From Clostridia bacterium (lineage in GTDB: Bacteria > Bacillota > Clostridia > Oscillospirales > CAG-272): DNA of 51,821 bases. Numbering within the stretch: position 1 is the stretch's first letter; every line of letters starts with the position of its first letter. The position numbers and the translations under genes are program-made. Positions 1 through 51,821 of the stretch are shown here, in pieces. The stretch is taken from contig JAFVQU010000004.1 in the NCBI GenBank assembly GCA_017504625.1, forward strand, positions 1 through 51,821, in the 5' to 3' direction. Under the pieces are notes generated by a model. It was not told where the DNA came from, ran no database searches, and worked only from the letters and a program-made list of their open reading frames with translations.

Positions 1-138
1 CTTGGCAACATTTTTGAAGCTGAAATATCCGATATTCTCGGCTCAAATCGCGCAGCTGCAATGCGAAAAGGCTTTGAATGCCGCCGCGCCGCCGAGGAGC
101 TATGTCGCAGATGTCAGTACGCGCAAAGATTCGTATAA
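1..138 (+). CDS. Radical SAM/SPASM domain protein, C-terminal fragment
   Basis: The first 45 codons of the window are open in frame 1 and end at TAA 136-138. The peptide has a Gly-Asn-Ile start, an aromatic/acidic stretch, then Cys27, Cys35 and Cys38 arranged as C-x7-C-x2-C and a YAQRF ending. This is the typical last part of a SPASM auxiliary Fe-S domain, where the cysteines ligate a 4Fe-4S cluster in radical SAM peptide-modifying or anaerobic sulfatase-maturing type enzymes. The radical SAM core lies upstream of the window, so the substrate cannot be told. Only about 45 residues are visible, so the family call rests on the cysteine pattern and is moderately sure. Confidence 0.65.
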   Translation, partial: LGNIFEAEISDILGSNRAAAMRKGFECRRAAEELCRRCQYAQRFV

Positions 139-172
139 TTATTAAAAATACCTTAATTACGATACAAATTTA

Positions 173-201
173 TTGACACTGTGATTTATTAATGATATAA
201 T
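173..201 (+). promoter_or_regulatory. Sigma-A promoter of the lipoprotein gene
   Basis: TTGACA at 173-178 and TATAAT at 196-201 are separated by exactly 17 bp, with an extended -10 TG at 193-194. It lies 48 bp before the start at 250, which has an AGGAGG ribosome binding site at 236-241. Confidence 0.85.
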
Positions 202-249
202 AGTTATGTAGACACTTTAGTTTAATAAAACTTTCAGGAGGTATTTACT

Positions 250-1992
250 ATGTTAAAAAGAATTTTGAAGCTGTCGGCTTGCGCTTTGCTTATCATTTCT
301 ATGATGATCGGCGTTATTGCTTGCTCCCCTGCCCCCTCTGAGGATAATTTCAAGGACGCGCAGAAGGAATCCGTTAACAACTTTGTTTCTCAGCTTGACA
401 CCGTAACGTCTAATCCGATTAATTTTAAGGATATGTCGACAAATCTCTCGTTTAGCGTTGAGCTTTCCGACGAGCTTATTTCTATGCTCAGCTCAAGCGC
501 TCAGGTAGATATGTCTTTCATAAACGGTCTTGAGATCGCGCTTTCTCAGTCGACCAAAAATGACATTACGTCTATCGGACTCAATCTAAAGAATCAAGGC
601 TCGAATATAATATCCGCAACCGGAATTGCAGATATCAACGCAAAGACCGTATACCTTACCGTCCCTGAGCTTTCAAGCCAGTCGCTCAAATTAGATCTGA
701 GCGAAATGATGGGCAACGTTGGTATGGATATGGGTACCGCGGTTGGCGGAACCACCGCAGTTTCGACTTCAATCAATACGCTTCTTGCAAGCCTTCCCGA
801 CGCGGAGCTTATCCAAAAGATCGTGAACAAGTATTTCGGATTGATCATCGACTCTCTTGATGACGTTGAATACGACAAGAAGGGCGAGCTCTCTATTGGC
901 GATATTGATGAAAAGTGCATCGTTTACACCGCTACGATGTCGAGAAAGGACATCTACGATCTTACGATCTCGATTCTTGAATCCGCTAAGGCGGACACCG
1001 ATCTTAAGGATTTTGCAATCGGTCTTGCTGATTTCTATATTTCTCAGGGCGTTGAAGGTACTGTCGACGAGGCTTACGGAGAGATTACAACTGCTATTGA
1101 CGAGGCAATTGCCGAGATCAAGCATGCAAAGGAAAACGAAGAAGAACCCAATGCAAAGGCTCTCGTATGGAAGTCCTACATGACAAAGGACAACGAGGTC
1201 CTCGCAACCTCCATTAAATTCATCAGCGAGGAGGATGAGGAGGACGAGAACGTCTCTGTTTTCTGGGGCAAGCTTGAAAAGAAGAACGACGTTGCCGTTG
1301 AAGCATGGGCAAAAGTCGGCGGAGAAAAGGTATTTGAAATAAGCGGTGAGCTTGAAAAGGACGGAAAGCTTATTTCGGGCACCTACGATATCTCTGCACA
1401 GGGTTCAAAGCTCCTCTTTGTTGACGTAAAGAAGCTTGATACGGAAAAGCTTGACGCCGGACTTCTTGACGGCGCGATAATTATCTCCCCCGCAAAGGGT
1501 ATTGCAGACCTTCTTCCCGACATGGGCGGGATCTCGCTCTCCTCTATATCACTCAGATTTGACGTAAAGCAGACGAGCAGCTCTGCTGATCTTAAGATAT
1601 CGCTTCTCAACAACAACGCTCCCTATATTGCCGTCAACCTTAAGGCATCAATGGGCGCAGGAGTTGCAACAAGCATTCCTTCAAATACTACTACCGATGC
1701 TGAAGCCTGGGCAGGAAGCCTTGACCTCATCGGATTCACAGGCAAGCTTACTCAAAGCGGAATTCCCACAGATATCATCAACGTTATAGCCTCGGCTATT
1801 GAGGACGCTCTCTCCCCCGAGGATTACTACGCGCAGTATGAAATGGGTTGGAATGACGGATACGGCAACGGATATATTGATTTCTTGATCGGTGCCACGT
1901 ATGACGACTACTCCTCCGGTACTCAAGGATACAGGGTTGGCTATGCGGAAGGCTATAATGCGGGCTGGTCTGATGCAGAAAGTAACGGCTAA
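250..1992 (+). CDS. Large secreted lipoprotein of unknown function
   Basis: 580 residues. Residues 1-24 form a lipoprotein signal peptide (basic KRILK, hydrophobic core) with lipobox V-I-A-C, so Cys25 should be lipidated and the protein anchored outside the membrane. The mature part is acidic, rich in Ser/Asp/Lys, and has a Glu/Lys-rich stretch near residues 280-305. No catalytic motif is recognised. The last ~50 residues are different: aromatic/glycine periodic (GWNDGYGNGY, GYRVGYAEGYNAGW), a G-Y-x-x-G-Y pattern seen as a C-terminal repeat in assorted bacterial proteins. It has its own promoter and a hairpin after the stop, so it is probably monocistronic. Family unknown; the lipoprotein call is firm, any function is not. 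Confidence 0.85.
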   Translation: MLKRILKLSACALLIISMMIGVIACSPAPSEDNFKDAQKESVNNFVSQLDTVTSNPINFKDMSTNLSFSVELSDELISMLSSSAQVDMSFINGLEIALSQSTKNDITSIGLNLKNQGSNIISATGIADINAKTVYLTVPELSSQSLKLDLSEMMGNVGMDMGTAVGGTTAVSTSINTLLASLPDAELIQKIVNKYFGLIIDSLDDVEYDKKGELSIGDIDEKCIVYTATMSRKDIYDLTISILESAKADTDLKDFAIGLADFYISQGVEGTVDEAYGEITTAIDEAIAEIKHAKENEEEPNAKALVWKSYMTKDNEVLATSIKFISEEDEEDENVSVFWGKLEKKNDVAVEAWAKVGGEKVFEISGELEKDGKLISGTYDISAQGSKLLFVDVKKLDTEKLDAGLLDGAIIISPAKGIADLLPDMGGISLSSISLRFDVKQTSSSADLKISLLNNNAPYIAVNLKASMGAGVATSIPSNTTTDAEAWAGSLDLIGFTGKLTQSGIPTDIINVIASAIEDALSPEDYYAQYEMGWNDGYGNGYIDFLIGATYDDYSSGTQGYRVGYAEGYNAGWSDAESNG

Positions 1993-2047
1993 GATCACGA
2001 TTACGACGACTATTTTGACATCTTTATTGATACGCGCAGCGTAAAGC

Positions 2048-2083
2048 ATGCCCGAACTTATCGCACGCGATAAGCTCGGGCAT
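2048..2083 (+). terminator. Strong hairpin after the lipoprotein gene
   Basis: Arms of 16 bases (2048-2063 and 2068-2083) around a CACG loop, with one mismatch. No long T-run follows, so termination is likely but not textbook; it could also shield the 3' end of the transcript. Confidence 0.5.
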
Positions 2084-2107
2084 ATTAATTAACTTCAAGA
2101 GGATTTT

Positions 2108-2791
2108 ATGAAATTTGAGATAAGATCTATCAAAAAGAAATACGGCAAAAAAGAACCGTTGACCGACGCGAGCCTTAGCGCAAAAGAAGGACAGTGTATA
2201 GGAATTCTCGGCAAAAACGGAATAGGTAAATCTACGCTTTTGTCAATTTTAGCAGGTGTTCAAGTTGCCGACGGCGGCGAGTTTCTTTATACTGATGACG
2301 GTGAAAGCTTTTTTGATCTGTTAAAGGACCGCAAAACACTCTCTGAAAAAGTAGGATACGTTCCGCAGGGCACTCCGCTCTTTGATGAGCTTTCGGCACG
2401 CGACAATCTGCTTTTATGGTACGATAAACAGACGCTGAAAAACGAGCTTTCGGGCGGCGTGCTTGATATGCTCGGAATAAATGAGTTTTTGACCGTTCCG
2501 GTCAGAAAAATGTCGGGCGGTATGAAAAAAAGACTGTCTATTGGCTGTTCAATGGCAAAAAAACCAAAAATACTTCTTCTTGACGAGCCATGCGCCGCGC
2601 TTGACCTCGTTTGCAAGCAAAGCATTTACGAATATCTTTTGACCTTCAAAAAAATGGGCGGAACTATAATTATCACAACTCACGATGAGTCTGATCTTGC
2701 GCTCTGCGATGCCGTTTACATACTTAAAGACGGAGTTCTTACGCCTTACGATTACGACGGCAATATTGACCGCCTGATAGGTATGCTATGA
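2108..2791 (+). CDS. ABC transporter ATP-binding protein
   Basis: 227 residues, the usual size of a lone ABC ATPase. Walker A is G-K-N-G-I-G-K-S-T at 35-43, Q-loop at Gln87, signature MSGGMKKR from 135, Walker B ILLLDE ending at Glu160 and the switch His at 192. All catalytic residues are present. The stop overlaps the start of the next gene (ATGA at 2788-2791), so it is translationally coupled to two membrane proteins; together they make an ABC-2 type exporter. This subclass (CcmA-like ATPase with two membrane proteins) exports peptides, antibiotics or polysaccharide; the substrate here is unknown. Confidence 0.9.
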   Translation: MKFEIRSIKKKYGKKEPLTDASLSAKEGQCIGILGKNGIGKSTLLSILAGVQVADGGEFLYTDDGESFFDLLKDRKTLSEKVGYVPQGTPLFDELSARDNLLLWYDKQTLKNELSGGVLDMLGINEFLTVPVRKMSGGMKKRLSIGCSMAKKPKILLLDEPCAALDLVCKQSIYEYLLTFKKMGGTIIITTHDESDLALCDAVYILKDGVLTPYDYDGNIDRLIGML

Positions 2792-4029
2792 TCAGACGGC
2801 AATTTGTTTATTTCTCACTTCAACTCAAGCGCGCGGCAAGATATCTTCCCTTTATAATTGCCGTGACCTTGGTTCTCTGCATCTCGCTTTCATTGGCTCT
2901 CAGCTCGCTCGTTACGACCGATCAAGGTGACGTAAGACACAAAAAGATCAAGGTAGCAACGGTAGGTGAATTCGTCGACAGCTATTTTGACTTCGGCGTG
3001 TCTGCAATTCAATCAATGGACTCCTCGCGCTTTGCCATCGAAATACTTGATATGACAGAGGAGGAAGCCGCTGACGCGCTGAAACGCGGAGAGATAGTCG
3101 GCTACGCTCTTATTCCAAGTGATTTTATAATTGACGCGGTAAGCGGCGACGTAGGTCACATTCAGTTCGTTACCAACAATTCGGGCGTTGATATGTTCTC
3201 TCTTTTCAAAAAAGAGATACTTGAGCTTATATCCTGCCTTCTTGTTGAGTCGCAAAACGGTGTTTACGCGATGGAGGAGATAGTTTTTGACATCTGCGTG
3301 GATCATTCCGACGTTTACGACCATATGACCGTGCTTTCAACAAGCTACGTATCGCTTATTTTCAACCGCGCAAACGCGCTTGAAATTGAGGTCATCGGCG
3401 TTGGCGACAGCCTTTCCTTTGCGGGATATATGTTTTCGGGCTTGACCGTGCTGATATTACTTCTATGCGCAATCCCCTGCTGTCCGATATTTATCAAGCG
3501 CGATATGGCACATTCAAGGCTTATGAACGCCAACCGCTTCTCGCCCCTCCGTCAGATACTCGGCGAATATTCGGCGTTCCTTTGCGTGATGCTTATAAAC
3601 ACGGCAATACTTATAATCTCAATGACACTTGGCGCAGGCAAAATATTCAACGTAATTCCCGATCTTGCCGAGCTGACTAATACTGAAATTATATTGCTTC
3701 CCTTGCGTTTGCTTCCCGCAACGCTTGCGATAACTGCTTTGCAATTTTTGCTCTTTGAGCTGACAGATTCACTTATCGGCGGAATACTCTTGCAGTTCTT
3801 TGCCGCGGTCGCGCTCGCTTATACGTCGGGTTGCTTCTATCCGATAAGCTTCTTTCCAAAGGCAATACAGATTTTCTCAAAATTCACTCCGTCTGGACTT
3901 GCAAGGGCATATCTATCCTCTATAATATCTGGTGCGGACAGCTTGATTTACGTTATTTCGCTTATTGCTTACGCGCTTGCTTTGCTTTTTGTTACCGTGA
4001 TCATCCGCGCAAGACGGATAAGAGCTTAA
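2788..4029 (+). CDS. ABC-2 type transporter membrane protein (first)
   Basis: 413 residues. One membrane segment near residues 17-40, a large soluble, probably external domain (about 45-215), then a cluster of about five to six membrane segments from about 220 to 408. This is the layout of ABC-2 permeases of the YhgE/CcmB-like superfamily. It starts within the stop of the ATPase gene (ATGA overlap) and lies 10 bp before a second, similarly built protein, suggesting a heterodimeric permease. Sequence is otherwise not specific enough to name a substrate. Confidence 0.75.
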   Translation: MIRRQFVYFSLQLKRAARYLPFIIAVTLVLCISLSLALSSLVTTDQGDVRHKKIKVATVGEFVDSYFDFGVSAIQSMDSSRFAIEILDMTEEEAADALKRGEIVGYALIPSDFIIDAVSGDVGHIQFVTNNSGVDMFSLFKKEILELISCLLVESQNGVYAMEEIVFDICVDHSDVYDHMTVLSTSYVSLIFNRANALEIEVIGVGDSLSFAGYMFSGLTVLILLLCAIPCCPIFIKRDMAHSRLMNANRFSPLRQILGEYSAFLCVMLINTAILIISMTLGAGKIFNVIPDLAELTNTEIILLPLRLLPATLAITALQFLLFELTDSLIGGILLQFFAAVALAYTSGCFYPISFFPKAIQIFSKFTPSGLARAYLSSIISGADSLIYVISLIAYALALLFVTVIIRARRIRA

Positions 4030-4039
4030 GGAGGTATAT

Positions 4040-5182
4040 ATGAAAAAAATAATTACCTTCTTTAGCCGCTTTCTTATTTTAAATAAGCGCATTTTAAAGA
4101 AAAAGATATTTTTATTTATTCTTTTGCTTATTCCGCTCTCAGTCGTGTGTCTTGCCATAGCATCGACCTCCGACGCGGGAATAATCACGATTGCTCTTGC
4201 CGCGGAGGACATTTCAGACCCTATCGCATCTGAAATAATCAATGACCTTGAAAACGGCGATAGCCTTATCAGATTCGTTGTTACAGATTCACCTGACGAT
4301 GCCGTATCTCTCGTTGAAAGCGCAGAAGCGGACGGGGCGTGGATATTCCCCGAAAATATGAAGGAAAAAATTGCCGAATTCGTTGATTTTTCGAGTGAGC
4401 GTAACAGATTTATGCTTATCGTTCAACGCGAGGACTCGGTACTTCTCAAGCTTTCGCACGAGAAGCTGAATTCAACGCTTTATCCCTATCTCTCGCTTGC
4501 ACACTGCGAGGATTATATTTACGATAATCTTTTGACTACAAGCGATATTTCAAGTGAGGCAATAAAGCAATACTACGACTCTATTGATGCCGAGGGCGCA
4601 GATCTTTTTGACATGGTCTACGCGTCGGGAGTCAACGCAAACGACAGCGAGCAAAATTATCTGCTCTCCCCCGCAAGAGGTCTTATGGCGATCCTTATAA
4701 TGCTCGGCGGACTTGCGGCGGCAATGTTTTACACGTCGGACGAGGCAAGCGGAGTATTTGACCGAATGCCGCGCGGCAGAAGATTTGCAATTGCCATAGA
4801 ATACCACGCGGTTGCCGTATTTGACGTTGCGATCGCATCCTTAGCGGCAATTTTGCTTGGCGGATTGTCGGTGTCGTTCCTCTACGAGCTTGCGGCAATA
4901 ATGCTCTATATGATCGCCGTAGTCGGTTCTTGTATGCTTTTGCGCCTTATCTGTCACTCAAACAGACTTTTAGCGTCGATAACTCCCGCCCTTTCAATAA
5001 TAATGGCGGTGCTTTGCCCGATCTTTATCGCTCCACCGAAAATTTTGATCCTGCAATATCTGCTCCCGCCGTACTATTATTTATATTCTATATACAAGCC
5101 CGAATTTCTCGGCTATATCGCAATATATTCGGTCATAACCTACGCGGCAAGCTATCTTGTATACCGCCTAAGATCGAGATAA
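4040..5182 (+). CDS. ABC-2 type transporter membrane protein (second)
   Basis: 380 residues with the same layout as the preceding gene: a lysine-rich N-terminus, one membrane segment at about 23-44, an external domain to about 210, then about five to six membrane helices. AGGAGG lies 7 bases before the ATG. It ends ...AASYLVYRLRSR; a decayed second copy of this ending is found at 6352-6399 downstream of the next gene. The three genes 2108-5182 form one operon. No clear terminator follows the stop directly, which may be explained by the disrupted 3' end (see findings). Confidence 0.75.
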   Translation: MKKIITFFSRFLILNKRILKKKIFLFILLLIPLSVVCLAIASTSDAGIITIALAAEDISDPIASEIINDLENGDSLIRFVVTDSPDDAVSLVESAEADGAWIFPENMKEKIAEFVDFSSERNRFMLIVQREDSVLLKLSHEKLNSTLYPYLSLAHCEDYIYDNLLTTSDISSEAIKQYYDSIDAEGADLFDMVYASGVNANDSEQNYLLSPARGLMAILIMLGGLAAAMFYTSDEASGVFDRMPRGRRFAIAIEYHAVAVFDVAIASLAAILLGGLSVSFLYELAAIMLYMIAVVGSCMLLRLICHSNRLLASITPALSIIMAVLCPIFIAPPKILILQYLLPPYYYLYSIYKPEFLGYIAIYSVITYAASYLVYRLRSR

Positions 5183-5226
5183 AAAGAAAAACGCTTTGAC
5201 TTCGGTCTGCGTCTTGCAAGTTAATG

Positions 5227-5255
5227 TTGACACCGATTTAACCGCGTGATATAAT
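5227..5255 (+). promoter_or_regulatory. Sigma-A promoter of the second lipoprotein gene
   Basis: TTGACA 5227-5232 and TATAAT 5250-5255 with a 17-bp spacer and extended -10 TG at 5247-5248. It sits inside the short gap after the ABC operon, so the next gene has its own transcription start. Confidence 0.85.
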
Positions 5256-5330
5256 TGAAATATAAACTTTTCATCTCTGTTCCATCTGAAAAAGACACCG
5301 ACAGGGCTTGTAAAGCATGGAGGTATTATT

Positions 5331-6329
5331 ATGAAAAAATTTCTTTCGATCTTTCTCATTCTGATCTTGTTATCCGCACTGATGGTTGGATGCAGCACGA
5401 CTGACAAAAACGGAAGTGTAAATATTCCCGATATTCCCGAAGATCAGAACTCTCTCCCTAATCAGAACGACGAAAATAATAATCCCGTGAATCCTGACGG
5501 CAGTGAAGAAATCGACGGCAGCGAAGAAATCGGCGGCAGCGAAGAAATCGTTGGCAGTGAGGAAGAATCAAACGAGCCTATACGGGAAATAATCGACACT
5601 CCCTACGAGCCCGACGCCGAGGGATTTATCGGTATTGCTTTCTACCCTGTTAGAGAGGGCGAAAATTATCCATACGATATCGGCGAAAAGGTTACTGATA
5701 TGGAAAAATGGAAATACCTTTACACTCTTGTTGACTATGACGCTACCGTTGAACAGGGAACGAAGGTAGGAGAAGACTTTTTTGACGATAACATAGTGAC
5801 AAGAACCGACTCCTTTATTAAAGCGGGATATTACAAGATCACAGGCGTCTATAAGAGCACTGCAACCGACGGATATTGGGGTTATGTGTATAGATCGGGT
5901 GAGGAGATATATATAGTAGCAACGCACGACGCATTTAAGCCCTCTGAAGATGAGGGTGCCGAATCCAAGGAATTTCATTTTGGTTCGTTGAAGGTTCGTC
6001 TGAGATGCAGAGTGATCACGGAGGATAGTATTCCCGAGTATTATGAGATAGGATGCAAGCTGGTCAGCGGCGTCGTCTGTATTACAAATTGCAAGGAGGC
6101 AGATATTCCCGATACCGTCACGGCTTCGTTAGAGGGAGAATTTTCCGAGCTTCAGGTCAGACCTTATGCTAATGACCCCCTCGGAGGCAAGAATTACAAT
6201 CGGTTTCTCCATACGACCTCTGTGGACGAGCTTTATACTGCGGATGACGGCGGCATAGTTCACGAATTTAACGGATATAAAAACGGCGAGTCGTTTATGT
6301 ATAGAATAACCGTTTATTGCCATGAATAA
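5331..6329 (+). CDS. Lipoprotein with acidic repeat linker, unknown function
   Basis: 332 residues. Lipoprotein signal peptide with lipobox M-V-G-C, Cys21 being the lipidation site. Residues about 28-85 are a low-complexity Asn/Pro/Asp/Glu linker containing four copies of G-S-E-E-(I/E), encoded by 18-bp tandem repeats. The globular part (about 90-330) is beta-rich and unrecognised. An own promoter precedes it and the bidirectional terminator at 6405-6434 follows. The gene lies between the true 3' end of the ABC permease gene and a degraded copy of that end, so it looks inserted by recombination. Function unknown. Confidence 0.8.
   Translation: MKKFLSIFLILILLSALMVGCSTTDKNGSVNIPDIPEDQNSLPNQNDENNNPVNPDGSEEIDGSEEIGGSEEIVGSEEESNEPIREIIDTPYEPDAEGFIGIAFYPVREGENYPYDIGEKVTDMEKWKYLYTLVDYDATVEQGTKVGEDFFDDNIVTRTDSFIKAGYYKITGVYKSTATDGYWGYVYRSGEEIYIVATHDAFKPSEDEGAESKEFHFGSLKVRLRCRVITEDSIPEYYEIGCKLVSGVVCITNCKEADIPDTVTASLEGEFSELQVRPYANDPLGGKNYNRFLHTTSVDELYTADDGGIVHEFNGYKNGESFMYRITVYCHE
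5496..5567 (+). repeat. Four 18-bp tandem repeats in the lipoprotein linker
   Basis: Units start at 5496, 5514, 5532 and 5550; the first three differ at two positions, the fourth is more diverged. Each encodes a six-residue (D/G/V)-G-S-E-E-(I/E) unit. The unit number may vary between strains by slippage. Confidence 0.8.
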
Positions 6330-6351
6330 ATCAAGGTGATATCGGCTCGCG

Positions 6352-6399
6352 GTAATCTGCGCGGCAAGCTATCTTATTTACCGTATAAGAAACAAATAA
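6352..6399 (+). pseudogene. Remnant of a duplicated ABC permease 3' end
   Basis: Reading from GTA 6352 to TAA 6397-6399 gives V-I-C-A-A-S-Y-L-I-Y-R-I-R-N-K-stop, nearly the same as the end of the permease at 4040-5182 (V-I-T-Y-A-A-S-Y-L-V-Y-R-L-R-S-R-stop). The DNA keeps GCGGCAAGCTATCTT exactly. Upstream similarity fades and is out of frame. It is followed by a good terminator, as a real gene end would be. No start or ribosome binding site; not functional. Confidence 0.7.
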
Positions 6400-6404
6400 A
6401 ATGA

Positions 6405-6434
6405 AAAAACGCTTGGATTTTTCCAAGCGTTTTT
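6405..6434. terminator. Bidirectional intrinsic terminator
   Basis: 13-bp perfect stem (6405-6417 / 6422-6434) with a TTTT loop, A-run on the left and T-run on the right. It can end the plus-strand lipoprotein transcript and the convergent aminopeptidase transcript. Confidence 0.9.
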
Positions 6435-6445
6435 CTCTTATTAAA

Positions 6446-7726
6446 TTAAAGATTATATCCGTCTGCATTCTCGCGCATATTGCGGGAATAAAACTCACGA
6501 AGCGCTCTTACAAGGTACTCTGTATCCTTAGCGCCCGCGGTTTCGAACGCCGAATGCATTGCAAGCTGAGCAAGACCGATATCAACTGTGTTGAGCGATA
6601 CCTGAGTGTTTGAAATATTTCCAAGCGTAGAGCCGCCTGCCATATCGGCGCGGTTGCAGTATAACTGATAAGGAATTTTAGCCATGTCGCACACGGTCTT
6701 CATCACCCCGGAGGAAAGCGCGTCAGAGGTATATTTTTGATTTGCATTGTACTTTATGACAACACCCTTATTCATAACTACCGTGTGGTTCTTATCGGAA
6801 AATTCGGGGTGATTTGGGTGGATAGCGTGTCCGTTATCGCAGGACACCATAAAGCTGTTAGCTACGGCGCAAAGATAATCCTCGTCGTTGCCGCCAATCG
6901 CCTTTACAGAGCGCGAAAGAACGTCAAAGAGGAACGTGGATGCCGCGCCCTGCTTTGTTCCGCTTCCAACCTCCTCGTTATCAAAGAGTGAATATACGGG
7001 CATCACGCCGTCGGCACTCTCGCTCGTTGTAAACGCCTCAAGAGCCGCAAAAGCGCACTGTAAGTCGTCAATTCTGGGCGCGCTGATAAACTCGCCCCAC
7101 TCGATGCCTTCATCTGCATTATAAAGGAACGCATCGGTTGAAACGATGTCGTCAGCATTCACACCTGCCGCCGCTGAAACCATGTCCATATACTTTCCCT
7201 TCTCTGCCGCTTCACCGAAAAGAGGAAGCATATCGACGGCGGGATTATACTTCATACCGTCGTTTGCCTGTCTGTTCATATGGATAGCAACGTTAGGGAT
7301 AATCACACAAGGCGATCCAAGGTCAAAGAGCTTTATCCCAAGTCCATCCTGTGTGTTATAGACCACTCTTCCCGCGATTGAAAGCGGTCTGTCCATCCAG
7401 GTCGAGCAAAGCATACCTCCGTATTTTTCAACCGAGAGGCGAAGATAATTCTGGTCGGGAAGCTCAGCGTTGTCCTTTACTTTAAAGCAAGGACTATCGC
7501 CGTGAGCCGCGGTTATCATAAATGAGCTAATGCTCTTTGGTACGCGGAAAGCAATAAGCGAAGAGCCGTTTCGCTCGACAAAATAGCCTTTACCTGCCTC
7601 AAGATTCCACTTTTTTCCCTCAAAAAGACGAGTATATCCCTGCTCCTCAAGAATTCTTGCACTATTTGCGCAAGCGTGGTATGCCGTGGGGGCTTTTTTA
7701 ATATAGTCAAAGAGTTTTTCGTTCAT
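6446..7726 (-). CDS. apeB: M18 family aminopeptidase
   Basis: 426 residues from ATG 7726, chosen because GGAG lies 8 bases upstream and the protein then starts MNEKLFDYIKKAPTAYHAC, the normal family start; an upstream in-frame ATG would add 21 unrelated residues. M18 peptidases are cytosolic zinc exopeptidases that remove N-terminal, often acidic or hydrophobic, residues from peptides. Metal and catalytic motifs are visible: TAAHGDSPCFKVK (first His/Asp), DNEEVGSGTKQGA (Asp and catalytic Glu) and HAIHPNHPEFSDKNH near the C-terminal third. Length and motifs fit an intact enzyme. It ends at the bidirectional terminator and seems to be a single gene. The symbol is the generic one for this family in Clostridia. 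Confidence 0.92.
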   Translation of the reverse strand: MNEKLFDYIKKAPTAYHACANSARILEEQGYTRLFEGKKWNLEAGKGYFVERNGSSLIAFRVPKSISSFMITAAHGDSPCFKVKDNAELPDQNYLRLSVEKYGGMLCSTWMDRPLSIAGRVVYNTQDGLGIKLFDLGSPCVIIPNVAIHMNRQANDGMKYNPAVDMLPLFGEAAEKGKYMDMVSAAAGVNADDIVSTDAFLYNADEGIEWGEFISAPRIDDLQCAFAALEAFTTSESADGVMPVYSLFDNEEVGSGTKQGAASTFLFDVLSRSVKAIGGNDEDYLCAVANSFMVSCDNGHAIHPNHPEFSDKNHTVVMNKGVVIKYNANQKYTSDALSSGVMKTVCDMAKIPYQLYCNRADMAGGSTLGNISNTQVSLNTVDIGLAQLAMHSAFETAGAKDTEYLVRALREFYSRNMRENADGYNL

Positions 7727-7858
7727 TTGAAACTCCATTCTGCCGCTCGAGGCGGCACAAATAGTAATTGATGTTTTCGCGTGAAACAATTTATTTCATT
7801 ATAATAATGGATATAACCTTCACGCTATTCTCCTTTTTTGGAGTTTTCGGAAAGGAGT

Positions 7859-7897
7859 GCGGGGAAAACACCTTTTTCTAAAAAGGGTTTTCCCCGC
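7859..7897 (-). terminator. Terminator hairpin of nifJ (repeat-family type)
   Basis: GC-capped inverted repeat: 7859-7877 pairs with 7881-7897 apart from a bulge, a run of T/A pairs at the tip. It lies 16 bp beyond the nifJ stop. Its build (G-run, A-run, C, T-run / mirror) matches hairpins at 13402 and 29395. Confidence 0.75.
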
Positions 7898-7913
7898 TTG
7901 CTTTATCTAAATA

Positions 7914-10900
7914 TTACTCGTAGAGCTTACCCATCTTCTGAAGTCTCTCGTACTTAGCCTTTGCATTAGCCTCTGCCTTTGCGAAGAGAGCTGCTGCTCT
8001 TTCGGGGTTAGACTGTGCAAGACGAGCGTAACGAGTTTCGTTCTTGATGAAGTCAACGTAGCTTGCGCTGGGCTCCTTACAATCTATCGTGAGCTTGTTG
8101 CCCTCGAGAGTAGGATTGTATCTGAATGTCTGCCAGTAGCCTGCCTCAACTGCCTTCTTCATCTCAAGCTGGCAGTTCTGCATACCGCCCTTAGCGATAC
8201 CGTGCATCTCACAAGGAGCGTAACCGATAATAAGCGAAGGTCCGTTGTATGCCTCAGCCTCGGTAAGAGCCTTAAGAAGCTGGTTCATATCGTAGCCCAT
8301 AGCAACCTGTGCTACGTATACGTAGCCGTAGGACATAGCGATCTCTGCAAGGTTCTTCTTGCCGATTGCCTTACCTGCTGCTGCGAACTGTGCTACCTGA
8401 CCGATGTTGGAGGCCTTGGATGCCTGTCCACCGGTGTTGGAGTAAACCTCGGTATCAAATACGAATACGTTTACGTTCTCGCCCGATGCAAGCACGTGGT
8501 CAAGACCGCCGAAACCGATATCGTATGCCCAACCGTCACCACCGAAGATCCACATGGACTTCTTGGAGAGGTAATCCTTTTCAGCAAGGATTGCCTTTGC
8601 AGCCTCGTTACCGTCAACTGCCCAACCCTCGAGGAGCTCAACGAGAGCCTTTGTAGCCTTCTCGTTAGCTGCGCCGTCATCAAGAGTATTGAGGTACTCG
8701 TCGATGATTGCCTTGCACTTGTCGCAAGGAGCCTCAAGAGCCTTAACCTGAGCGATAAGTCTCTCGCGGATAGCCTTCTGACCGAGGTACATACCAAGAC
8801 CGTGCTCTGCGTTATCCTCGAAGAGCGAGTTAGCCCAAGCGGGACCGCGGCCGCTTTCCTTGTTTACGGTGTAAGGAGTAGAGGGAGCGGAGCCACCCCA
8901 GATCGACGAGCAACCGGTAGCGTTGGAGATATACATTCTCTCACCGAAGAGCTGGGTTACAAGACGAGCGTAAGAGGTTTCTGCACAACCTGCGCAAGAG
9001 CCCGAGAATTCGAGAAGGGGCTGCTTGAACTGGCTTCCCTTAATTGTGTTATTGATGATCTCGGGCTTCTCTGCTACGTTAGCAACTGCGTAATCAAACG
9101 CTGCCTGCTGCTCGGACTGAGTTGCCTGAGGAACCATACGGAGAGCGTACTTAGAAGGATCTGCCTTCTCACCTGCAGCTGCTGCCTTCTTGTCAACGTT
9201 CTGGTTAACGGGACAAGCCTTTACGCAGAGGGTACAACCCATACAGTCAAGGGGAGATACGGACATAGTAAACTTGTAGTTGGTCTTAAGAACGGGCTTC
9301 TGTGCGAACTTAGTAACCTCGGGAGCGTTAGCTGCTTCCTCTTCGGTCATTGCGAAGGGACGGATGGTTGCGTGAGGACATACGAATGCACAGCTGTTAC
9401 ACTGAATACAGTTCTCAGGCATCCACTCGGGAACCATAACCGCAACGCCTCTCTTCTCGTATGCAGCAGCACCCTGGGGGAACTGACCGTCTACGTACTT
9501 TTCAAACGCGGAAACGGGGAGATCGTCACCGTTCATTGCGTTGGTGGGGTTAACGATGTTGTTAACGAAGTCAACGAGCTCAGGACGAGTACCGGTAGCG
9601 AGAGACGCGGGAGCGTCATTCTCACAGGTAGCCCATGCTGCAGGAACGTCAACCTTAACGAATGCGTCTGCACCGGCATCAATTGCGGCATAGTTGAGGT
9701 CAACCATAGCCTGTCCCTTCTTGATGTAGGACTTGTATGCCATCTTCTTCATGTAGTCGATTGCCTCGGCTGCGGGAAGAATGTTTGCGAGTGCGAAGAA
9801 CGCGGACTGAAGAATGGTATTCTTAACCTTTGCGTTACCGATCTTCTTCATAGCAAGGCTGGTAGCGTCAATGGTGTAGAAGTTTACGTTGTTCTTTGCG
9901 AGGTACTGCTTAACTGCTGCGGGAAGGTGAGCCTCAAGCTCCTCAATGGTTGTCCACTGGCAGTCAAGGAGGAAGGTACCGCCGGGCTTAACATCGGAAA
10001 CCATATCGTACTTGTTGAGGTACGCCTGGTTGTGACAAGCTACGAAGTCCGCCTTGTTGATGTAGTAGGGGGACTTGATGGGGCTGTCACCGAAACGAAG
10101 GTGAGAAATGGTGATACCACCGGTCTTCTTCGAGTCGTACTGGAAGTAAGCCTGAATGAACTTGTCGGTGTGGTCACCGATGATCTTTATAGAGTTCTTG
10201 TTTGCACCAACGGTTCCGTCGCCGCCAAGACCCCAGAACTTACAAGCAATAGTGCCTGCGGGAGCGGTGTCGGGAGCGGGCTTTTCCTCAAGGGAAAGAC
10301 CGGTTACGTCATCAACGATACCGACAGTGAAGTTAGCCTTGGGAGCATCCTTAGCCAAGTTCTCGTATATAGCGAATACGGAGGAAGGAGGAGTATCCTT
10401 AGAACCGAGACCGTAACGACCGCCAACTACCTTAACGTCGTTCTTACCCTGAGTTGCAAGAGCGGTAACAACGTCGAGATAGAGAGGCTCACCGAGAGAG
10501 CCGGGCTCCTTGGTTCTGTCAAGAACTGCGATCTTCTTGCAGGATGCGGGAATAGCCGCGATAAGTCTTTCAGCGGAGAAAGGACGGTAAAGTCTTACCT
10601 TGATAAGACCGACCTTTTCGCCGTTTGCGTTCATATAGTCGATAACTTCTTCAATTACGTCACAAACGGAGCCCATAGCGATGATTACTCTGTCAGCGTC
10701 GGGAGCACCGTAGTAGTTGAAGGGCTTGTAGTTAGTGCCAAGCTTTGCGTTGACCTTGTCCATGTACTCCTCAACGACAGCGGGAAGTGCATCGTAGAAC
10801 TTGTTGCAAGCCTCTCTGTGCTGGAAGAAGATATCACCGTTCTCTGCGGAGCCGCGGAGTGCGGGATGGTTAGGATTGAGTGCGTGTGCACGGAATGCTG

Positions 10901-11507
10901 CAACAGCGTCCTTATCAAGCATCTCCTCGAGATCAGCATAGTCCCAAGCCTCGATCTTCTGAATCTCGTGAGAGGTTCTGAAGCCGTCGAAGAAGTTAAG
11001 GAAAGGAACGCGACCCTTGATTGCGGAAAGGTGTGCAACTGCGCCGAGGTCCATTACTTCCTGAGGGTTGGTCTCTGCAAGCATTGCAAAACCGGTCTGA
11101 CGGCACGCGTAAACGTCGGAGTGGTCACCGAAAATGTTAAGCGCGTGAGATGCAACGCAACGTGCGGAAACGTGGAATACTGCAGGGAGAAGCTCACCTG
11201 CGATCTTGTACATGTTGGGGATCATCAAAAGAAGACCCTGAGAAGCGGTGTAAGTGGTGGTAAGAGCACCCGACGCGAGAGAGCCGTGAACAGTACCTGC
11301 CGCACCTGCCTCGGACTCCATCTCGGTTACCTTAACGGTAGTGCCGAAAACGTTCTTAAGACCCTGCGCTGCCCACTGGTCGGTGTAGTCTGCCATAGGG
11401 CTGGAAGGAGTTATGGGGAATATACCCGCAACTTCTGTGAAGGCGTAGCTTACGTGCGCCGCAGCCTGGTTACCGTCCATGGAAAGCTTTTTTCTTACGA
11501 TTGCCAT
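7914..11507 (-). CDS. nifJ: Pyruvate:ferredoxin (flavodoxin) oxidoreductase
   Basis: 1197 residues, the full single-chain PFOR length. The start at 11507 has AGGAGG 10 bases upstream and gives MAIVRKKLSMDGNQAA; the longer open frame adds no conserved residues. The enzyme oxidises pyruvate and CoA to acetyl-CoA and CO2 and reduces ferredoxin. Domains in order: N-terminal pyrimidine-binding domain (TEVAGIFPITPSSPMADY), CoA/transketolase-like region, gamma domain, EKR segment, a two-cluster ferredoxin domain (CIQCNSC from Cys700, CMGCTLC from Cys755), then the TPP domain with GSCAGCAE and GDGWAYDIGFGGLDHVLASG, and the STNTGGQ-like YSNTGGQ motif. Nothing is missing. Codon use is strongly biased, implying high expression. 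With nfnAB (41-43 kb) it links pyruvate oxidation to NAD(P)H balance. Confidence 0.97.
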   Translation of the reverse strand: MAIVRKKLSMDGNQAAAHVSYAFTEVAGIFPITPSSPMADYTDQWAAQGLKNVFGTTVKVTEMESEAGAAGTVHGSLASGALTTTYTASQGLLLMIPNMYKIAGELLPAVFHVSARCVASHALNIFGDHSDVYACRQTGFAMLAETNPQEVMDLGAVAHLSAIKGRVPFLNFFDGFRTSHEIQKIEAWDYADLEEMLDKDAVAAFRAHALNPNHPALRGSAENGDIFFQHREACNKFYDALPAVVEEYMDKVNAKLGTNYKPFNYYGAPDADRVIIAMGSVCDVIEEVIDYMNANGEKVGLIKVRLYRPFSAERLIAAIPASCKKIAVLDRTKEPGSLGEPLYLDVVTALATQGKNDVKVVGGRYGLGSKDTPPSSVFAIYENLAKDAPKANFTVGIVDDVTGLSLEEKPAPDTAPAGTIACKFWGLGGDGTVGANKNSIKIIGDHTDKFIQAYFQYDSKKTGGITISHLRFGDSPIKSPYYINKADFVACHNQAYLNKYDMVSDVKPGGTFLLDCQWTTIEELEAHLPAAVKQYLAKNNVNFYTIDATSLAMKKIGNAKVKNTILQSAFFALANILPAAEAIDYMKKMAYKSYIKKGQAMVDLNYAAIDAGADAFVKVDVPAAWATCENDAPASLATGTRPELVDFVNNIVNPTNAMNGDDLPVSAFEKYVDGQFPQGAAAYEKRGVAVMVPEWMPENCIQCNSCAFVCPHATIRPFAMTEEEAANAPEVTKFAQKPVLKTNYKFTMSVSPLDCMGCTLCVKACPVNQNVDKKAAAAGEKADPSKYALRMVPQATQSEQQAAFDYAVANVAEKPEIINNTIKGSQFKQPLLEFSGSCAGCAETSYARLVTQLFGERMYISNATGCSSIWGGSAPSTPYTVNKESGRGPAWANSLFEDNAEHGLGMYLGQKAIRERLIAQVKALEAPCDKCKAIIDEYLNTLDDGAANEKATKALVELLEGWAVDGNEAAKAILAEKDYLSKKSMWIFGGDGWAYDIGFGGLDHVLASGENVNVFVFDTEVYSNTGGQASKASNIGQVAQFAAAGKAIGKKNLAEIAMSYGYVYVAQVAMGYDMNQLLKALTEAEAYNGPSLIIGYAPCEMHGIAKGGMQNCQLEMKKAVEAGYWQTFRYNPTLEGNKLTIDCKEPSASYVDFIKNETRYARLAQSNPERAAALFAKAEANAKAKYERLQKMGKLYE

Positions 11508-11600
11508 GTTTGGAATTCCTCCTGAATTTATAAAAAAATTTTTTATTCTTATCTTGAAAATTTGCGCGCCAAAAAAACGGAAACAAATCTCCACCCTTTA

Positions 11601-11629
11601 TCATATCACATTTATCCCCAAAAGTAAAG
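11601..11629 (-). promoter_or_regulatory. Probable nifJ promoter
   Basis: Reading on the minus strand: TTTACT (11629-11624), 17-bp spacer, TATGAT (11606-11601) with a TG extension. It lies about 95 bp before the nifJ start. The 11508-11821 gap between the divergent nifJ and SGNH genes also holds the opposite promoter; apart from these two nothing else was recognised in it. Confidence 0.6.
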
Positions 11630-11753
11630 AGGTTTTTCAAAAAAAGAGCTTTATTTAACAAGAAATTTCAACAATGTGAAGCAATCATTGCCTTGTGTAG
11701 AGCAAATTAATTAAATATCAAATTGAAAGCCCTTTTTTTGATGCTTTTTATTA

Positions 11754-11782
11754 TTGACACCTTTTTAAAAAAATGTTAGACT
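11754..11782 (+). promoter_or_regulatory. Promoter of the SGNH hydrolase gene
   Basis: TTGACA 11754-11759, 17 bp, TAGACT 11777-11782, with TG at 11774-11775 compensating for the weak -10. The start at 11822 has AAGGAG before it. Confidence 0.7.
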
Positions 11783-11821
11783 ATTACCGTAGGCTTTTTA
11801 TCAGAAAATAAGGAGTTAAAA

Positions 11822-12478
11822 ATGAATCTTCAAGGACTTAAAATAAACTTTCTCGGCGACAGCATAACCGAGGGACACGGTACAAGCTCGCCCGATAAGA
11901 TTTACTGGGCGTTGCTCGGAAAAGAAACGGGAGCAACCGTTCGCGGATACGGAATTGGAGGCACGAGATTTGCTCATCAGAAAAATCCTTCTGTGTGGCC
12001 GCGTCATGATCTTGATTTCATTATGCGCGCAGAGACGATGGATGACGATGCTGACGTTGTTGTGGTTTTTGGTGGAACAAACGACTACGGACACGGCGAT
12101 GCTCCTATCGGAACTCCCTCGGACCGCGATGGAAACACCTTTTTTGGTGCTTGTCACAAGCTCTTTTCAGATCTTGTAAACAAATATCCCTCAGCAACTA
12201 TCGTTGTTATGACTCCCCTTCACCGCACAGGCGAGGATAATCCTCGCGGTGATTGCAATAAGCCACACGATTATGCGCCCCTTTCTACCTACGTCAAAAT
12301 AATCAAGGATGTAGCTGAATATTATTCCCTTCCACTACTCGATCTCTGGTCAATCAGTGGAATTCAGCCAAACGTTGAGGCGATAAGAGCAAAGTACTGT
12401 CCCGACGGACTTCATCCCAACGACGCGGGGCACGTGCTTATAAAGAACAGACTTGTTGGATTTTTAAAAACACTTTAA
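11822..12478 (+). CDS. SGNH/GDSL family hydrolase
   Basis: 218 residues, no signal peptide, so cytosolic. Block I is FLGDSITEG near residue 11 (nucleophile Ser15 in GDS), the oxyanion Gly is in YGIGGT near 46, Asn is in GGTNDYG near 85, and the Asp-His pair is in CPDGLHPND near 200. All four SGNH blocks are there, so it should be an active esterase or lipase-like enzyme acting on an O-acyl group, often on sugars. Substrate unknown. It is transcribed with the next gene (18 bp gap). Confidence 0.85.
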   Translation: MNLQGLKINFLGDSITEGHGTSSPDKIYWALLGKETGATVRGYGIGGTRFAHQKNPSVWPRHDLDFIMRAETMDDDADVVVVFGGTNDYGHGDAPIGTPSDRDGNTFFGACHKLFSDLVNKYPSATIVVMTPLHRTGEDNPRGDCNKPHDYAPLSTYVKIIKDVAEYYSLPLLDLWSISGIQPNVEAIRAKYCPDGLHPNDAGHVLIKNRLVGFLKTL

Positions 12479-12496
12479 CCTTGATCATAAATAAAA

Positions 12497-13387
12497 ATGC
12501 AAAAAATATTTGAATGTATACCTAATTTCAGTGAAGGAAGAGATCCTTCGATTGTGCTTGAATGTGTAAGTGCAGTCAAAAATACCGAAGGCATCACCCT
12601 GCTCAATTATACCTCTGACGTCGACCACAATCGCTCTGTTATCACATTTATGGGGGACGCAGAGGCTATTGAAAATGCGGCTATAGATCTCTGCAGAAAA
12701 ACAACCGCTCTTATCGACCTGCGCAAGCACTGCGGTGAGCATCCGCGCGTAGGCGCGCTTGACGTGCTTCCCATCGTTCCTCTTAAGGACGCAACTTTAG
12801 AAGAAGCAATTGAGCTTTCAAAAAGAATAGCGAAAAGATTATCCGACGAATGCGGCGTTCCTACCTATCTTTATGAGGACAGCGCAAGCGCGCCCCACAG
12901 AAAAAATCTTGCCGACGTGCGCCGAGGGGGCTTTGAAGCGCTCCCCGAAAAAACGAAAGATCGCGATTGGTTGCCCGATTTCGGAGAAAATTATCACAAG
13001 TCGGCGGGTGTTACGGTTGTTGGCGCGAGATTTTTCCTTATCGCGTATAATTTTGACCTTAAAACAAACGATTTAAGCATCGCAAAGGCAATTGCAAAAA
13101 AAATACGTCAGTCAAGCGGCGGACTTGAGTGCGTAAAGGCACTTGGAGTTATGCTTGAAAGCGAAAATAAGGCTCAGGTCACCGTAAATCTTACCGATTA
13201 CAGAAAAACTCCGCTTTACGTTTTAACTGAGGAGGTCAGACGCTTAGCTCACGAATACGGCACAGAGGTCGAAAGTGCCGAGCTTATAGGACTTATTCCC
13301 ATGCGCGCACTCACAGAAAGCGCCGCATACTACCTCGGCATTCGAGATTTTGAAAGTAAAACCAGAGTTATAGAGGAATTTTTGTGA
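12497..13387 (+). CDS. ftcD: Glutamate formimidoyltransferase
   Basis: 296 residues. The start MQKIFECIPNFSEGRDP, the VDHNRSVITFMG segment (His/Arg involved in folate/formimino transfer) and HPRVGALDVLPIVPL are hallmark blocks of the formimidoyltransferase domain. The enzyme moves the formimino group of N-formimidoyl-glutamate, a histidine breakdown product, to tetrahydrofolate. Only the transferase half is present; the cyclodeaminase half fused to it in animals is absent, as is usual in Clostridia. No clear Shine-Dalgarno precedes the ATG, so translation may depend on coupling with the upstream gene. No other histidine-degradation gene is in the window. Confidence 0.9.
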   Translation: MQKIFECIPNFSEGRDPSIVLECVSAVKNTEGITLLNYTSDVDHNRSVITFMGDAEAIENAAIDLCRKTTALIDLRKHCGEHPRVGALDVLPIVPLKDATLEEAIELSKRIAKRLSDECGVPTYLYEDSASAPHRKNLADVRRGGFEALPEKTKDRDWLPDFGENYHKSAGVTVVGARFFLIAYNFDLKTNDLSIAKAIAKKIRQSSGGLECVKALGVMLESENKAQVTVNLTDYRKTPLYVLTEEVRRLAHEYGTEVESAELIGLIPMRALTESAAYYLGIRDFESKTRVIEEFL

Positions 13388-13401
13388 GGAGATAAAAAAG
13401 A

Positions 13402-13442
13402 GAGGAGGAAACCATTTTTTTGCAAAAATAGGTTTCCTCCTC
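13402..13442 (+). terminator. Terminator hairpin of ftcD (repeat-family type)
   Basis: 12-bp stem 13402-13413 / 13431-13442 continued at the tip by a T/A stem. It lies 14 bp after the ftcD stop and has the same G-A-C-T build as the hairpins at 7859 and 29395. Confidence 0.7.
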
Positions 13443-13544
13443 CCTTTAAATTCCTCCACCTTCCAAAAAAACTCTTAAAAAAGATAAAAATGAATTTTTT
13501 TACTTTAAATGAACAAACCGTAGGATTTGAAGACAAAACATATT

Positions 13545-13590
13545 GAAAGTTCTTTGGGTACCTTTCTTCCAAGAAAGGTACGAAAAAAAC
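13545..13590. repeat. Dispersed palindromic repeat, copy 1
   Basis: The block GAAAGTTCTTTG is followed by an 11-bp stem (13558-13568 / 13571-13581) with a CC centre. A second copy in the opposite orientation is at 20583-20622. It lies between two convergent genes. Function unknown. Confidence 0.65.
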
Positions 13591-13596
13591 AAAACA

Positions 13597-13632
13597 CAGA
13601 AAAGGAAAGCACTCACGTGCTTTCCTTTTCTG
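13597..13632 (-). terminator. Terminator of the gyrA-linked gene
   Basis: Perfect 16-bp stem (13597-13612 / 13617-13632) with a four-base loop; on the minus strand it runs into a T-rich tract. It is 4 bp beyond the stop at 13637. Confidence 0.85.
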
Positions 13633-13636
13633 ATTT

Positions 13637-14317
13637 TTAATAAGTGGGAGAATCAAGGTACCAGTTGCCTCTTTCATAGATAAAGGAGAGATTTACTTCT
13701 ACTCTTTCGGGATTTTCGACCGTATAGCTTTCTATAACCACATTGATATATCCGCTATTTGACGGCCTTACTATTTTCATGGTAGAGTAGTCGTAAATTC
13801 TTTCTCTGATACCGAAATCCTTTGCGAGCATGCTTTGATAGAGATTGCCCGCATGCTCGTAAAAGCGAAGATACGCGCTTGCATTCCCCGTCATAACACC
13901 CTCAAAGGCTGTTTCATAGAGTGCTGAAAGATAGCTCTCGGAATAAACGGTAGCCGCCTTTGCTTTTATCATGTCGATATACTCAAAGGACGCAAGCTCG
14001 TTTACCTTATTGTAGGACACAAGATCCTCGTTATAGTATATTCCAAGTCTGTCTGAAAGCTCGTCCTCTCTGTGATACACGGGAAGTCCCGCGCCGAAGA
14101 ACACGGTATTAAGCTCCTTTGACTCCTCAATAAGAGAGATAAATCTATCCTTCATACCGTCGTCAAGCTTTGGGAGTCTTAATGCTACTATAAGAGTTAT
14201 CGCAATAGCTACCGCAAGCACTCCCGCGCCTACGCTTATCCAGATCTTTTGCTTTTTATTGAGCTTTATTTTATTTTTAGGCTTGTTATTATTCTTCTTC
14301 GCCGCTCTCGCCGCCAT
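13637..14317 (-). CDS. Membrane-anchored protein of unknown function, overlaps gyrA end
   Basis: 226 residues from ATG 14317. The N-terminus is very basic (Lys/Asn/Pro rich to about residue 25), followed by one membrane helix (IWISVGAGVLAVAIAITLIV), then an external domain of about 170 residues with no recognised motif. Topology is N-in, C-out. The start is uncertain: an upstream ATG at 14386 would add 23 basic residues but overlap gyrA by 98 bp; the chosen start overlaps by 29 bp. Both fall in the acidic gyrA tail, whose codons read as Lys/Ser in this frame. It is transcribed from the gyrA side and ends at the terminator 13597-13632. Function unknown. Confidence 0.75.
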   Translation of the reverse strand: MAARAAKKNNNKPKNKIKLNKKQKIWISVGAGVLAVAIAITLIVALRLPKLDDGMKDRFISLIEESKELNTVFFGAGLPVYHREDELSDRLGIYYNEDLVSYNKVNELASFEYIDMIKAKAATVYSESYLSALYETAFEGVMTGNASAYLRFYEHAGNLYQSMLAKDFGIRERIYDYSTMKIVRPSNSGYINVVIESYTVENPERVEVNLSFIYERGNWYLDSPTY

Positions 14318-16850
14318 CGTTGCTCTCGATAGCTGCTTCGGTTGCTTCGACCGCGTCTGCGACTTCTTCGATTTCTGCGTTTTCAATGCTCTCGTCCTCT
14401 TCCTCTTCCTTTGCGGTCTTGGTTACGTTAACGATTCTCTGACCTTCCTCAAGGCGCATTACGATTACGCCCGACGCGGTTCTCGAATAAGTCGAAACGT
14501 CGCTTGAGGGAGTTCTGATAATAATACCCTCGTTAGTGATCATCATAATATCGTCAGCGTCGTCAACCGAAATGATACCTGCCAAAAGTCCCGTCTTTTC
14601 GGTGAGGTTATGACAGATTACGCCTCCGCCTCCGCGGTTCTTCATAAGTCTGAAGTCGTCGAATTCGGTTCTCTTACCAAAGCCGTTTTCGGTAATGGTA
14701 AGAAGCTTCTTACCCTCCTCAACGTTAACTACGCCGATAACGCAATCATCACCCTTGAGCTTAATTCCGCGAACACCGCGTGCCTGTCTACCCATGGGAC
14801 GAACGTTGGACTCGTCAAATCTTACCGCGTTACCCTCACGCGTTGCAAGAATAAGCTCGTTATTACCGTCGGTCTTGGTTACAAAGAGAAGCTCGTCGCC
14901 CTCGTCGAGATTGATTGCGATCTTACCGCCCTTTCTCTGATACTCGTACTCGGAGAGCAAGGTCTTCTTGATAACACCCTGCTTGGTTACCATAGTGAGA
15001 TACTCACCCTCGGTAAACTCGTTTACGCTTATCATAGCGGTTACCTTTTCTCCGTCTTCAAGCTGGAGAATATTAACTATGTTAGTTCCCTTTGCGGTTC
15101 TCGATGCCTCGGGAATCTGGAATCCGCGGAGTGCCTGAACGCGACCTCTGTTAGTAAAGAAGAGGAGCGTCGAGTGGCTGTATACAGCCGTAACTCTCTC
15201 AATAAAGTCCTCGTCGCGAGTCGTCATTGCCGTAATACCCTTTCCGCCTCTGTGCTGAGCCGAATAGGTACCTGCGGGAAGTCGCTTGATATATCCTGCC
15301 TGCGTCATCGTAATTACGCAGTTGTGCTTTTCGATAAGGTCCTCAAGGTCGATGTCATCGATAGCAGGCTCGATTGCCGTACGGCGCTCGTCAGCATACT
15401 TTCTCTTGATCTCAAGAAGCTCGTTCTTGATGATCTCCTTGATCTTGCTCTCATCGGCGAGTATACCCTCAAGCTCGGATATAAGCGCGTAAAGACGCGC
15501 AAGCTCGTCCTCTATCTTCTGTCGCTCAAGTCCTGTAAGACGGCCGAGAGTCATCTCAACGATAGCCTGTGCCTGAATTTCGGAAAGACCGAATCTCTCC
15601 ATCAAGGTAACCTTGGATGCCGCGATAGACTCGCTCGTTTTCATTATCTCAACGATCTCGTCGATATTGTCATTTGCGATCTTATAGCCCTCGAAAATAT
15701 GCGCTCTTGCCTTTGCCTTGTCAAGATCGTACTGAGTTCTTCTTCGGATTACAGACTCCTGATGAACAATGTAGTAATCAAGTATCTGTGCAAGATTAAG
15801 TACCTTAGGCTCCTGACCGACAACAGCCAAGAAGTTAGCAGAGCAGGTATCCTGAAGCTGAGTATACTTATAAAGCTGATTGAGAATTACCTGTCCGTTA
15901 GCATCCTTCTTATACTCGATAACTATCTTCATTCCGTCTCTGCCCGACTCGTCGCGCATATCGGTAATTCCCTCTATTCTCTTGTCGTTTACAAGATTTG
16001 CAATCGACTCGCAAAGCATAGATTTGTTTACCATATAAGGAATTTCGGTAACTATAATAGTTCTCTTTTCCTCGTCAATCTCTGCCTTTGCTCTGACAAC
16101 TATTCTACCCTTACCCGTGGTATAAGCGTCAAGTATTCCGCTTGTACCGTGAATAGTTGCTCTGGTCGGGAAATCGGGGCCCTTGATAAACTGCATAAGG
16201 TCTTCGATCGAGCAATCGGGATTATCTATACGGTGAATAGTTCCGTCAATTACCTCACCGAGATTGTGAGGAGGAACGTTGGTTGCCATACCAACCGCAA
16301 TTCCGACAGATCCGTTTACAAGGAAATTCGGGAATCTTGAGGGAAGAACTGCAGGCTCACGAAGTCTGTTATCAAAGTTCGGCACAAAATCCACGACCTC
16401 TTTTTCAAGATCGCGCGTCATCTCGTCAGCTATTTTATCAAGTCTTGCCTCGGTATAACGGTAAGCCGCAGCACCGTCGCCGTCTACCGAACCGAAGTTA
16501 CCGTGTCCTTCGATAAGCGGATAACGAAGGCTGAAGGGCTGAGCCATTCTTACCATAGTTCCGTAAACAGAGCTGTCACCGTGAGGATGATAGCGTCCAA
16601 GCACGTTACCGACCGTAGTTGCAGACTTACGGAAGGGCTTATCATGAGTCAAGTGATCCTCATACATCGCGTAAATTACTCGGCGCTGACCGGGCTTCAT
16701 ACCGTCGCGCACGTCGGGAAGCGCTCTCGACATAATTACCGACATAGAATACTCGATAAAGGATTTTTTGACCTCCTTTTCCATATTTACGTCGACTATC
16801 TTCTGATTTTCAAACAAATAGACGTCGTTTTCGTGCTGATTCTTATCCAT
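14289..16850 (-). CDS. gyrA: DNA gyrase subunit A
   Basis: 853 residues. The cleavage-religation subunit of gyrase, which introduces negative supercoils with GyrB. N-terminal winged-helix/tower domain includes RALPDVRDGMKPGQRR, the catalytic Tyr132 in YRYTEARL and the quinolone region around 86-105. The C-terminal pinwheel carries the GyrA box as QHRGGKG, which separates it from topoisomerase IV ParC. Ends in a Glu-rich acidic tail of about 45 residues. AAGGGA precedes the ATG. The residue equivalent to E. coli Asp87 is glycine (Gly97), see findings. It follows mreD by 44 bp and is probably cotranscribed with mreC-mreD, an unusual neighbour for gyrA. Confidence 0.97.
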   Translation of the reverse strand: MDKNQHENDVYLFENQKIVDVNMEKEVKKSFIEYSMSVIMSRALPDVRDGMKPGQRRVIYAMYEDHLTHDKPFRKSATTVGNVLGRYHPHGDSSVYGTMVRMAQPFSLRYPLIEGHGNFGSVDGDGAAAYRYTEARLDKIADEMTRDLEKEVVDFVPNFDNRLREPAVLPSRFPNFLVNGSVGIAVGMATNVPPHNLGEVIDGTIHRIDNPDCSIEDLMQFIKGPDFPTRATIHGTSGILDAYTTGKGRIVVRAKAEIDEEKRTIIVTEIPYMVNKSMLCESIANLVNDKRIEGITDMRDESGRDGMKIVIEYKKDANGQVILNQLYKYTQLQDTCSANFLAVVGQEPKVLNLAQILDYYIVHQESVIRRRTQYDLDKAKARAHIFEGYKIANDNIDEIVEIMKTSESIAASKVTLMERFGLSEIQAQAIVEMTLGRLTGLERQKIEDELARLYALISELEGILADESKIKEIIKNELLEIKRKYADERRTAIEPAIDDIDLEDLIEKHNCVITMTQAGYIKRLPAGTYSAQHRGGKGITAMTTRDEDFIERVTAVYSHSTLLFFTNRGRVQALRGFQIPEASRTAKGTNIVNILQLEDGEKVTAMISVNEFTEGEYLTMVTKQGVIKKTLLSEYEYQRKGGKIAINLDEGDELLFVTKTDGNNELILATREGNAVRFDESNVRPMGRQARGVRGIKLKGDDCVIGVVNVEEGKKLLTITENGFGKRTEFDDFRLMKNRGGGGVICHNLTEKTGLLAGIISVDDADDIMMITNEGIIIRTPSSDVSTYSRTASGVIVMRLEEGQRIVNVTKTAKEEEEDESIENAEIEEVADAVEATEAAIESNDGGESGEEE

Positions 16851-16894
16851 TGAAAATTCCCTTTCTTTATATAGGCTTTTTCTTAAAATTTAAA

Positions 16895-17455
16895 TTAAAA
16901 TCTGAATTCTTTTTTATCCTTACCGCGAAAAATACGGTAAATTCCCGCTGATATCAGATAGACCGGGAAAATACATAAAACCGTTGCAAAATATTCCGGC
17001 ACTGTGATTTTTGAAAGTATGTGGAGAAGATCAAACTCAGTCGATACTACCCCGATCACGAAAAGAGTGAAAATTCCCTTTACAGCTCCCGCAATAAGAC
17101 CGTAGACCATAAACGACGGAAGATTTTTTGACAAAAACCAACCGACAAGCCTACCGCACAGATATCCCGAAAGCATATAAAGCACGGGGGATATCAAAAA
17201 TCCCGAAAAACCAAGCGCGTCTATAAATACTCCGCCGATTATCCCGAATATTGCTCCGCTTCTCTCTCCGAAAACAAATCCTATCGCGCAAACAAACATA
17301 AACGTAAGCGCGGGAGATGCCCTGAACATTTTAAGTCCGCTTGTTTCTGCTACCGCCCCCAGAAAAAGAAGGAAAATAAGAGGTAGATAATATAAAACAA
17401 GCTTTTTTATATTTATTCTTTCGCCGTAACGGCCCTTATTCATATATACGTTCAT
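16895..17455 (-). CDS. mreD: Rod shape-determining protein MreD
   Basis: 186 residues from ATG 17455, 13 bp after the mreC stop; a longer open frame would overlap mreC. About five membrane helices, starting with KLVLYYLPLIFLLFLGAVAE. Sequence conservation in MreD is low, so the call rests on size, hydrophobicity, the FGIIGGVFIDALGF segment and the position directly after mreC. MreD works with MreC in the elongasome, guiding lateral wall synthesis. mreB is not in this cluster but at 30907-31911. Confidence 0.85.
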   Translation of the reverse strand: MNVYMNKGRYGERINIKKLVLYYLPLIFLLFLGAVAETSGLKMFRASPALTFMFVCAIGFVFGERSGAIFGIIGGVFIDALGFSGFLISPVLYMLSGYLCGRLVGWFLSKNLPSFMVYGLIAGAVKGIFTLFVIGVVSTEFDLLHILSKITVPEYFATVLCIFPVYLISAGIYRIFRGKDKKEFRF

Positions 17456-17468
17456 CTTGCCACCCGTC

Positions 17469-18311
17469 TCACTCGCTCTCACGATTGATTTCATAGCCTG
17501 TGACTATAATAACGTATTTGAGATCCTCGCACCTGACCGCGCACTCGACCGTAGCAGTCTTTGTCCTCAGATACACGTCGGTTTCAACCGCCGTTACCTT
17601 GCCGATATAGATATCTCGCGGATACGAGCTTCCGATACCGCTTGTGTAGACGGGATCACCGACCTCAATATCGGCATTTTCGTCAAGGTATTCGAGTATG
17701 CAGGTAACTCCGTCCTTATTAGGCACAACACCCGACAAAACTCCGACCTCTCCGCTTCTCTTGACATACGCGCCGACACCGCTTGACGCCTCGCTGACGA
17801 CTCTTACGCGGCACCAGTTATAGCCAAGCTCGCATACACTTCCGATAAGTCCCTGCTCGTTAACGATAGGCATACCAAGCTTTACTCCGTCGTCGCTTCC
17901 CTTGTTCAAGGTCAGAAAGGTAACGAAATTCTCGCCCGAGCTTCCCGTAACGAGAGCTTCAAGCAGATTGAAATCGGGGTGAGCCTCAATTATACTGAGA
18001 TATTTCTTCAATCTTTCGTTCTCCTCTGCCGCTCCCCTTTCATTCTCAAGCGCGGCGGAGAGAGAATCTATCTCATCGCGTAATGATTCATTCTCACGGT
18101 ACAGCTCCTCGATATTCGTAAAATAACGATCAAAGCCGTCAATAGCCTCCCCGATCTTCATAACGATATAACGAAAAGGTGTTGCGACCACGTTTGCTGC
18201 GTTTTTTACGATATCGTCCTTACCCATAACGGATAGAGCCGAGAAAAGCACAGTAACAAGAATTGCGACCGACAGGGCAACGATGAAAAATTTATTTTTA
18301 AAAATTTTCAA
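17469..18311 (-). CDS. mreC: Rod shape-determining protein MreC
   Basis: 280 residues, TTG start at 18311 with GAGGG 7 bases upstream; no ATG is better placed. One N-terminal membrane helix (about 8-28), a coiled coil at about 70-105 (ENESLRDEIDSLSAALENE), then the beta-barrel domains with VTGSSGENFVTFLTLNKGSDDGVKLGMPIV and VRVVSEASSGVGAYV. It is the extracytoplasmic scaffold of the elongasome and contacts MreD and the penicillin-binding proteins. It lies downstream of gyrB, after a 275-bp gap that holds DnaA-box-like repeats. Confidence 0.93.
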   Translation of the reverse strand: MKIFKNKFFIVALSVAILVTVLFSALSVMGKDDIVKNAANVVATPFRYIVMKIGEAIDGFDRYFTNIEELYRENESLRDEIDSLSAALENERGAAEENERLKKYLSIIEAHPDFNLLEALVTGSSGENFVTFLTLNKGSDDGVKLGMPIVNEQGLIGSVCELGYNWCRVRVVSEASSGVGAYVKRSGEVGVLSGVVPNKDGVTCILEYLDENADIEVGDPVYTSGIGSSYPRDIYIGKVTAVETDVYLRTKTATVECAVRCEDLKYVIIVTGYEINRESE

Positions 18312-18586
18312 GATCTTACCCTCGTATTAACTTTTTAAATAAGTTTTCAACAGAGTTTTACACAACCTGTGGAAAACATCTCTTTAATAGGTGGAAAACC
18401 AAAAAATTCAAATAATTAAAAATCAAAAAATGTCTTCTTTTCTTTTGTTTGTAAAAGGTTACTACATTTCCACATTTATCCTTGAAATCAAAAATTGAAT
18501 TTTTTTGGCGTGTGGAAAAATTATATAAAAAACATTTTTCGACTTGTTTTTCAACAAGTATTTTTTGAGTTTTAAACAGTCAAAAA
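18312..18586. other. gyrB-mreC gap with DnaA-box-like cluster, candidate origin part
   Basis: 275 bp, very A/T rich. Five matches to a TTTTCCACA-type DnaA box or its complement occur: 18356-18364 (TTTTACACA), 18368-18376 (TGTGGAAAA), 18390-18398 (GGTGGAAAA), 18466-18474 (ATTTCCACA) and 18511-18519 (TGTGGAAAA). Between boxes 3 and 4 lies an AT-only-like stretch suited to unwinding. TTTTCAACA variants are at 18343 and 18547. A small hairpin at 18542-18559 (ACTTGTT/AACAAGT) lies 3' of the gyrB stop and may be a weak terminator. The known consensus is TTATNCACA; the shift to TTTTCCACA is an inference from repetition. Confidence 0.55.
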
Positions 18587-20581
<1,995 letters not shown>

Positions 20582-20582
20582 T

Positions 20583-20622
20583 CATACTTTTCTTGGAAGA
20601 AAAGTATGCAAAAGAACTTTCT
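20583..20622. repeat. Dispersed palindromic repeat, copy 2
   Basis: 12-bp stem 20583-20594 / 20597-20608 with GG centre, followed by the reverse complement of GAAAGTTCTTT (20610-20621). Same design as 13545-13590 in opposite orientation. It sits in the gyrB leader, between remB and gyrB. Confidence 0.65.
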
Positions 20623-20669
20623 TGCAATTTTTATTTTAAGTGTTTATTGATTTTTCTACGTGAAACTTT

Positions 20670-20912
20670 TTATGCTCTGCCTATCAGCGCCGCGGTAGAA
20701 ATCTGCGAAAAGCAGATCATATATTTTCCGTTTTCCTTATACAAAATAAAGGATTTCGGTATTTCGTCCTTTGCTGAGATAACTCTTTCCTCCTTTTGCG
20801 CGTCGGAAAGATATTTTCTCGTTATATAGGATATCGTTGAATTATCGGCGTCAAAAATTCCGATAATATCTTTTTTTCTGATGTTTTTGTTATTTCCGGC
20901 GTGAAGATACAT
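20670..20912 (-). CDS. remB: DUF370 family regulator RemB-like
   Basis: 80 residues from ATG 20912 with AAAGGAG upstream; the longer frame runs back into recF. The start MYLHAGNNKNIRKKDIIGIFD and TKRY/SDAQKEERVIS-type middle match the DUF370 (RemA/RemB) family. In Bacillus subtilis the gene in this exact place (yaaB/remB, between recF and gyrB) encodes a helper of the matrix-gene regulator RemA. The protein is a small DNA-binding ring former in RemA; for RemB-like members the role is less clear. Intact, 13 bp after recF. Confidence 0.88.
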   Translation of the reverse strand: MYLHAGNNKNIRKKDIIGIFDADNSTISYITRKYLSDAQKEERVISAKDEIPKSFILYKENGKYMICFSQISTAALIGRA

Positions 20913-20925
20913 CGAAATTTCTCCT

Positions 20926-22029
20926 TTAACTAAACACTCCGCCCTTGACGTGTATAAGCTTATCAGCCGCGATATCGTTTTTCTCACAGCAGGTCAAAAT
21001 TACCTGCTTGTCCTTGATGCTTGAAAGCAAATATGCTCGTCTGCCGGCATCAAGCTCGCTTAGTACGTCGTCAAACAAAAATACGGGATAATCTCCGCAC
21101 TCGCTCTTGATTATCTCGCCCTCGGCGAGCTTAAGAGCCAACGACAGCGACCTTTGCTGGCCTTGCGAGGCGAAAAATCGCGCTCTGTTGCGATTAAGAT
21201 AAATTTCAATATCGTCCTTGTGAATTCCCCACAAAGTCGCTCCTGCGCCAATTTCTCGGTCGTGGCGGCTCGAGTAAAGCTCTCTGTATGCCTTTTCGCA
21301 TGCAGAAATATCAAAGCACTCGTCCTCACTAAGCTTTGACGAGGACAAATATTCAAGCGTGGGTATCTCACTATCCCCCATCATATCGCAAAAGCACGTA
21401 CCGACGTGTTTTTTGAGGTCTTTGATATAATTAACTCTGTAATTCGTGATTATCGCCGCCTCGTGAGCAAGCTGCTCTGAAAAGAGGTCTATCGTCGCAT
21501 CAAAGGTCGCCCTATCCTCCTCGCCCGTCTTTATCAGCGCGTTTCTCTGCTTTAAGATATTACCGTATCTTTGCAGAGCTTTAAGATAAAGCGGTCTTAT
21601 CTGCGATATCGCAACGTCAAGAAATCCGCGGCGAAGCGCAGGCCCTTCCTTTATAAGCGACAGATGCTCGGGACAAAAAATCACTATTTTGAAGCTTCCG
21701 ACCATCTCGCTTGTGCGTGAGATACGCATATTATTCTGCTCTACACGCTTTGGGCGGCGGTCAGAAAATATACGCATTGATATCTCGCTGTCGCGAAGTC
21801 CGTCAAAATACTTATTCTTGACGAAGCAATACTCCTCGCCAAATTTGATAATATCCTTGTCGCTTCCCTGTCTGAAGCTTTTGCCGAGGGCGGTGGTATA
21901 TATCGCCTCAACGAGATTTGTCTTACCCTGCGCGTTATCGCCGATAAGCACGTTCACGCCCTCGCAAAATTCAACGTCTGCCGAGGCAATATTTCTGAAA
22001 TTTTCAACGTAAATATTACGGCAGAACAT
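20926..22029 (-). CDS. recF: DNA replication and repair protein RecF
   Basis: 367 residues. SMC/ABC-like ATPase that loads RecA at gaps in the RecFOR pathway. Walker A GDNAQGKTN near residue 31, the signature helix in ASQGQQRSLSLALKLAEGE and Walker B VFLFDDVLSELD near residue 325 are intact. It starts 26 bp after the dnaN stop with a weak ribosome site. The S4-domain gene yaaA often present between dnaN and recF is absent. Confidence 0.96.
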   Translation of the reverse strand: MFCRNIYVENFRNIASADVEFCEGVNVLIGDNAQGKTNLVEAIYTTALGKSFRQGSDKDIIKFGEEYCFVKNKYFDGLRDSEISMRIFSDRRPKRVEQNNMRISRTSEMVGSFKIVIFCPEHLSLIKEGPALRRGFLDVAISQIRPLYLKALQRYGNILKQRNALIKTGEEDRATFDATIDLFSEQLAHEAAIITNYRVNYIKDLKKHVGTCFCDMMGDSEIPTLEYLSSSKLSEDECFDISACEKAYRELYSSRHDREIGAGATLWGIHKDDIEIYLNRNRARFFASQGQQRSLSLALKLAEGEIIKSECGDYPVFLFDDVLSELDAGRRAYLLSSIKDKQVILTCCEKNDIAADKLIHVKGGVFS

Positions 22030-22055
22030 AACGGTAGCGTTACCCTTCTAGAAAA

Positions 22056-23204
22056 TCAGTCCTTGGTTCTTACGGGAAGAAGCATAAACAGCTCCTTGCC
22101 GTCCTCATCGTCGCAAGGCTCGACGTTGATGCTCATAAGAGGCGACGAGAGAGAAAGCTTGACCACGTTACTTCTGCAAGCTCTGATACTGTCGATAAGG
22201 AATCTGTTATTGAACGCGATAGAAATATCGTCACCCTCGTGCTCGATATTGACCTCGTCGTAGATACTGCCCGCGCTTGATACCGCGGAAACCTTAAGAA
22301 TATCGCCTACTGCCTCAATTCTTACGTGAGAGCGAACGCTGCCCGCAATTCTCTCCTCGGTGATAAGCGAAGCCTTTTCAAGAGCCGCGAGAAGCTCCTG
22401 TTTCTGAGCCTTGACGGAAATCTTGTGGTTCTTTATAATAATTCTGTTATAATCGATATATTCACCGTTGATAAGTCTTGTAAAGAAGGTGAGATCTTCA
22501 AATACGACTACCATATTTTTGTAGCTCATGTAAACGGTTGCGACAGCCTCCTTGTCGTCGGAGAGGAGCTTTACAAGCTCGTTTACAGACTTGACGGGAA
22601 CTATAAAGGAATACTCCGCGCCTCTGCTTGATCCCTCAAGAGTCTTAAGATGCGCCTCACTCTCACAAACCGCAAGCTTGAAGCTATCGCAGGAAACGAT
22701 ATTGATATTATCCTGCTCGGTCTTTACAAGACAGCCGTTAAGCACGGGACGGGGATCGTTTACACCCATAGCGTAGGAAACCTTGGAAAGCATCTCCTTA
22801 AGGGTTGCCTGACCGACCGTAAAGCCCTTCTCGGTAACGAGGTCGGGTATCTGGGGGAATTCCTCAGCCTTAAGCGCGCCGGTCTTATGTGAGGACTTTC
22901 CGCACTCAAAGTGAGCAAGAAGCTTTGAATCAACGGTGAGAATGATCTCCTCGCCGTTCATAACCTTAAGAGTCTGATTGAATTTCTGAGCGTTGATTAT
23001 GCAAGAGCCTGTTTCAAGCACGTCACACTCAACCTCGAGCTTGATTCCCTTTTCATCGTCAAAGCCCGTAAGAGTGCATCTGTCAGCCTCGTTTGCCTCG
23101 ATAAGTATGCCCTCAAGTGCGGGAATGGTGCTCTTGTTTGAAACTACGTTCATAAGGGGAGCGATCTTATTGCTTATTTCCTGTCTGTTGAAAACTATCT
23201 TCAT
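22056..23204 (-). CDS. dnaN: DNA polymerase III beta subunit (sliding clamp)
   Basis: 382 residues from ATG 23204 (MKIVFNRQEI), with GGAAAGG just upstream; the longer frame adds seven non-conserved residues. Three clamp domains of about 125 residues each; the ending ...MLLPVRTKD corresponds to the conserved MPMRL-type C-terminus. It forms the dimeric ring that tethers polymerase III. Separated from dnaA by a 409-bp gap that is unusually long and holds DnaA-box-like sites. Confidence 0.96.
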   Translation of the reverse strand: MKIVFNRQEISNKIAPLMNVVSNKSTIPALEGILIEANEADRCTLTGFDDEKGIKLEVECDVLETGSCIINAQKFNQTLKVMNGEEIILTVDSKLLAHFECGKSSHKTGALKAEEFPQIPDLVTEKGFTVGQATLKEMLSKVSYAMGVNDPRPVLNGCLVKTEQDNINIVSCDSFKLAVCESEAHLKTLEGSSRGAEYSFIVPVKSVNELVKLLSDDKEAVATVYMSYKNMVVVFEDLTFFTRLINGEYIDYNRIIIKNHKISVKAQKQELLAALEKASLITEERIAGSVRSHVRIEAVGDILKVSAVSSAGSIYDEVNIEHEGDDISIAFNNRFLIDSIRACRSNVVKLSLSSPLMSINVEPCDDEDGKELFMLLPVRTKD

Positions 23205-23613
23205 AATAACCTTTCCGTCGGCCATGCCGGCAAGTCGTAAATTTTTTGTCGTTCTGTACGCGCGCGTTAGCGCAAGAGCGAAGGAATGAAAGAATAAATA
23301 AAATAGCAGTAAAAGTAGTAATATGTCACGAATTGTGGAAAACTCTGAAAGTCCTTGATATAAAAGACTTTTCTCTGTGCTGTTGAAAAGCTGAAACCCT
23401 CTGAAAACTCATTTTTTGTCGCGACTTTTCAAACAGGCGGCAAAATTTTCCGCCGTTTTTTTCTGAAATTTCGTTTTAAAAATCAAAATTATGAAAAAAT
23501 CGATTTTAAATAACTTTTTCAACTGTTGAAAAAGTATGTGGAAAAGTGGAAAACTTTGAAAATGCTTGATATATATGAATTATCTCAATTAAATTGATGT
23601 TCAAAACTTCAAA
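23205..23613. other. dnaA-dnaN gap with DnaA-box-like sites
   Basis: 409 bp without a gene. TGTGGAAAA (complement of TTTTCCACA) occurs at 23334-23342 and 23537-23545, with an overlapping AGTGGAAAA at 23545-23553; TGTTGAAAA variants lie near 23381 and 23524. A hairpin GGCGG/CCGCC at 23436-23454 is followed by a T-run only on the plus strand, so it could stop transcripts running against dnaN. The stretch 23460-23600 is strongly A/T rich. In many Bacillota a DnaA-box cluster sits downstream of dnaA, as here. Confidence 0.55.
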
Positions 23614-25023
23614 TTACTCCAAAATTTCCTTTTTGATCTCACTGACCTCGGCATCAAAGCTTGGGAACATAGCTCTCTTCTTATCAATAGCCTCGATTGA
23701 GGAAATTACCGTTGAGTGATCTCTGTTAAACATCTTTCCAATGTGAGGAAGTGACATTTCGGTAATAGATCTGATAAGGTAGATAGCAAGGTGTCTTGCC
23801 TGCGCAACCTCCTTGACTCTTGATTTACTTTCAAGATCGGCCTTTGAAACGTTATACTTCTTTTCAACGGCGGCAAATATCTTATCAACGGTAACGTTGA
23901 TCGGCTCAGCGCCTCCGAGAAGCTCGTTCATGCACTTCTTTGCGATATCCATCGTGATCTCGCTTCCCGACAAAAACTTGACGGCAACCAGCTTTTTGAC
24001 CGCGCCCTCGATCTGTCTTATATGGGAGCGCAGATTTTCGGCAAGATACGTGATCACCTCGTCGGAAACGGTTATACCCGCCTGCTCGATCTTATTTTTG
24101 AAGATCGCGATTCTAAGCTCAAGATCTGGGGGCTGAATATCAGCTATAAGTCCCCATTCAAATCTCGTCAGAAGTCTTTCCTCAAGCGTCTTGATATCCT
24201 TAGGCGGACGGTCGGAGGTGAGGATTATCTGCTTACCCTCCTCGTAGAGTGCGTTGAAGGTGTGGAAGAATTCCTCCTGCGTTGAGGTCTTGCCCGCGAT
24301 AAACTGAATATCGTCGATAAGAAGCACGTCGCAGCTTCTGTATTTCTCTCTGAACTTCGACATCGACTTCTTTGCAAGGCTGTCGATCATCTGGTTGGTA
24401 AAATCCTCGCCCTTTATGTAGATAATGCTTGCGGAGGGATTTTTCTTTTTGATCTCGTTTGTGACCGCGTAAAGCAGGTGAGTTTTACCAAGACCGCTTG
24501 GTCCGTAGATAAAGAGCGGATTGTAATCCTGCGCGGGCTTGTCTGCAACCGCGATACACGCCGCGTGAGCAAATTTATTTGAGCTTCCTATGATGAAGTT
24601 ATCAAAGGTATACTCAAAATTCACCGTAGGCATCGTTGATCCTACCGCACTGTACTTTCTCGGCTCGTCGGTATTATCCTCGTCAAAATTATCTATCTCA
24701 TGAGAGCGGCTCTCGCCCGATATTCTCTTTTTAAGGTCGTCGAGATTGAGTGAATTGGTCTTTTTATCGACCAATACCGCAACCGCGATCCTGAAGCCCA
24801 TAAACACCTCAAAAAGATCCTCGATATGAGCGATATATCTTGACTCGATTATTTCCTTTTTGTAATCGGTGCTTGTCTTTATTGAAAGAATATTGTCGGA
24901 GAACGAGGTGATCGAGATATCGCCAAACCAAAGCGTCATGGCGGTATTGCTTAAATTAAGCCTCTGCTGAAGCTCACCCAGGATCATAGTCCATATTTCT
25001 TTTATTTCGTTGAGATTTTCCAC
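23614..25023 (-). CDS. dnaA: Chromosomal replication initiator DnaA
   Basis: 469 residues from GTG 25023, which has AAAGGA 9 bases upstream and gives the normal start ENLNEIKEIWTMILGELQ. Domain I with LWFGDISI, a short linker II (about 85-130), AAA+ domain III with Walker A GPSGLGKTHL, Walker B LLIDDIQF and sensor box, and domain IV with the DNA-binding signature RDHSTVISSI near the C-terminus. All features needed for origin binding are present. The gene is transcribed from its own promoter (25110-25138). No rpmH is upstream; instead a divergent PHP gene begins at 25350. Confidence 0.97.
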   Translation of the reverse strand: MENLNEIKEIWTMILGELQQRLNLSNTAMTLWFGDISITSFSDNILSIKTSTDYKKEIIESRYIAHIEDLFEVFMGFRIAVAVLVDKKTNSLNLDDLKKRISGESRSHEIDNFDEDNTDEPRKYSAVGSTMPTVNFEYTFDNFIIGSSNKFAHAACIAVADKPAQDYNPLFIYGPSGLGKTHLLYAVTNEIKKKNPSASIIYIKGEDFTNQMIDSLAKKSMSKFREKYRSCDVLLIDDIQFIAGKTSTQEEFFHTFNALYEEGKQIILTSDRPPKDIKTLEERLLTRFEWGLIADIQPPDLELRIAIFKNKIEQAGITVSDEVITYLAENLRSHIRQIEGAVKKLVAVKFLSGSEITMDIAKKCMNELLGGAEPINVTVDKIFAAVEKKYNVSKADLESKSRVKEVAQARHLAIYLIRSITEMSLPHIGKMFNRDHSTVISSIEAIDKKRAMFPSFDAEVSEIKKEILE

Positions 25024-25109
25024 GATTGACGATCCTTTCCTTGCGTTTTTTATGCCGTTTTTTTGCACATAATTAAGTTAATATATATAATAATATAATA
25101 TATACCGCT

Positions 25110-25138
25110 ATTATATCATACTTTTTTATTTTTTTCAA
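25110..25138 (-). promoter_or_regulatory. dnaA promoter
   Basis: On the minus strand TTGAAA (25138-25133), 17-bp spacer, TATAAT (25115-25110) with TG extension (TGATATAAT). About 85 bp before the GTG start. The 25024-25349 gap is otherwise filled by the operator-like inverted repeat and the divergent PHP promoter. Confidence 0.8.
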
Positions 25139-25143
25139 CCCTA

Positions 25144-25178
25144 TATGTCGTACCCGAGATGAAATAATGTACGACATA
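25144..25178. promoter_or_regulatory. Inverted repeat TATGTCGTAC at the dnaA promoter, putative operator
   Basis: TATGTCGTAC at 25144-25153 and its exact complement GTACGACATA at 25169-25178, 15 bp apart. It starts 6 bp upstream of the dnaA -35 box, so a bound protein would touch RNA polymerase. The same ten bases recur at 27794-27803 in the hpf promoter. The regulator is unknown; one half resembles the Spo0A box TGTCGAA with one change. Confidence 0.6.
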
Positions 25179-25280
25179 GCGTAAAATTTACATTTAATTA
25201 ACAAAATAAATGGCAAAATGCGGCGCATTATTCTCAAAAATATGACGATCCATCTTTTTTCTTATCTTTTTGCAAACACC

Positions 25281-25309
25281 TTGATTTAGATTGGATTTAG
25301 TGATAAAAT
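25281..25309 (+). promoter_or_regulatory. Probable promoter of the PHP gene
   Basis: TTGATT 25281-25286, 17 bp, TAAAAT 25304-25309 with TG at 25301-25302. 40 bp before the ATG at 25350. Confidence 0.6.
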
Positions 25310-25349
25310 ATATAATATACTGTATTTTTTGAGCAAAAGGAGAAGAAAA

Positions 25350-26261
25350 ATGATTGTTGATATGCTCGGGAAGACTAGGATAAAGGTCAGTTTACATATA
25401 CATACGAATATCTCGGACGGCAGAAAAACTCCCGAAGAGGCGGCAAGAATGTATCGCGAGGAGGGCTACGATGCCATTGCCTTTACTGACCATTTTACCT
25501 ACGGAGAAGAAGGTGAGATAGAGGGTATAAAGGTGCTTTCGGGCGCTGAATACGATATCGGCGGCCACGATTCAAGCCACGGTACTTATCACATAATAGG
25601 AATCGGTATGACGAGCGATCCCGAAATTCCGCTTGATTGGAAGGACGTAAAAAAGACCTCTCTCCAGAAGTCGATAGAAACCATAAAGCAGATAAAGCTC
25701 CGCAACGGATTTTGTATGATCGGTCATCCCGCCTGGAGCTTGAATACCCCCGAGCAGCTTCTTTCTCTCGGAGATTTCGACGGCATTGAGATATATAACG
25801 CGGTATCCGAATGGGGCGAATCGGACAGAGCCTATTCGGGCAGCCAGGTTGACTGTCTTGCAAATCTCGGCAAGATAGTTCCCCTCACCGCAACCGACGA
25901 TACACATTATTACGAATATGATTTTGCCCGCGCCTTCGTTATGGTCGAGGCGGTCGACATTGATTCACAGAGTATTGTCAGAGCGCTTAAGGCGGGAAGA
26001 TTTTACGCCTCACAGGGCCCTGAGATCCACCTTATAAAGACTGCACCCGACAAGGTAAAGCTGCTTTGCTCGCCGTGTGTCAAGGTATCACTTTTCTCAA
26101 ATATAGTCTGGGCGCCCAAGCACAAATATCTCGGCGAAGATATTGTTGAGATAGAATACACCCGCGCGCCGCACGAGAAATTTATCCGCGCGGAGATAAC
26201 AGATGTCGACGGCAACATGGCGTGGAGCAATATAATCACGTTTGATGATTTTGAGGATTAA
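25350..26261 (+). CDS. PHP domain phosphoesterase-like protein
   Basis: 303 residues from ATG 25350, with AAAAGGAGAAG just before it; an upstream TTG is less likely. PHP metal-binding motifs: SLHIHTNISDGRKTP (HxH, Asp), AFTDHF (Asp-His), a middle MIGHPAW (His) and TDDTHYYEY (Asp/His), all positions needed for a trinuclear metal site. The C-terminal ~90 residues form a beta domain often attached to CehA/McbA-like PHP proteins. Likely a cytosolic phosphatase or nucleotidase of unknown substrate. Followed at 21 bp by a MATE transporter, so the two form an operon. Confidence 0.85.
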   Translation: MIVDMLGKTRIKVSLHIHTNISDGRKTPEEAARMYREEGYDAIAFTDHFTYGEEGEIEGIKVLSGAEYDIGGHDSSHGTYHIIGIGMTSDPEIPLDWKDVKKTSLQKSIETIKQIKLRNGFCMIGHPAWSLNTPEQLLSLGDFDGIEIYNAVSEWGESDRAYSGSQVDCLANLGKIVPLTATDDTHYYEYDFARAFVMVEAVDIDSQSIVRALKAGRFYASQGPEIHLIKTAPDKVKLLCSPCVKVSLFSNIVWAPKHKYLGEDIVEIEYTRAPHEKFIRAEITDVDGNMAWSNIITFDDFED

Positions 26262-26282
26262 CAAAGAAGAGGGTAAGAAAAG

Positions 26283-27662
26283 TTGTCATTAACTAAAAGC
26301 GAAGCTCAGTATATAAAAATGACCGAAACGCCGGTCTGGAAGCTTATAATAACACTCGGAATACCGACGACTATAAGCATGCTTATTACAAACGTTTACA
26401 ATATGGCAGACTCCTATTTTGTCAGCCGTATAAGTAACGCCGCAGGCGGCGCTACGAGCGTTGTGTTCAGCATTATGGCTATCTTGCAGGCGTTTGGATT
26501 TATGTTCGGTCACGGCGCGGGAAGCCACGTAAGCAGACTGCTCGGCGCGAAAAATGATGAAAGAGCGGGCAAATTTGCCACGTCGAGCCTCTTGTTATCT
26601 ACTGTCTGCGGTATAATAATAATGATCTGCGGTCTTATCTTTCTTGAGCCGCTAATGTGGTTTCTTGGCAGTAACGCTGAAATATTACCGCACGCAAAGG
26701 ACTATGCGACCTTCATTTTTATCGCGGGGCCCGCAATGACCGCATCCTGCGTTTTCAACAACGTCTTAAGATACGAGGGCAAGGCAACCTTCGCTATGAT
26801 AGGTCTGACCTCGGGCGGTATTATCAACATTTTTCTTGATTATATTTTCGTTATGCGTATAGGCATGGGAACTACGGGCGCAGGTCTTGCAACCGCAATA
26901 TCGCAGTACATAAGCCTTGTTATCCTCGCTATTCCCTTTTTTATCGGCAAAACTCAGAGTAAGATAAGATTTACAAAGGGATTTATCAGCTTACGCATCG
27001 TTTGGGATATTATCTCAACCGGACTTCCCAGCCTTATAAGACAGGGACTTAGCAGTATTTCCAACGGTATGCTCACGGTTCAGGCGCGCGCGTTCGGTAC
27101 GGCGGCTATCGCGGCGATGGGATACGTTTCAAGAACGGTTCAGTTCGTATTCTGCGTCGGTCTTGGCATAGGACAGGGATTTCAGCCCGTATCGGCATTC
27201 AATTACGGCGCAAAAAAATATAGCCGAGTTAAAAAAGGTAGCTATTTTACAATGATATTCGGACTTTTCCTCATTGGCTCGCTTGCGGCGGTCTGCTTTG
27301 GATTAGCTCCGCAGATAATTGATATTTTCAACTCTGAAAAGGATCCTCTCGTTACCGAGATAGGCGCAAAGGCACTCCGCATAAGCTGTTCGGTGCTTTG
27401 GGTGCTTCCCTTTACGGTAGTTGGAAATATGATGTTCCAAAGTATTGGCAAGAGAGTGCACGCAATTTTGCTCTCGGCGCTTCAGAACGGTATCGCGTTT
27501 ATGCCGATGATATATCTTCTTCCCTTACTTTGTGAAAAATATCTTGGTGACGGCTTGCTCGGAGTTCAGTCGGCTCAGCCCGCCGCGTACGTCATTACCG
27601 CAATAATTACCCTTCCCGTGACCGTTGCTTTCCTCTCAAAATTGCCAAAAGACGAAATCTAA
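26283..27662 (+). CDS. MATE family efflux transporter
   Basis: 459 residues, twelve predicted membrane helices in two halves. TTG start at 26283 with GAGGG upstream; the first ATG (26319) has no ribosome site. Family marks: TLGIPTTISMLITNVYNMADSYFVS at the first helix, GHGAGSHVSRLLGA in the loop after helix 2, and a second-half ARAFGTAAIAAMGYVSR. It belongs to the MepA/DinF-like branch of Na+ or H+ driven multidrug exporters. Substrate not predictable. Ends at a strong terminator. Confidence 0.93.
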   Translation: MSLTKSEAQYIKMTETPVWKLIITLGIPTTISMLITNVYNMADSYFVSRISNAAGGATSVVFSIMAILQAFGFMFGHGAGSHVSRLLGAKNDERAGKFATSSLLLSTVCGIIIMICGLIFLEPLMWFLGSNAEILPHAKDYATFIFIAGPAMTASCVFNNVLRYEGKATFAMIGLTSGGIINIFLDYIFVMRIGMGTTGAGLATAISQYISLVILAIPFFIGKTQSKIRFTKGFISLRIVWDIISTGLPSLIRQGLSSISNGMLTVQARAFGTAAIAAMGYVSRTVQFVFCVGLGIGQGFQPVSAFNYGAKKYSRVKKGSYFTMIFGLFLIGSLAAVCFGLAPQIIDIFNSEKDPLVTEIGAKALRISCSVLWVLPFTVVGNMMFQSIGKRVHAILLSALQNGIAFMPMIYLLPLLCEKYLGDGLLGVQSAQPAAYVITAIITLPVTVAFLSKLPKDEI

Positions 27663-27677
27663 AATAAAATAATCTTT

Positions 27678-27706
27678 AAGGCGGGAGTAATCTCCCGCCT
27701 TTTTTC
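27678..27706 (+). terminator. Terminator of the PHP-MATE operon
   Basis: 10-bp stem ending in GGCGGGAG/CTCCCGCC with a TAAT loop and a run of T (27700-27705). Confidence 0.93.
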
Positions 27707-27790
27707 TAAAATTCAACAAAATAATACACAATTTATATTAATTTATTACATCTATTTTCATAAAATTTGCACAATGTTAATTTTTTAGTC

Positions 27791-27819
27791 ATTTATGTCG
27801 TACTTGATTTTGATATAAT
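27791..27819 (+). promoter_or_regulatory. hpf promoter with TATGTCGTAC element
   Basis: Extended -10 TGATATAAT at 27811-27819. The expected -35 position (27791-27796) is poor (ATTTAT), and TATGTCGTAC occupies 27794-27803, so the promoter probably needs an activator or a different sigma factor. The element equals each half of the inverted repeat at dnaA. Confidence 0.55.
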
Positions 27820-27903
27820 AAAATCAGAGGATGGGAGAGTATGCTTTTCTCCGTACCTCGACAATTAAATAAATTCCGCAGGCGCGGAAGCAAGGAGGTT
27901 CCT

Positions 27904-28449
27904 ATGAAGACCAACATTATCGGCAGACAGCTTAACGTGTACGAAGACACAAAAGAGCTTATCAACGAAAAGCTTGCCAAGCTTGATAAGTATTTCGGCG
28001 GCGAGGGCAGTGCCACGGTCGTCCTTACTCACAAGAGAAATCTCTCCACTCTGGAGATCACTATAAAGGTCTCAAACACCATCTTCCGCAGTGAAGTCGA
28101 CGCGGATACCTTCCGCGACGCGCTTGACCGCTCCATTGAAAATATCGAACGCCAGATCAGAAAAAATAAGACCAAGCTCCGCAAGAAGCTGCGCGAGGGC
28201 GTAATTCCCGACGGTGAGATCGCGATGGCATCCATCGGCGACGAGGCTGAGGGTGAAGAGGAAGAAAAGGACATCATTATCAAGACAAAGAAGTTTGAAT
28301 ATACTCCTATGTCGGCAGAGGAAGCAATTATGCAGATGAACCTGCTCGGACACACATTCTACGTATTCAACGACGCGCAGACCGAAAAGACCTGCGTGGT
28401 ATACAAGAGAAAAGACGGCAACTACGGCCTTATCGAGCCTGAAAATTAA
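27904..28449 (+). CDS. hpf: Ribosome hibernation promoting factor, long form
   Basis: 181 residues from ATG 27904, which follows AGGAGG closely; the longer frame adds 21 unrelated residues. N-terminal domain (about 1-105) binds the decoding centre of the 30S subunit (MKTNIIGRQLNVYEDTKELI, basic helix RSIENIERQIRKNKTKLRKKL). An acidic linker (EAEGEEEEKD) leads to the C-terminal dimerisation domain (about 125-181: KKFEYTPMSAEEAIMQMNLLGHTFYVF). The long form joins two ribosomes into 100S dimers in slow growth. Regulated by the unusual promoter upstream, shared element with dnaA. Confidence 0.95.
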   Translation: MKTNIIGRQLNVYEDTKELINEKLAKLDKYFGGEGSATVVLTHKRNLSTLEITIKVSNTIFRSEVDADTFRDALDRSIENIERQIRKNKTKLRKKLREGVIPDGEIAMASIGDEAEGEEEEKDIIIKTKKFEYTPMSAEEAIMQMNLLGHTFYVFNDAQTEKTCVVYKRKDGNYGLIEPEN

Positions 28450-28473
28450 ATAAAAATATTATGGGAGGGCTTA

Positions 28474-28673
28474 GCGTGATACTCCAAGCGGAGTATCACG
28501 CAACTCTATTCGCCTTTGGCGAGTTGTATTGCTTCGCAGTGATATTCGGCTTACACCGAGTGATATTTGCTACGCAAGTTTGTGGCGAATAGAATATCAC
28601 TGCAAGGTGGAGCCTTGCAATATCACTTCCTGTAAAGGAAATATCACTCTTTGCGTCAGCAAAGAATATCACT
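28474..28673. repeat. Array of six AATATCACT 9-mers with hairpin spacers
   Basis: Begins with a perfect 12-bp hairpin (28474-28485 / 28490-28501, loop AAGC) and an AACT...CGCC-TTT-GGCG-AGTT hairpin. Then the 9-mer AATATCACT appears inverted at 28538-28546 and 28559-28567 and direct at 28593-28601, 28619-28627, 28640-28648 and 28665-28673. Each spacer is itself a different small palindrome (for example TCGG/CCGA, TTCC/GGAA, CTTTGC/GCAAAG). No open frame of note. Intergenic, between hpf and its terminator, so it may be transcribed as the hpf 3' untranslated region. Function unknown; not a CRISPR. Confidence 0.8.
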
Positions 28674-28681
28674 TTTATACT

Positions 28682-28737
28682 AACAGAAAAAGAGATAACA
28701 TTTCGGCTACAAACCGATTTGTTCTCTCTTTCTGTTT
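28682..28737 (+). terminator. Long terminator hairpin after the hpf/array unit
   Basis: AACAGAAA...AGAGA pairs with TCTC...TTTCTGTT at the far end, with a CGG/CCG sub-stem inside, followed by TTTTTATT. Likely end of the hpf transcript. Confidence 0.7.
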
Positions 28738-28758
28738 TTATTAAATTTAAAATATTTG

Positions 28759-28787
28759 TTTACAAAAATAAAAAGTTGTGATATAAT
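28759..28787 (+). promoter_or_regulatory. Promoter of the rod-shaped RNA
   Basis: TTTACA 28759-28764, 17 bp, TATAAT 28782-28787 with TG extension. The +1 expected 7 bases later is G28794, exactly where the RNA's closing stem begins. Confidence 0.8.
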
Positions 28788-28793
28788 GAATTT

Positions 28794-28970
28794 GCGACAT
28801 AAGTGAATAAAAGTGAGTTGTTAGGGAAAGTATACATTTTTACTTTGGTAAAAATGTATGCTCGGTTTTGTATGCTTTCCCTAAGATTGTTATATAAAAT
28901 TCACTTGTGTCGCAGCAATGAGTCATACATTTTTCGGTGCGTGGCTTCGGTTGCGCACCTTTTTATTTTT
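28794..28970 (+). ncRNA. Candidate structured RNA, 6S-like (or leader of the SLOG gene)
   Basis: Closing stem of 15 pairs, one G-U (28794-28808 / 28899-28913). Internal bubble of 12 nt (28809-28820) and 14 nt (28885-28898). Middle stem of 10 pairs (28821-28830 / 28875-28884). Apical stem of 13 pairs (28831-28843 / 28848-28860) with a TTTG loop and a 14-nt bulge on the 3' side. A rod with a central bubble is the plan of 6S RNA, which mimics an open promoter for sigma-A RNA polymerase; here the rod is 120 nt, shorter than the usual 160-200 nt. A terminator follows at 28936-28969. No coding potential. Alternative: a leader controlling the gene at 28983. Confidence 0.6.
28936..28969 (+). terminator. 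UUCG-loop terminator of the rod-shaped RNA
   Basis: GGTGCG (28936-28941) pairs with CGCACC (28954-28959); the inner part closes with a C-TTCG-G tetraloop; TTTTTATTTTT follows. Confidence 0.85.
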
Positions 28971-28982
28971 GGAGGAAACAAG

Positions 28983-29312
28983 ATGAAGCTTATGATTGCA
29001 GGCTCGCGCTCAATAACCGAATTTGACCTTGCCCCTCATATTCCCGACGGTGTTGATATGATAATTTCGGGCGGCGCTGAGGGTATAGACACGCTTGCCG
29101 AGCAGTATGCGGATCAGCATAAGCTCTCTAAAATGATAATCCGTCCTCGCTACGACCTGTACGGAAAGGTCGCGCCGATAAAAAGAAATCAAGAAATGGT
29201 AAATATCGCCGACTGTGTGCTCGTCGTCTGGGACGGAAAATCCAAAGGTAGTCTTTCAACAATAAAATATGCAGAAAAAAACGGTAAAAAACTGATTTTG
29301 ATAAAAATATAA
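28983..29312 (+). CDS. SLOG (DUF2493-like) domain protein
   Basis: 109 residues from ATG 28983 with GGAGG upstream; the longer frame runs into the RNA element. KLMIAGSRSITEFD at the start, then ISGGAEGIDTLAEQYA and KRNQEMVNIADCVLVVWDGKSKGSLSTI: a Rossmann-like nucleotide/ligand binding fold of the SLOG superfamily (GSRS, GGAxGID motifs). Such proteins bind nucleotides or nucleotide-derived signals; DUF2493 members are often phage or defence associated but also chromosomal. Cytosolic. It is 14 bp after the terminator of the structured RNA, so expression may depend on read-through. Confidence 0.85.
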   Translation: MKLMIAGSRSITEFDLAPHIPDGVDMIISGGAEGIDTLAEQYADQHKLSKMIIRPRYDLYGKVAPIKRNQEMVNIADCVLVVWDGKSKGSLSTIKYAEKNGKKLILIKI

Positions 29313-29334
29313 GCCCTCAAAAGAGGGCTTTTTT
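29311..29334 (+). terminator. Terminator of the SLOG gene
   Basis: AAGCCCTC / GAGGGCTT with AAAA loop and a T-run, overlapping the stop codon. Confidence 0.92.
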
Positions 29335-29394
29335 AAAATCCAAATTGTTTTTACGTCTATACCAAAAATATTTTTTATCAGTTTTTTGAAGGGG

Positions 29395-29432
29395 TGCAGG
29401 GGGAACTTTTTTCAAAAAAAGTTCCCCCTGCA
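29395..29432 (-). terminator. Terminator hairpin of pepD (repeat-family type)
   Basis: 18-bp perfect stem (29395-29412 / 29415-29432), 11 bp beyond the pepD stop. Same G-run, A, C, T-run build as 7859-7897 and 13402-13442, with a similar flank (TTTTTTGAAGGGGTGC). Confidence 0.8.
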
Positions 29433-29443
29433 TTCTCTTTTCC

Positions 29444-30886
29444 TTACTTTTTCTCTATTATATCACAGACTACCTGCCAGACGTTCAAGACAGATTCAAG
29501 ATCAAGATGCTCGTCGGGCGAGTGGATATCAAACATGGTAGGTCCTACCGAAATGGCGTCGATACCGGGCATTTTTGACGAGAGAATACCGCACTCAAGT
29601 CCCGCGTGGATAACGCAGACCTCAAGTCGCTTGCCAAATCTCTTTTCGTAAGCGTCAAGATAAAGCTCACGCAAAGGAGATACGGGCTGATATTCCCAGC
29701 CGGGATAACGCGCGTAGTGACGGCAATCAGCGCCGACAAGAGCCGAGAGCATATTCATCTCTCTTACCGCCATATCAAGCTGCGCCTCAAGCGAGGAGCG
29801 CGCAGAGAAGGTAAGACAGAGCTTATCGCTATCGGTCTTTGCAACACCGAGATTGCGCGAGTATTCAACGAGTCCCTTAATATCGTTGCTCATTTTAAGC
29901 ACGCCCGTGCGCGCGCAGCTCATAAACGAGATTATCTTCTCCGTCGCTTCAACAGTTATCGCGCCCTCGTCAGACTCAACGTAATCTATCTTTACAAGGA
30001 AGCCGCCGTCATCGGCAGACAATTCCTTCTTTATCTCAATAACCTCGGCAGCGATTGCGTACGCCGCGTCCTTGTCATCCTTTACCGCAAAGGTAGCAAA
30101 GCACTCGCGCGCGATTGCGTTGTCCTTGCCGCCGCCGTTGAGTGAGATAAGGCGAATAGAGGTCTTAGCGCTTGCAACCGCCAAAAGACGTCCCATAAGC
30201 ACGATAGCGTTGCTCTTACCCGTGTTGATGTCAACACCCGAATGTCCGCCCGCAAGGCCCGTAAGGCTGATTTTAAGCACGCTCTCGCCGTCCTCAAGCT
30301 TATCGCGGTCAAGAGTGAAGGTTATCTCGGTTCTGTTGCCGCCCGCGCATCCTGCGGTCACCTGCCACTCCTCTTCACTGTCGAGGTTGATCATTCTCTT
30401 TGCCGTGATCGGTGAGCAGTCAAATCCGATAGCTCCGCCAAGACCGGTTTCTTCCTCAACCGTGAAAAGCATTTCAAGCGTGGGATGCTCTGCTTTGTCA
30501 AGAAGCGCCAGCATAAAAGCGACAGCAATTCCATCGTCGCCGCCAAGCGTCGTTCCGTCTGCCCAGAGATATTTTCCGTCCTTTATTGAAAGCTTAAGTC
30601 CGTCTTTGAGAAAATCGTGATCTGAATCTGCATTCTTTTCGCACACCATATCGGTATGTCCCTGGAAAAGAATCGCGGGTATATTTTCATAGCCTGCCGT
30701 CGCATCCTTGCGGATGAAAACATTATTAAGCTTGTCGCGCAGGCAGAAAAGCCCTCTCTCACGCGCGTAATTTTCAATATAGTCGGCAACACCGCTCTCG
30801 TTTCCCGAGCCGTGCGGGATCGCGCAGATATCCTCAAATATCTTAAGTACGTTTGAAGGCTCAAAGCCCTCGGTAATGTAATTCAT
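29444..30886 (-). CDS. pepD: Aminoacyl-histidine dipeptidase (M20 family)
   Basis: 480 residues, full PepD length. Zinc-binding blocks: FQGHTDMVCEK (His, Asp), TLGGDDGIAVAF (bridging Asp), FTVEEETGLGGA (catalytic Glu, zinc Glu) and the C-terminal ISVGPTMFDIHSPDEHL (His). It is a cytosolic dipeptidase cleaving Xaa-His and other dipeptides. GAGGT precedes the ATG. It starts 20 bp after mreB and is probably cotranscribed with it. Together with the M18 enzyme it suits a peptide-using organism. Confidence 0.95.
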   Translation of the reverse strand: MNYITEGFEPSNVLKIFEDICAIPHGSGNESGVADYIENYARERGLFCLRDKLNNVFIRKDATAGYENIPAILFQGHTDMVCEKNADSDHDFLKDGLKLSIKDGKYLWADGTTLGGDDGIAVAFMLALLDKAEHPTLEMLFTVEEETGLGGAIGFDCSPITAKRMINLDSEEEWQVTAGCAGGNRTEITFTLDRDKLEDGESVLKISLTGLAGGHSGVDINTGKSNAIVLMGRLLAVASAKTSIRLISLNGGGKDNAIARECFATFAVKDDKDAAYAIAAEVIEIKKELSADDGGFLVKIDYVESDEGAITVEATEKIISFMSCARTGVLKMSNDIKGLVEYSRNLGVAKTDSDKLCLTFSARSSLEAQLDMAVREMNMLSALVGADCRHYARYPGWEYQPVSPLRELYLDAYEKRFGKRLEVCVIHAGLECGILSSKMPGIDAISVGPTMFDIHSPDEHLDLESVLNVWQVVCDIIEKK

Positions 30887-30906
30887 ATTTAATACCTCAA
30901 AAATTA

Positions 30907-31911
30907 TTACTCAACAGAGTACTTGTTTATCGACTCTATCTTCTTTGCCGCGCCCTTGACAACGCAGTCCTCAGGCTCCTTTGCAACGTAGGTCTTTATT
31001 CCCGTAACTCTGTGTATGAGCTTATCAAGTCCGCGAAGCCTTGCTCCTCCGCCAACGAGCATTATGCCGTTGTGGAGTATATCTCCGACAAGCTCGGGGG
31101 GAGTTTTTTCAATGATCTCGCAAATGCAATCGATAAGAGCGGTCATAGGCTCAAAGGTCGCTCCGATCATCTCCTTGGAGCTTAAATTTATCATTTTAGG
31201 CATTCCGGTAACTATATCTCTGCCCTTGACCTCAACTATTTTCGCGTCCTTATGCTCGTAAACCTCGCCTATCTTGCGCTTTATGCCCTCTGCGGTGCGC
31301 TCGCCGATTACAAGTCCGTACGCATCCGCAAGATATCTTACGATCGCCTCGTCAAAGCTATCTCCGCCGATCTTAATAGTTTTCGACACTACTATACCGC
31401 CAAGCGAGATTACAGCAACCTGTGAAACTCCGCCGCCGATATCAACTATCATATTTCCGACGGGGGACTTTACGTTAAGTCCCGCGCCGAGAGCCGCCGC
31501 GATGGGAGAAGAAACCGTGTAGGTCTTTCTTGCGCCCGCCTCAGCCGCCGCCTCGTGTATCGCTCTTTCCTCTATCTCGGAAATTCCCGCGGGAAGCGCG
31601 AGGATGATTCTCGGTGAGAGTATTGATTTTCCACTTGCGCGGCGAATGAAATACTGAAGCATCTTGTAGGTGACCTCATATTCGTTTATTTCGCCGTTTT
31701 TGAGGGGACGCAGAGTGAAAATACCGTCGGGCGAGCGTCCCATCATCTCCTGTGCCTCACGTCCGACCTTTATGACCTTATCGGTCGCCTTATCTATTGC
31801 AACTACGCTTGGCTCACGAATGACGATACCCTGATCCTGCGCATGCACGTGAACCGTTGCAGTACCGAGATCAATGGCTATATCTCTGCTCAATTTAAAA
31901 TTCTTAAACAA
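30907..31911 (-). CDS. mreB: Rod shape-determining protein MreB
   Basis: 334 residues, TTG start at 31911 with GAGGAGG 10 bases upstream. Actin-like ATPase forming membrane filaments that direct the elongasome. Phosphate 1 motif DIAIDLGTATV, connect 1, phosphate 2 MIVDIGGGVSQVAVISLGG, adenosine motif GIMLVGGGARLRGLDK. The start lacks a clear amphipathic helix but begins FKNFKLSRD, as in MreB/Mbl. It lies about 13 kb from mreC-mreD, so the usual mreBCD operon is split. Followed by pepD. Confidence 0.93.
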   Translation of the reverse strand: MFKNFKLSRDIAIDLGTATVHVHAQDQGIVIREPSVVAIDKATDKVIKVGREAQEMMGRSPDGIFTLRPLKNGEINEYEVTYKMLQYFIRRASGKSILSPRIILALPAGISEIEERAIHEAAAEAGARKTYTVSSPIAAALGAGLNVKSPVGNMIVDIGGGVSQVAVISLGGIVVSKTIKIGGDSFDEAIVRYLADAYGLVIGERTAEGIKRKIGEVYEHKDAKIVEVKGRDIVTGMPKMINLSSKEMIGATFEPMTALIDCICEIIEKTPPELVGDILHNGIMLVGGGARLRGLDKLIHRVTGIKTYVAKEPEDCVVKGAAKKIESINKYSVE

Positions 31912-31964
31912 CTGAAAATGTCCTCCTCTCCACCCTTTTCGCGTGAATACAACTATACATCATA

Positions 31965-31994
31965 ATTATACTACAAAATAGGTCAAAAAGTCAA
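31965..31994 (-). promoter_or_regulatory. mreB promoter
   Basis: Minus strand: TTGACT (31994-31989), 18-bp spacer, TATAAT (31970-31965). Confidence 0.75.
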
Positions 31995-32067
31995 ATATTT
32001 TTTATAAATATATGATGAACATACAGAAAACGAAAGGTCGAAATATGATAGAATTTTGATAGATATG

Positions 32068-32095
32068 AAAAAACGGGGCGATTGCCGCCCCGTTT
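32068..32095 (-). terminator. Terminator of the glycosidase operon
   Basis: 10-bp stem 32071-32080 / 32086-32095 (AAACGGGGCG), with a T-run on the minus strand, 24 bp past the GH3 stop. Confidence 0.92.
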
Positions 32096-32119
32096 AATAA
32101 ATTTGTTGCGAAAGGAAGC

Positions 32120-35116
32120 TTATTCCTCCTCGCAGATATGTTTTTTCTTTCTGAATACAAAGGTTGTCGAAATACCTGAAATAATTGCCGCAATAGCACC
32201 TGTAGCGCCTATTTCACCGCCACAGCCGCCTGCAGAGCCTGAAGCCGTAGCCGATTCGCTCTCTGCCTCGGTTACCTCGGCGGTAGCACTCTCGTTAGGC
32301 TCTTCGGTTGCCTCAGTAGTGGTTTCTTCCTCTTCTTCAGCTCTCTGTCCTACAAGCGAGGTCTTGACCAGCTTTTCCGCCGTGTTTGCAAAATTCACGG
32401 TGTCAACATAGGTATAAATTACCTCCTTAGCCGCCGCAAATATGGCATTCTGCGAGGTAGGTGTGTCAAGATTTGTAAAGAGGGTTTCTGTTCCCCAAGG
32501 ACAGAGCATCAGATTACAACCCGCGCGTACACATTCGTCAACGTCGTTGATATTTTTACTCTGGTAATAGTCAGTGACTACCGTTCCCTTGAATCCCCAC
32601 TCCTCGCGAAGAACCGCGATAAGTAATGCAGAATTCGAGCTTGCCTGACCCGATCCAACCTTATCTACCGACGCCATCATACCATTAGCCTTACCTATCT
32701 TGACCGCGTACTCAAAAGGAAGCAGATAATTTTCACGCAAGTTCTGCTCGGTGAGCCATTTATATGTCGCGCCTCGGTATCTTTCACAGTCATTCACCGC
32801 AAGATGCTTGATATACGCGGTCACACCGTTGGTTTTTGCACCAAGCACGTGATAAGCGCAGATCATACCCGAAAGGAGCGGATCTTCACTGTAATATTCA
32901 AAATTTCTGCCGCCAAGAGGTGTGCGGTGAAGATTTGCTCCCGGGCCGTACCAGCCCATTATCTGAGGATTATATCCGCTTCCCTCCTTACCTATCGCAA
33001 GACCGACGTGGTATGCGATATTTGTATCCCAGGTAGCCGCGATAAGCGTCGAGCAAGGATAATTTGAGAGCGAGCCTGAGTTAAATCCCGAGGGACCGTC
33101 AAGAGCTACGGTCTTTGGCATTCCGATAGCGCTCATTTCAAGTGTTCCGAATCCACCGCCCGCAATAAGTCGTGCCGCATCGATAAGAGAAAGCTGGCTG
33201 GTTATCTGATCCCATTTCTCGTCCGAGAAGGGCACGCCCATCATATCCGTGACTGTGAGGGCTGTTTCGGTCGAGCTCCATATCGGTAGAGCGACGGTAT
33301 TGTCGTCCTTACTGAAATCGTAATTGCTTGCGGTATCGTTTTTGAGAGCCGAGCCGCCCTCTCTTGAAGGAGGTAACTCGCTCGTAAACGTACCCGCAAA
33401 ATCAGCTCTTGAAAGATATATGACCTTAACTTTTTCGTCGTTTCCGTCGCAGGAATGCTGATTGTTTATCGCGCGGTCATCGCTTATCATACTCGACGCG
33501 CCCGAAATTTCATTTGTATAATTGGTAAATTGATTTGTTATAGGGTTACCCGTTTCGCTATCGACCTCATATCTGATGCCGCCCTCTGCGACCTTAAGAG
33601 TAATCGTATTTACGCCGTCGGTCGTATTTTTAAGAGTGTGTGAGTCGGTGCGAAGGCTGATTATATAGTCGCCCGCCTCAAGCTCGTAGCCCATAAATCC
33701 ATTGTTGTTTTTATCGTAGCAATCGTAGCTTCGCATTACCTCAACGGGCATCTCGATAGTAAGTATTTCAACCTCTCCGGGATCAAGCTCCGCGGTTTTT
33801 GCAAACGCACCGAGAGTTACCGCGCTCTTTTCAATTCCGCCCTTATAATAGGGTGCGGAGTAATAAAGCTCAATAACGTCGGAGCCGCTGTATCTACCCA
33901 CGTTTTCTACGCAGAGAGTTATTGAAATAACTCCGTCCTTATCAATATAATCGCCGTCTTTATAATTACAATTAAGCACAGTCCAGTTGAATTCGGTATA
34001 AGAAAGACCAAAGCCAAACGGATACTGAACTACGCCATTGTAGCCCTTGCCGTATTTGTTGTCTATATTATTCCAAAATCCTTCTGCATCGGCGGTTTCA
34101 TACCATTTATATCCGACGTATATATCCTCAGTGTAATCACTGTATCTTGCAAATATAACCTTTGGGTCGTCGCTTGGGTCTGTGTACTCACCAACTCCTT
34201 CTCTGCCCGAGGTTGCATAAGATGCCGCGGTCGAAAGATCGTAAGCGTATATATCGGGGAGCTTGCCGGAAAAGTTAGCCTGACCCTTGAGAAGCCTTGT
34301 AAGTCCCATCGTTCCCTTTGATCCGGGAAATCCGAGCCATACGAGCGCGTCTATGTCGTAATCCTCGGCAAATCCGCATTCCATCGGGTTTGCGCTGTTG
34401 AGAATAACTACTACCTTGTCAAATCGCTCACTTACCGTCTTGATAAGATATTCCTCGTTTTCAGAGAGAGAAAGCATTTTCCTGCTTTTATCTATCGTGC
34501 CGTCTGCAAGATACTGATAGTGTGAGAAATCGTTTCCCTCGCCGATAAGTCTGCCTATTACTACGATAGCAGTCTCAGAATAACCCTCTGCCTGAGAGAG
34601 TATTTCATCGGTCAGAAATTCAGGCGGAGCTTCGACTATTCCGTAATACTTTGTATATCCCGCGTCGTCAACTCCCGCCTCGCCCGAGTAAAGTCTGGGT
34701 TCGTAGGAAAGCTCGCGATATTTTTTTGCCAATACCTTATTATACGATATATTTACTTTTTCAAGAGCCGAAAGAAAGGTGACGACGTCTTTTTTAGTAC
34801 CCGTTCCCGAGCCTGTACCCTGGAGGATAAATCCGTCATTCGTACCTGCCCAACCAAATACGTTGACCTTTTCACCCGACGAAAGCGGAAGCGCCGTCTC
34901 ACCGTTTTCGTTCTTTTCGTTGCGGAGCAATACCGCGCCGTTTTCAACTACTGAAACTGCCAGCTTTTCACCTGTTTTATACACAGTGTCCACCTCCTTA
35001 AGCTCGTAATCGTCAAGATAATCTCCTTCGCCCTCTGCAAAAACTCCCAACGTCATGGAAAACACAATGATGATAGAAATTATACAAGCAAATAAATTAA
35101 TTAAGCTCTTCTTCAT
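32120..35116 (-). CDS. Secreted GH3 beta-glycosidase, permuted domain order, C-terminal membrane anchor
   Basis: 998 residues. Signal peptide (about 1-27, cleavage after GVFA). The domain that is usually second in GH3 comes first (about 45-290: VNVFGWAGTNDG, VVIGRLIGEGNDFS), then a fibronectin-like part (about 390-500), then the (beta/alpha)8 domain (about 630-900) with GPSGFN, GGRNFEYYSEDP, KHLAVND (acceptor site Lys-His) and nucleophile Asp849 in VVTDYYQS. This order is known from Butyrivibrio and Ruminococcus beta-glucosidases. The end carries a Glu/Thr/Ser-rich stalk, then SAGGCGG, a hydrophobic segment and FRKKK, a surface-anchor signal. Likely removes beta-linked glucose or xylose from plant oligosaccharides; exact sugar unknown. 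Operon with a lipoprotein upstream. Confidence 0.9.
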   Translation of the reverse strand: MKKSLINLFACIISIIIVFSMTLGVFAEGEGDYLDDYELKEVDTVYKTGEKLAVSVVENGAVLLRNEKNENGETALPLSSGEKVNVFGWAGTNDGFILQGTGSGTGTKKDVVTFLSALEKVNISYNKVLAKKYRELSYEPRLYSGEAGVDDAGYTKYYGIVEAPPEFLTDEILSQAEGYSETAIVVIGRLIGEGNDFSHYQYLADGTIDKSRKMLSLSENEEYLIKTVSERFDKVVVILNSANPMECGFAEDYDIDALVWLGFPGSKGTMGLTRLLKGQANFSGKLPDIYAYDLSTAASYATSGREGVGEYTDPSDDPKVIFARYSDYTEDIYVGYKWYETADAEGFWNNIDNKYGKGYNGVVQYPFGFGLSYTEFNWTVLNCNYKDGDYIDKDGVISITLCVENVGRYSGSDVIELYYSAPYYKGGIEKSAVTLGAFAKTAELDPGEVEILTIEMPVEVMRSYDCYDKNNNGFMGYELEAGDYIISLRTDSHTLKNTTDGVNTITLKVAEGGIRYEVDSETGNPITNQFTNYTNEISGASSMISDDRAINNQHSCDGNDEKVKVIYLSRADFAGTFTSELPPSREGGSALKNDTASNYDFSKDDNTVALPIWSSTETALTVTDMMGVPFSDEKWDQITSQLSLIDAARLIAGGGFGTLEMSAIGMPKTVALDGPSGFNSGSLSNYPCSTLIAATWDTNIAYHVGLAIGKEGSGYNPQIMGWYGPGANLHRTPLGGRNFEYYSEDPLLSGMICAYHVLGAKTNGVTAYIKHLAVNDCERYRGATYKWLTEQNLRENYLLPFEYAVKIGKANGMMASVDKVGSGQASSNSALLIAVLREEWGFKGTVVTDYYQSKNINDVDECVRAGCNLMLCPWGTETLFTNLDTPTSQNAIFAAAKEVIYTYVDTVNFANTAEKLVKTSLVGQRAEEEEETTTEATEEPNESATAEVTEAESESATASGSAGGCGGEIGATGAIAAIISGISTTFVFRKKKHICEEE

Positions 35117-35138
35117 AATAAATTCTCCTTTTTCAGAG

Positions 35139-36107
35139 TTAAGGAATGATTATTTCCGCAAAATCAAGAAAAGGAGCTTCTTTTCCAACAACAACGAAGG
35201 CAAAGCTGTTTTCTCCCACTTTGAGAGTGACATTTTCAATCACGACATCGCACCAGACAAGCGACGTATCAGCGCCCTCCTGCCCGGACATGCTCGGAGC
35301 GCGGGTGGTGAGATAGTAGCTTTCGTCAATAGAAAGCCTTGTATTTTCCTCTGCACTTGCGTAGTTTTGATATATCGCAATATTTTTTGCGGGATAGATC
35401 ATAGTTACCGAGAAATTTGCCATACGAATGACCAATTTTGCGCCGCATATCTCATCTTTCGAGATAATCTTAAATCCAAAGCAGTTTCCAACAGTGCTAT
35501 AGTTCTGAACATATTTTTCGCCGCTTGCGTAAATATCGTCAACGATAAGATTTCCGTTAGTTTTGATATGGCTGAGATCTATATCCTCAATCTCGCATCT
35601 ATATGCTCCGTTGCCATCAATAGTTATCGTAGGAGAAGAGGAAAGCGCGCCGTTTACGTCAATGTCCTTTACCGATATGGTATAAGTCAGAGTGATCTCC
35701 TCAGACAATACCTCGAGCAATACCTCGTATTCGCCGATGCGGTCAAGCACAGGCTCAATATCAATATAAACATCGTCCTCGGGATATTCGGTTATCTCGC
35801 CGTTAAGAGAGTGAATAACTACGATGTTTTTATAGTTAAACCTTTCACCAAGCTCAAATTCGGTCTGAACGCTTCCCTCTTTTACGTACCAAACGTCATT
35901 TTCAATAGCTTCTGTCGTATTTTCTATAATGTCTTTCACTGTAGTTTCCTCACTTTCTTTCCCAATCGGGATTTCTTCCGTTGTATCCGAATTATCCACA
36001 ACGCCACCAGTTGTATTCTGAATCTCCACTCCCGCGCAAGAGCAAAGAGCAAGACAAAGCAGTATCATTACCGTTGTCAAAAATATAAGTTTGAGAGAAG
36101 TCTTCAT
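35139..36107 (-). CDS. Lipoprotein with Ig-like beta domains, unknown function
   Basis: 322 residues. Lipoprotein signal peptide with lipobox L-C-S-C, Cys24. A Thr/Glu-rich linker (about 30-65) then two beta-rich parts; the first (about 85-150: FELGERFNYKNIVVIHSLNGE, VDIEPVLDRIGEYEVLLEV) looks like a bacterial Ig-like repeat, the second like a carbohydrate-binding beta-sandwich but without a certain match. It is the first gene of a two-gene operon with the GH3 enzyme (22 bp gap), suggesting a carbohydrate-related surface role. No transport genes lie nearby. Confidence 0.75.
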   Translation of the reverse strand: MKTSLKLIFLTTVMILLCLALCSCAGVEIQNTTGGVVDNSDTTEEIPIGKESEETTVKDIIENTTEAIENDVWYVKEGSVQTEFELGERFNYKNIVVIHSLNGEITEYPEDDVYIDIEPVLDRIGEYEVLLEVLSEEITLTYTISVKDIDVNGALSSSPTITIDGNGAYRCEIEDIDLSHIKTNGNLIVDDIYASGEKYVQNYSTVGNCFGFKIISKDEICGAKLVIRMANFSVTMIYPAKNIAIYQNYASAEENTRLSIDESYYLTTRAPSMSGQEGADTSLVWCDVVIENVTLKVGENSFAFVVVGKEAPFLDFAEIIIP

Positions 36108-36190
36108 ATACGTTATATCCCTTCAAATATTCAAAAGCTAAATTTATGATAGCAATTTTTTTCTCTTTTGTCAAGGAAAAATAAAAAAAG

Positions 36191-36206
36191 CGCGGTAGAA
36201 ACCGCG
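36191..36206 (-). terminator. Second terminator after rplA
   Basis: CGCGGT/ACCGCG with AGAA loop; on the minus strand it is followed by C and seven T. Backs up the hairpin at 36234. Confidence 0.75.
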
Positions 36207-36233
36207 AAAAAAATATACCTTCAGATAAAAAAA

Positions 36234-36253
36234 CACACGGCGTATGCCGTGTG
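36234..36253 (-). terminator. First terminator after rplA
   Basis: CACACGGC/GCCGTGTG with a four-base loop; on the minus strand followed by TTTTTTTATC. Ends the rpmG-secE-nusG-rplKA operon; rplJL is not next to rplA here. Confidence 0.88.
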
Positions 36254-36273
36254 CTTTTTGCTGTATAGATTTA

Positions 36274-36960
36274 TCAGCTGAGCTTACCCTGGTTGATCTT
36301 GATACCGGGGCCCATAGTAGAAGCTACTACGCAGCTCTTGATGTACTGACCCTTAGCTGCAGCGGGCTTTGCCTTGATGATAGCGCCAAGGAGAGTGTCG
36401 AAGTTCTCCTGAAGCTTCTCAAGACCGAAGGACGCCTTACCGATGGGGCAGTGGATAATGTTGGTCTTGTCAAGTCTGTACTCGATCTTACCTGCCTTTG
36501 CCTCGGTAACTGCCTTAGCAACGTCGGGAGTAACAGTACCAGCCTTAGGCGAGGGCATAAGTCCCTTAGGACCGAGCACCTTACCGAGCTTACCGATAAC
36601 GCCCATCATGTCAGGGGATGCGATTACAACGTCGAAGTCGAACCAGTTCTCAGCCTGGATCTTCTCTGCGTACTCAGGACCGCCTGCGTAATCTGCGCCT
36701 GCGTCGAGTGCCTTCTGAACGTTGTCGCCCTTTGCGAATACGAGTACCTTTACCTTCTTACCGGTTCCGTTGGGAAGAACAACTGCGCCTCTGACCTGCT
36801 GGTCTGCGTGACGGGAGTCAACGCCGAGACGTACGTGTACTTCAACGGTTTCATCAAACTTCGCCTTGGAAGTCTGGCAGACGAGTGCGAGAGCCTCGGA
36901 AGGATCGTAGAGTCTGTTCTTTTCAACGAGCTTTACGCTGTCAATATACTTCTTTCCCAT
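36274..36960 (-). CDS. rplA: 50S ribosomal protein L1
   Basis: 228 residues. L1 stalk protein that binds 23S rRNA helices 76-78 and guides tRNA exit; it also represses its own operon through an mRNA mimic. Start [15 protein letters not shown]..., [23 protein letters not shown], and the [19 protein letters not shown] signature. AGGAGG before the ATG, 18 bp after rplK. Confidence 0.98.
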
Positions 36961-36978
36961 ATCTACTTACCTCCTATA

Positions 36979-37404
36979 TTACTCTTCAACAGTAACGCCC
37001 ATAGAACGAGCGGTACCTGCAACCATGCTCATAGCTGCCTCGATAGAACCTGCGTTGAGGTCGGGCATCTTGGTTTCTGCGATCTTTCTTACCTGTTCCT
37101 TGGTAAGCTTTGCAACCTTGTCCTTGTTGGGCTTGCCCGAACCGGACTCAATACCTGCTGCCTTCTTGATAAGAACTGCTGCAGGGGGGGTCTTAGTGAT
37201 GAAAGTGAAGGAACGGTCTGCGTAAACAGTAATAACAACGGGAATGATAAGACCGATATCGTTCTTGGTTCTCTCGTTGAATTCCTTCGTAAATACGGGG
37301 ATTGCTACACCGTACTGACCAAGTGCGGGTCCTACGGGAGGCTGAGGAGTAGCCTTACCTGCAGGAAGCTGCAACTTGATGTAACCCATAATCTTCTTTG
37401 CCAT
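36979..37404 (-). CDS. rplK: 50S ribosomal protein L11
   Basis: 141 residues. Binds the 23S GTPase-associated centre and is needed for the stringent response. Clear L11 blocks: [47 protein letters not shown] near the end. Ribosome site GGAGG before ATG 37404. A likely L1-binding leader lies 41 bp upstream (37445-37475). Confidence 0.98.
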
Positions 37405-37444
37405 AATTAATTACACCTCCATAGTGGTACTTTGCGGGAGAATT

Positions 37445-37475
37445 GTAAAGTGAAATTTTCTCCCTCCCACTTTAC
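37445..37475 (-). promoter_or_regulatory. Putative L1-binding leader of rplK-rplA
   Basis: In the mRNA, GTAAAGTG (37475-37468) pairs with CACTTTAC (37452-37445) around a G/A-rich loop. The strand reads GUGGGAGG, the same bases as the L1-binding part of 23S rRNA. Two more hairpins (37475-37489 and 37490-37514) lie between it and nusG. Suggests L1 autoregulation. Confidence 0.55.
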
Positions 37476-37524
37476 GTCGCCGTGCGACGACGGTTTTCTT
37501 TATAAAGAAACCGTGAAAAGAAAA

Positions 37525-38079
37525 TTAATTGTTCTCTTTGAGCTTGATCATATCCGCGTCGATCTCAACGGGCATATCTCTGCGTCCTCTCTTAACGAGA
37601 ACGGTGACAGTCTTGAGATCCTCACTGATAGACTGAACAACTCCGTCGTAGCCTTCAAACAAGCCGTTGATAACGGTGACCTCGTCGCCAATACCGTACT
37701 TAAGCTGTACGCTTGCTTCCTCAACGCTTTCGATGTTCATATCAAGAACCTCTTGCTCAGTCAAGGGAGTGGGACGCGATCCGGGGCCTACGAAGCCCGT
37801 AACGCCGGTGATGTTTCTAACGGCGTGCCAGCTCTCGTCGGTCATTATCATTTTAACGAAGACGTAGCTGGGATAGGTCTTAAGCTCAACGACCTTTTCC
37901 TTATCGCCGTTTTTTTCGATAACCGTTTCAACAGGCACCTTAATGTCATAAATAAGATGTCCGAGTGCGCGGTTCTCGACGATTTTTTCAAGATTTGCTT
38001 TTACTTTATTTTCGTATCCCGAATAAGTGTGCGCAACGTACCACTTCAGGCCTACGTTCATTCCATCGATATCGCTCAT
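37525..38079 (-). CDS. nusG: Transcription termination/antitermination factor NusG
   Basis: 184 residues with AGGAG before ATG 38079. NGN domain (WYVAHTYSGYENKVKANLEKIV, SYVFVKMIMTDESWHAVRNITGVTGFVG) and C-terminal KOW domain (GDEVTVINGLFEGYDGVVQSI). It binds RNA polymerase, modulates pausing and links to Rho or ribosomes. The order rpmG, secE, nusG, rplK, rplA is the standard one. Confidence 0.98.
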   Translation of the reverse strand: MSDIDGMNVGLKWYVAHTYSGYENKVKANLEKIVENRALGHLIYDIKVPVETVIEKNGDKEKVVELKTYPSYVFVKMIMTDESWHAVRNITGVTGFVGPGSRPTPLTEQEVLDMNIESVEEASVQLKYGIGDEVTVINGLFEGYDGVVQSISEDLKTVTVLVKRGRRDMPVEIDADMIKLKENN

Positions 38080-38103
38080 CTTAAAACTCCTAAAGCTTTT
38101 TTA

Positions 38104-38682
38104 TTAGCCAAAAAGCTTACCGAGCATACCAAGTCCGGTATTGAAAGCGAGGTCAAGAATCCAGATAACAGCTGCAACTGCAACTGCAACCACGATTACT
38201 ACAAGGAAGCTCTTACGAGTGTTTTCCTTGCTCGACCAAACGATCTTACCAAGCTCGCTCTTTACAGAACGGAAGAAAGCGGCAAGCTTTGCACGGAACT
38301 TAATACCAACTGCTACGAGAATAATAATAATTACAGCGATGATGATCGCGTTGATTATCAACACCTTCTGTGAAGCCTTTTTCTGTGCAAGTGCAGCATC
38401 TGCCAAAGCCTGATTTACATCATCAGTGGTAGACTCTTCCTTCTTTTCGGTCTCGCTCTCCTTGCTTGCTTCCTCGGTTCCCTTTTCAGCGGAGCTCGAT
38501 TCGTTTTCGATCTCGCCTGCTAAAGTCGAGTCAGACTCGCCGGTTACGCCCTCAACAATGCCCTCAGTGGTAGCAGTGCTGGTGGTATCGCTTTCAGCGG
38601 AAACAGCAACGGTAAAGAGAGAAACGATAAGACAAAGAGAAAGGAGAAGGGCGATAAGACTTTTTTTGTTTGTGAAAGTCAT
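38104..38682 (-). CDS. secE: SecE translocase subunit with signal peptide and extracytoplasmic extension
   Basis: 192 residues; ordinary Bacillota SecE has about 60-80. The last ~65 residues are SecE: amphipathic AKLAAFFRSVKSELGKIVWSS, then a membrane helix (about 158-180). In front are a signal peptide (1-29, AVSA cleavage site), a Ser/Thr/Glu-rich acidic segment (30-90) and an extra membrane helix (about 106-128). The topology is consistent: the acidic part outside, the amphipathic helix inside, the last helix crossing again. SecE clamps SecY in the protein-export channel. GGGGGAT precedes the ATG; 14 bp after rpmG. The call is firm because of the operon and the core motif; the extension is odd. 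Confidence 0.92.
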   Translation of the reverse strand: MTFTNKKSLIALLLSLCLIVSLFTVAVSAESDTTSTATTEGIVEGVTGESDSTLAGEIENESSSAEKGTEEASKESETEKKEESTTDDVNQALADAALAQKKASQKVLIINAIIIAVIIIILVAVGIKFRAKLAAFFRSVKSELGKIVWSSKENTRKSFLVVIVVAVAVAAVIWILDLAFNTGLGMLGKLFG

Positions 38683-38696
38683 CTCAGATCCCCCTA

Positions 38697-38858
38697 TTAC
38701 TTAGACTCTTTGTGAAGAGTGTGCTTGCGACAGAACTTGCAGAACTTCTTGAGTTCAAGTCTGTCAGGATCATTCTTCTTGTTCTTCTTTGTGTCGTAAT
38801 TTCTCTGCTTACACTCAGTGCAAACGAGAGTAATTTTGACTCTTGCATCATTAGCCAT
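38697..38858 (-). CDS. rpmG: 50S ribosomal protein L33
   Basis: 53 residues from ATG 38858, with GGAGG upstream. Zinc-ribbon form of L33: CTEC and CKFC pairs, plus [10 protein letters not shown]. First gene of the operon. A 120-nt leader between its promoter and start contains a GATCGC/GCGATC hairpin and a GCACAA/TTGTGC hairpin, of unknown role. Confidence 0.97.
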
Positions 38859-38982
38859 GATTTCGGCACCTCCCATATTAAATTTATTTGATCGCAAAAG
38901 CGATCTGTGTACCTCCCTCTGAAGGGGTGTTGCCTTTTGCGCTTAAGGCACAACAAAAAAACCCTTGTGCAGAGGTAAAGCC

Positions 38983-39011
38983 ATTATATCACATCACGAA
39001 TGGCTTGTCAA
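38983..39011 (-). promoter_or_regulatory. Promoter of the rpmG-secE-nusG-rplKA operon
   Basis: Minus strand: TTGACA (39011-39006), 17-bp spacer, TATAAT (38988-38983) with TG extension. Perfect match, in line with high expression. Confidence 0.92.
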
Positions 39012-39074
39012 TAGTTTTTTATCAAAAAAATGAAACTTTTTGCATAAAAGCGGCATATTTTTTTAAAAAAGGTA

Positions 39075-39102
39075 TTGACAAACAAAAAATTTATGGTATA
39101 AT
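39075..39102 (+). promoter_or_regulatory. tRNA-Arg promoter
   Basis: TTGACA 39075-39080, 16 bp, TATAAT 39097-39102; 22 bp before the tRNA. Divergent from the rpmG promoter. Confidence 0.9.
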
Positions 39103-39123
39103 ATATAGGCACGAATAAAGAAT

Positions 39124-39200
39124 GCGCCGTTAGCTCAGCTGGATAGAGTGTTTGGCTACGAACCAAAAGGTCGGGGGTTCGAATCCCTTACGGCGTGCCA
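39124..39200 (+). tRNA. tRNA-Arg (anticodon ACG)
   Basis: 77 nt including encoded CCA. Acceptor GCGCCGT/ACGGCGT (G1-U72 wobble), D arm with AGCTGGATA loop, anticodon stem TTTGG/CCAAA with loop CTACGAA (anticodon ACG, A34 to be deaminated to inosine by TadA), T loop TTCGAAT with GGGGG/CCCTT stem containing two G-U pairs. Reads CGN arginine codons. Confidence 0.97.
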
Positions 39201-39237
39201 AAAAAGACGTGATGACTTTTGTCATCACGTCTTTTTT
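39201..39237 (+). terminator. tRNA-Arg terminator
   Basis: 16-bp perfect stem (39201-39216 / 39221-39236) with TTTT loop and T-run, directly after the CCA. Confidence 0.95.
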
Positions 39238-39244
39238 GCTACAT

Positions 39245-39316
39245 GCCGTAAGGGTAAACAGAACTCCTACGATTCAAACCGCCCGCGGTTTGAATTAAAG
39301 GTTCAGAATCCCTTAC
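39245..39316. repeat. Partial copies of the tRNA-Arg 3' end
   Basis: GCCGTAAGGG at 39245-39254 is the exact complement of tRNA bases 39185-39194. GGTTCAGAATCCCTTAC at 39300-39316 repeats tRNA bases 39176-39191 with one extra A. Between them is a GC-centred hairpin ATTCAAACCG/CGGTTTGAAT. Could be an old attachment-site scar or a decayed tRNA. Confidence 0.5.
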
Positions 39317-39379
39317 TTTTTATATTATTTTAAAAGGAGAGAAACGAATTCCTCATCTTGTAGTTATATTAGAATCATA

Positions 39380-40222
39380 TCAAAACTCGCATGCCTCAGC
39401 AAACAGCTTTCCAAGCTTTATTACACTCTCGCTGTCGTAATGAGCGACGTCGGGTTGGCTTTCGGGCTCGTTTTTGGTTGTAAGTCCTGCCGCCACGGTA
39501 TCAATAAAGCGGCGATTGGATGCTTTTTTGGAGTATTCAAGTTTGTTTTTATTCATCTCTTTTGCAAACTGCCAAATCGTATCATCTGCAACTGCCGCGT
39601 CGATAAACAAACAGCTTTTAAACAATTCGGGGAAGCAGACAACAACGTCGTGAATAAGATGGTCGTAAAGATCGATATATTTCTCGGTCATTTCACGTCC
39701 GCAAGCCTCACTCTCTCCCTGCATCCAGCAGAACGCGCGGAGGTTTGGCTCATATCCGTCTTTTTGCAACATTTTAATGCTCTCTTCGATAATATGCACA
39801 AGCTCGTTGTAGCACCAGCCTTTTACTCGCTCGCCGTTTATTTTGCTGTGCTTTGTATCCTCGTAACTGCCAATGTTGAAGATCGACGGGGAAAACCAGT
39901 CACCACTGTATATTGCACTGCCGCCAAATGCACATTTAATAATGAAGAATTCTTCGCCCGGATATTTCTCGGTGAGATATTCCGCTATTCCGACCTCGGG
40001 ACCAAATGTAGCCTTGTTTTCTTCAGCTAATCCAAGTGTTACGGGAACAAAACCGTTGCTTTTATAATTGTGCGAGTAGAAGTTCACCTTTATTTTGTCA
40101 TATCCCGCCTCAAATTCTGCCACTTTCTCAGCAGAAAAGTGCCTTTTTAAGTAGTTCTGATGAGCAACGCCGACTGCATTCGATTGCCCTGACAGAATTA
40201 TGATCTTGGCTTCCTTTTTCAT
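39380..40222 (-). CDS. SASA/CE6-type carbohydrate esterase (sialate O-acetylesterase-like)
   Basis: 280 residues from ATG 40222 with GAGGT before it. Motifs: LSGQSNAVGVA (nucleophile Ser), CAFGGSAIY (oxyanion), CWMQGESEACG (block with Gln/Gly) and DVAHYDSESVIKLG (Asp-His). These are the marks of the SASA domain used in acetylxylan esterases of CE6 and sialate O-acetylesterases. No signal peptide, so it acts inside the cell, presumably on imported acetylated sugars. Divergent from the sugar isomerase gene, with the shared 40223-40414 region between them. Confidence 0.82.
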   Translation of the reverse strand: MKKEAKIIILSGQSNAVGVAHQNYLKRHFSAEKVAEFEAGYDKIKVNFYSHNYKSNGFVPVTLGLAEENKATFGPEVGIAEYLTEKYPGEEFFIIKCAFGGSAIYSGDWFSPSIFNIGSYEDTKHSKINGERVKGWCYNELVHIIEESIKMLQKDGYEPNLRAFCWMQGESEACGREMTEKYIDLYDHLIHDVVVCFPELFKSCLFIDAAVADDTIWQFAKEMNKNKLEYSKKASNRRFIDTVAAGLTTKNEPESQPDVAHYDSESVIKLGKLFAEACEF

Positions 40223-40354
40223 AGTATTACCTCGCATATTACTTATATTTGATACGTCTGATCGGACACGTTATATCTCGAATCGTTTTATTACGATCAG
40301 TATAACACACTCATATTTTTATGTCAATAATTCAAAATAATTTTTGTTTTTTGA

Positions 40355-40383
40355 TTGAAAATTATCGTTTTTTGTGATATACT
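40355..40383 (+). promoter_or_regulatory. Promoter of the sugar isomerase gene
   Basis: TTGAAA 40355-40360, 17 bp, TATACT 40378-40383 with TG extension. Confidence 0.75.
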
Positions 40384-40414
40384 GAAATAAAAAACTATGG
40401 GGAAAGGATTTACT

Positions 40415-41269
40415 ATGAAAATAGGAATTGAAGCTGCGGCATACTTCAGACGTTTTGGTGTTGAAAAGGGTTCTTACCTTGCACGTGAGCATGGATATGA
40501 TTGCGTTGACTTCGGTGATCTTTCTGAAACTGAAACTGAGTTTTTCAGACTTCCCGAGGCGGAATTTGAAAAGCGACTCGTATATATAAAGGATGAAATG
40601 GCGAAAAACGGCATTTATGCCTCCCAGACGCACGGCCCCTGGCGCCATCCCGCACGTGATTTCACCGAGGAGGACAGAGCAGAGAGATTTGACGCTATGT
40701 CAAAGGGTATCCGCGGAACTGCATATATCGGATCGGAGTATTTTGTAATACACACAATGATGCCATTCGGCACGAATACTGCAGATCACCCCGAGGAAAT
40801 GAAGGCGATCAATTTTGAGTATTTTAACCGCCTCTGTGACGTTGCTGAACAGTACGGTATTACAATATGCTTTGAAAATCTTCCCTTTCTTAATCTGCCG
40901 ATAAATAACTGTAAGCAGGTGCTTGATTTTGTAAAATGGATTAACAGAGATTGCTTTAAGGTTTGTCTTGATACGGGACACGCACTTGTATCGAGCGAGC
41001 AGCCCGGCGAGGCGGTCAGAATGATTGGCAAGGAATATCTCCGCACTCTGCACGTTCACGATAACGACGGCACGGGTGACTACCACAAACTTCCCGGAGA
41101 TGGAATTGCCGATTGGCAGGACTTCGGCAAGGCGCTCCACGAAATAGGCTTTGACGGAGTGCTTTCGCTTGAAACTATGGTCAGAGGAAAAGACCTCAGC
41201 TTTGAGGAGTGGGACAAGCAAGCCCGCGAGCTTTACGCGACCGCAAAGAGAATTTCAGAATATAAATAA
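40415..41269 (+). CDS. Sugar phosphate isomerase/epimerase family TIM barrel
   Basis: 284 residues from ATG 40415 (MKIGIEAAAYF), AAAGGA upstream; the longer frame adds six residues. Xylose-isomerase-like/AP endonuclease 2 fold. Metal ligands: FENLP (Glu near 147), CLDTGHA (Asp, His near 185), LHVHDND (His, Asp near 217) and LSLETM (Glu near 250). THGPW near 76 gives another His. It probably isomerises or epimerises a sugar, substrate unknown. Divergent esterase gene suggests a small sugar-use locus. Confidence 0.87.
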   Translation: MKIGIEAAAYFRRFGVEKGSYLAREHGYDCVDFGDLSETETEFFRLPEAEFEKRLVYIKDEMAKNGIYASQTHGPWRHPARDFTEEDRAERFDAMSKGIRGTAYIGSEYFVIHTMMPFGTNTADHPEEMKAINFEYFNRLCDVAEQYGITICFENLPFLNLPINNCKQVLDFVKWINRDCFKVCLDTGHALVSSEQPGEAVRMIGKEYLRTLHVHDNDGTGDYHKLPGDGIADWQDFGKALHEIGFDGVLSLETMVRGKDLSFEEWDKQARELYATAKRISEYK

Positions 41270-41274
41270 AATAA

Positions 41275-41303
41275 AAACAGGCGGCTCACAGAGCCGCCTG
41301 TTT
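41275..41303. terminator. Bidirectional terminator between isomerase and nfnB
   Basis: 13-bp perfect stem (AAACAGGCGGCTC, 41275-41287 / 41291-41303) with ACA loop and T-rich tract on each side. Confidence 0.92.
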
Positions 41304-41314
41304 GATGTTTTATA

Positions 41315-42733
41315 TTACTTGTTGGAAAGGTACTCGTCAATAGCGCGAGCCGCAGTCTTACCTGCGCCCATTGCGGAGATAACGGTAGCCGCACCGGTAA
41401 CAACGTCACCGCCTGCGTAAACCGCGGTACGAGAGGAAAGTCCGTCCTCGTTTACGATGATACCGCCGTGGTCGTTAACCTCAAGTCCCTCGGTTGTAGA
41501 CTTGATGAGGGGGTTAGGAGAGGTACCGATAGAGATAACAACGGTGTCTACGGGAATCTCAAACTCGCTATCAGGGATAGCAACGGGGCGACGACGACCC
41601 TTTGCATCGGGCTCGCCAAGCTCCATCTTTATGCACTTGATGCCGGTAACAAAGCCGTTCTTGGGGTCGCGGGGATCCTCGGGATTGTTGTAGCCAACGA
41701 TCTCGATAGGATTGCAAAGAAGACGGAACTGGATTCCCTCCTCCTCTGCATGCTCAACCTCTTCCTTACGAGCGGGAAGCTCTTCCATGGAACGACGGTA
41801 AACGATATATACGTTCTCGGCACCAAGACGGAGAGCAGTTCTTGCAGCGTCCATAGCAACGTTACCGCCGCCGACGATAGCAACGTTACCGCCCTTCATG
41901 ATAGGAGTCTCGGGGTTGCCAAGATATGCCTTCATAAGATTGCTTCTGGTGAGGAACTCGTTAGCCGAGTAAACGCCCTTAAAGGACTCACCGGGAATGC
42001 CCATGAAGTTGGGAAGACCTGCGCCGCTTCCTACGAATACAGCCTCGTATCCCATCTCGAAAAGCTCGTCAATGGTAAGAGTCTTACCGATAACTACGTT
42101 AGTTTCAACCTTAACGCCGAGCTGCTTAAGAGTTTCAACCTCCTTAGCAACGATCTTCTTGGGAAGACGGAACTCGGGAATACCGTAAACAAGAACGCCA
42201 CCTGCGGTGTGAAGTGCCTCGTAAACGGTTACCTCATAGCCCTTCTTTGCAAGGTCACCTGCACAAGTAAGACCGGAAGGACCGGAGCCAACGATAGCAA
42301 CTCTGTGACCGTTGCTCTCGGGACGAGCGGGAGCCTCGGTAGCGAAGGTGTTGTGCCAGTCAGCAACGAAACGCTCAAGACGTCCGATACCAACACTCTC
42401 GCCCTTGATTCCTCTTACGCACTTGGACTCGCACTGTACCTCCTGAGGACATACGCGTCCGCAAACTGCGGGGAGAGAGGAGGACTTAGAAATGATCTGA
42501 TATGCGCCCTCGAAATCACCTTCCTTGATCTTGGAGATGAACTCGGGAATGTGGATCTTAACGGGACAACCGTTAACGCAAGGCATATTCTTGCAGTTAA
42601 GACATCTGTTTGCCTCGTCGATTGCCATTTCCTCGGTGTAGCCGAGAGCTACCTCTTGGAAATTGTGAGCGCGAACCTCAGGATCCTGAGTGGGCATCGC
42701 GTTTCTCTGAAGACTCATATTTGCCTTTGCCAT
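41315..42733 (-). CDS. nfnB: NADH-dependent ferredoxin:NADP+ oxidoreductase large subunit (GltD-like)
   Basis: 472 residues from ATG 42733 with AGGAGG upstream. Labelled gltA in many genomes, but the partner gene and the absence of a large glutamate synthase point to NfnB. N-terminal Fe-S part: CLNCKNMPC...CPV and CGRVCPQEVQCESKC, coordinating two 4Fe-4S clusters. FAD site GSGPSGLTCAG, then YGIPEFRLPK, NAD(P) site AIVGGGNVAMDAARTA. Together with NfnA it couples NADH and ferredoxin oxidation to NADP+ reduction by electron bifurcation. The ATG is 2 bp after the NfnA stop. Alternative: a free-standing glutamate synthase small subunit. Confidence 0.88.
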   Translation of the reverse strand: MAKANMSLQRNAMPTQDPEVRAHNFQEVALGYTEEMAIDEANRCLNCKNMPCVNGCPVKIHIPEFISKIKEGDFEGAYQIISKSSSLPAVCGRVCPQEVQCESKCVRGIKGESVGIGRLERFVADWHNTFATEAPARPESNGHRVAIVGSGPSGLTCAGDLAKKGYEVTVYEALHTAGGVLVYGIPEFRLPKKIVAKEVETLKQLGVKVETNVVIGKTLTIDELFEMGYEAVFVGSGAGLPNFMGIPGESFKGVYSANEFLTRSNLMKAYLGNPETPIMKGGNVAIVGGGNVAMDAARTALRLGAENVYIVYRRSMEELPARKEEVEHAEEEGIQFRLLCNPIEIVGYNNPEDPRDPKNGFVTGIKCIKMELGEPDAKGRRRPVAIPDSEFEIPVDTVVISIGTSPNPLIKSTTEGLEVNDHGGIIVNEDGLSSRTAVYAGGDVVTGAATVISAMGAGKTAARAIDEYLSNK

Positions 42734-42735
42734 GA

Positions 42736-43590
42736 TTACTTTACCTCCTTCTTGAAGAGATTGCATGCATCCTCGTAAGCGTGACGCTCGAAGTCTGCGT
42801 ACATTCTACCTCTGGACATTGCCTCGTCAAAGTCGATCTCGTAGCCGTTAAAGTCGGGACCGTCAACGCAAGCAAACTTAGTTACCTTCTTGCCGTCAAT
42901 GTTAAGGGTGAGTCGGCAGCCGCCGCACATTCCGGTACCGTCGATCATAATGGGGTTCATAGATGCGGTAATAGGAGTGCCGAAGGGCTTTGCGGTAGCA
43001 ACGACGAACTTCATCATGATAAGGGGACCGATGGTGATGATCATATCGAACTTTTCACCGCCCTCAAGCATTTCCTTAAGGGGAAGTGTAACGTTACCGT
43101 GTTCACCGTAGGAGCCGTCGTCGGTCATAACGCGGAGCTTATTCGAGCAAGCATTGAACTCATCCTCAAGAATAAGAAGATCCTTGTTTCTGAAACCGAT
43201 AATGCTGGTTACGTCAGCGCCCATCTCGTGAAGCTTCTGTGCGATGGGAAGTGCGATTGCACAACCAACGCCACCGCCTACGATACAAACCTTCTTAAGA
43301 CCGTTAAGGTGAGTAGCTACACCGAGAGGACCAACGAAGTCCTGGAGGTATTCGCCCTCTTCCTTATGATTGAGCTTTTCGGTAGTTCCGCCAACGATCT
43401 GGAAAATAATCTTAACGGTGCCTGCCTCGCGGTCATATCCTGCAACGGTAAGAGGAATTCTCTCACCTTCCTCGTCAACTCTGAGGATAATGAACTGACC
43501 GGGCTGTGCCTTCTTTGCTACGAGAGGAGCGTAAATGTCCATCATGGTAACAGTGGGGTTCAACGCTTTTTTGTTAACTATCTTGTACAT
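42736..43590 (-). CDS. nfnA: NADH-dependent ferredoxin:NADP+ oxidoreductase small subunit (FNR-like)
   Basis: 284 residues, ferredoxin-NADP reductase fold: FAD motif ERIPLTVAGYD, NAD motif VCIVGGGVGCAIALPIAQKL. C-terminal 2Fe-2S site in MCGGCRL and FACVDGPDF, as in NfnA and dihydroorotate dehydrogenase electron transfer subunits (PyrK). Next to nfnB, which fixes the call. The pair, with PFOR, balances ferredoxin, NADH and NADPH in fermentation. Confidence 0.9.
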   Translation of the reverse strand: MYKIVNKKALNPTVTMMDIYAPLVAKKAQPGQFIILRVDEEGERIPLTVAGYDREAGTVKIIFQIVGGTTEKLNHKEEGEYLQDFVGPLGVATHLNGLKKVCIVGGGVGCAIALPIAQKLHEMGADVTSIIGFRNKDLLILEDEFNACSNKLRVMTDDGSYGEHGNVTLPLKEMLEGGEKFDMIITIGPLIMMKFVVATAKPFGTPITASMNPIMIDGTGMCGGCRLTLNIDGKKVTKFACVDGPDFNGYEIDFDEAMSRGRMYADFERHAYEDACNLFKKEVK

Positions 43591-43670
43591 TCTCTTTCCT
43601 TTCCGCGATCCCGTATATAGTGGGAATTACGCGATTGATGTATTTAATGATAAGTTTTCATTCAAATTTT

Positions 43671-43699
43671 ATTATAACAAATCTTATTTTTTTTGTCAA
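43671..43699 (-). promoter_or_regulatory. nfnA-nfnB promoter
   Basis: Minus strand: TTGACA (43699-43694), 17-bp spacer, TATAAT (43676-43671). 80 bp before the nfnA start. Confidence 0.85.
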
Positions 43700-43758
43700 G
43701 GGCTTTATGTCCGATCGCGTTATATTTTTCACAATGTTTTGTTGAAAAAATCAACCTT

Positions 43759-46002
43759 TTACGTGACAAGCCTTTGCTTTAAGCAGGTGTAACGCTCGCC
43801 CGTGCGGTTTTGCTTTACCATTCGCTCGGCAATGTCTGCTCTGCCTACGAGAACCACCATTTTTTGCGCACGCGTGACCGCGGTATAGAAAAGATTTCTC
43901 GTCAAAAGCATAGGCGGCGCGTTGTAAAGCGGAATTATAACTATCGGGTATTCACATCCCTGCGACTTATGAACAGTTACCGCATACGCGTGCTCAAGCT
44001 CCTCAAGCAAGGTGAAGTCGTATACCACGAGTCTGTCATCAAACTCGATCTCCATACACTCGCCAAAGCCGTCGATGCGGACTATCGTACCGATATCGCC
44101 GTTGAAAACTCCCATACCAGTGCTTCCGTCGTCGCGCGACCACTCAAGCTCGTAATTGTTCTTGGTCTGCATAACTCGGTCGCCCTCACGGAAAACACGC
44201 TCGCGGTGCTTATGCTCCTTTTTATCCTTTGATGGAGGATTTAGCGAGCTTTGAAGCATGATGTTGAGGTTATCCGTGCCGCCGTCACCTCGTCTTGACG
44301 GAGTGATGACCTGAATATTATTGACCGTGTCAGCTCCGTACTTTCTTGGGAGTCGGTTTTTATAAAGGTCCGTGACCGTGAACGCGATATCCGCGTCGCT
44401 TTGTCTTGGAACGAAGAAGAAATCGTTGTCCCTGACGTTAAGCAGAGGAATTTCACCGCGGTTGATTCGATGCGCGTTTGTAACGATAAGCGACTCTTCT
44501 GCCTGACGGAAGATCTCATTAAGTCTTACCGTCGCAAATCTTTCGCAAGTAAGCAGGTCTGCAAGCACGTTTCCTGCGCCTACCGAGGGGAGCTGATCGG
44601 CGTCACCGATCAAAATCAATCTCGCGCCCGGCTTTATCGCTTTAAGTAAAGCGCACATAAGAATATTATCTATCATTGACGACTCGTCAATAATGATTAC
44701 GTTCTCGTCAAGCAGATCATTCTCGTTTCTTCTGAAGCCCGCGCGCTCGTTCTCCTCGTTCTGATACTCAAATTCAAGCAGACGGTGGATCGTTTTAGCC
44801 TCGTAAGAGGTCGCCTCGGAAAGTCTTTTTGCGGCTCTGCCCGTTGGGGCGGCGAGAGCGACCTGCATATCCATATTTATAAAAATCTCAAGGAGCGCCT
44901 TAACTATCGTGGTCTTACCCGTTCCGGGGCCACCGGTAAGCAGCATAACTCCGTTTTCAAGCGCGTCAGTAATTGCTTTTTTCTGCAATGCCGCGTAGGA
45001 AAATCCGTTTTTCTGCTCTTCTCTTTCAATCAAAATATTTGCATCCGCCGTGCTTACCGCGGGACATACCTTGTCAAGTAAAACCAGCTTTTCGGCGATA
45101 TAGCATTCACATTCGTAGGAGTAATCGCTGTAAATATAAGTAACTCCGCCAAAGAGCGAATATTTCAGCCTGCCGCGCGAGAGCATTATGTCGATAGCGT
45201 CATTTACGCTATCCTTGTCCGCGCCAAGCAAGGCAGCCGATGCCTCGGTAAGCTTTTCGCGGGGCAGACAAACGTGACCGTTTTGAGCCGCGTTATATCT
45301 GAGAACGTGAGCAATTCCGCTCATAAGTCTTGCCTCGCTGTTGAGGTCAAGTCCCAATTTCATCGCCATCGAATCGGCGCGTTCAAATCCTATGCCCTCG
45401 ATCTCGTCGCAAAGCCTATACGGGTTGTTTTTGGCGATATCTATCGCGGCAGAGCCCCACCTTTTATATATCTTGACCGTAGTGGTCGCGCCAAAAAAGT
45501 CGCGGAAAAAGAGCATCGCTGTGCGAATGCCCGCTTTTGCCTTAAAATCCTCGCATATCTGCTTTGCTTTTTTAAGACTTATTCCAGGAATATCCGATAA
45601 CCAATCGGGGTGATTTTCAAGCACCTCAAGCGTTTGGTCACCGTATTCCTCAACGATCTTAAGCGCGGTCTTCTTACCAATTCCCTTTATCGCCCCCGAG
45701 GAGAGATAGCGTAATATCGCATCTGCGTTTGCGGGCATATAGCGCTCGTATTGGGAAACCGAGAACTGTCTGCCGTACTTTGGGTTGTGCTTCCATTCTC
45801 CGTAAAGAATTACCGAATCACCCTCGCAGATATAGGGCATAATGCCCGTGACAGTGATGAGATCGTCGTCGTCAGTGCCGAGGTCGCAGACGGTATATCC
45901 GTTCTCCTCGTTCGCATATATGATATGCTCGATACTACCTGTGATTTTGATAAGGTTGCCTTCTTCAACGATGGGATCACCAAGCAAGTCCTTGTCGTAC
46001 AA
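43759..46002 (-). CDS. recD2: ATP-dependent RecD2-like DNA helicase
   Basis: 747 residues, TTG start at 46002 with AAGGTG close upstream. N-terminal OB-like and helix-hairpin-helix part (GAIKGIGKKTALKI, LSDIPGISLKKAKQI), then SF1B helicase motifs: Walker A LTGGPGTGKTT with Lys363, DESSMID (motif II), GDADQLPSVGAG (motif III), and the late AYAVTVHKSQGCEYP (motif V) and TAVTRAQ (motif VI). RecD2 unwinds 5'-3' and is used in repair and replication restart in bacteria lacking RecBC. Followed at 33 bp upstream by an unrelated membrane gene. Intact. Confidence 0.95.
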   Translation of the reverse strand: MYDKDLLGDPIVEEGNLIKITGSIEHIIYANEENGYTVCDLGTDDDDLITVTGIMPYICEGDSVILYGEWKHNPKYGRQFSVSQYERYMPANADAILRYLSSGAIKGIGKKTALKIVEEYGDQTLEVLENHPDWLSDIPGISLKKAKQICEDFKAKAGIRTAMLFFRDFFGATTTVKIYKRWGSAAIDIAKNNPYRLCDEIEGIGFERADSMAMKLGLDLNSEARLMSGIAHVLRYNAAQNGHVCLPREKLTEASAALLGADKDSVNDAIDIMLSRGRLKYSLFGGVTYIYSDYSYECECYIAEKLVLLDKVCPAVSTADANILIEREEQKNGFSYAALQKKAITDALENGVMLLTGGPGTGKTTIVKALLEIFINMDMQVALAAPTGRAAKRLSEATSYEAKTIHRLLEFEYQNEENERAGFRRNENDLLDENVIIIDESSMIDNILMCALLKAIKPGARLILIGDADQLPSVGAGNVLADLLTCERFATVRLNEIFRQAEESLIVTNAHRINRGEIPLLNVRDNDFFFVPRQSDADIAFTVTDLYKNRLPRKYGADTVNNIQVITPSRRGDGGTDNLNIMLQSSLNPPSKDKKEHKHRERVFREGDRVMQTKNNYELEWSRDDGSTGMGVFNGDIGTIVRIDGFGECMEIEFDDRLVVYDFTLLEELEHAYAVTVHKSQGCEYPIVIIPLYNAPPMLLTRNLFYTAVTRAQKMVVLVGRADIAERMVKQNRTGERYTCLKQRLVT

Positions 46003-46035
46003 CTATCTCACCTTCTTTCTGTATTTGATTTTCGG

Positions 46036-46899
46036 TTACTCCCAAAATTCCGCCATAAAAAACGGACAGTTAAACGCGCCTCGATACGTCTTTATGTCAA
46101 ACGTGTCACCAATCTCATAGGAATAATACATATCACTCGGCACGTTCGCCGAATATTGTTTCCCATCAATACTAAAGATGAACTCATAGTTGTCCGGGCC
46201 TTTCCTGGTGTGGTCAATTTCTTTATCGTTTATAACTACGCTCAGCACCTCAGGATTTGAGCGATCCAGCGCGTAATTGAGATTTCCTACCGTTATAAAA
46301 AGAATCGCAACCGACATCATCGCTCCTAAGAAAAACCAACCGATGCTTCCCCAAAACTTCTTTTTGATCGTCGAAGATTTATGTAATACAACAACAAGCG
46401 CAATGCCCAAAACAGCACTTACTATCAAAATAGTTTTCCAAAGCGGAAACCAGCCGTCAAGATAAGTATATCTCTTTACGTAATAAATACCTCTAATCAT
46501 GCTTAGCAGGGGTATAAATACGAACGCGATAATTGATGTGCCTCTGATCTTCTCATAAGGCTTGTCTTCGTTAGATTCGTGAAATTTTTTTGCATCCGCG
46601 AAGATTTGTACAAGTATAACTATTGCAACGGTTGTAATAACTATTTCTGAAATTATTGCTACCTTATCTCCGATTATAAGATGAATCACGGAGGGTGCCA
46701 ATACCGACATGATCAGGATCAGCTTATACAAAGGTTTTTCCTTCTCAACCATAATCATTATCGCCATTGGCAGACACATAGCGGCCCTTATCACATTAAA
46801 AGCAAGGCTTTGAGTAACAATAAAAGGTAGAAATTCTTGTACAAGCCAAAGAGTAAACGGGATAGACGAAGCTCCGAGCGCTTTTATGCTTTTTCTCAT
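46036..46899 (-). CDS. Membrane protein of unknown function, coupled to metK
   Basis: 287 residues from ATG 46899; a TTG at 46908 overlaps the metK stop and would add three residues. About seven membrane helices (first near 10-30, then clustered to about 215), ending in an external domain of about 70 residues (SVVINDKEIDHTRKGPDNYEFIFSIDGKQYSANVPSDMYYSYEIGDTFDIKTYRG), which looks like a small beta domain of the kind found in DUF-type membrane proteins. No known family recognised. It starts 5 bp after the metK stop, so it shares the SAM-riboswitch-controlled transcript. Confidence 0.75.
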   Translation of the reverse strand: MRKSIKALGASSIPFTLWLVQEFLPFIVTQSLAFNVIRAAMCLPMAIMIMVEKEKPLYKLILIMSVLAPSVIHLIIGDKVAIISEIVITTVAIVILVQIFADAKKFHESNEDKPYEKIRGTSIIAFVFIPLLSMIRGIYYVKRYTYLDGWFPLWKTILIVSAVLGIALVVVLHKSSTIKKKFWGSIGWFFLGAMMSVAILFITVGNLNYALDRSNPEVLSVVINDKEIDHTRKGPDNYEFIFSIDGKQYSANVPSDMYYSYEIGDTFDIKTYRGAFNCPFFMAEFWE

Positions 46900-46904
46900 T
46901 GATA

Positions 46905-48089
46905 TCAAACGCCAAGGTATGCCTTGAGCTTGTCAGCAAGATCTCTCTTTTCCCATGCAACGCCGAGATCCTCTCTGCCCATGTGGCCGTAAGCCGCGAG
47001 ATCGCAGTAAATGGGCTTGCGAAGATCAAAGTCACGGATAATTGCCGCGGGACGAAGGTCAACGAGAGCAAGCACTGCCTCGCTGATCTTGTTTTCATCA
47101 ACGGTTGCAGTACCGAACGTGTCGATCATAACCGATACGGGACGTGCAACACCGATAGCGTAAGCGACCTGAACCTCACACTTCTTAGCAAGTCCTGCCG
47201 CAACAACGTTCTTTGCGATATATCTTGCCGCATAGCAAGCCGAACGGTCAACCTTTGTCGGATCCTTACCCGAGAATGCGCCGCCGCCGTGACGAGCATA
47301 ACCGCCGTAGGTGTCAACGATGATCTTTCTACCGGTAAGTCCGGTGTCACCCGCAGGGCCGCCGATTACGAATCTGCCGGTGGGGTTAACGTATATCTTG
47401 GTTTCGGCATCCATAAGAGATGCGGGAACGATAGGCTTGATAACGTGCTTTATAATATCCTCACGGATCTGCTCGAGAGTTACAGCATCACTGTGCTGGG
47501 AGGAGATAACGACGGTGTCTACTCTTGCAGGCACGTCGTCGTGGTACTCAACGGTAACCTGAGTCTTTCCGTCGGGACGGAGATAGTCAAGAGTGCCGTT
47601 CTTTCTTACCGCGGTAAGCTGCTTTGCGAGCTTGTGAGCGAGAGAGATAGGAAGCGGCATAAGCTCGGGAGTTTCGTCGCAAGCGTAGCCGAACATAAGT
47701 CCCTGGTCACCTGCACCCGTGTCAAGACCGTCGGTGTCAGTTCCCTCTTTTGCTTCAAAGGACTTGTCAACACCCATCGCGATGTCGGGCGACTGCTCGT
47801 GAATAGAGCTGATAACCGCGCAAGAGTCGCAGTCAAATCCGAATTTTGCTCTGGTGTAGCCGATCTCGCGAACAGTGCGGCGAACGATATCCTGAATGTC
47901 AACGTATGCCTCGGTGGTGATCTCGCCCATTACCGATACAAGACCTGTTGTGCAGAAGGTTTCACAAGCTACGCGCGACATAGGGTCCTGACGAAGCATC
48001 TCGTCAAGTATAGCATCGGAAATTTTGTCAGAAATTTTGTCGGGATGTCCTTCGGTAACCGATTCGGACGTGAATAATACTTTTTTCAT
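46905..48089 (-). CDS. metK: S-adenosylmethionine synthetase
   Basis: 394 residues. Makes SAM from methionine and ATP. Signature blocks: [20 protein letters not shown] (start), [34 protein letters not shown], with the usual Lys and His residues. GAGGT lies before the ATG. Controlled by the SAM-I riboswitch at 48201-48289 and the terminator 48132-48164. Followed directly by a membrane protein gene. Confidence 0.98.
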
Positions 48090-48131
48090 TGTTTTACCTC
48101 TTTTTATGTAATCTTATTTTTTTCTCATAAA

Positions 48132-48164
48132 AAAACTCTGCTTGCATAAGGCAAGCAGAGTTTT
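48132..48164 (-). terminator. Riboswitch-controlled terminator before metK
   Basis: 14-bp stem (AAAACTCTGCTTGC, 48132-48145 / 48151-48164), T-run on the minus strand. Positioned 37 nt after the SAM aptamer, as in S-box leaders; SAM binding should favour it. Confidence 0.9.
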
Positions 48165-48200
48165 GTCATTGCGCAGAGCGCTTTTATTCCTCTTTTTCGC

Positions 48201-48289
48201 CTTATCTCTTCGGAATTGGCACCTTTTCCGCGATTTCGGATAGGTTGCCGTGGTTTCATAGAGCCTGTCTCTCCACCACTCTTGATAAG
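48201..48289 (-). promoter_or_regulatory. SAM-I (S-box) riboswitch aptamer
   Basis: P1 CTTATC/GATAAG (48289-48284 and 48206-48201). Between: AAGAGTGGTGGAGAGACAGG-type core start, CTATGAAACCACGGCAACC and GGTGCCAATTCC, all S-box hallmarks including the kink-turn GA pairs and J3/4. Lies between the promoter at 48302-48330 and the terminator. Regulates metK. Confidence 0.97.
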
Positions 48290-48301
48290 TTTTGCGCTAT
48301 T

Positions 48302-48330
48302 ATTGTATCATAAGAATTTTGATTTGTCAA
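48302..48330 (-). promoter_or_regulatory. metK promoter
   Basis: Minus strand: TTGACA (48330-48325), 17-bp spacer, TACAAT (48307-48302) with TG extension. Confidence 0.88.
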
Positions 48331-48364
48331 TAGCTTTTATAAAAACAGTACAACTGTTTTAAAT

Positions 48365-48859
48365 TTATGCAAAAACCGCCACAAAACCGTATGAAATGAG
48401 CGTCATAACAATGCCTGCGACGCAAATACCGATAATTGCCGACAGCATTGACTTCCAAAATTTCATATTGAATACGGCGGCAACGAGCGAGCCCGTCCAC
48501 GCGCCAGTAGCGGGAAGCGGAATCGCAACAAAAAGCGCAACTCCCCAAAACGCGTATTTTTCTATCTTCTCGCGGTTCTTTTCCGCCTTTGAATAGAGCC
48601 AATTTGCAACTTTATTAAAGAATTTCACGCGGGAATGCGACATCCAACGTAAAATCGCGTTGATGAAAAGCAGAATGAACGGCACGGGAATAAAATTCCC
48701 CACAATACTTATAAGATAATTCTGCCACCAAGGGAGTCCGAGTGCCGCGCCAAGCGGAATCGCGCCGCGAAGCTCTATTATCGGTATCATCGAGCAGAAA
48801 AAGACGCACCATTCTCTGCCGACGGTTTCAAGAAAGAAATTTTGTATCGCTTCGGTCAT
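48365..48859 (-). CDS. Small multidrug export-type membrane protein (COG2426)
   Basis: 164 residues with about four membrane helices. The segment MIPIIELRGAIPLGAAL and the later LFVAIPLPATGAWTGSLVA are the hallmarks of the PF06695/COG2426 family, named small multidrug export proteins, though activity is not proven for most. GAGGT precedes the ATG. Sits alone between metK and ribU. Confidence 0.87.
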   Translation of the reverse strand: MTEAIQNFFLETVGREWCVFFCSMIPIIELRGAIPLGAALGLPWWQNYLISIVGNFIPVPFILLFINAILRWMSHSRVKFFNKVANWLYSKAEKNREKIEKYAFWGVALFVAIPLPATGAWTGSLVAAVFNMKFWKSMLSAIIGICVAGIVMTLISYGFVAVFA

Positions 48860-48906
48860 TTTTTACCTCTTTTTGCGAAGTTAGTTAATTTTGTTTCAAC
48901 TATGTT

Positions 48907-49638
48907 TTATTTTCCAAATTCGACGTTACCTTTAAGGAATACGAGGAATACAACCACGCAAAGCGCGGCAACAAGTATTCCAATACCCGTAACGACAAGG
49001 CTGAAAATAAGATTTCTCTTTTTCCTCTCCGCAGACGTCATATTGTTGTCTGCCTTCTGCGACAAGGGATTGGAAGGTAAAACTCTCGCAGCCTTCATCG
49101 CGGTTGACGCGGGCTTGTAGAGAACAAGCACGATCGCCGAGTTGAGTGTTGCCTTGGTCAGATTAAAGGGCAGGAAGAGGGTGGGAACCATTTTCGCAAC
49201 TGCTGCAGTTGTGTAATTCGGTGTATATATCGGTACGATAAAGAGATTAAAGAGCAACATAAACGCGGTCATAGCGAAAATTGAAGAGAAAAGTCCTATT
49301 ATCGCGCCCTTTATGTTCTTTTTATATTTGTAAATCAAAGCGCACACTGTTGAAAAGAGTGTGGTTGAAAGGAAGTCCATGAGAAAACCCCAAAATCCCG
49401 CGTCACCGATCGTAATAAATTCGATAGTTGACACGACGAGGGAGATTACGATTGAATATATCGGGCCGAAAAGCAGACCCGCGATGGTTATGACTGCGTC
49501 CTTTGCGTCAAAGGTGAGGAACATAACCTTGATGTGCATAATGTAAGTTGACGCTATCGCGAGCGCACAAAAAAGCGCCGCCATGCAAAGCGTTTTTATT
49601 TTTATAGCGGAGCTTTGCTTTGAATTAAAATTAGACAT
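48907..49638 (-). CDS. ribU: ECF transporter S component, riboflavin-specific RibU
   Basis: 243 residues from ATG 49638 with AAAGGGG upstream; the longer frame runs into the riboswitch. About six membrane helices. Segments KTLCMAALFCALAIASTYI, VMFLTFDAKDAVITIAGLLFGP and EFITIGDAGFWGFLMDFLSTT match S components for riboflavin. S components bind the vitamin and join the shared EcfAA'T module, which is not in this window. The tail of about 60 residues has an extra membrane helix, a small addition. Controlled by an FMN riboswitch, which settles the substrate. Confidence 0.92.
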   Translation of the reverse strand: MSNFNSKQSSAIKIKTLCMAALFCALAIASTYIMHIKVMFLTFDAKDAVITIAGLLFGPIYSIVISLVVSTIEFITIGDAGFWGFLMDFLSTTLFSTVCALIYKYKKNIKGAIIGLFSSIFAMTAFMLLFNLFIVPIYTPNYTTAAVAKMVPTLFLPFNLTKATLNSAIVLVLYKPASTAMKAARVLPSNPLSQKADNNMTSAERKKRNLIFSLVVTGIGILVAALCVVVFLVFLKGNVEFGK

Positions 49639-49644
49639 AAAAAA

Positions 49645-49666
49645 TCCCCTTTCAATATAAGGGGGA
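49645..49666 (-). promoter_or_regulatory. Expression-platform hairpin sequestering the ribU start
   Basis: In mRNA TCCCCCTT pairs with AAAGGGGA, loop ATATTG. The second arm is the ribosome binding site of ribU and six U follow it, so the hairpin can act as terminator and RBS blocker. Confidence 0.8.
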
Positions 49667-49710
49667 CGAAAAAATCGAGATTGCGGACGGACAATACGCC
49701 CTTGAAGTCG

Positions 49711-49872
49711 AAATTTATCTTTTATCATCCGGACTTTCGTTGCTTCAGCAACTATTGTGCAAGCAACAAACCGTCGGTCAAGGAATTTCACCTTTGTCGG
49801 CACCTCTTTTCTAAGGCGTTAGCAGACTTTCACTGCCGGTATGGAATTTCACCAATCCCCAAAAATAAATTT
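49711..49872 (-). promoter_or_regulatory. FMN riboswitch (RFN element)
   Basis: On the minus strand: GGTGAAATTCC, ACCGGCAGTGAAAGTCTGC, GGTGAAATTCC, GACCGACGG, AGTCCGGATGATAAAAG appear in the order of the RFN element. P1 is AAATTTATTTTT/AAAAGATAAATTT. A UUGCUUG/CAAGCAA-like internal arm is long. It controls ribU. Confidence 0.96.
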
Positions 49873-49896
49873 GATTTGTATTAATATTATATTTTC

Positions 49897-49930
49897 AAAA
49901 GCCGCGGCGGTTATCCGCCGCGGCTTTTTT
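49897..49930. terminator. Terminator between tuf and ribU
   Basis: 14-bp stem AAAAGCCGCGGCGG / CCGCCGCGGCTTTT with TTAT loop and T/A runs on both sides. Ends the tuf transcript on the minus strand. Confidence 0.92.
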
Positions 49931-49975
49931 ATCTTTATAAATTATTGTAAATTTATAAATTAGATTGTTGACGAG

Positions 49976-50072
49976 AAATTTTGTAAATCGAGGCGCACCG
50001 CAACAAGTAAGGCGAAGGCGTAGTTATCTACGTCGAGCCGCTTGTTACGAGCAACGAAGAGTTACGAAATTT
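49976..50072. repeat. Branched palindromic element downstream of tuf
   Basis: Outer arms AAATTTTGTAA (49976-49986) and TTACGAAATTT (50062-50072), middle arms AACAAG (50002-50007) / CTTGTT (50041-50046), inner GGC/GCC and CGTAG-TTAT-CTACG (50019-50032). Between the tuf stop and its terminator, so transcribed. Looks like an extended hairpin or cruciform with interior loops; function unknown. Confidence 0.6.
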
Positions 50073-50083
50073 ATCTATAACAA

Positions 50084-51286
50084 TTAAGCGAGAATCTCGG
50101 ATACAACGCCCGAACCTACGGTTCTACCACCCTCACGGATAGCGAAACGGAGACCCTTCTCACAAGCGATGGGCTTGATGAGCTCAACGGTCATATCAAC
50201 GTTATCGCCGGGACGGCACATCTCAACGCCTGCGGGAAGCTCGATTACGCCGGTAACGTCAGTAGTTCTGAAGTAGAACTGGGGTCTGTAACCTGCGAAG
50301 AAGGGCTTAGAACGGCCGCCTTCCTTCTCGGTAAGAACGTAAACCTGACCAACGAACTTGGTGTGGGGGTTGATGGAGCCGGGCTTACAAAGAACCTGAC
50401 CTCTTTCGATCTCGTCCTTAGCTACGCCACGGAGAAGTGCACCGATGTTGTCACCAGCCTCTGCCTGGGGAAGGAGCTTGTGGAACATCTCGACACCGGT
50501 AACGGTAGTCTGCTTCTTCTCTTCAACAAGACCAACGATCTCAACAACGTCAGATACCTTGATGGTACCTCTCTCAACTCTACCGGTAGCAACAGTACCA
50601 CGGCCGGAGATCGAGAATACGTCCTCGACAGGCATAAGGAAGTCAAGGTCGGACTTTCTCTCAGGAGTGGGGATGTACTCGTCAACAGCTTTCATAAGCT
50701 CATGGATAGGAGCGTAAGCTGCTTCGGAAGCATCGTTACCTGCATCGAGAGCTGCACGAGCAGAACCACGGATGATCGGAATATCGTCGCCGGGGAAGTC
50801 GTACTCGGAAAGGAGCTCACGGATTTCCATCTCAACGAGCTCGAGAAGCTCTTCGTCGTCAACGAGGTCGCACTTGTTCATGAAGCATACGATGTAGGGA
50901 ACGTTAACCTGACGGGCGAGAACGATGTGCTCGCGGGTCTGGGCCATGGGGCCGTCAGTAGCAGCGATAACAAGGATAGCGCCGTCCATCTGAGCAGCAC
51001 CTGTGATCATGTTCTTAACGTAGTCTGCGTGTCCGGGGCAGTCAACGTGAGCGTAGTGACGAGCGTCGGTCTCGTACTCAACGTGTCTTGTGTTGATTGT
51101 GATACCACGAGCTCTTTCCTCGGGAGCGTTGTCGATCTGGTCGTATGCCATGAACTCAACGTTACCAGCACCGAGAGAAAGTGTCTTTGTGATAGCTGCA
51201 GTAAGAGTTGTCTTACCGTGGTCAACGTGGCCGATAGTACCAATGTTGACATGGGGTTTGGTTCTTTCAAAGGTTTCCTTTGCCAT
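50084..51286 (-). CDS. tuf: Elongation factor Tu
   Basis: 400 residues from ATG 51286 ([20 protein letters not shown]) with GGAGG before it. GTPase that delivers aminoacyl-tRNA. G1 [11 protein letters not shown]2 ITI region [14 protein letters not shown]3 DCPGHADY, G4 NKCD, G5 SAR. Domains 2 and 3 complete, ends SGVVSEILA. Highly biased codons. Follows fusA, a common order. Confidence 0.98.
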
Positions 51287-51349
51287 TTTAGTTTCCTCCA
51301 AAAATAATGTTTTTTAGTTTTATATTTGTTTTAAAATTTGAAATTTGAA

Positions 51350-51821
51350 TTACTTAGCGCGAGCTGTCATTACCTTTTCCTGAATGCTCTTAGGACACTC
51401 AGCGAAGTGGTCGGGCTCCATAGAGTACTGACCGCGTCCCTGTGTCTTGGAACGGAGGTCGGTTGCATAACCGAACATCTCGGAAAGGGGAATCATAGTG
51501 TTGATCTGTGTTGCACCACCGATGGGATCCATAGACTGGATCTGACCACGACGGGAGTTAACGTCACCGATAACGTCACCGAGGTAATCGTCGGGAGTGA
51601 TGATTACAACCTTCATGATAGGCTCTGTAAGAACGGGGTCTGCCTTCTTCATCGCATCCTTGAACGCCATAGAGCCGGCGATCTTAAATGCCATTTCGGA
51701 AGAGTCGACTTCGTGGTAAGAACCGTCGTAAAGAGTAACCTTTACGTCAACTACGTTGTAGCCTGCGAGAATACCGCATTCCATAGCAGACTTGATACCT
51801 GCCTCGGCAGGACCAATGAAC
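51350..51821 (-). CDS. fusA: Elongation factor G, C-terminal part
   Basis: Only the last ~157 residues are in the window; the gene runs past its right end. They include the end of domain IV ([42 protein letters not shown]) and domain V ([48 protein letters not shown]). EF-G moves the ribosome along mRNA. Ends 63 bp before tuf. Complete in the visible part. Confidence 0.96.

Follow-up and report, generated by a model that had tools for sequence, protein, structure and literature searches.

Behind the hpf gene of a Clostridia bacterium, a short non-coding region repeats one 9-mer, AATATCACT, in both orientations and separates its copies by palindromes that differ from one another. This raises the question of what kind of element the region is and in which form, as RNA, as duplex DNA or as a folded single strand, it is read. 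The first-pass annotation had left four options open, namely a folded RNA, a cruciform-prone DNA site, a landing pad for a protein that reads the 9-mer, and a non-autonomous mobile element. Comparison of the window (the whole stretch of DNA analyzed, 51,821 bases) with other genomes favors mobile DNA with hairpins that are important at the DNA level, on the grounds of multi-copy occurrence, presence/absence differences and loop data; a folded RNA as the main function is disfavored by loop chemistry, by occurrence on both strands and by location behind terminators. We consider it probable that the window array is one copy of a mobile DNA element that is dispersed in intestinal Clostridia, neither codes for protein nor moves autonomously, and is read in the form of a folded single strand.

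An inverted array of eight hairpins lies behind hpf

The array consists of eight hairpins joined by eight linkers, six of them exact and two decayed copies of the 9-mer, and its left half is inverted relative to its right half (Table 1). Six copies of AATATCACT, two inverted and then four direct, had been described at the outset, and all six are indeed within 28538-28673, with none elsewhere in the window. The accompanying claim that the 12-17 bp spacers are each palindromic holds for four of the five gaps between exact 9-mers (12, 17, 12 and 16 nt) and fails for the middle gap (28568-28592), which is a hairpin followed by GGCGAATAG. This last segment can pair with CTATTCGCC on the far side of the inverted units to form a long-range core stem. 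The perfect 12-bp hairpin that had been noted before the repeats is present as well, and because alignment with relatives brings out two decayed linkers, AACTCTATT and AGTTGTATT, between it and the exact copies, this first hairpin belongs to the array. The absence of CRISPR character was also correctly called: where a CRISPR has identical direct repeats and unique non-palindromic spacers, these repeats invert in mid-array and the spacers are palindromic.

Such repetition is not reached by chance resampling: a first-order Markov model of the 200-nt region, drawn 5000 times, never gave more than four copies of any 9-mer counted on both strands (0/5000), and when the contig was cut into 200-nt segments (step 50), at least four copies of a 9-mer occurred only in the three segments that overlap the array. 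The surrounding 301-nt region folds better than all 100 of its shuffles, both with the plus strand as RNA (z -9.5) and with the minus strand as DNA (z -10.4). As to location, the array follows the hpf stop (28449) and precedes a terminator-like hairpin (~28683-28739, recognized by eye and not by a terminator program), which agrees with the 3'-UTR position first assigned to it. No terminal inverted repeat was seen at the window copy. In the 13-row alignment with relatives (A1), the hairpins of the right half cannot be matched up column for column, and column-wise covariation was therefore left uncounted; listing the hairpins was the one way in which compensatory exchange became visible.

Table 1 Features of the hpf region and its hairpin array (window coordinates; an empty strand cell marks a feature without assigned strand)
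Feature	Position	Strand	Basis
hpf (long-form ribosome hibernation factor) CDS	27904..28449	+	Pfam PF02482 and PF16321 above cut-offs
Hairpin H0, perfect 12-bp stem, loop AAGC	28474..28501		hairpin at same position in relatives L142, L150-L152, L023
Decayed linker L0 (AACTCTATT)	28502..28510	-	aligns with AGTTNTATT in relatives
Core stem left arm CTATTCGCC	28506..28514		complementary to 28584-28592; conserved in 13-row alignment
Hairpin H1, loop AAA on AATATCACT strand	28510..28522		sequence
Decayed linker L1 (AGTTGTATT)	28522..28530	-	relatives have AGTGATATT or AGTTNTATT
Hairpin H2, loop GAA on AATATCACT strand	28530..28538		sequence
Linker L2, exact AATATCACT, inverted	28538..28546	-	sequence
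Hairpin H3, loop GTAA, T-G wobble at foot	28547..28558		sequence
Linker L3, exact AATATCACT, inverted	28559..28567	-	sequence
Hairpin H4, loop GTA on AATATCACT strand	28567..28577		sequence
Core stem right arm GGCGAATAG	28584..28592		sequence and alignment
Linker L4, exact AATATCACT	28593..28601	+	sequence
Hairpin H5, loop GGA, T-G wobble at foot	28602..28618		sequence
Linker L5, exact AATATCACT	28619..28627	+	sequence
Hairpin H6, loop GTAA, closed T-A	28628..28639		sequence
Linker L6, exact AATATCACT	28640..28648	+	sequence
Hairpin H7, loop GTCA, closed C-G (GNYA loop)	28649..28664		sequence
Linker L7, exact AATATCACT; right limit of recognizable array	28665..28673	+	sequence
Rfam Gut-1 match, 44.9 bits (cut-off 50)	28501..28571	+	E 7e-8
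Rfam Gut-1 match, 35.9 bits (cut-off 50)	28615..28697	-	E 1.3e-5
Terminator-like hairpin and T run behind array	28683..28739	+	read from sequence

The array belongs to a dispersed family related to Rfam Gut-1

The Rfam model Gut-1 (RF01706) matches the left half of the array on the plus strand and the right half on the minus strand, in both cases below the gathering cut-off of 50 bits. Gut-1 shares with the array a run of three hairpins connected through GUGAAAU-type linkers, and its match is significant on both window strands. Unlike the array, it is a single arm, reported as an RNA from the human gut, whereas here the arm is half of an inverted array that occurs in dispersed chromosomal copies with other linkers, the window copy being below the cut-off. 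Gut-1 thus describes one arm of the hairpin array.

Own-genome searches (genome G000) returned 14 Gut-1 matches at E<=10, five of them above the cut-off. Control genomes gave sub-cut-off matches in 9 of 14 at E<=10 and in 0 of 14 at 1e-5. Matches occur in 10 of 12 genomes of the genus (E<=0.001), in 95 of 146 sampled genomes of the family and in 58 of 391 of the class (both E<=1e-5), and the copy numbers per genome in the family and class surveys are to be read as "at least". The family is multi-copy in many genomes, differently placed in related species, and represented by near-identical copies within one genome. The search of the genome and its relatives, which had been set beforehand as a check, therefore found multiple copies and compensatory exchange rather than a lone copy in the species.

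Across loci the arrays share a common layout, which opens with a first hairpin and a weak linker, continues with three to four inverted units and a closing arm, and finishes in direct units. Linkers are of several types (GTGATAT, GTGAAAT, ATGAAAT, GTGAAGT, ATGATAT and others) and are identical in 77.5% of 1022 pairs within arrays vs 41.5% between arrays; for spacers the identical share is 1.6% of 555 pairs. Within an array, hairpins thus vary and linkers stay constant; the parser required linkers to be alike at 6/7 positions and at least two hairpins, and the palindrome and linker figures are therefore partly by construction. One-way arrays also exist (L021, L022, L143, L144, L148, L281), among them one of ~16 GTGATATT units (L281, G350:C86). 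One-way GTGAAAT arrays stand directly 3' of genes that by eye resemble BMC-shell genes (L143, L144), twice in tandem in genome G007.

In the portion consulted of Weinberg 2010 (PMC2864571), Gut-1 is graded as certainly an RNA and not cis-regulatory, is confined to the human gut and is listed among the non-coding RNAs. The confinement to human gut samples was not upheld: the hpf flank of genome G005 (L293), which has 14 Gut-1 matches, is that of a goat-colon MAG (L055), and to judge from this shared flank the two are probably the same genome. A published screen (PMC8040213) reports, in the part consulted, candidate RNAs on both strands of one region, most of them predicted as terminators, and that part does not name these hairpin arrays. 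Literature searches on Gut-1/RF01706, repeats and tRNA returned no paper that treats the arrays as DNA; for Gut-1 they covered open-access texts and returned just PMC2864571.

Arrays differ in presence between relatives and recur behind tRNA genes

Six copies in the genus genome G003 are 97-100% identical over ~230 bp and occupy different sites with different flanks. By eye they lie between imperfect inverted ends (AAATT..G..TTTA.CG), and ends of this type enclose further small elements of the genus as well (L161). The target-site duplications for which a test had been suggested did not turn up, as by eye no direct repeat is consistent across the six G003 copies. Several genomes of the genus contain small repeats whose ends resemble TTCAAATTTTGATTTATCGGTGAG (L161, L162, L168, L174 and the G003 copies), some enclosing hairpin arrays and some not.

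Of 86 hpf loci surveyed, each followed by 200 nt or more of sequence, one has an array, the window's own; some of these loci probably come from the same genomes, and the downstream gene differs, hence there is no clean empty site. Because the array is unique to the window among these loci, it would have been acquired by this lineage. An hpf-specific 3'-UTR device is disfavored as an explanation by the 85 other hpf loci that have no array.

A cleaner comparison comes from an 85-nt tRNA-Tyr gene that is 100% identical in 11 of the 12 genus genomes. Its 3' flank is readable in ten of them and holds an array in four (G000, G001, G003, G009) and a plain terminator in six. No two of the four arrays share a first hairpin, and their linkers are of at least three types; on these sequences we read the flank as a place of repeated acquisition. 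The array-free terminator of genome G004 also begins GAAAAAAGC, and therefore the first hairpin may be the target's own rather than the element's.

Many other arrays begin right behind a tRNA or tmRNA, where CCA is followed by a GAAAAAA..stem..TTTTTTC hairpin and then by AACGAAAT and the array. A search pattern limited to CCA and this hairpin hit 24 sites across 15 chosen genomes. A called tRNA or tmRNA lies immediately before 21 of them, and by a strict count an array comes next at 22. Beyond the high-scoring set the association weakens: near-tRNA loci make up 6/41 of the array loci in the genus set, vs 15/30 in the family set and 16/29 in the class set, with some duplicates and with tRNA-type GTGAAAT arrays over-represented, the loci being mostly the best matches to the Gut-1 model. 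All 58 of 58 tRNA-type arrays begin in the same orientation, a start that the search pattern favors.

Duplication of the tRNA end was considered as a mark of integration. A duplicated tRNA 3' end beyond the array (score >=14) was found at 1 of 49 array-bearing tRNAs vs 7 of 51 array-free ones, which weakens this idea, and the exact T-loop motif GTTCRA, present in 9 of 68 right flanks vs ~3% of random 60-mers, is a weak signal. Two loci (L274, L279) contain tandem array copies, each of which follows a tRNA 3'-end-like stretch ending in CCA. A phage origin was also set aside: in two pattern scans of viral contigs (104 stretches each), only 26 of 207 loci pass a loose array parser, and several of these are plain tandem repeats.

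Hairpin tips follow a DNA loop code on one strand

Loops were counted in 221 distinct hairpins with stems of at least 5 from 116 loci, a set in which hairpins are akin to one another, so that the counts are not independent trials. Read on the AATATCACT strand, GNA forms 79 of 125 triloops and GNNA forms 56 of 86 tetraloops (together 135/211), and the closing pair is C-G in 203 of the 221 hairpins; read on the other strand, the same hairpins have 0 GNA and 0 GNNA loops. RNA tetraloops prefer GNRA. Among the 56 GNNA loops here, 27 are GNRA; this is no preference and is the share that an unconstrained third base would give. DNA mini-hairpins tipped by GNA or GNNA, where N is any base, on G-C pairs are described as extraordinarily stable in the part consulted of PMC4686876. 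The hairpin tips conform to this DNA code, c(GNA)g or c(GNNA)g, when read on the AATATCACT strand and not on the other. Together, the free third base and the one-strand tips indicate the code of DNA hairpins rather than that of RNA, and the tips suggest that the arrays function as DNA folded in single-stranded form.

In the window, H2, H4 and H7 fit the code strictly and H3, H5 and H6 do so with a wobble or T-A closure, so that 6 of the 7 hairpins H1-H7 fit if these are allowed; H1 (AAA) and H0 do not. Folding energies were tried as a separate test of RNA vs DNA and do not discriminate, since the AATATCACT strand is preferred under DNA parameters (67 vs 7 of 214) and under RNA parameters (54 vs 15).

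These loops bear on the alternative that the arrays are a structured RNA, that is, that Gut-1 is a non-coding RNA or 3'-UTR element as published and that the window hairpins protect the 3' end of the hpf mRNA. We regard this as unlikely. The Rfam match on both window strands, the strong predicted RNA fold, the published grading of Gut-1 as certainly RNA (PMC2864571, as far as consulted) and the location of some arrays inside operons, for example behind the BMC-type shell genes identified by eye at L143 and L144, all speak for it; however, Gut-1 matches run in both orientations at one locus, GNRA is not preferred among the GNNA loops, the 85 other hpf loci manage without an array, and tRNA-type arrays start behind a T run that should, by our reasoning, end the tRNA transcript.

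Comparison with other repeats and recombination sites

A second alternative is a protein landing pad on double-stranded DNA, where the 9-mers would bind a nucleoid protein or gyrase, like enterobacterial BIMEs behind transcribed genes, and the palindromes would be secondary. Constant linkers would fit such a pad (the identity of 77.5% within vs 41.5% between arrays being partly by construction), as would the frequent position of arrays after tRNA or tmRNA genes, and binding of BIMEs by gyrase and IHF, cited in the part consulted of PMC2267715, is a precedent. Yet several linker types coexist in one genome, and nothing about a pad would call for a strand-specific hairpin tip in each spacer, which makes this reading rather improbable.

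The preferred reading, mobile DNA that is recognized as a folded single strand, has a close parallel in REP, BIME and REPIN sequences with TnpA-REP (RAYT). These are likewise dispersed intergenic palindromes, often in inverted pairs, and possibly mobile through strand-specific reading of single-stranded hairpins; in the arrays, by contrast, each hairpin differs in sequence and the linker is the constant part. The GTAG or CGTC tag beside the palindromes that defines a REP (PMC3733652, in the part consulted) is absent from the window array as read from its sequence. The Y1 transposase (PF01797) has 0 matches in G000 and is present in 38 of 146 genomes of the family, and its presence is uncorrelated with that of Gut-1, which occurs in 28 of the 38 genomes with Y1 vs 67 of the 108 without. 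Mobilization by IS200/IS605 or RAYT enzymes is weakened by both results. MITEs and modular repeats such as BOX and ERIC are small, non-coding, multi-copy and intergenic. The arrays share these properties, and the G003 copies lie, by eye, between what may be imperfect terminal inverted repeats, in common with other small elements of that genome; at the window and tRNA-type copies we found neither such ends nor a target duplication.

Integron attC sites are recognized by their folded shape, with few fixed bases and one active strand. We propose a similar recognition for the arrays, while an integrase, a cassette structure and attC core sites would set the integron sites apart. The corresponding alternative, that the arrays are themselves folded recombination sites that add cassettes behind tRNA genes, seems to us very unlikely. 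It would explain tandem array clusters with short intervening segments (L255, L272, L274, L277), and the part consulted of PMC8266576 has both attC and REP working through strand-specific single-stranded hairpins. Few of the segments between arrays carry an evident gene, however, and the clusters may be tandem duplications. Least probable is a passive product of template switching, in which quasi-palindromes are corrected during replication without use to the cell or a mobile element: such correction does yield perfect but ever-different palindromes, but gives neither constant linkers, nor a layout common to several genera, nor near-identical dispersed copies.

A proposed mobile element recognized as a folded single strand

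We class the arrays as dispersed palindromic mobile repeats with novel features, and we infer that they are read as single strands and mobilized in trans. Selection would act on the hairpins in the single-stranded or extruded form of the DNA, the constant linker and the strand-specific tips would be read by an enzyme provided in trans, and the element would spread into intergenic sites, favoring places behind terminators and tRNA 3' ends. In the window, it would have been acquired between the hpf stop and the hpf terminator. No transposase or integrase was tied to the array family, Y1 transposases being absent from its own genome and unlinked to Gut-1. For hpf itself we expect no specific role of the array and at most a side effect on the 3' untranslated region.

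More tentatively, and with some doubt, we put forward a wider proposal: the Gut-1 "RNA" motif may represent, instead of an RNA gene, the ends of mobile elements that form a new class. Such an element would be recognized as a DNA mini-hairpin array whose tips obey a GNA/GNNA code on one of the two strands, and a putative enzyme reading folded single-stranded DNA would repeatedly place it behind the 3' ends of tRNAs and behind other terminators in gut Clostridia. This proposal retains the hairpins and the covariation of Gut-1 but moves them from RNA to DNA. If it is true, one family now in Rfam as RNA would belong among mobile DNA instead, and covariation-based RNA discovery would gain a simple test, the third base in GNNA loops, for distinguishing selected DNA hairpins from RNA hairpins. 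The arrays, common as they are among gut Clostridia, would then also imply an enzyme, so far undescribed, that acts on folded single-stranded DNA.

Long nested hairpins occur near the arrays

Behind the array, positions 28788-28972 of the window form one long nested hairpin that bears side loops; its RNA MFE is -67.5 kcal/mol (z -8.4), a value matched by 0/200 shuffles. A TATAAT resembling a promoter element stands ahead of it, and a further hairpin with a T run comes after it. The segment, in which all Rfam families score below their cut-offs, is a possible candidate for a small RNA with a 6S-like shape. Genome G004 has another long nested hairpin, similarly laid out, next to a small mobile repeat (L161:1680-1900; MFE -87.4 kcal/mol, z -10.8), and comparing the two by eye, we would guess that they are akin.
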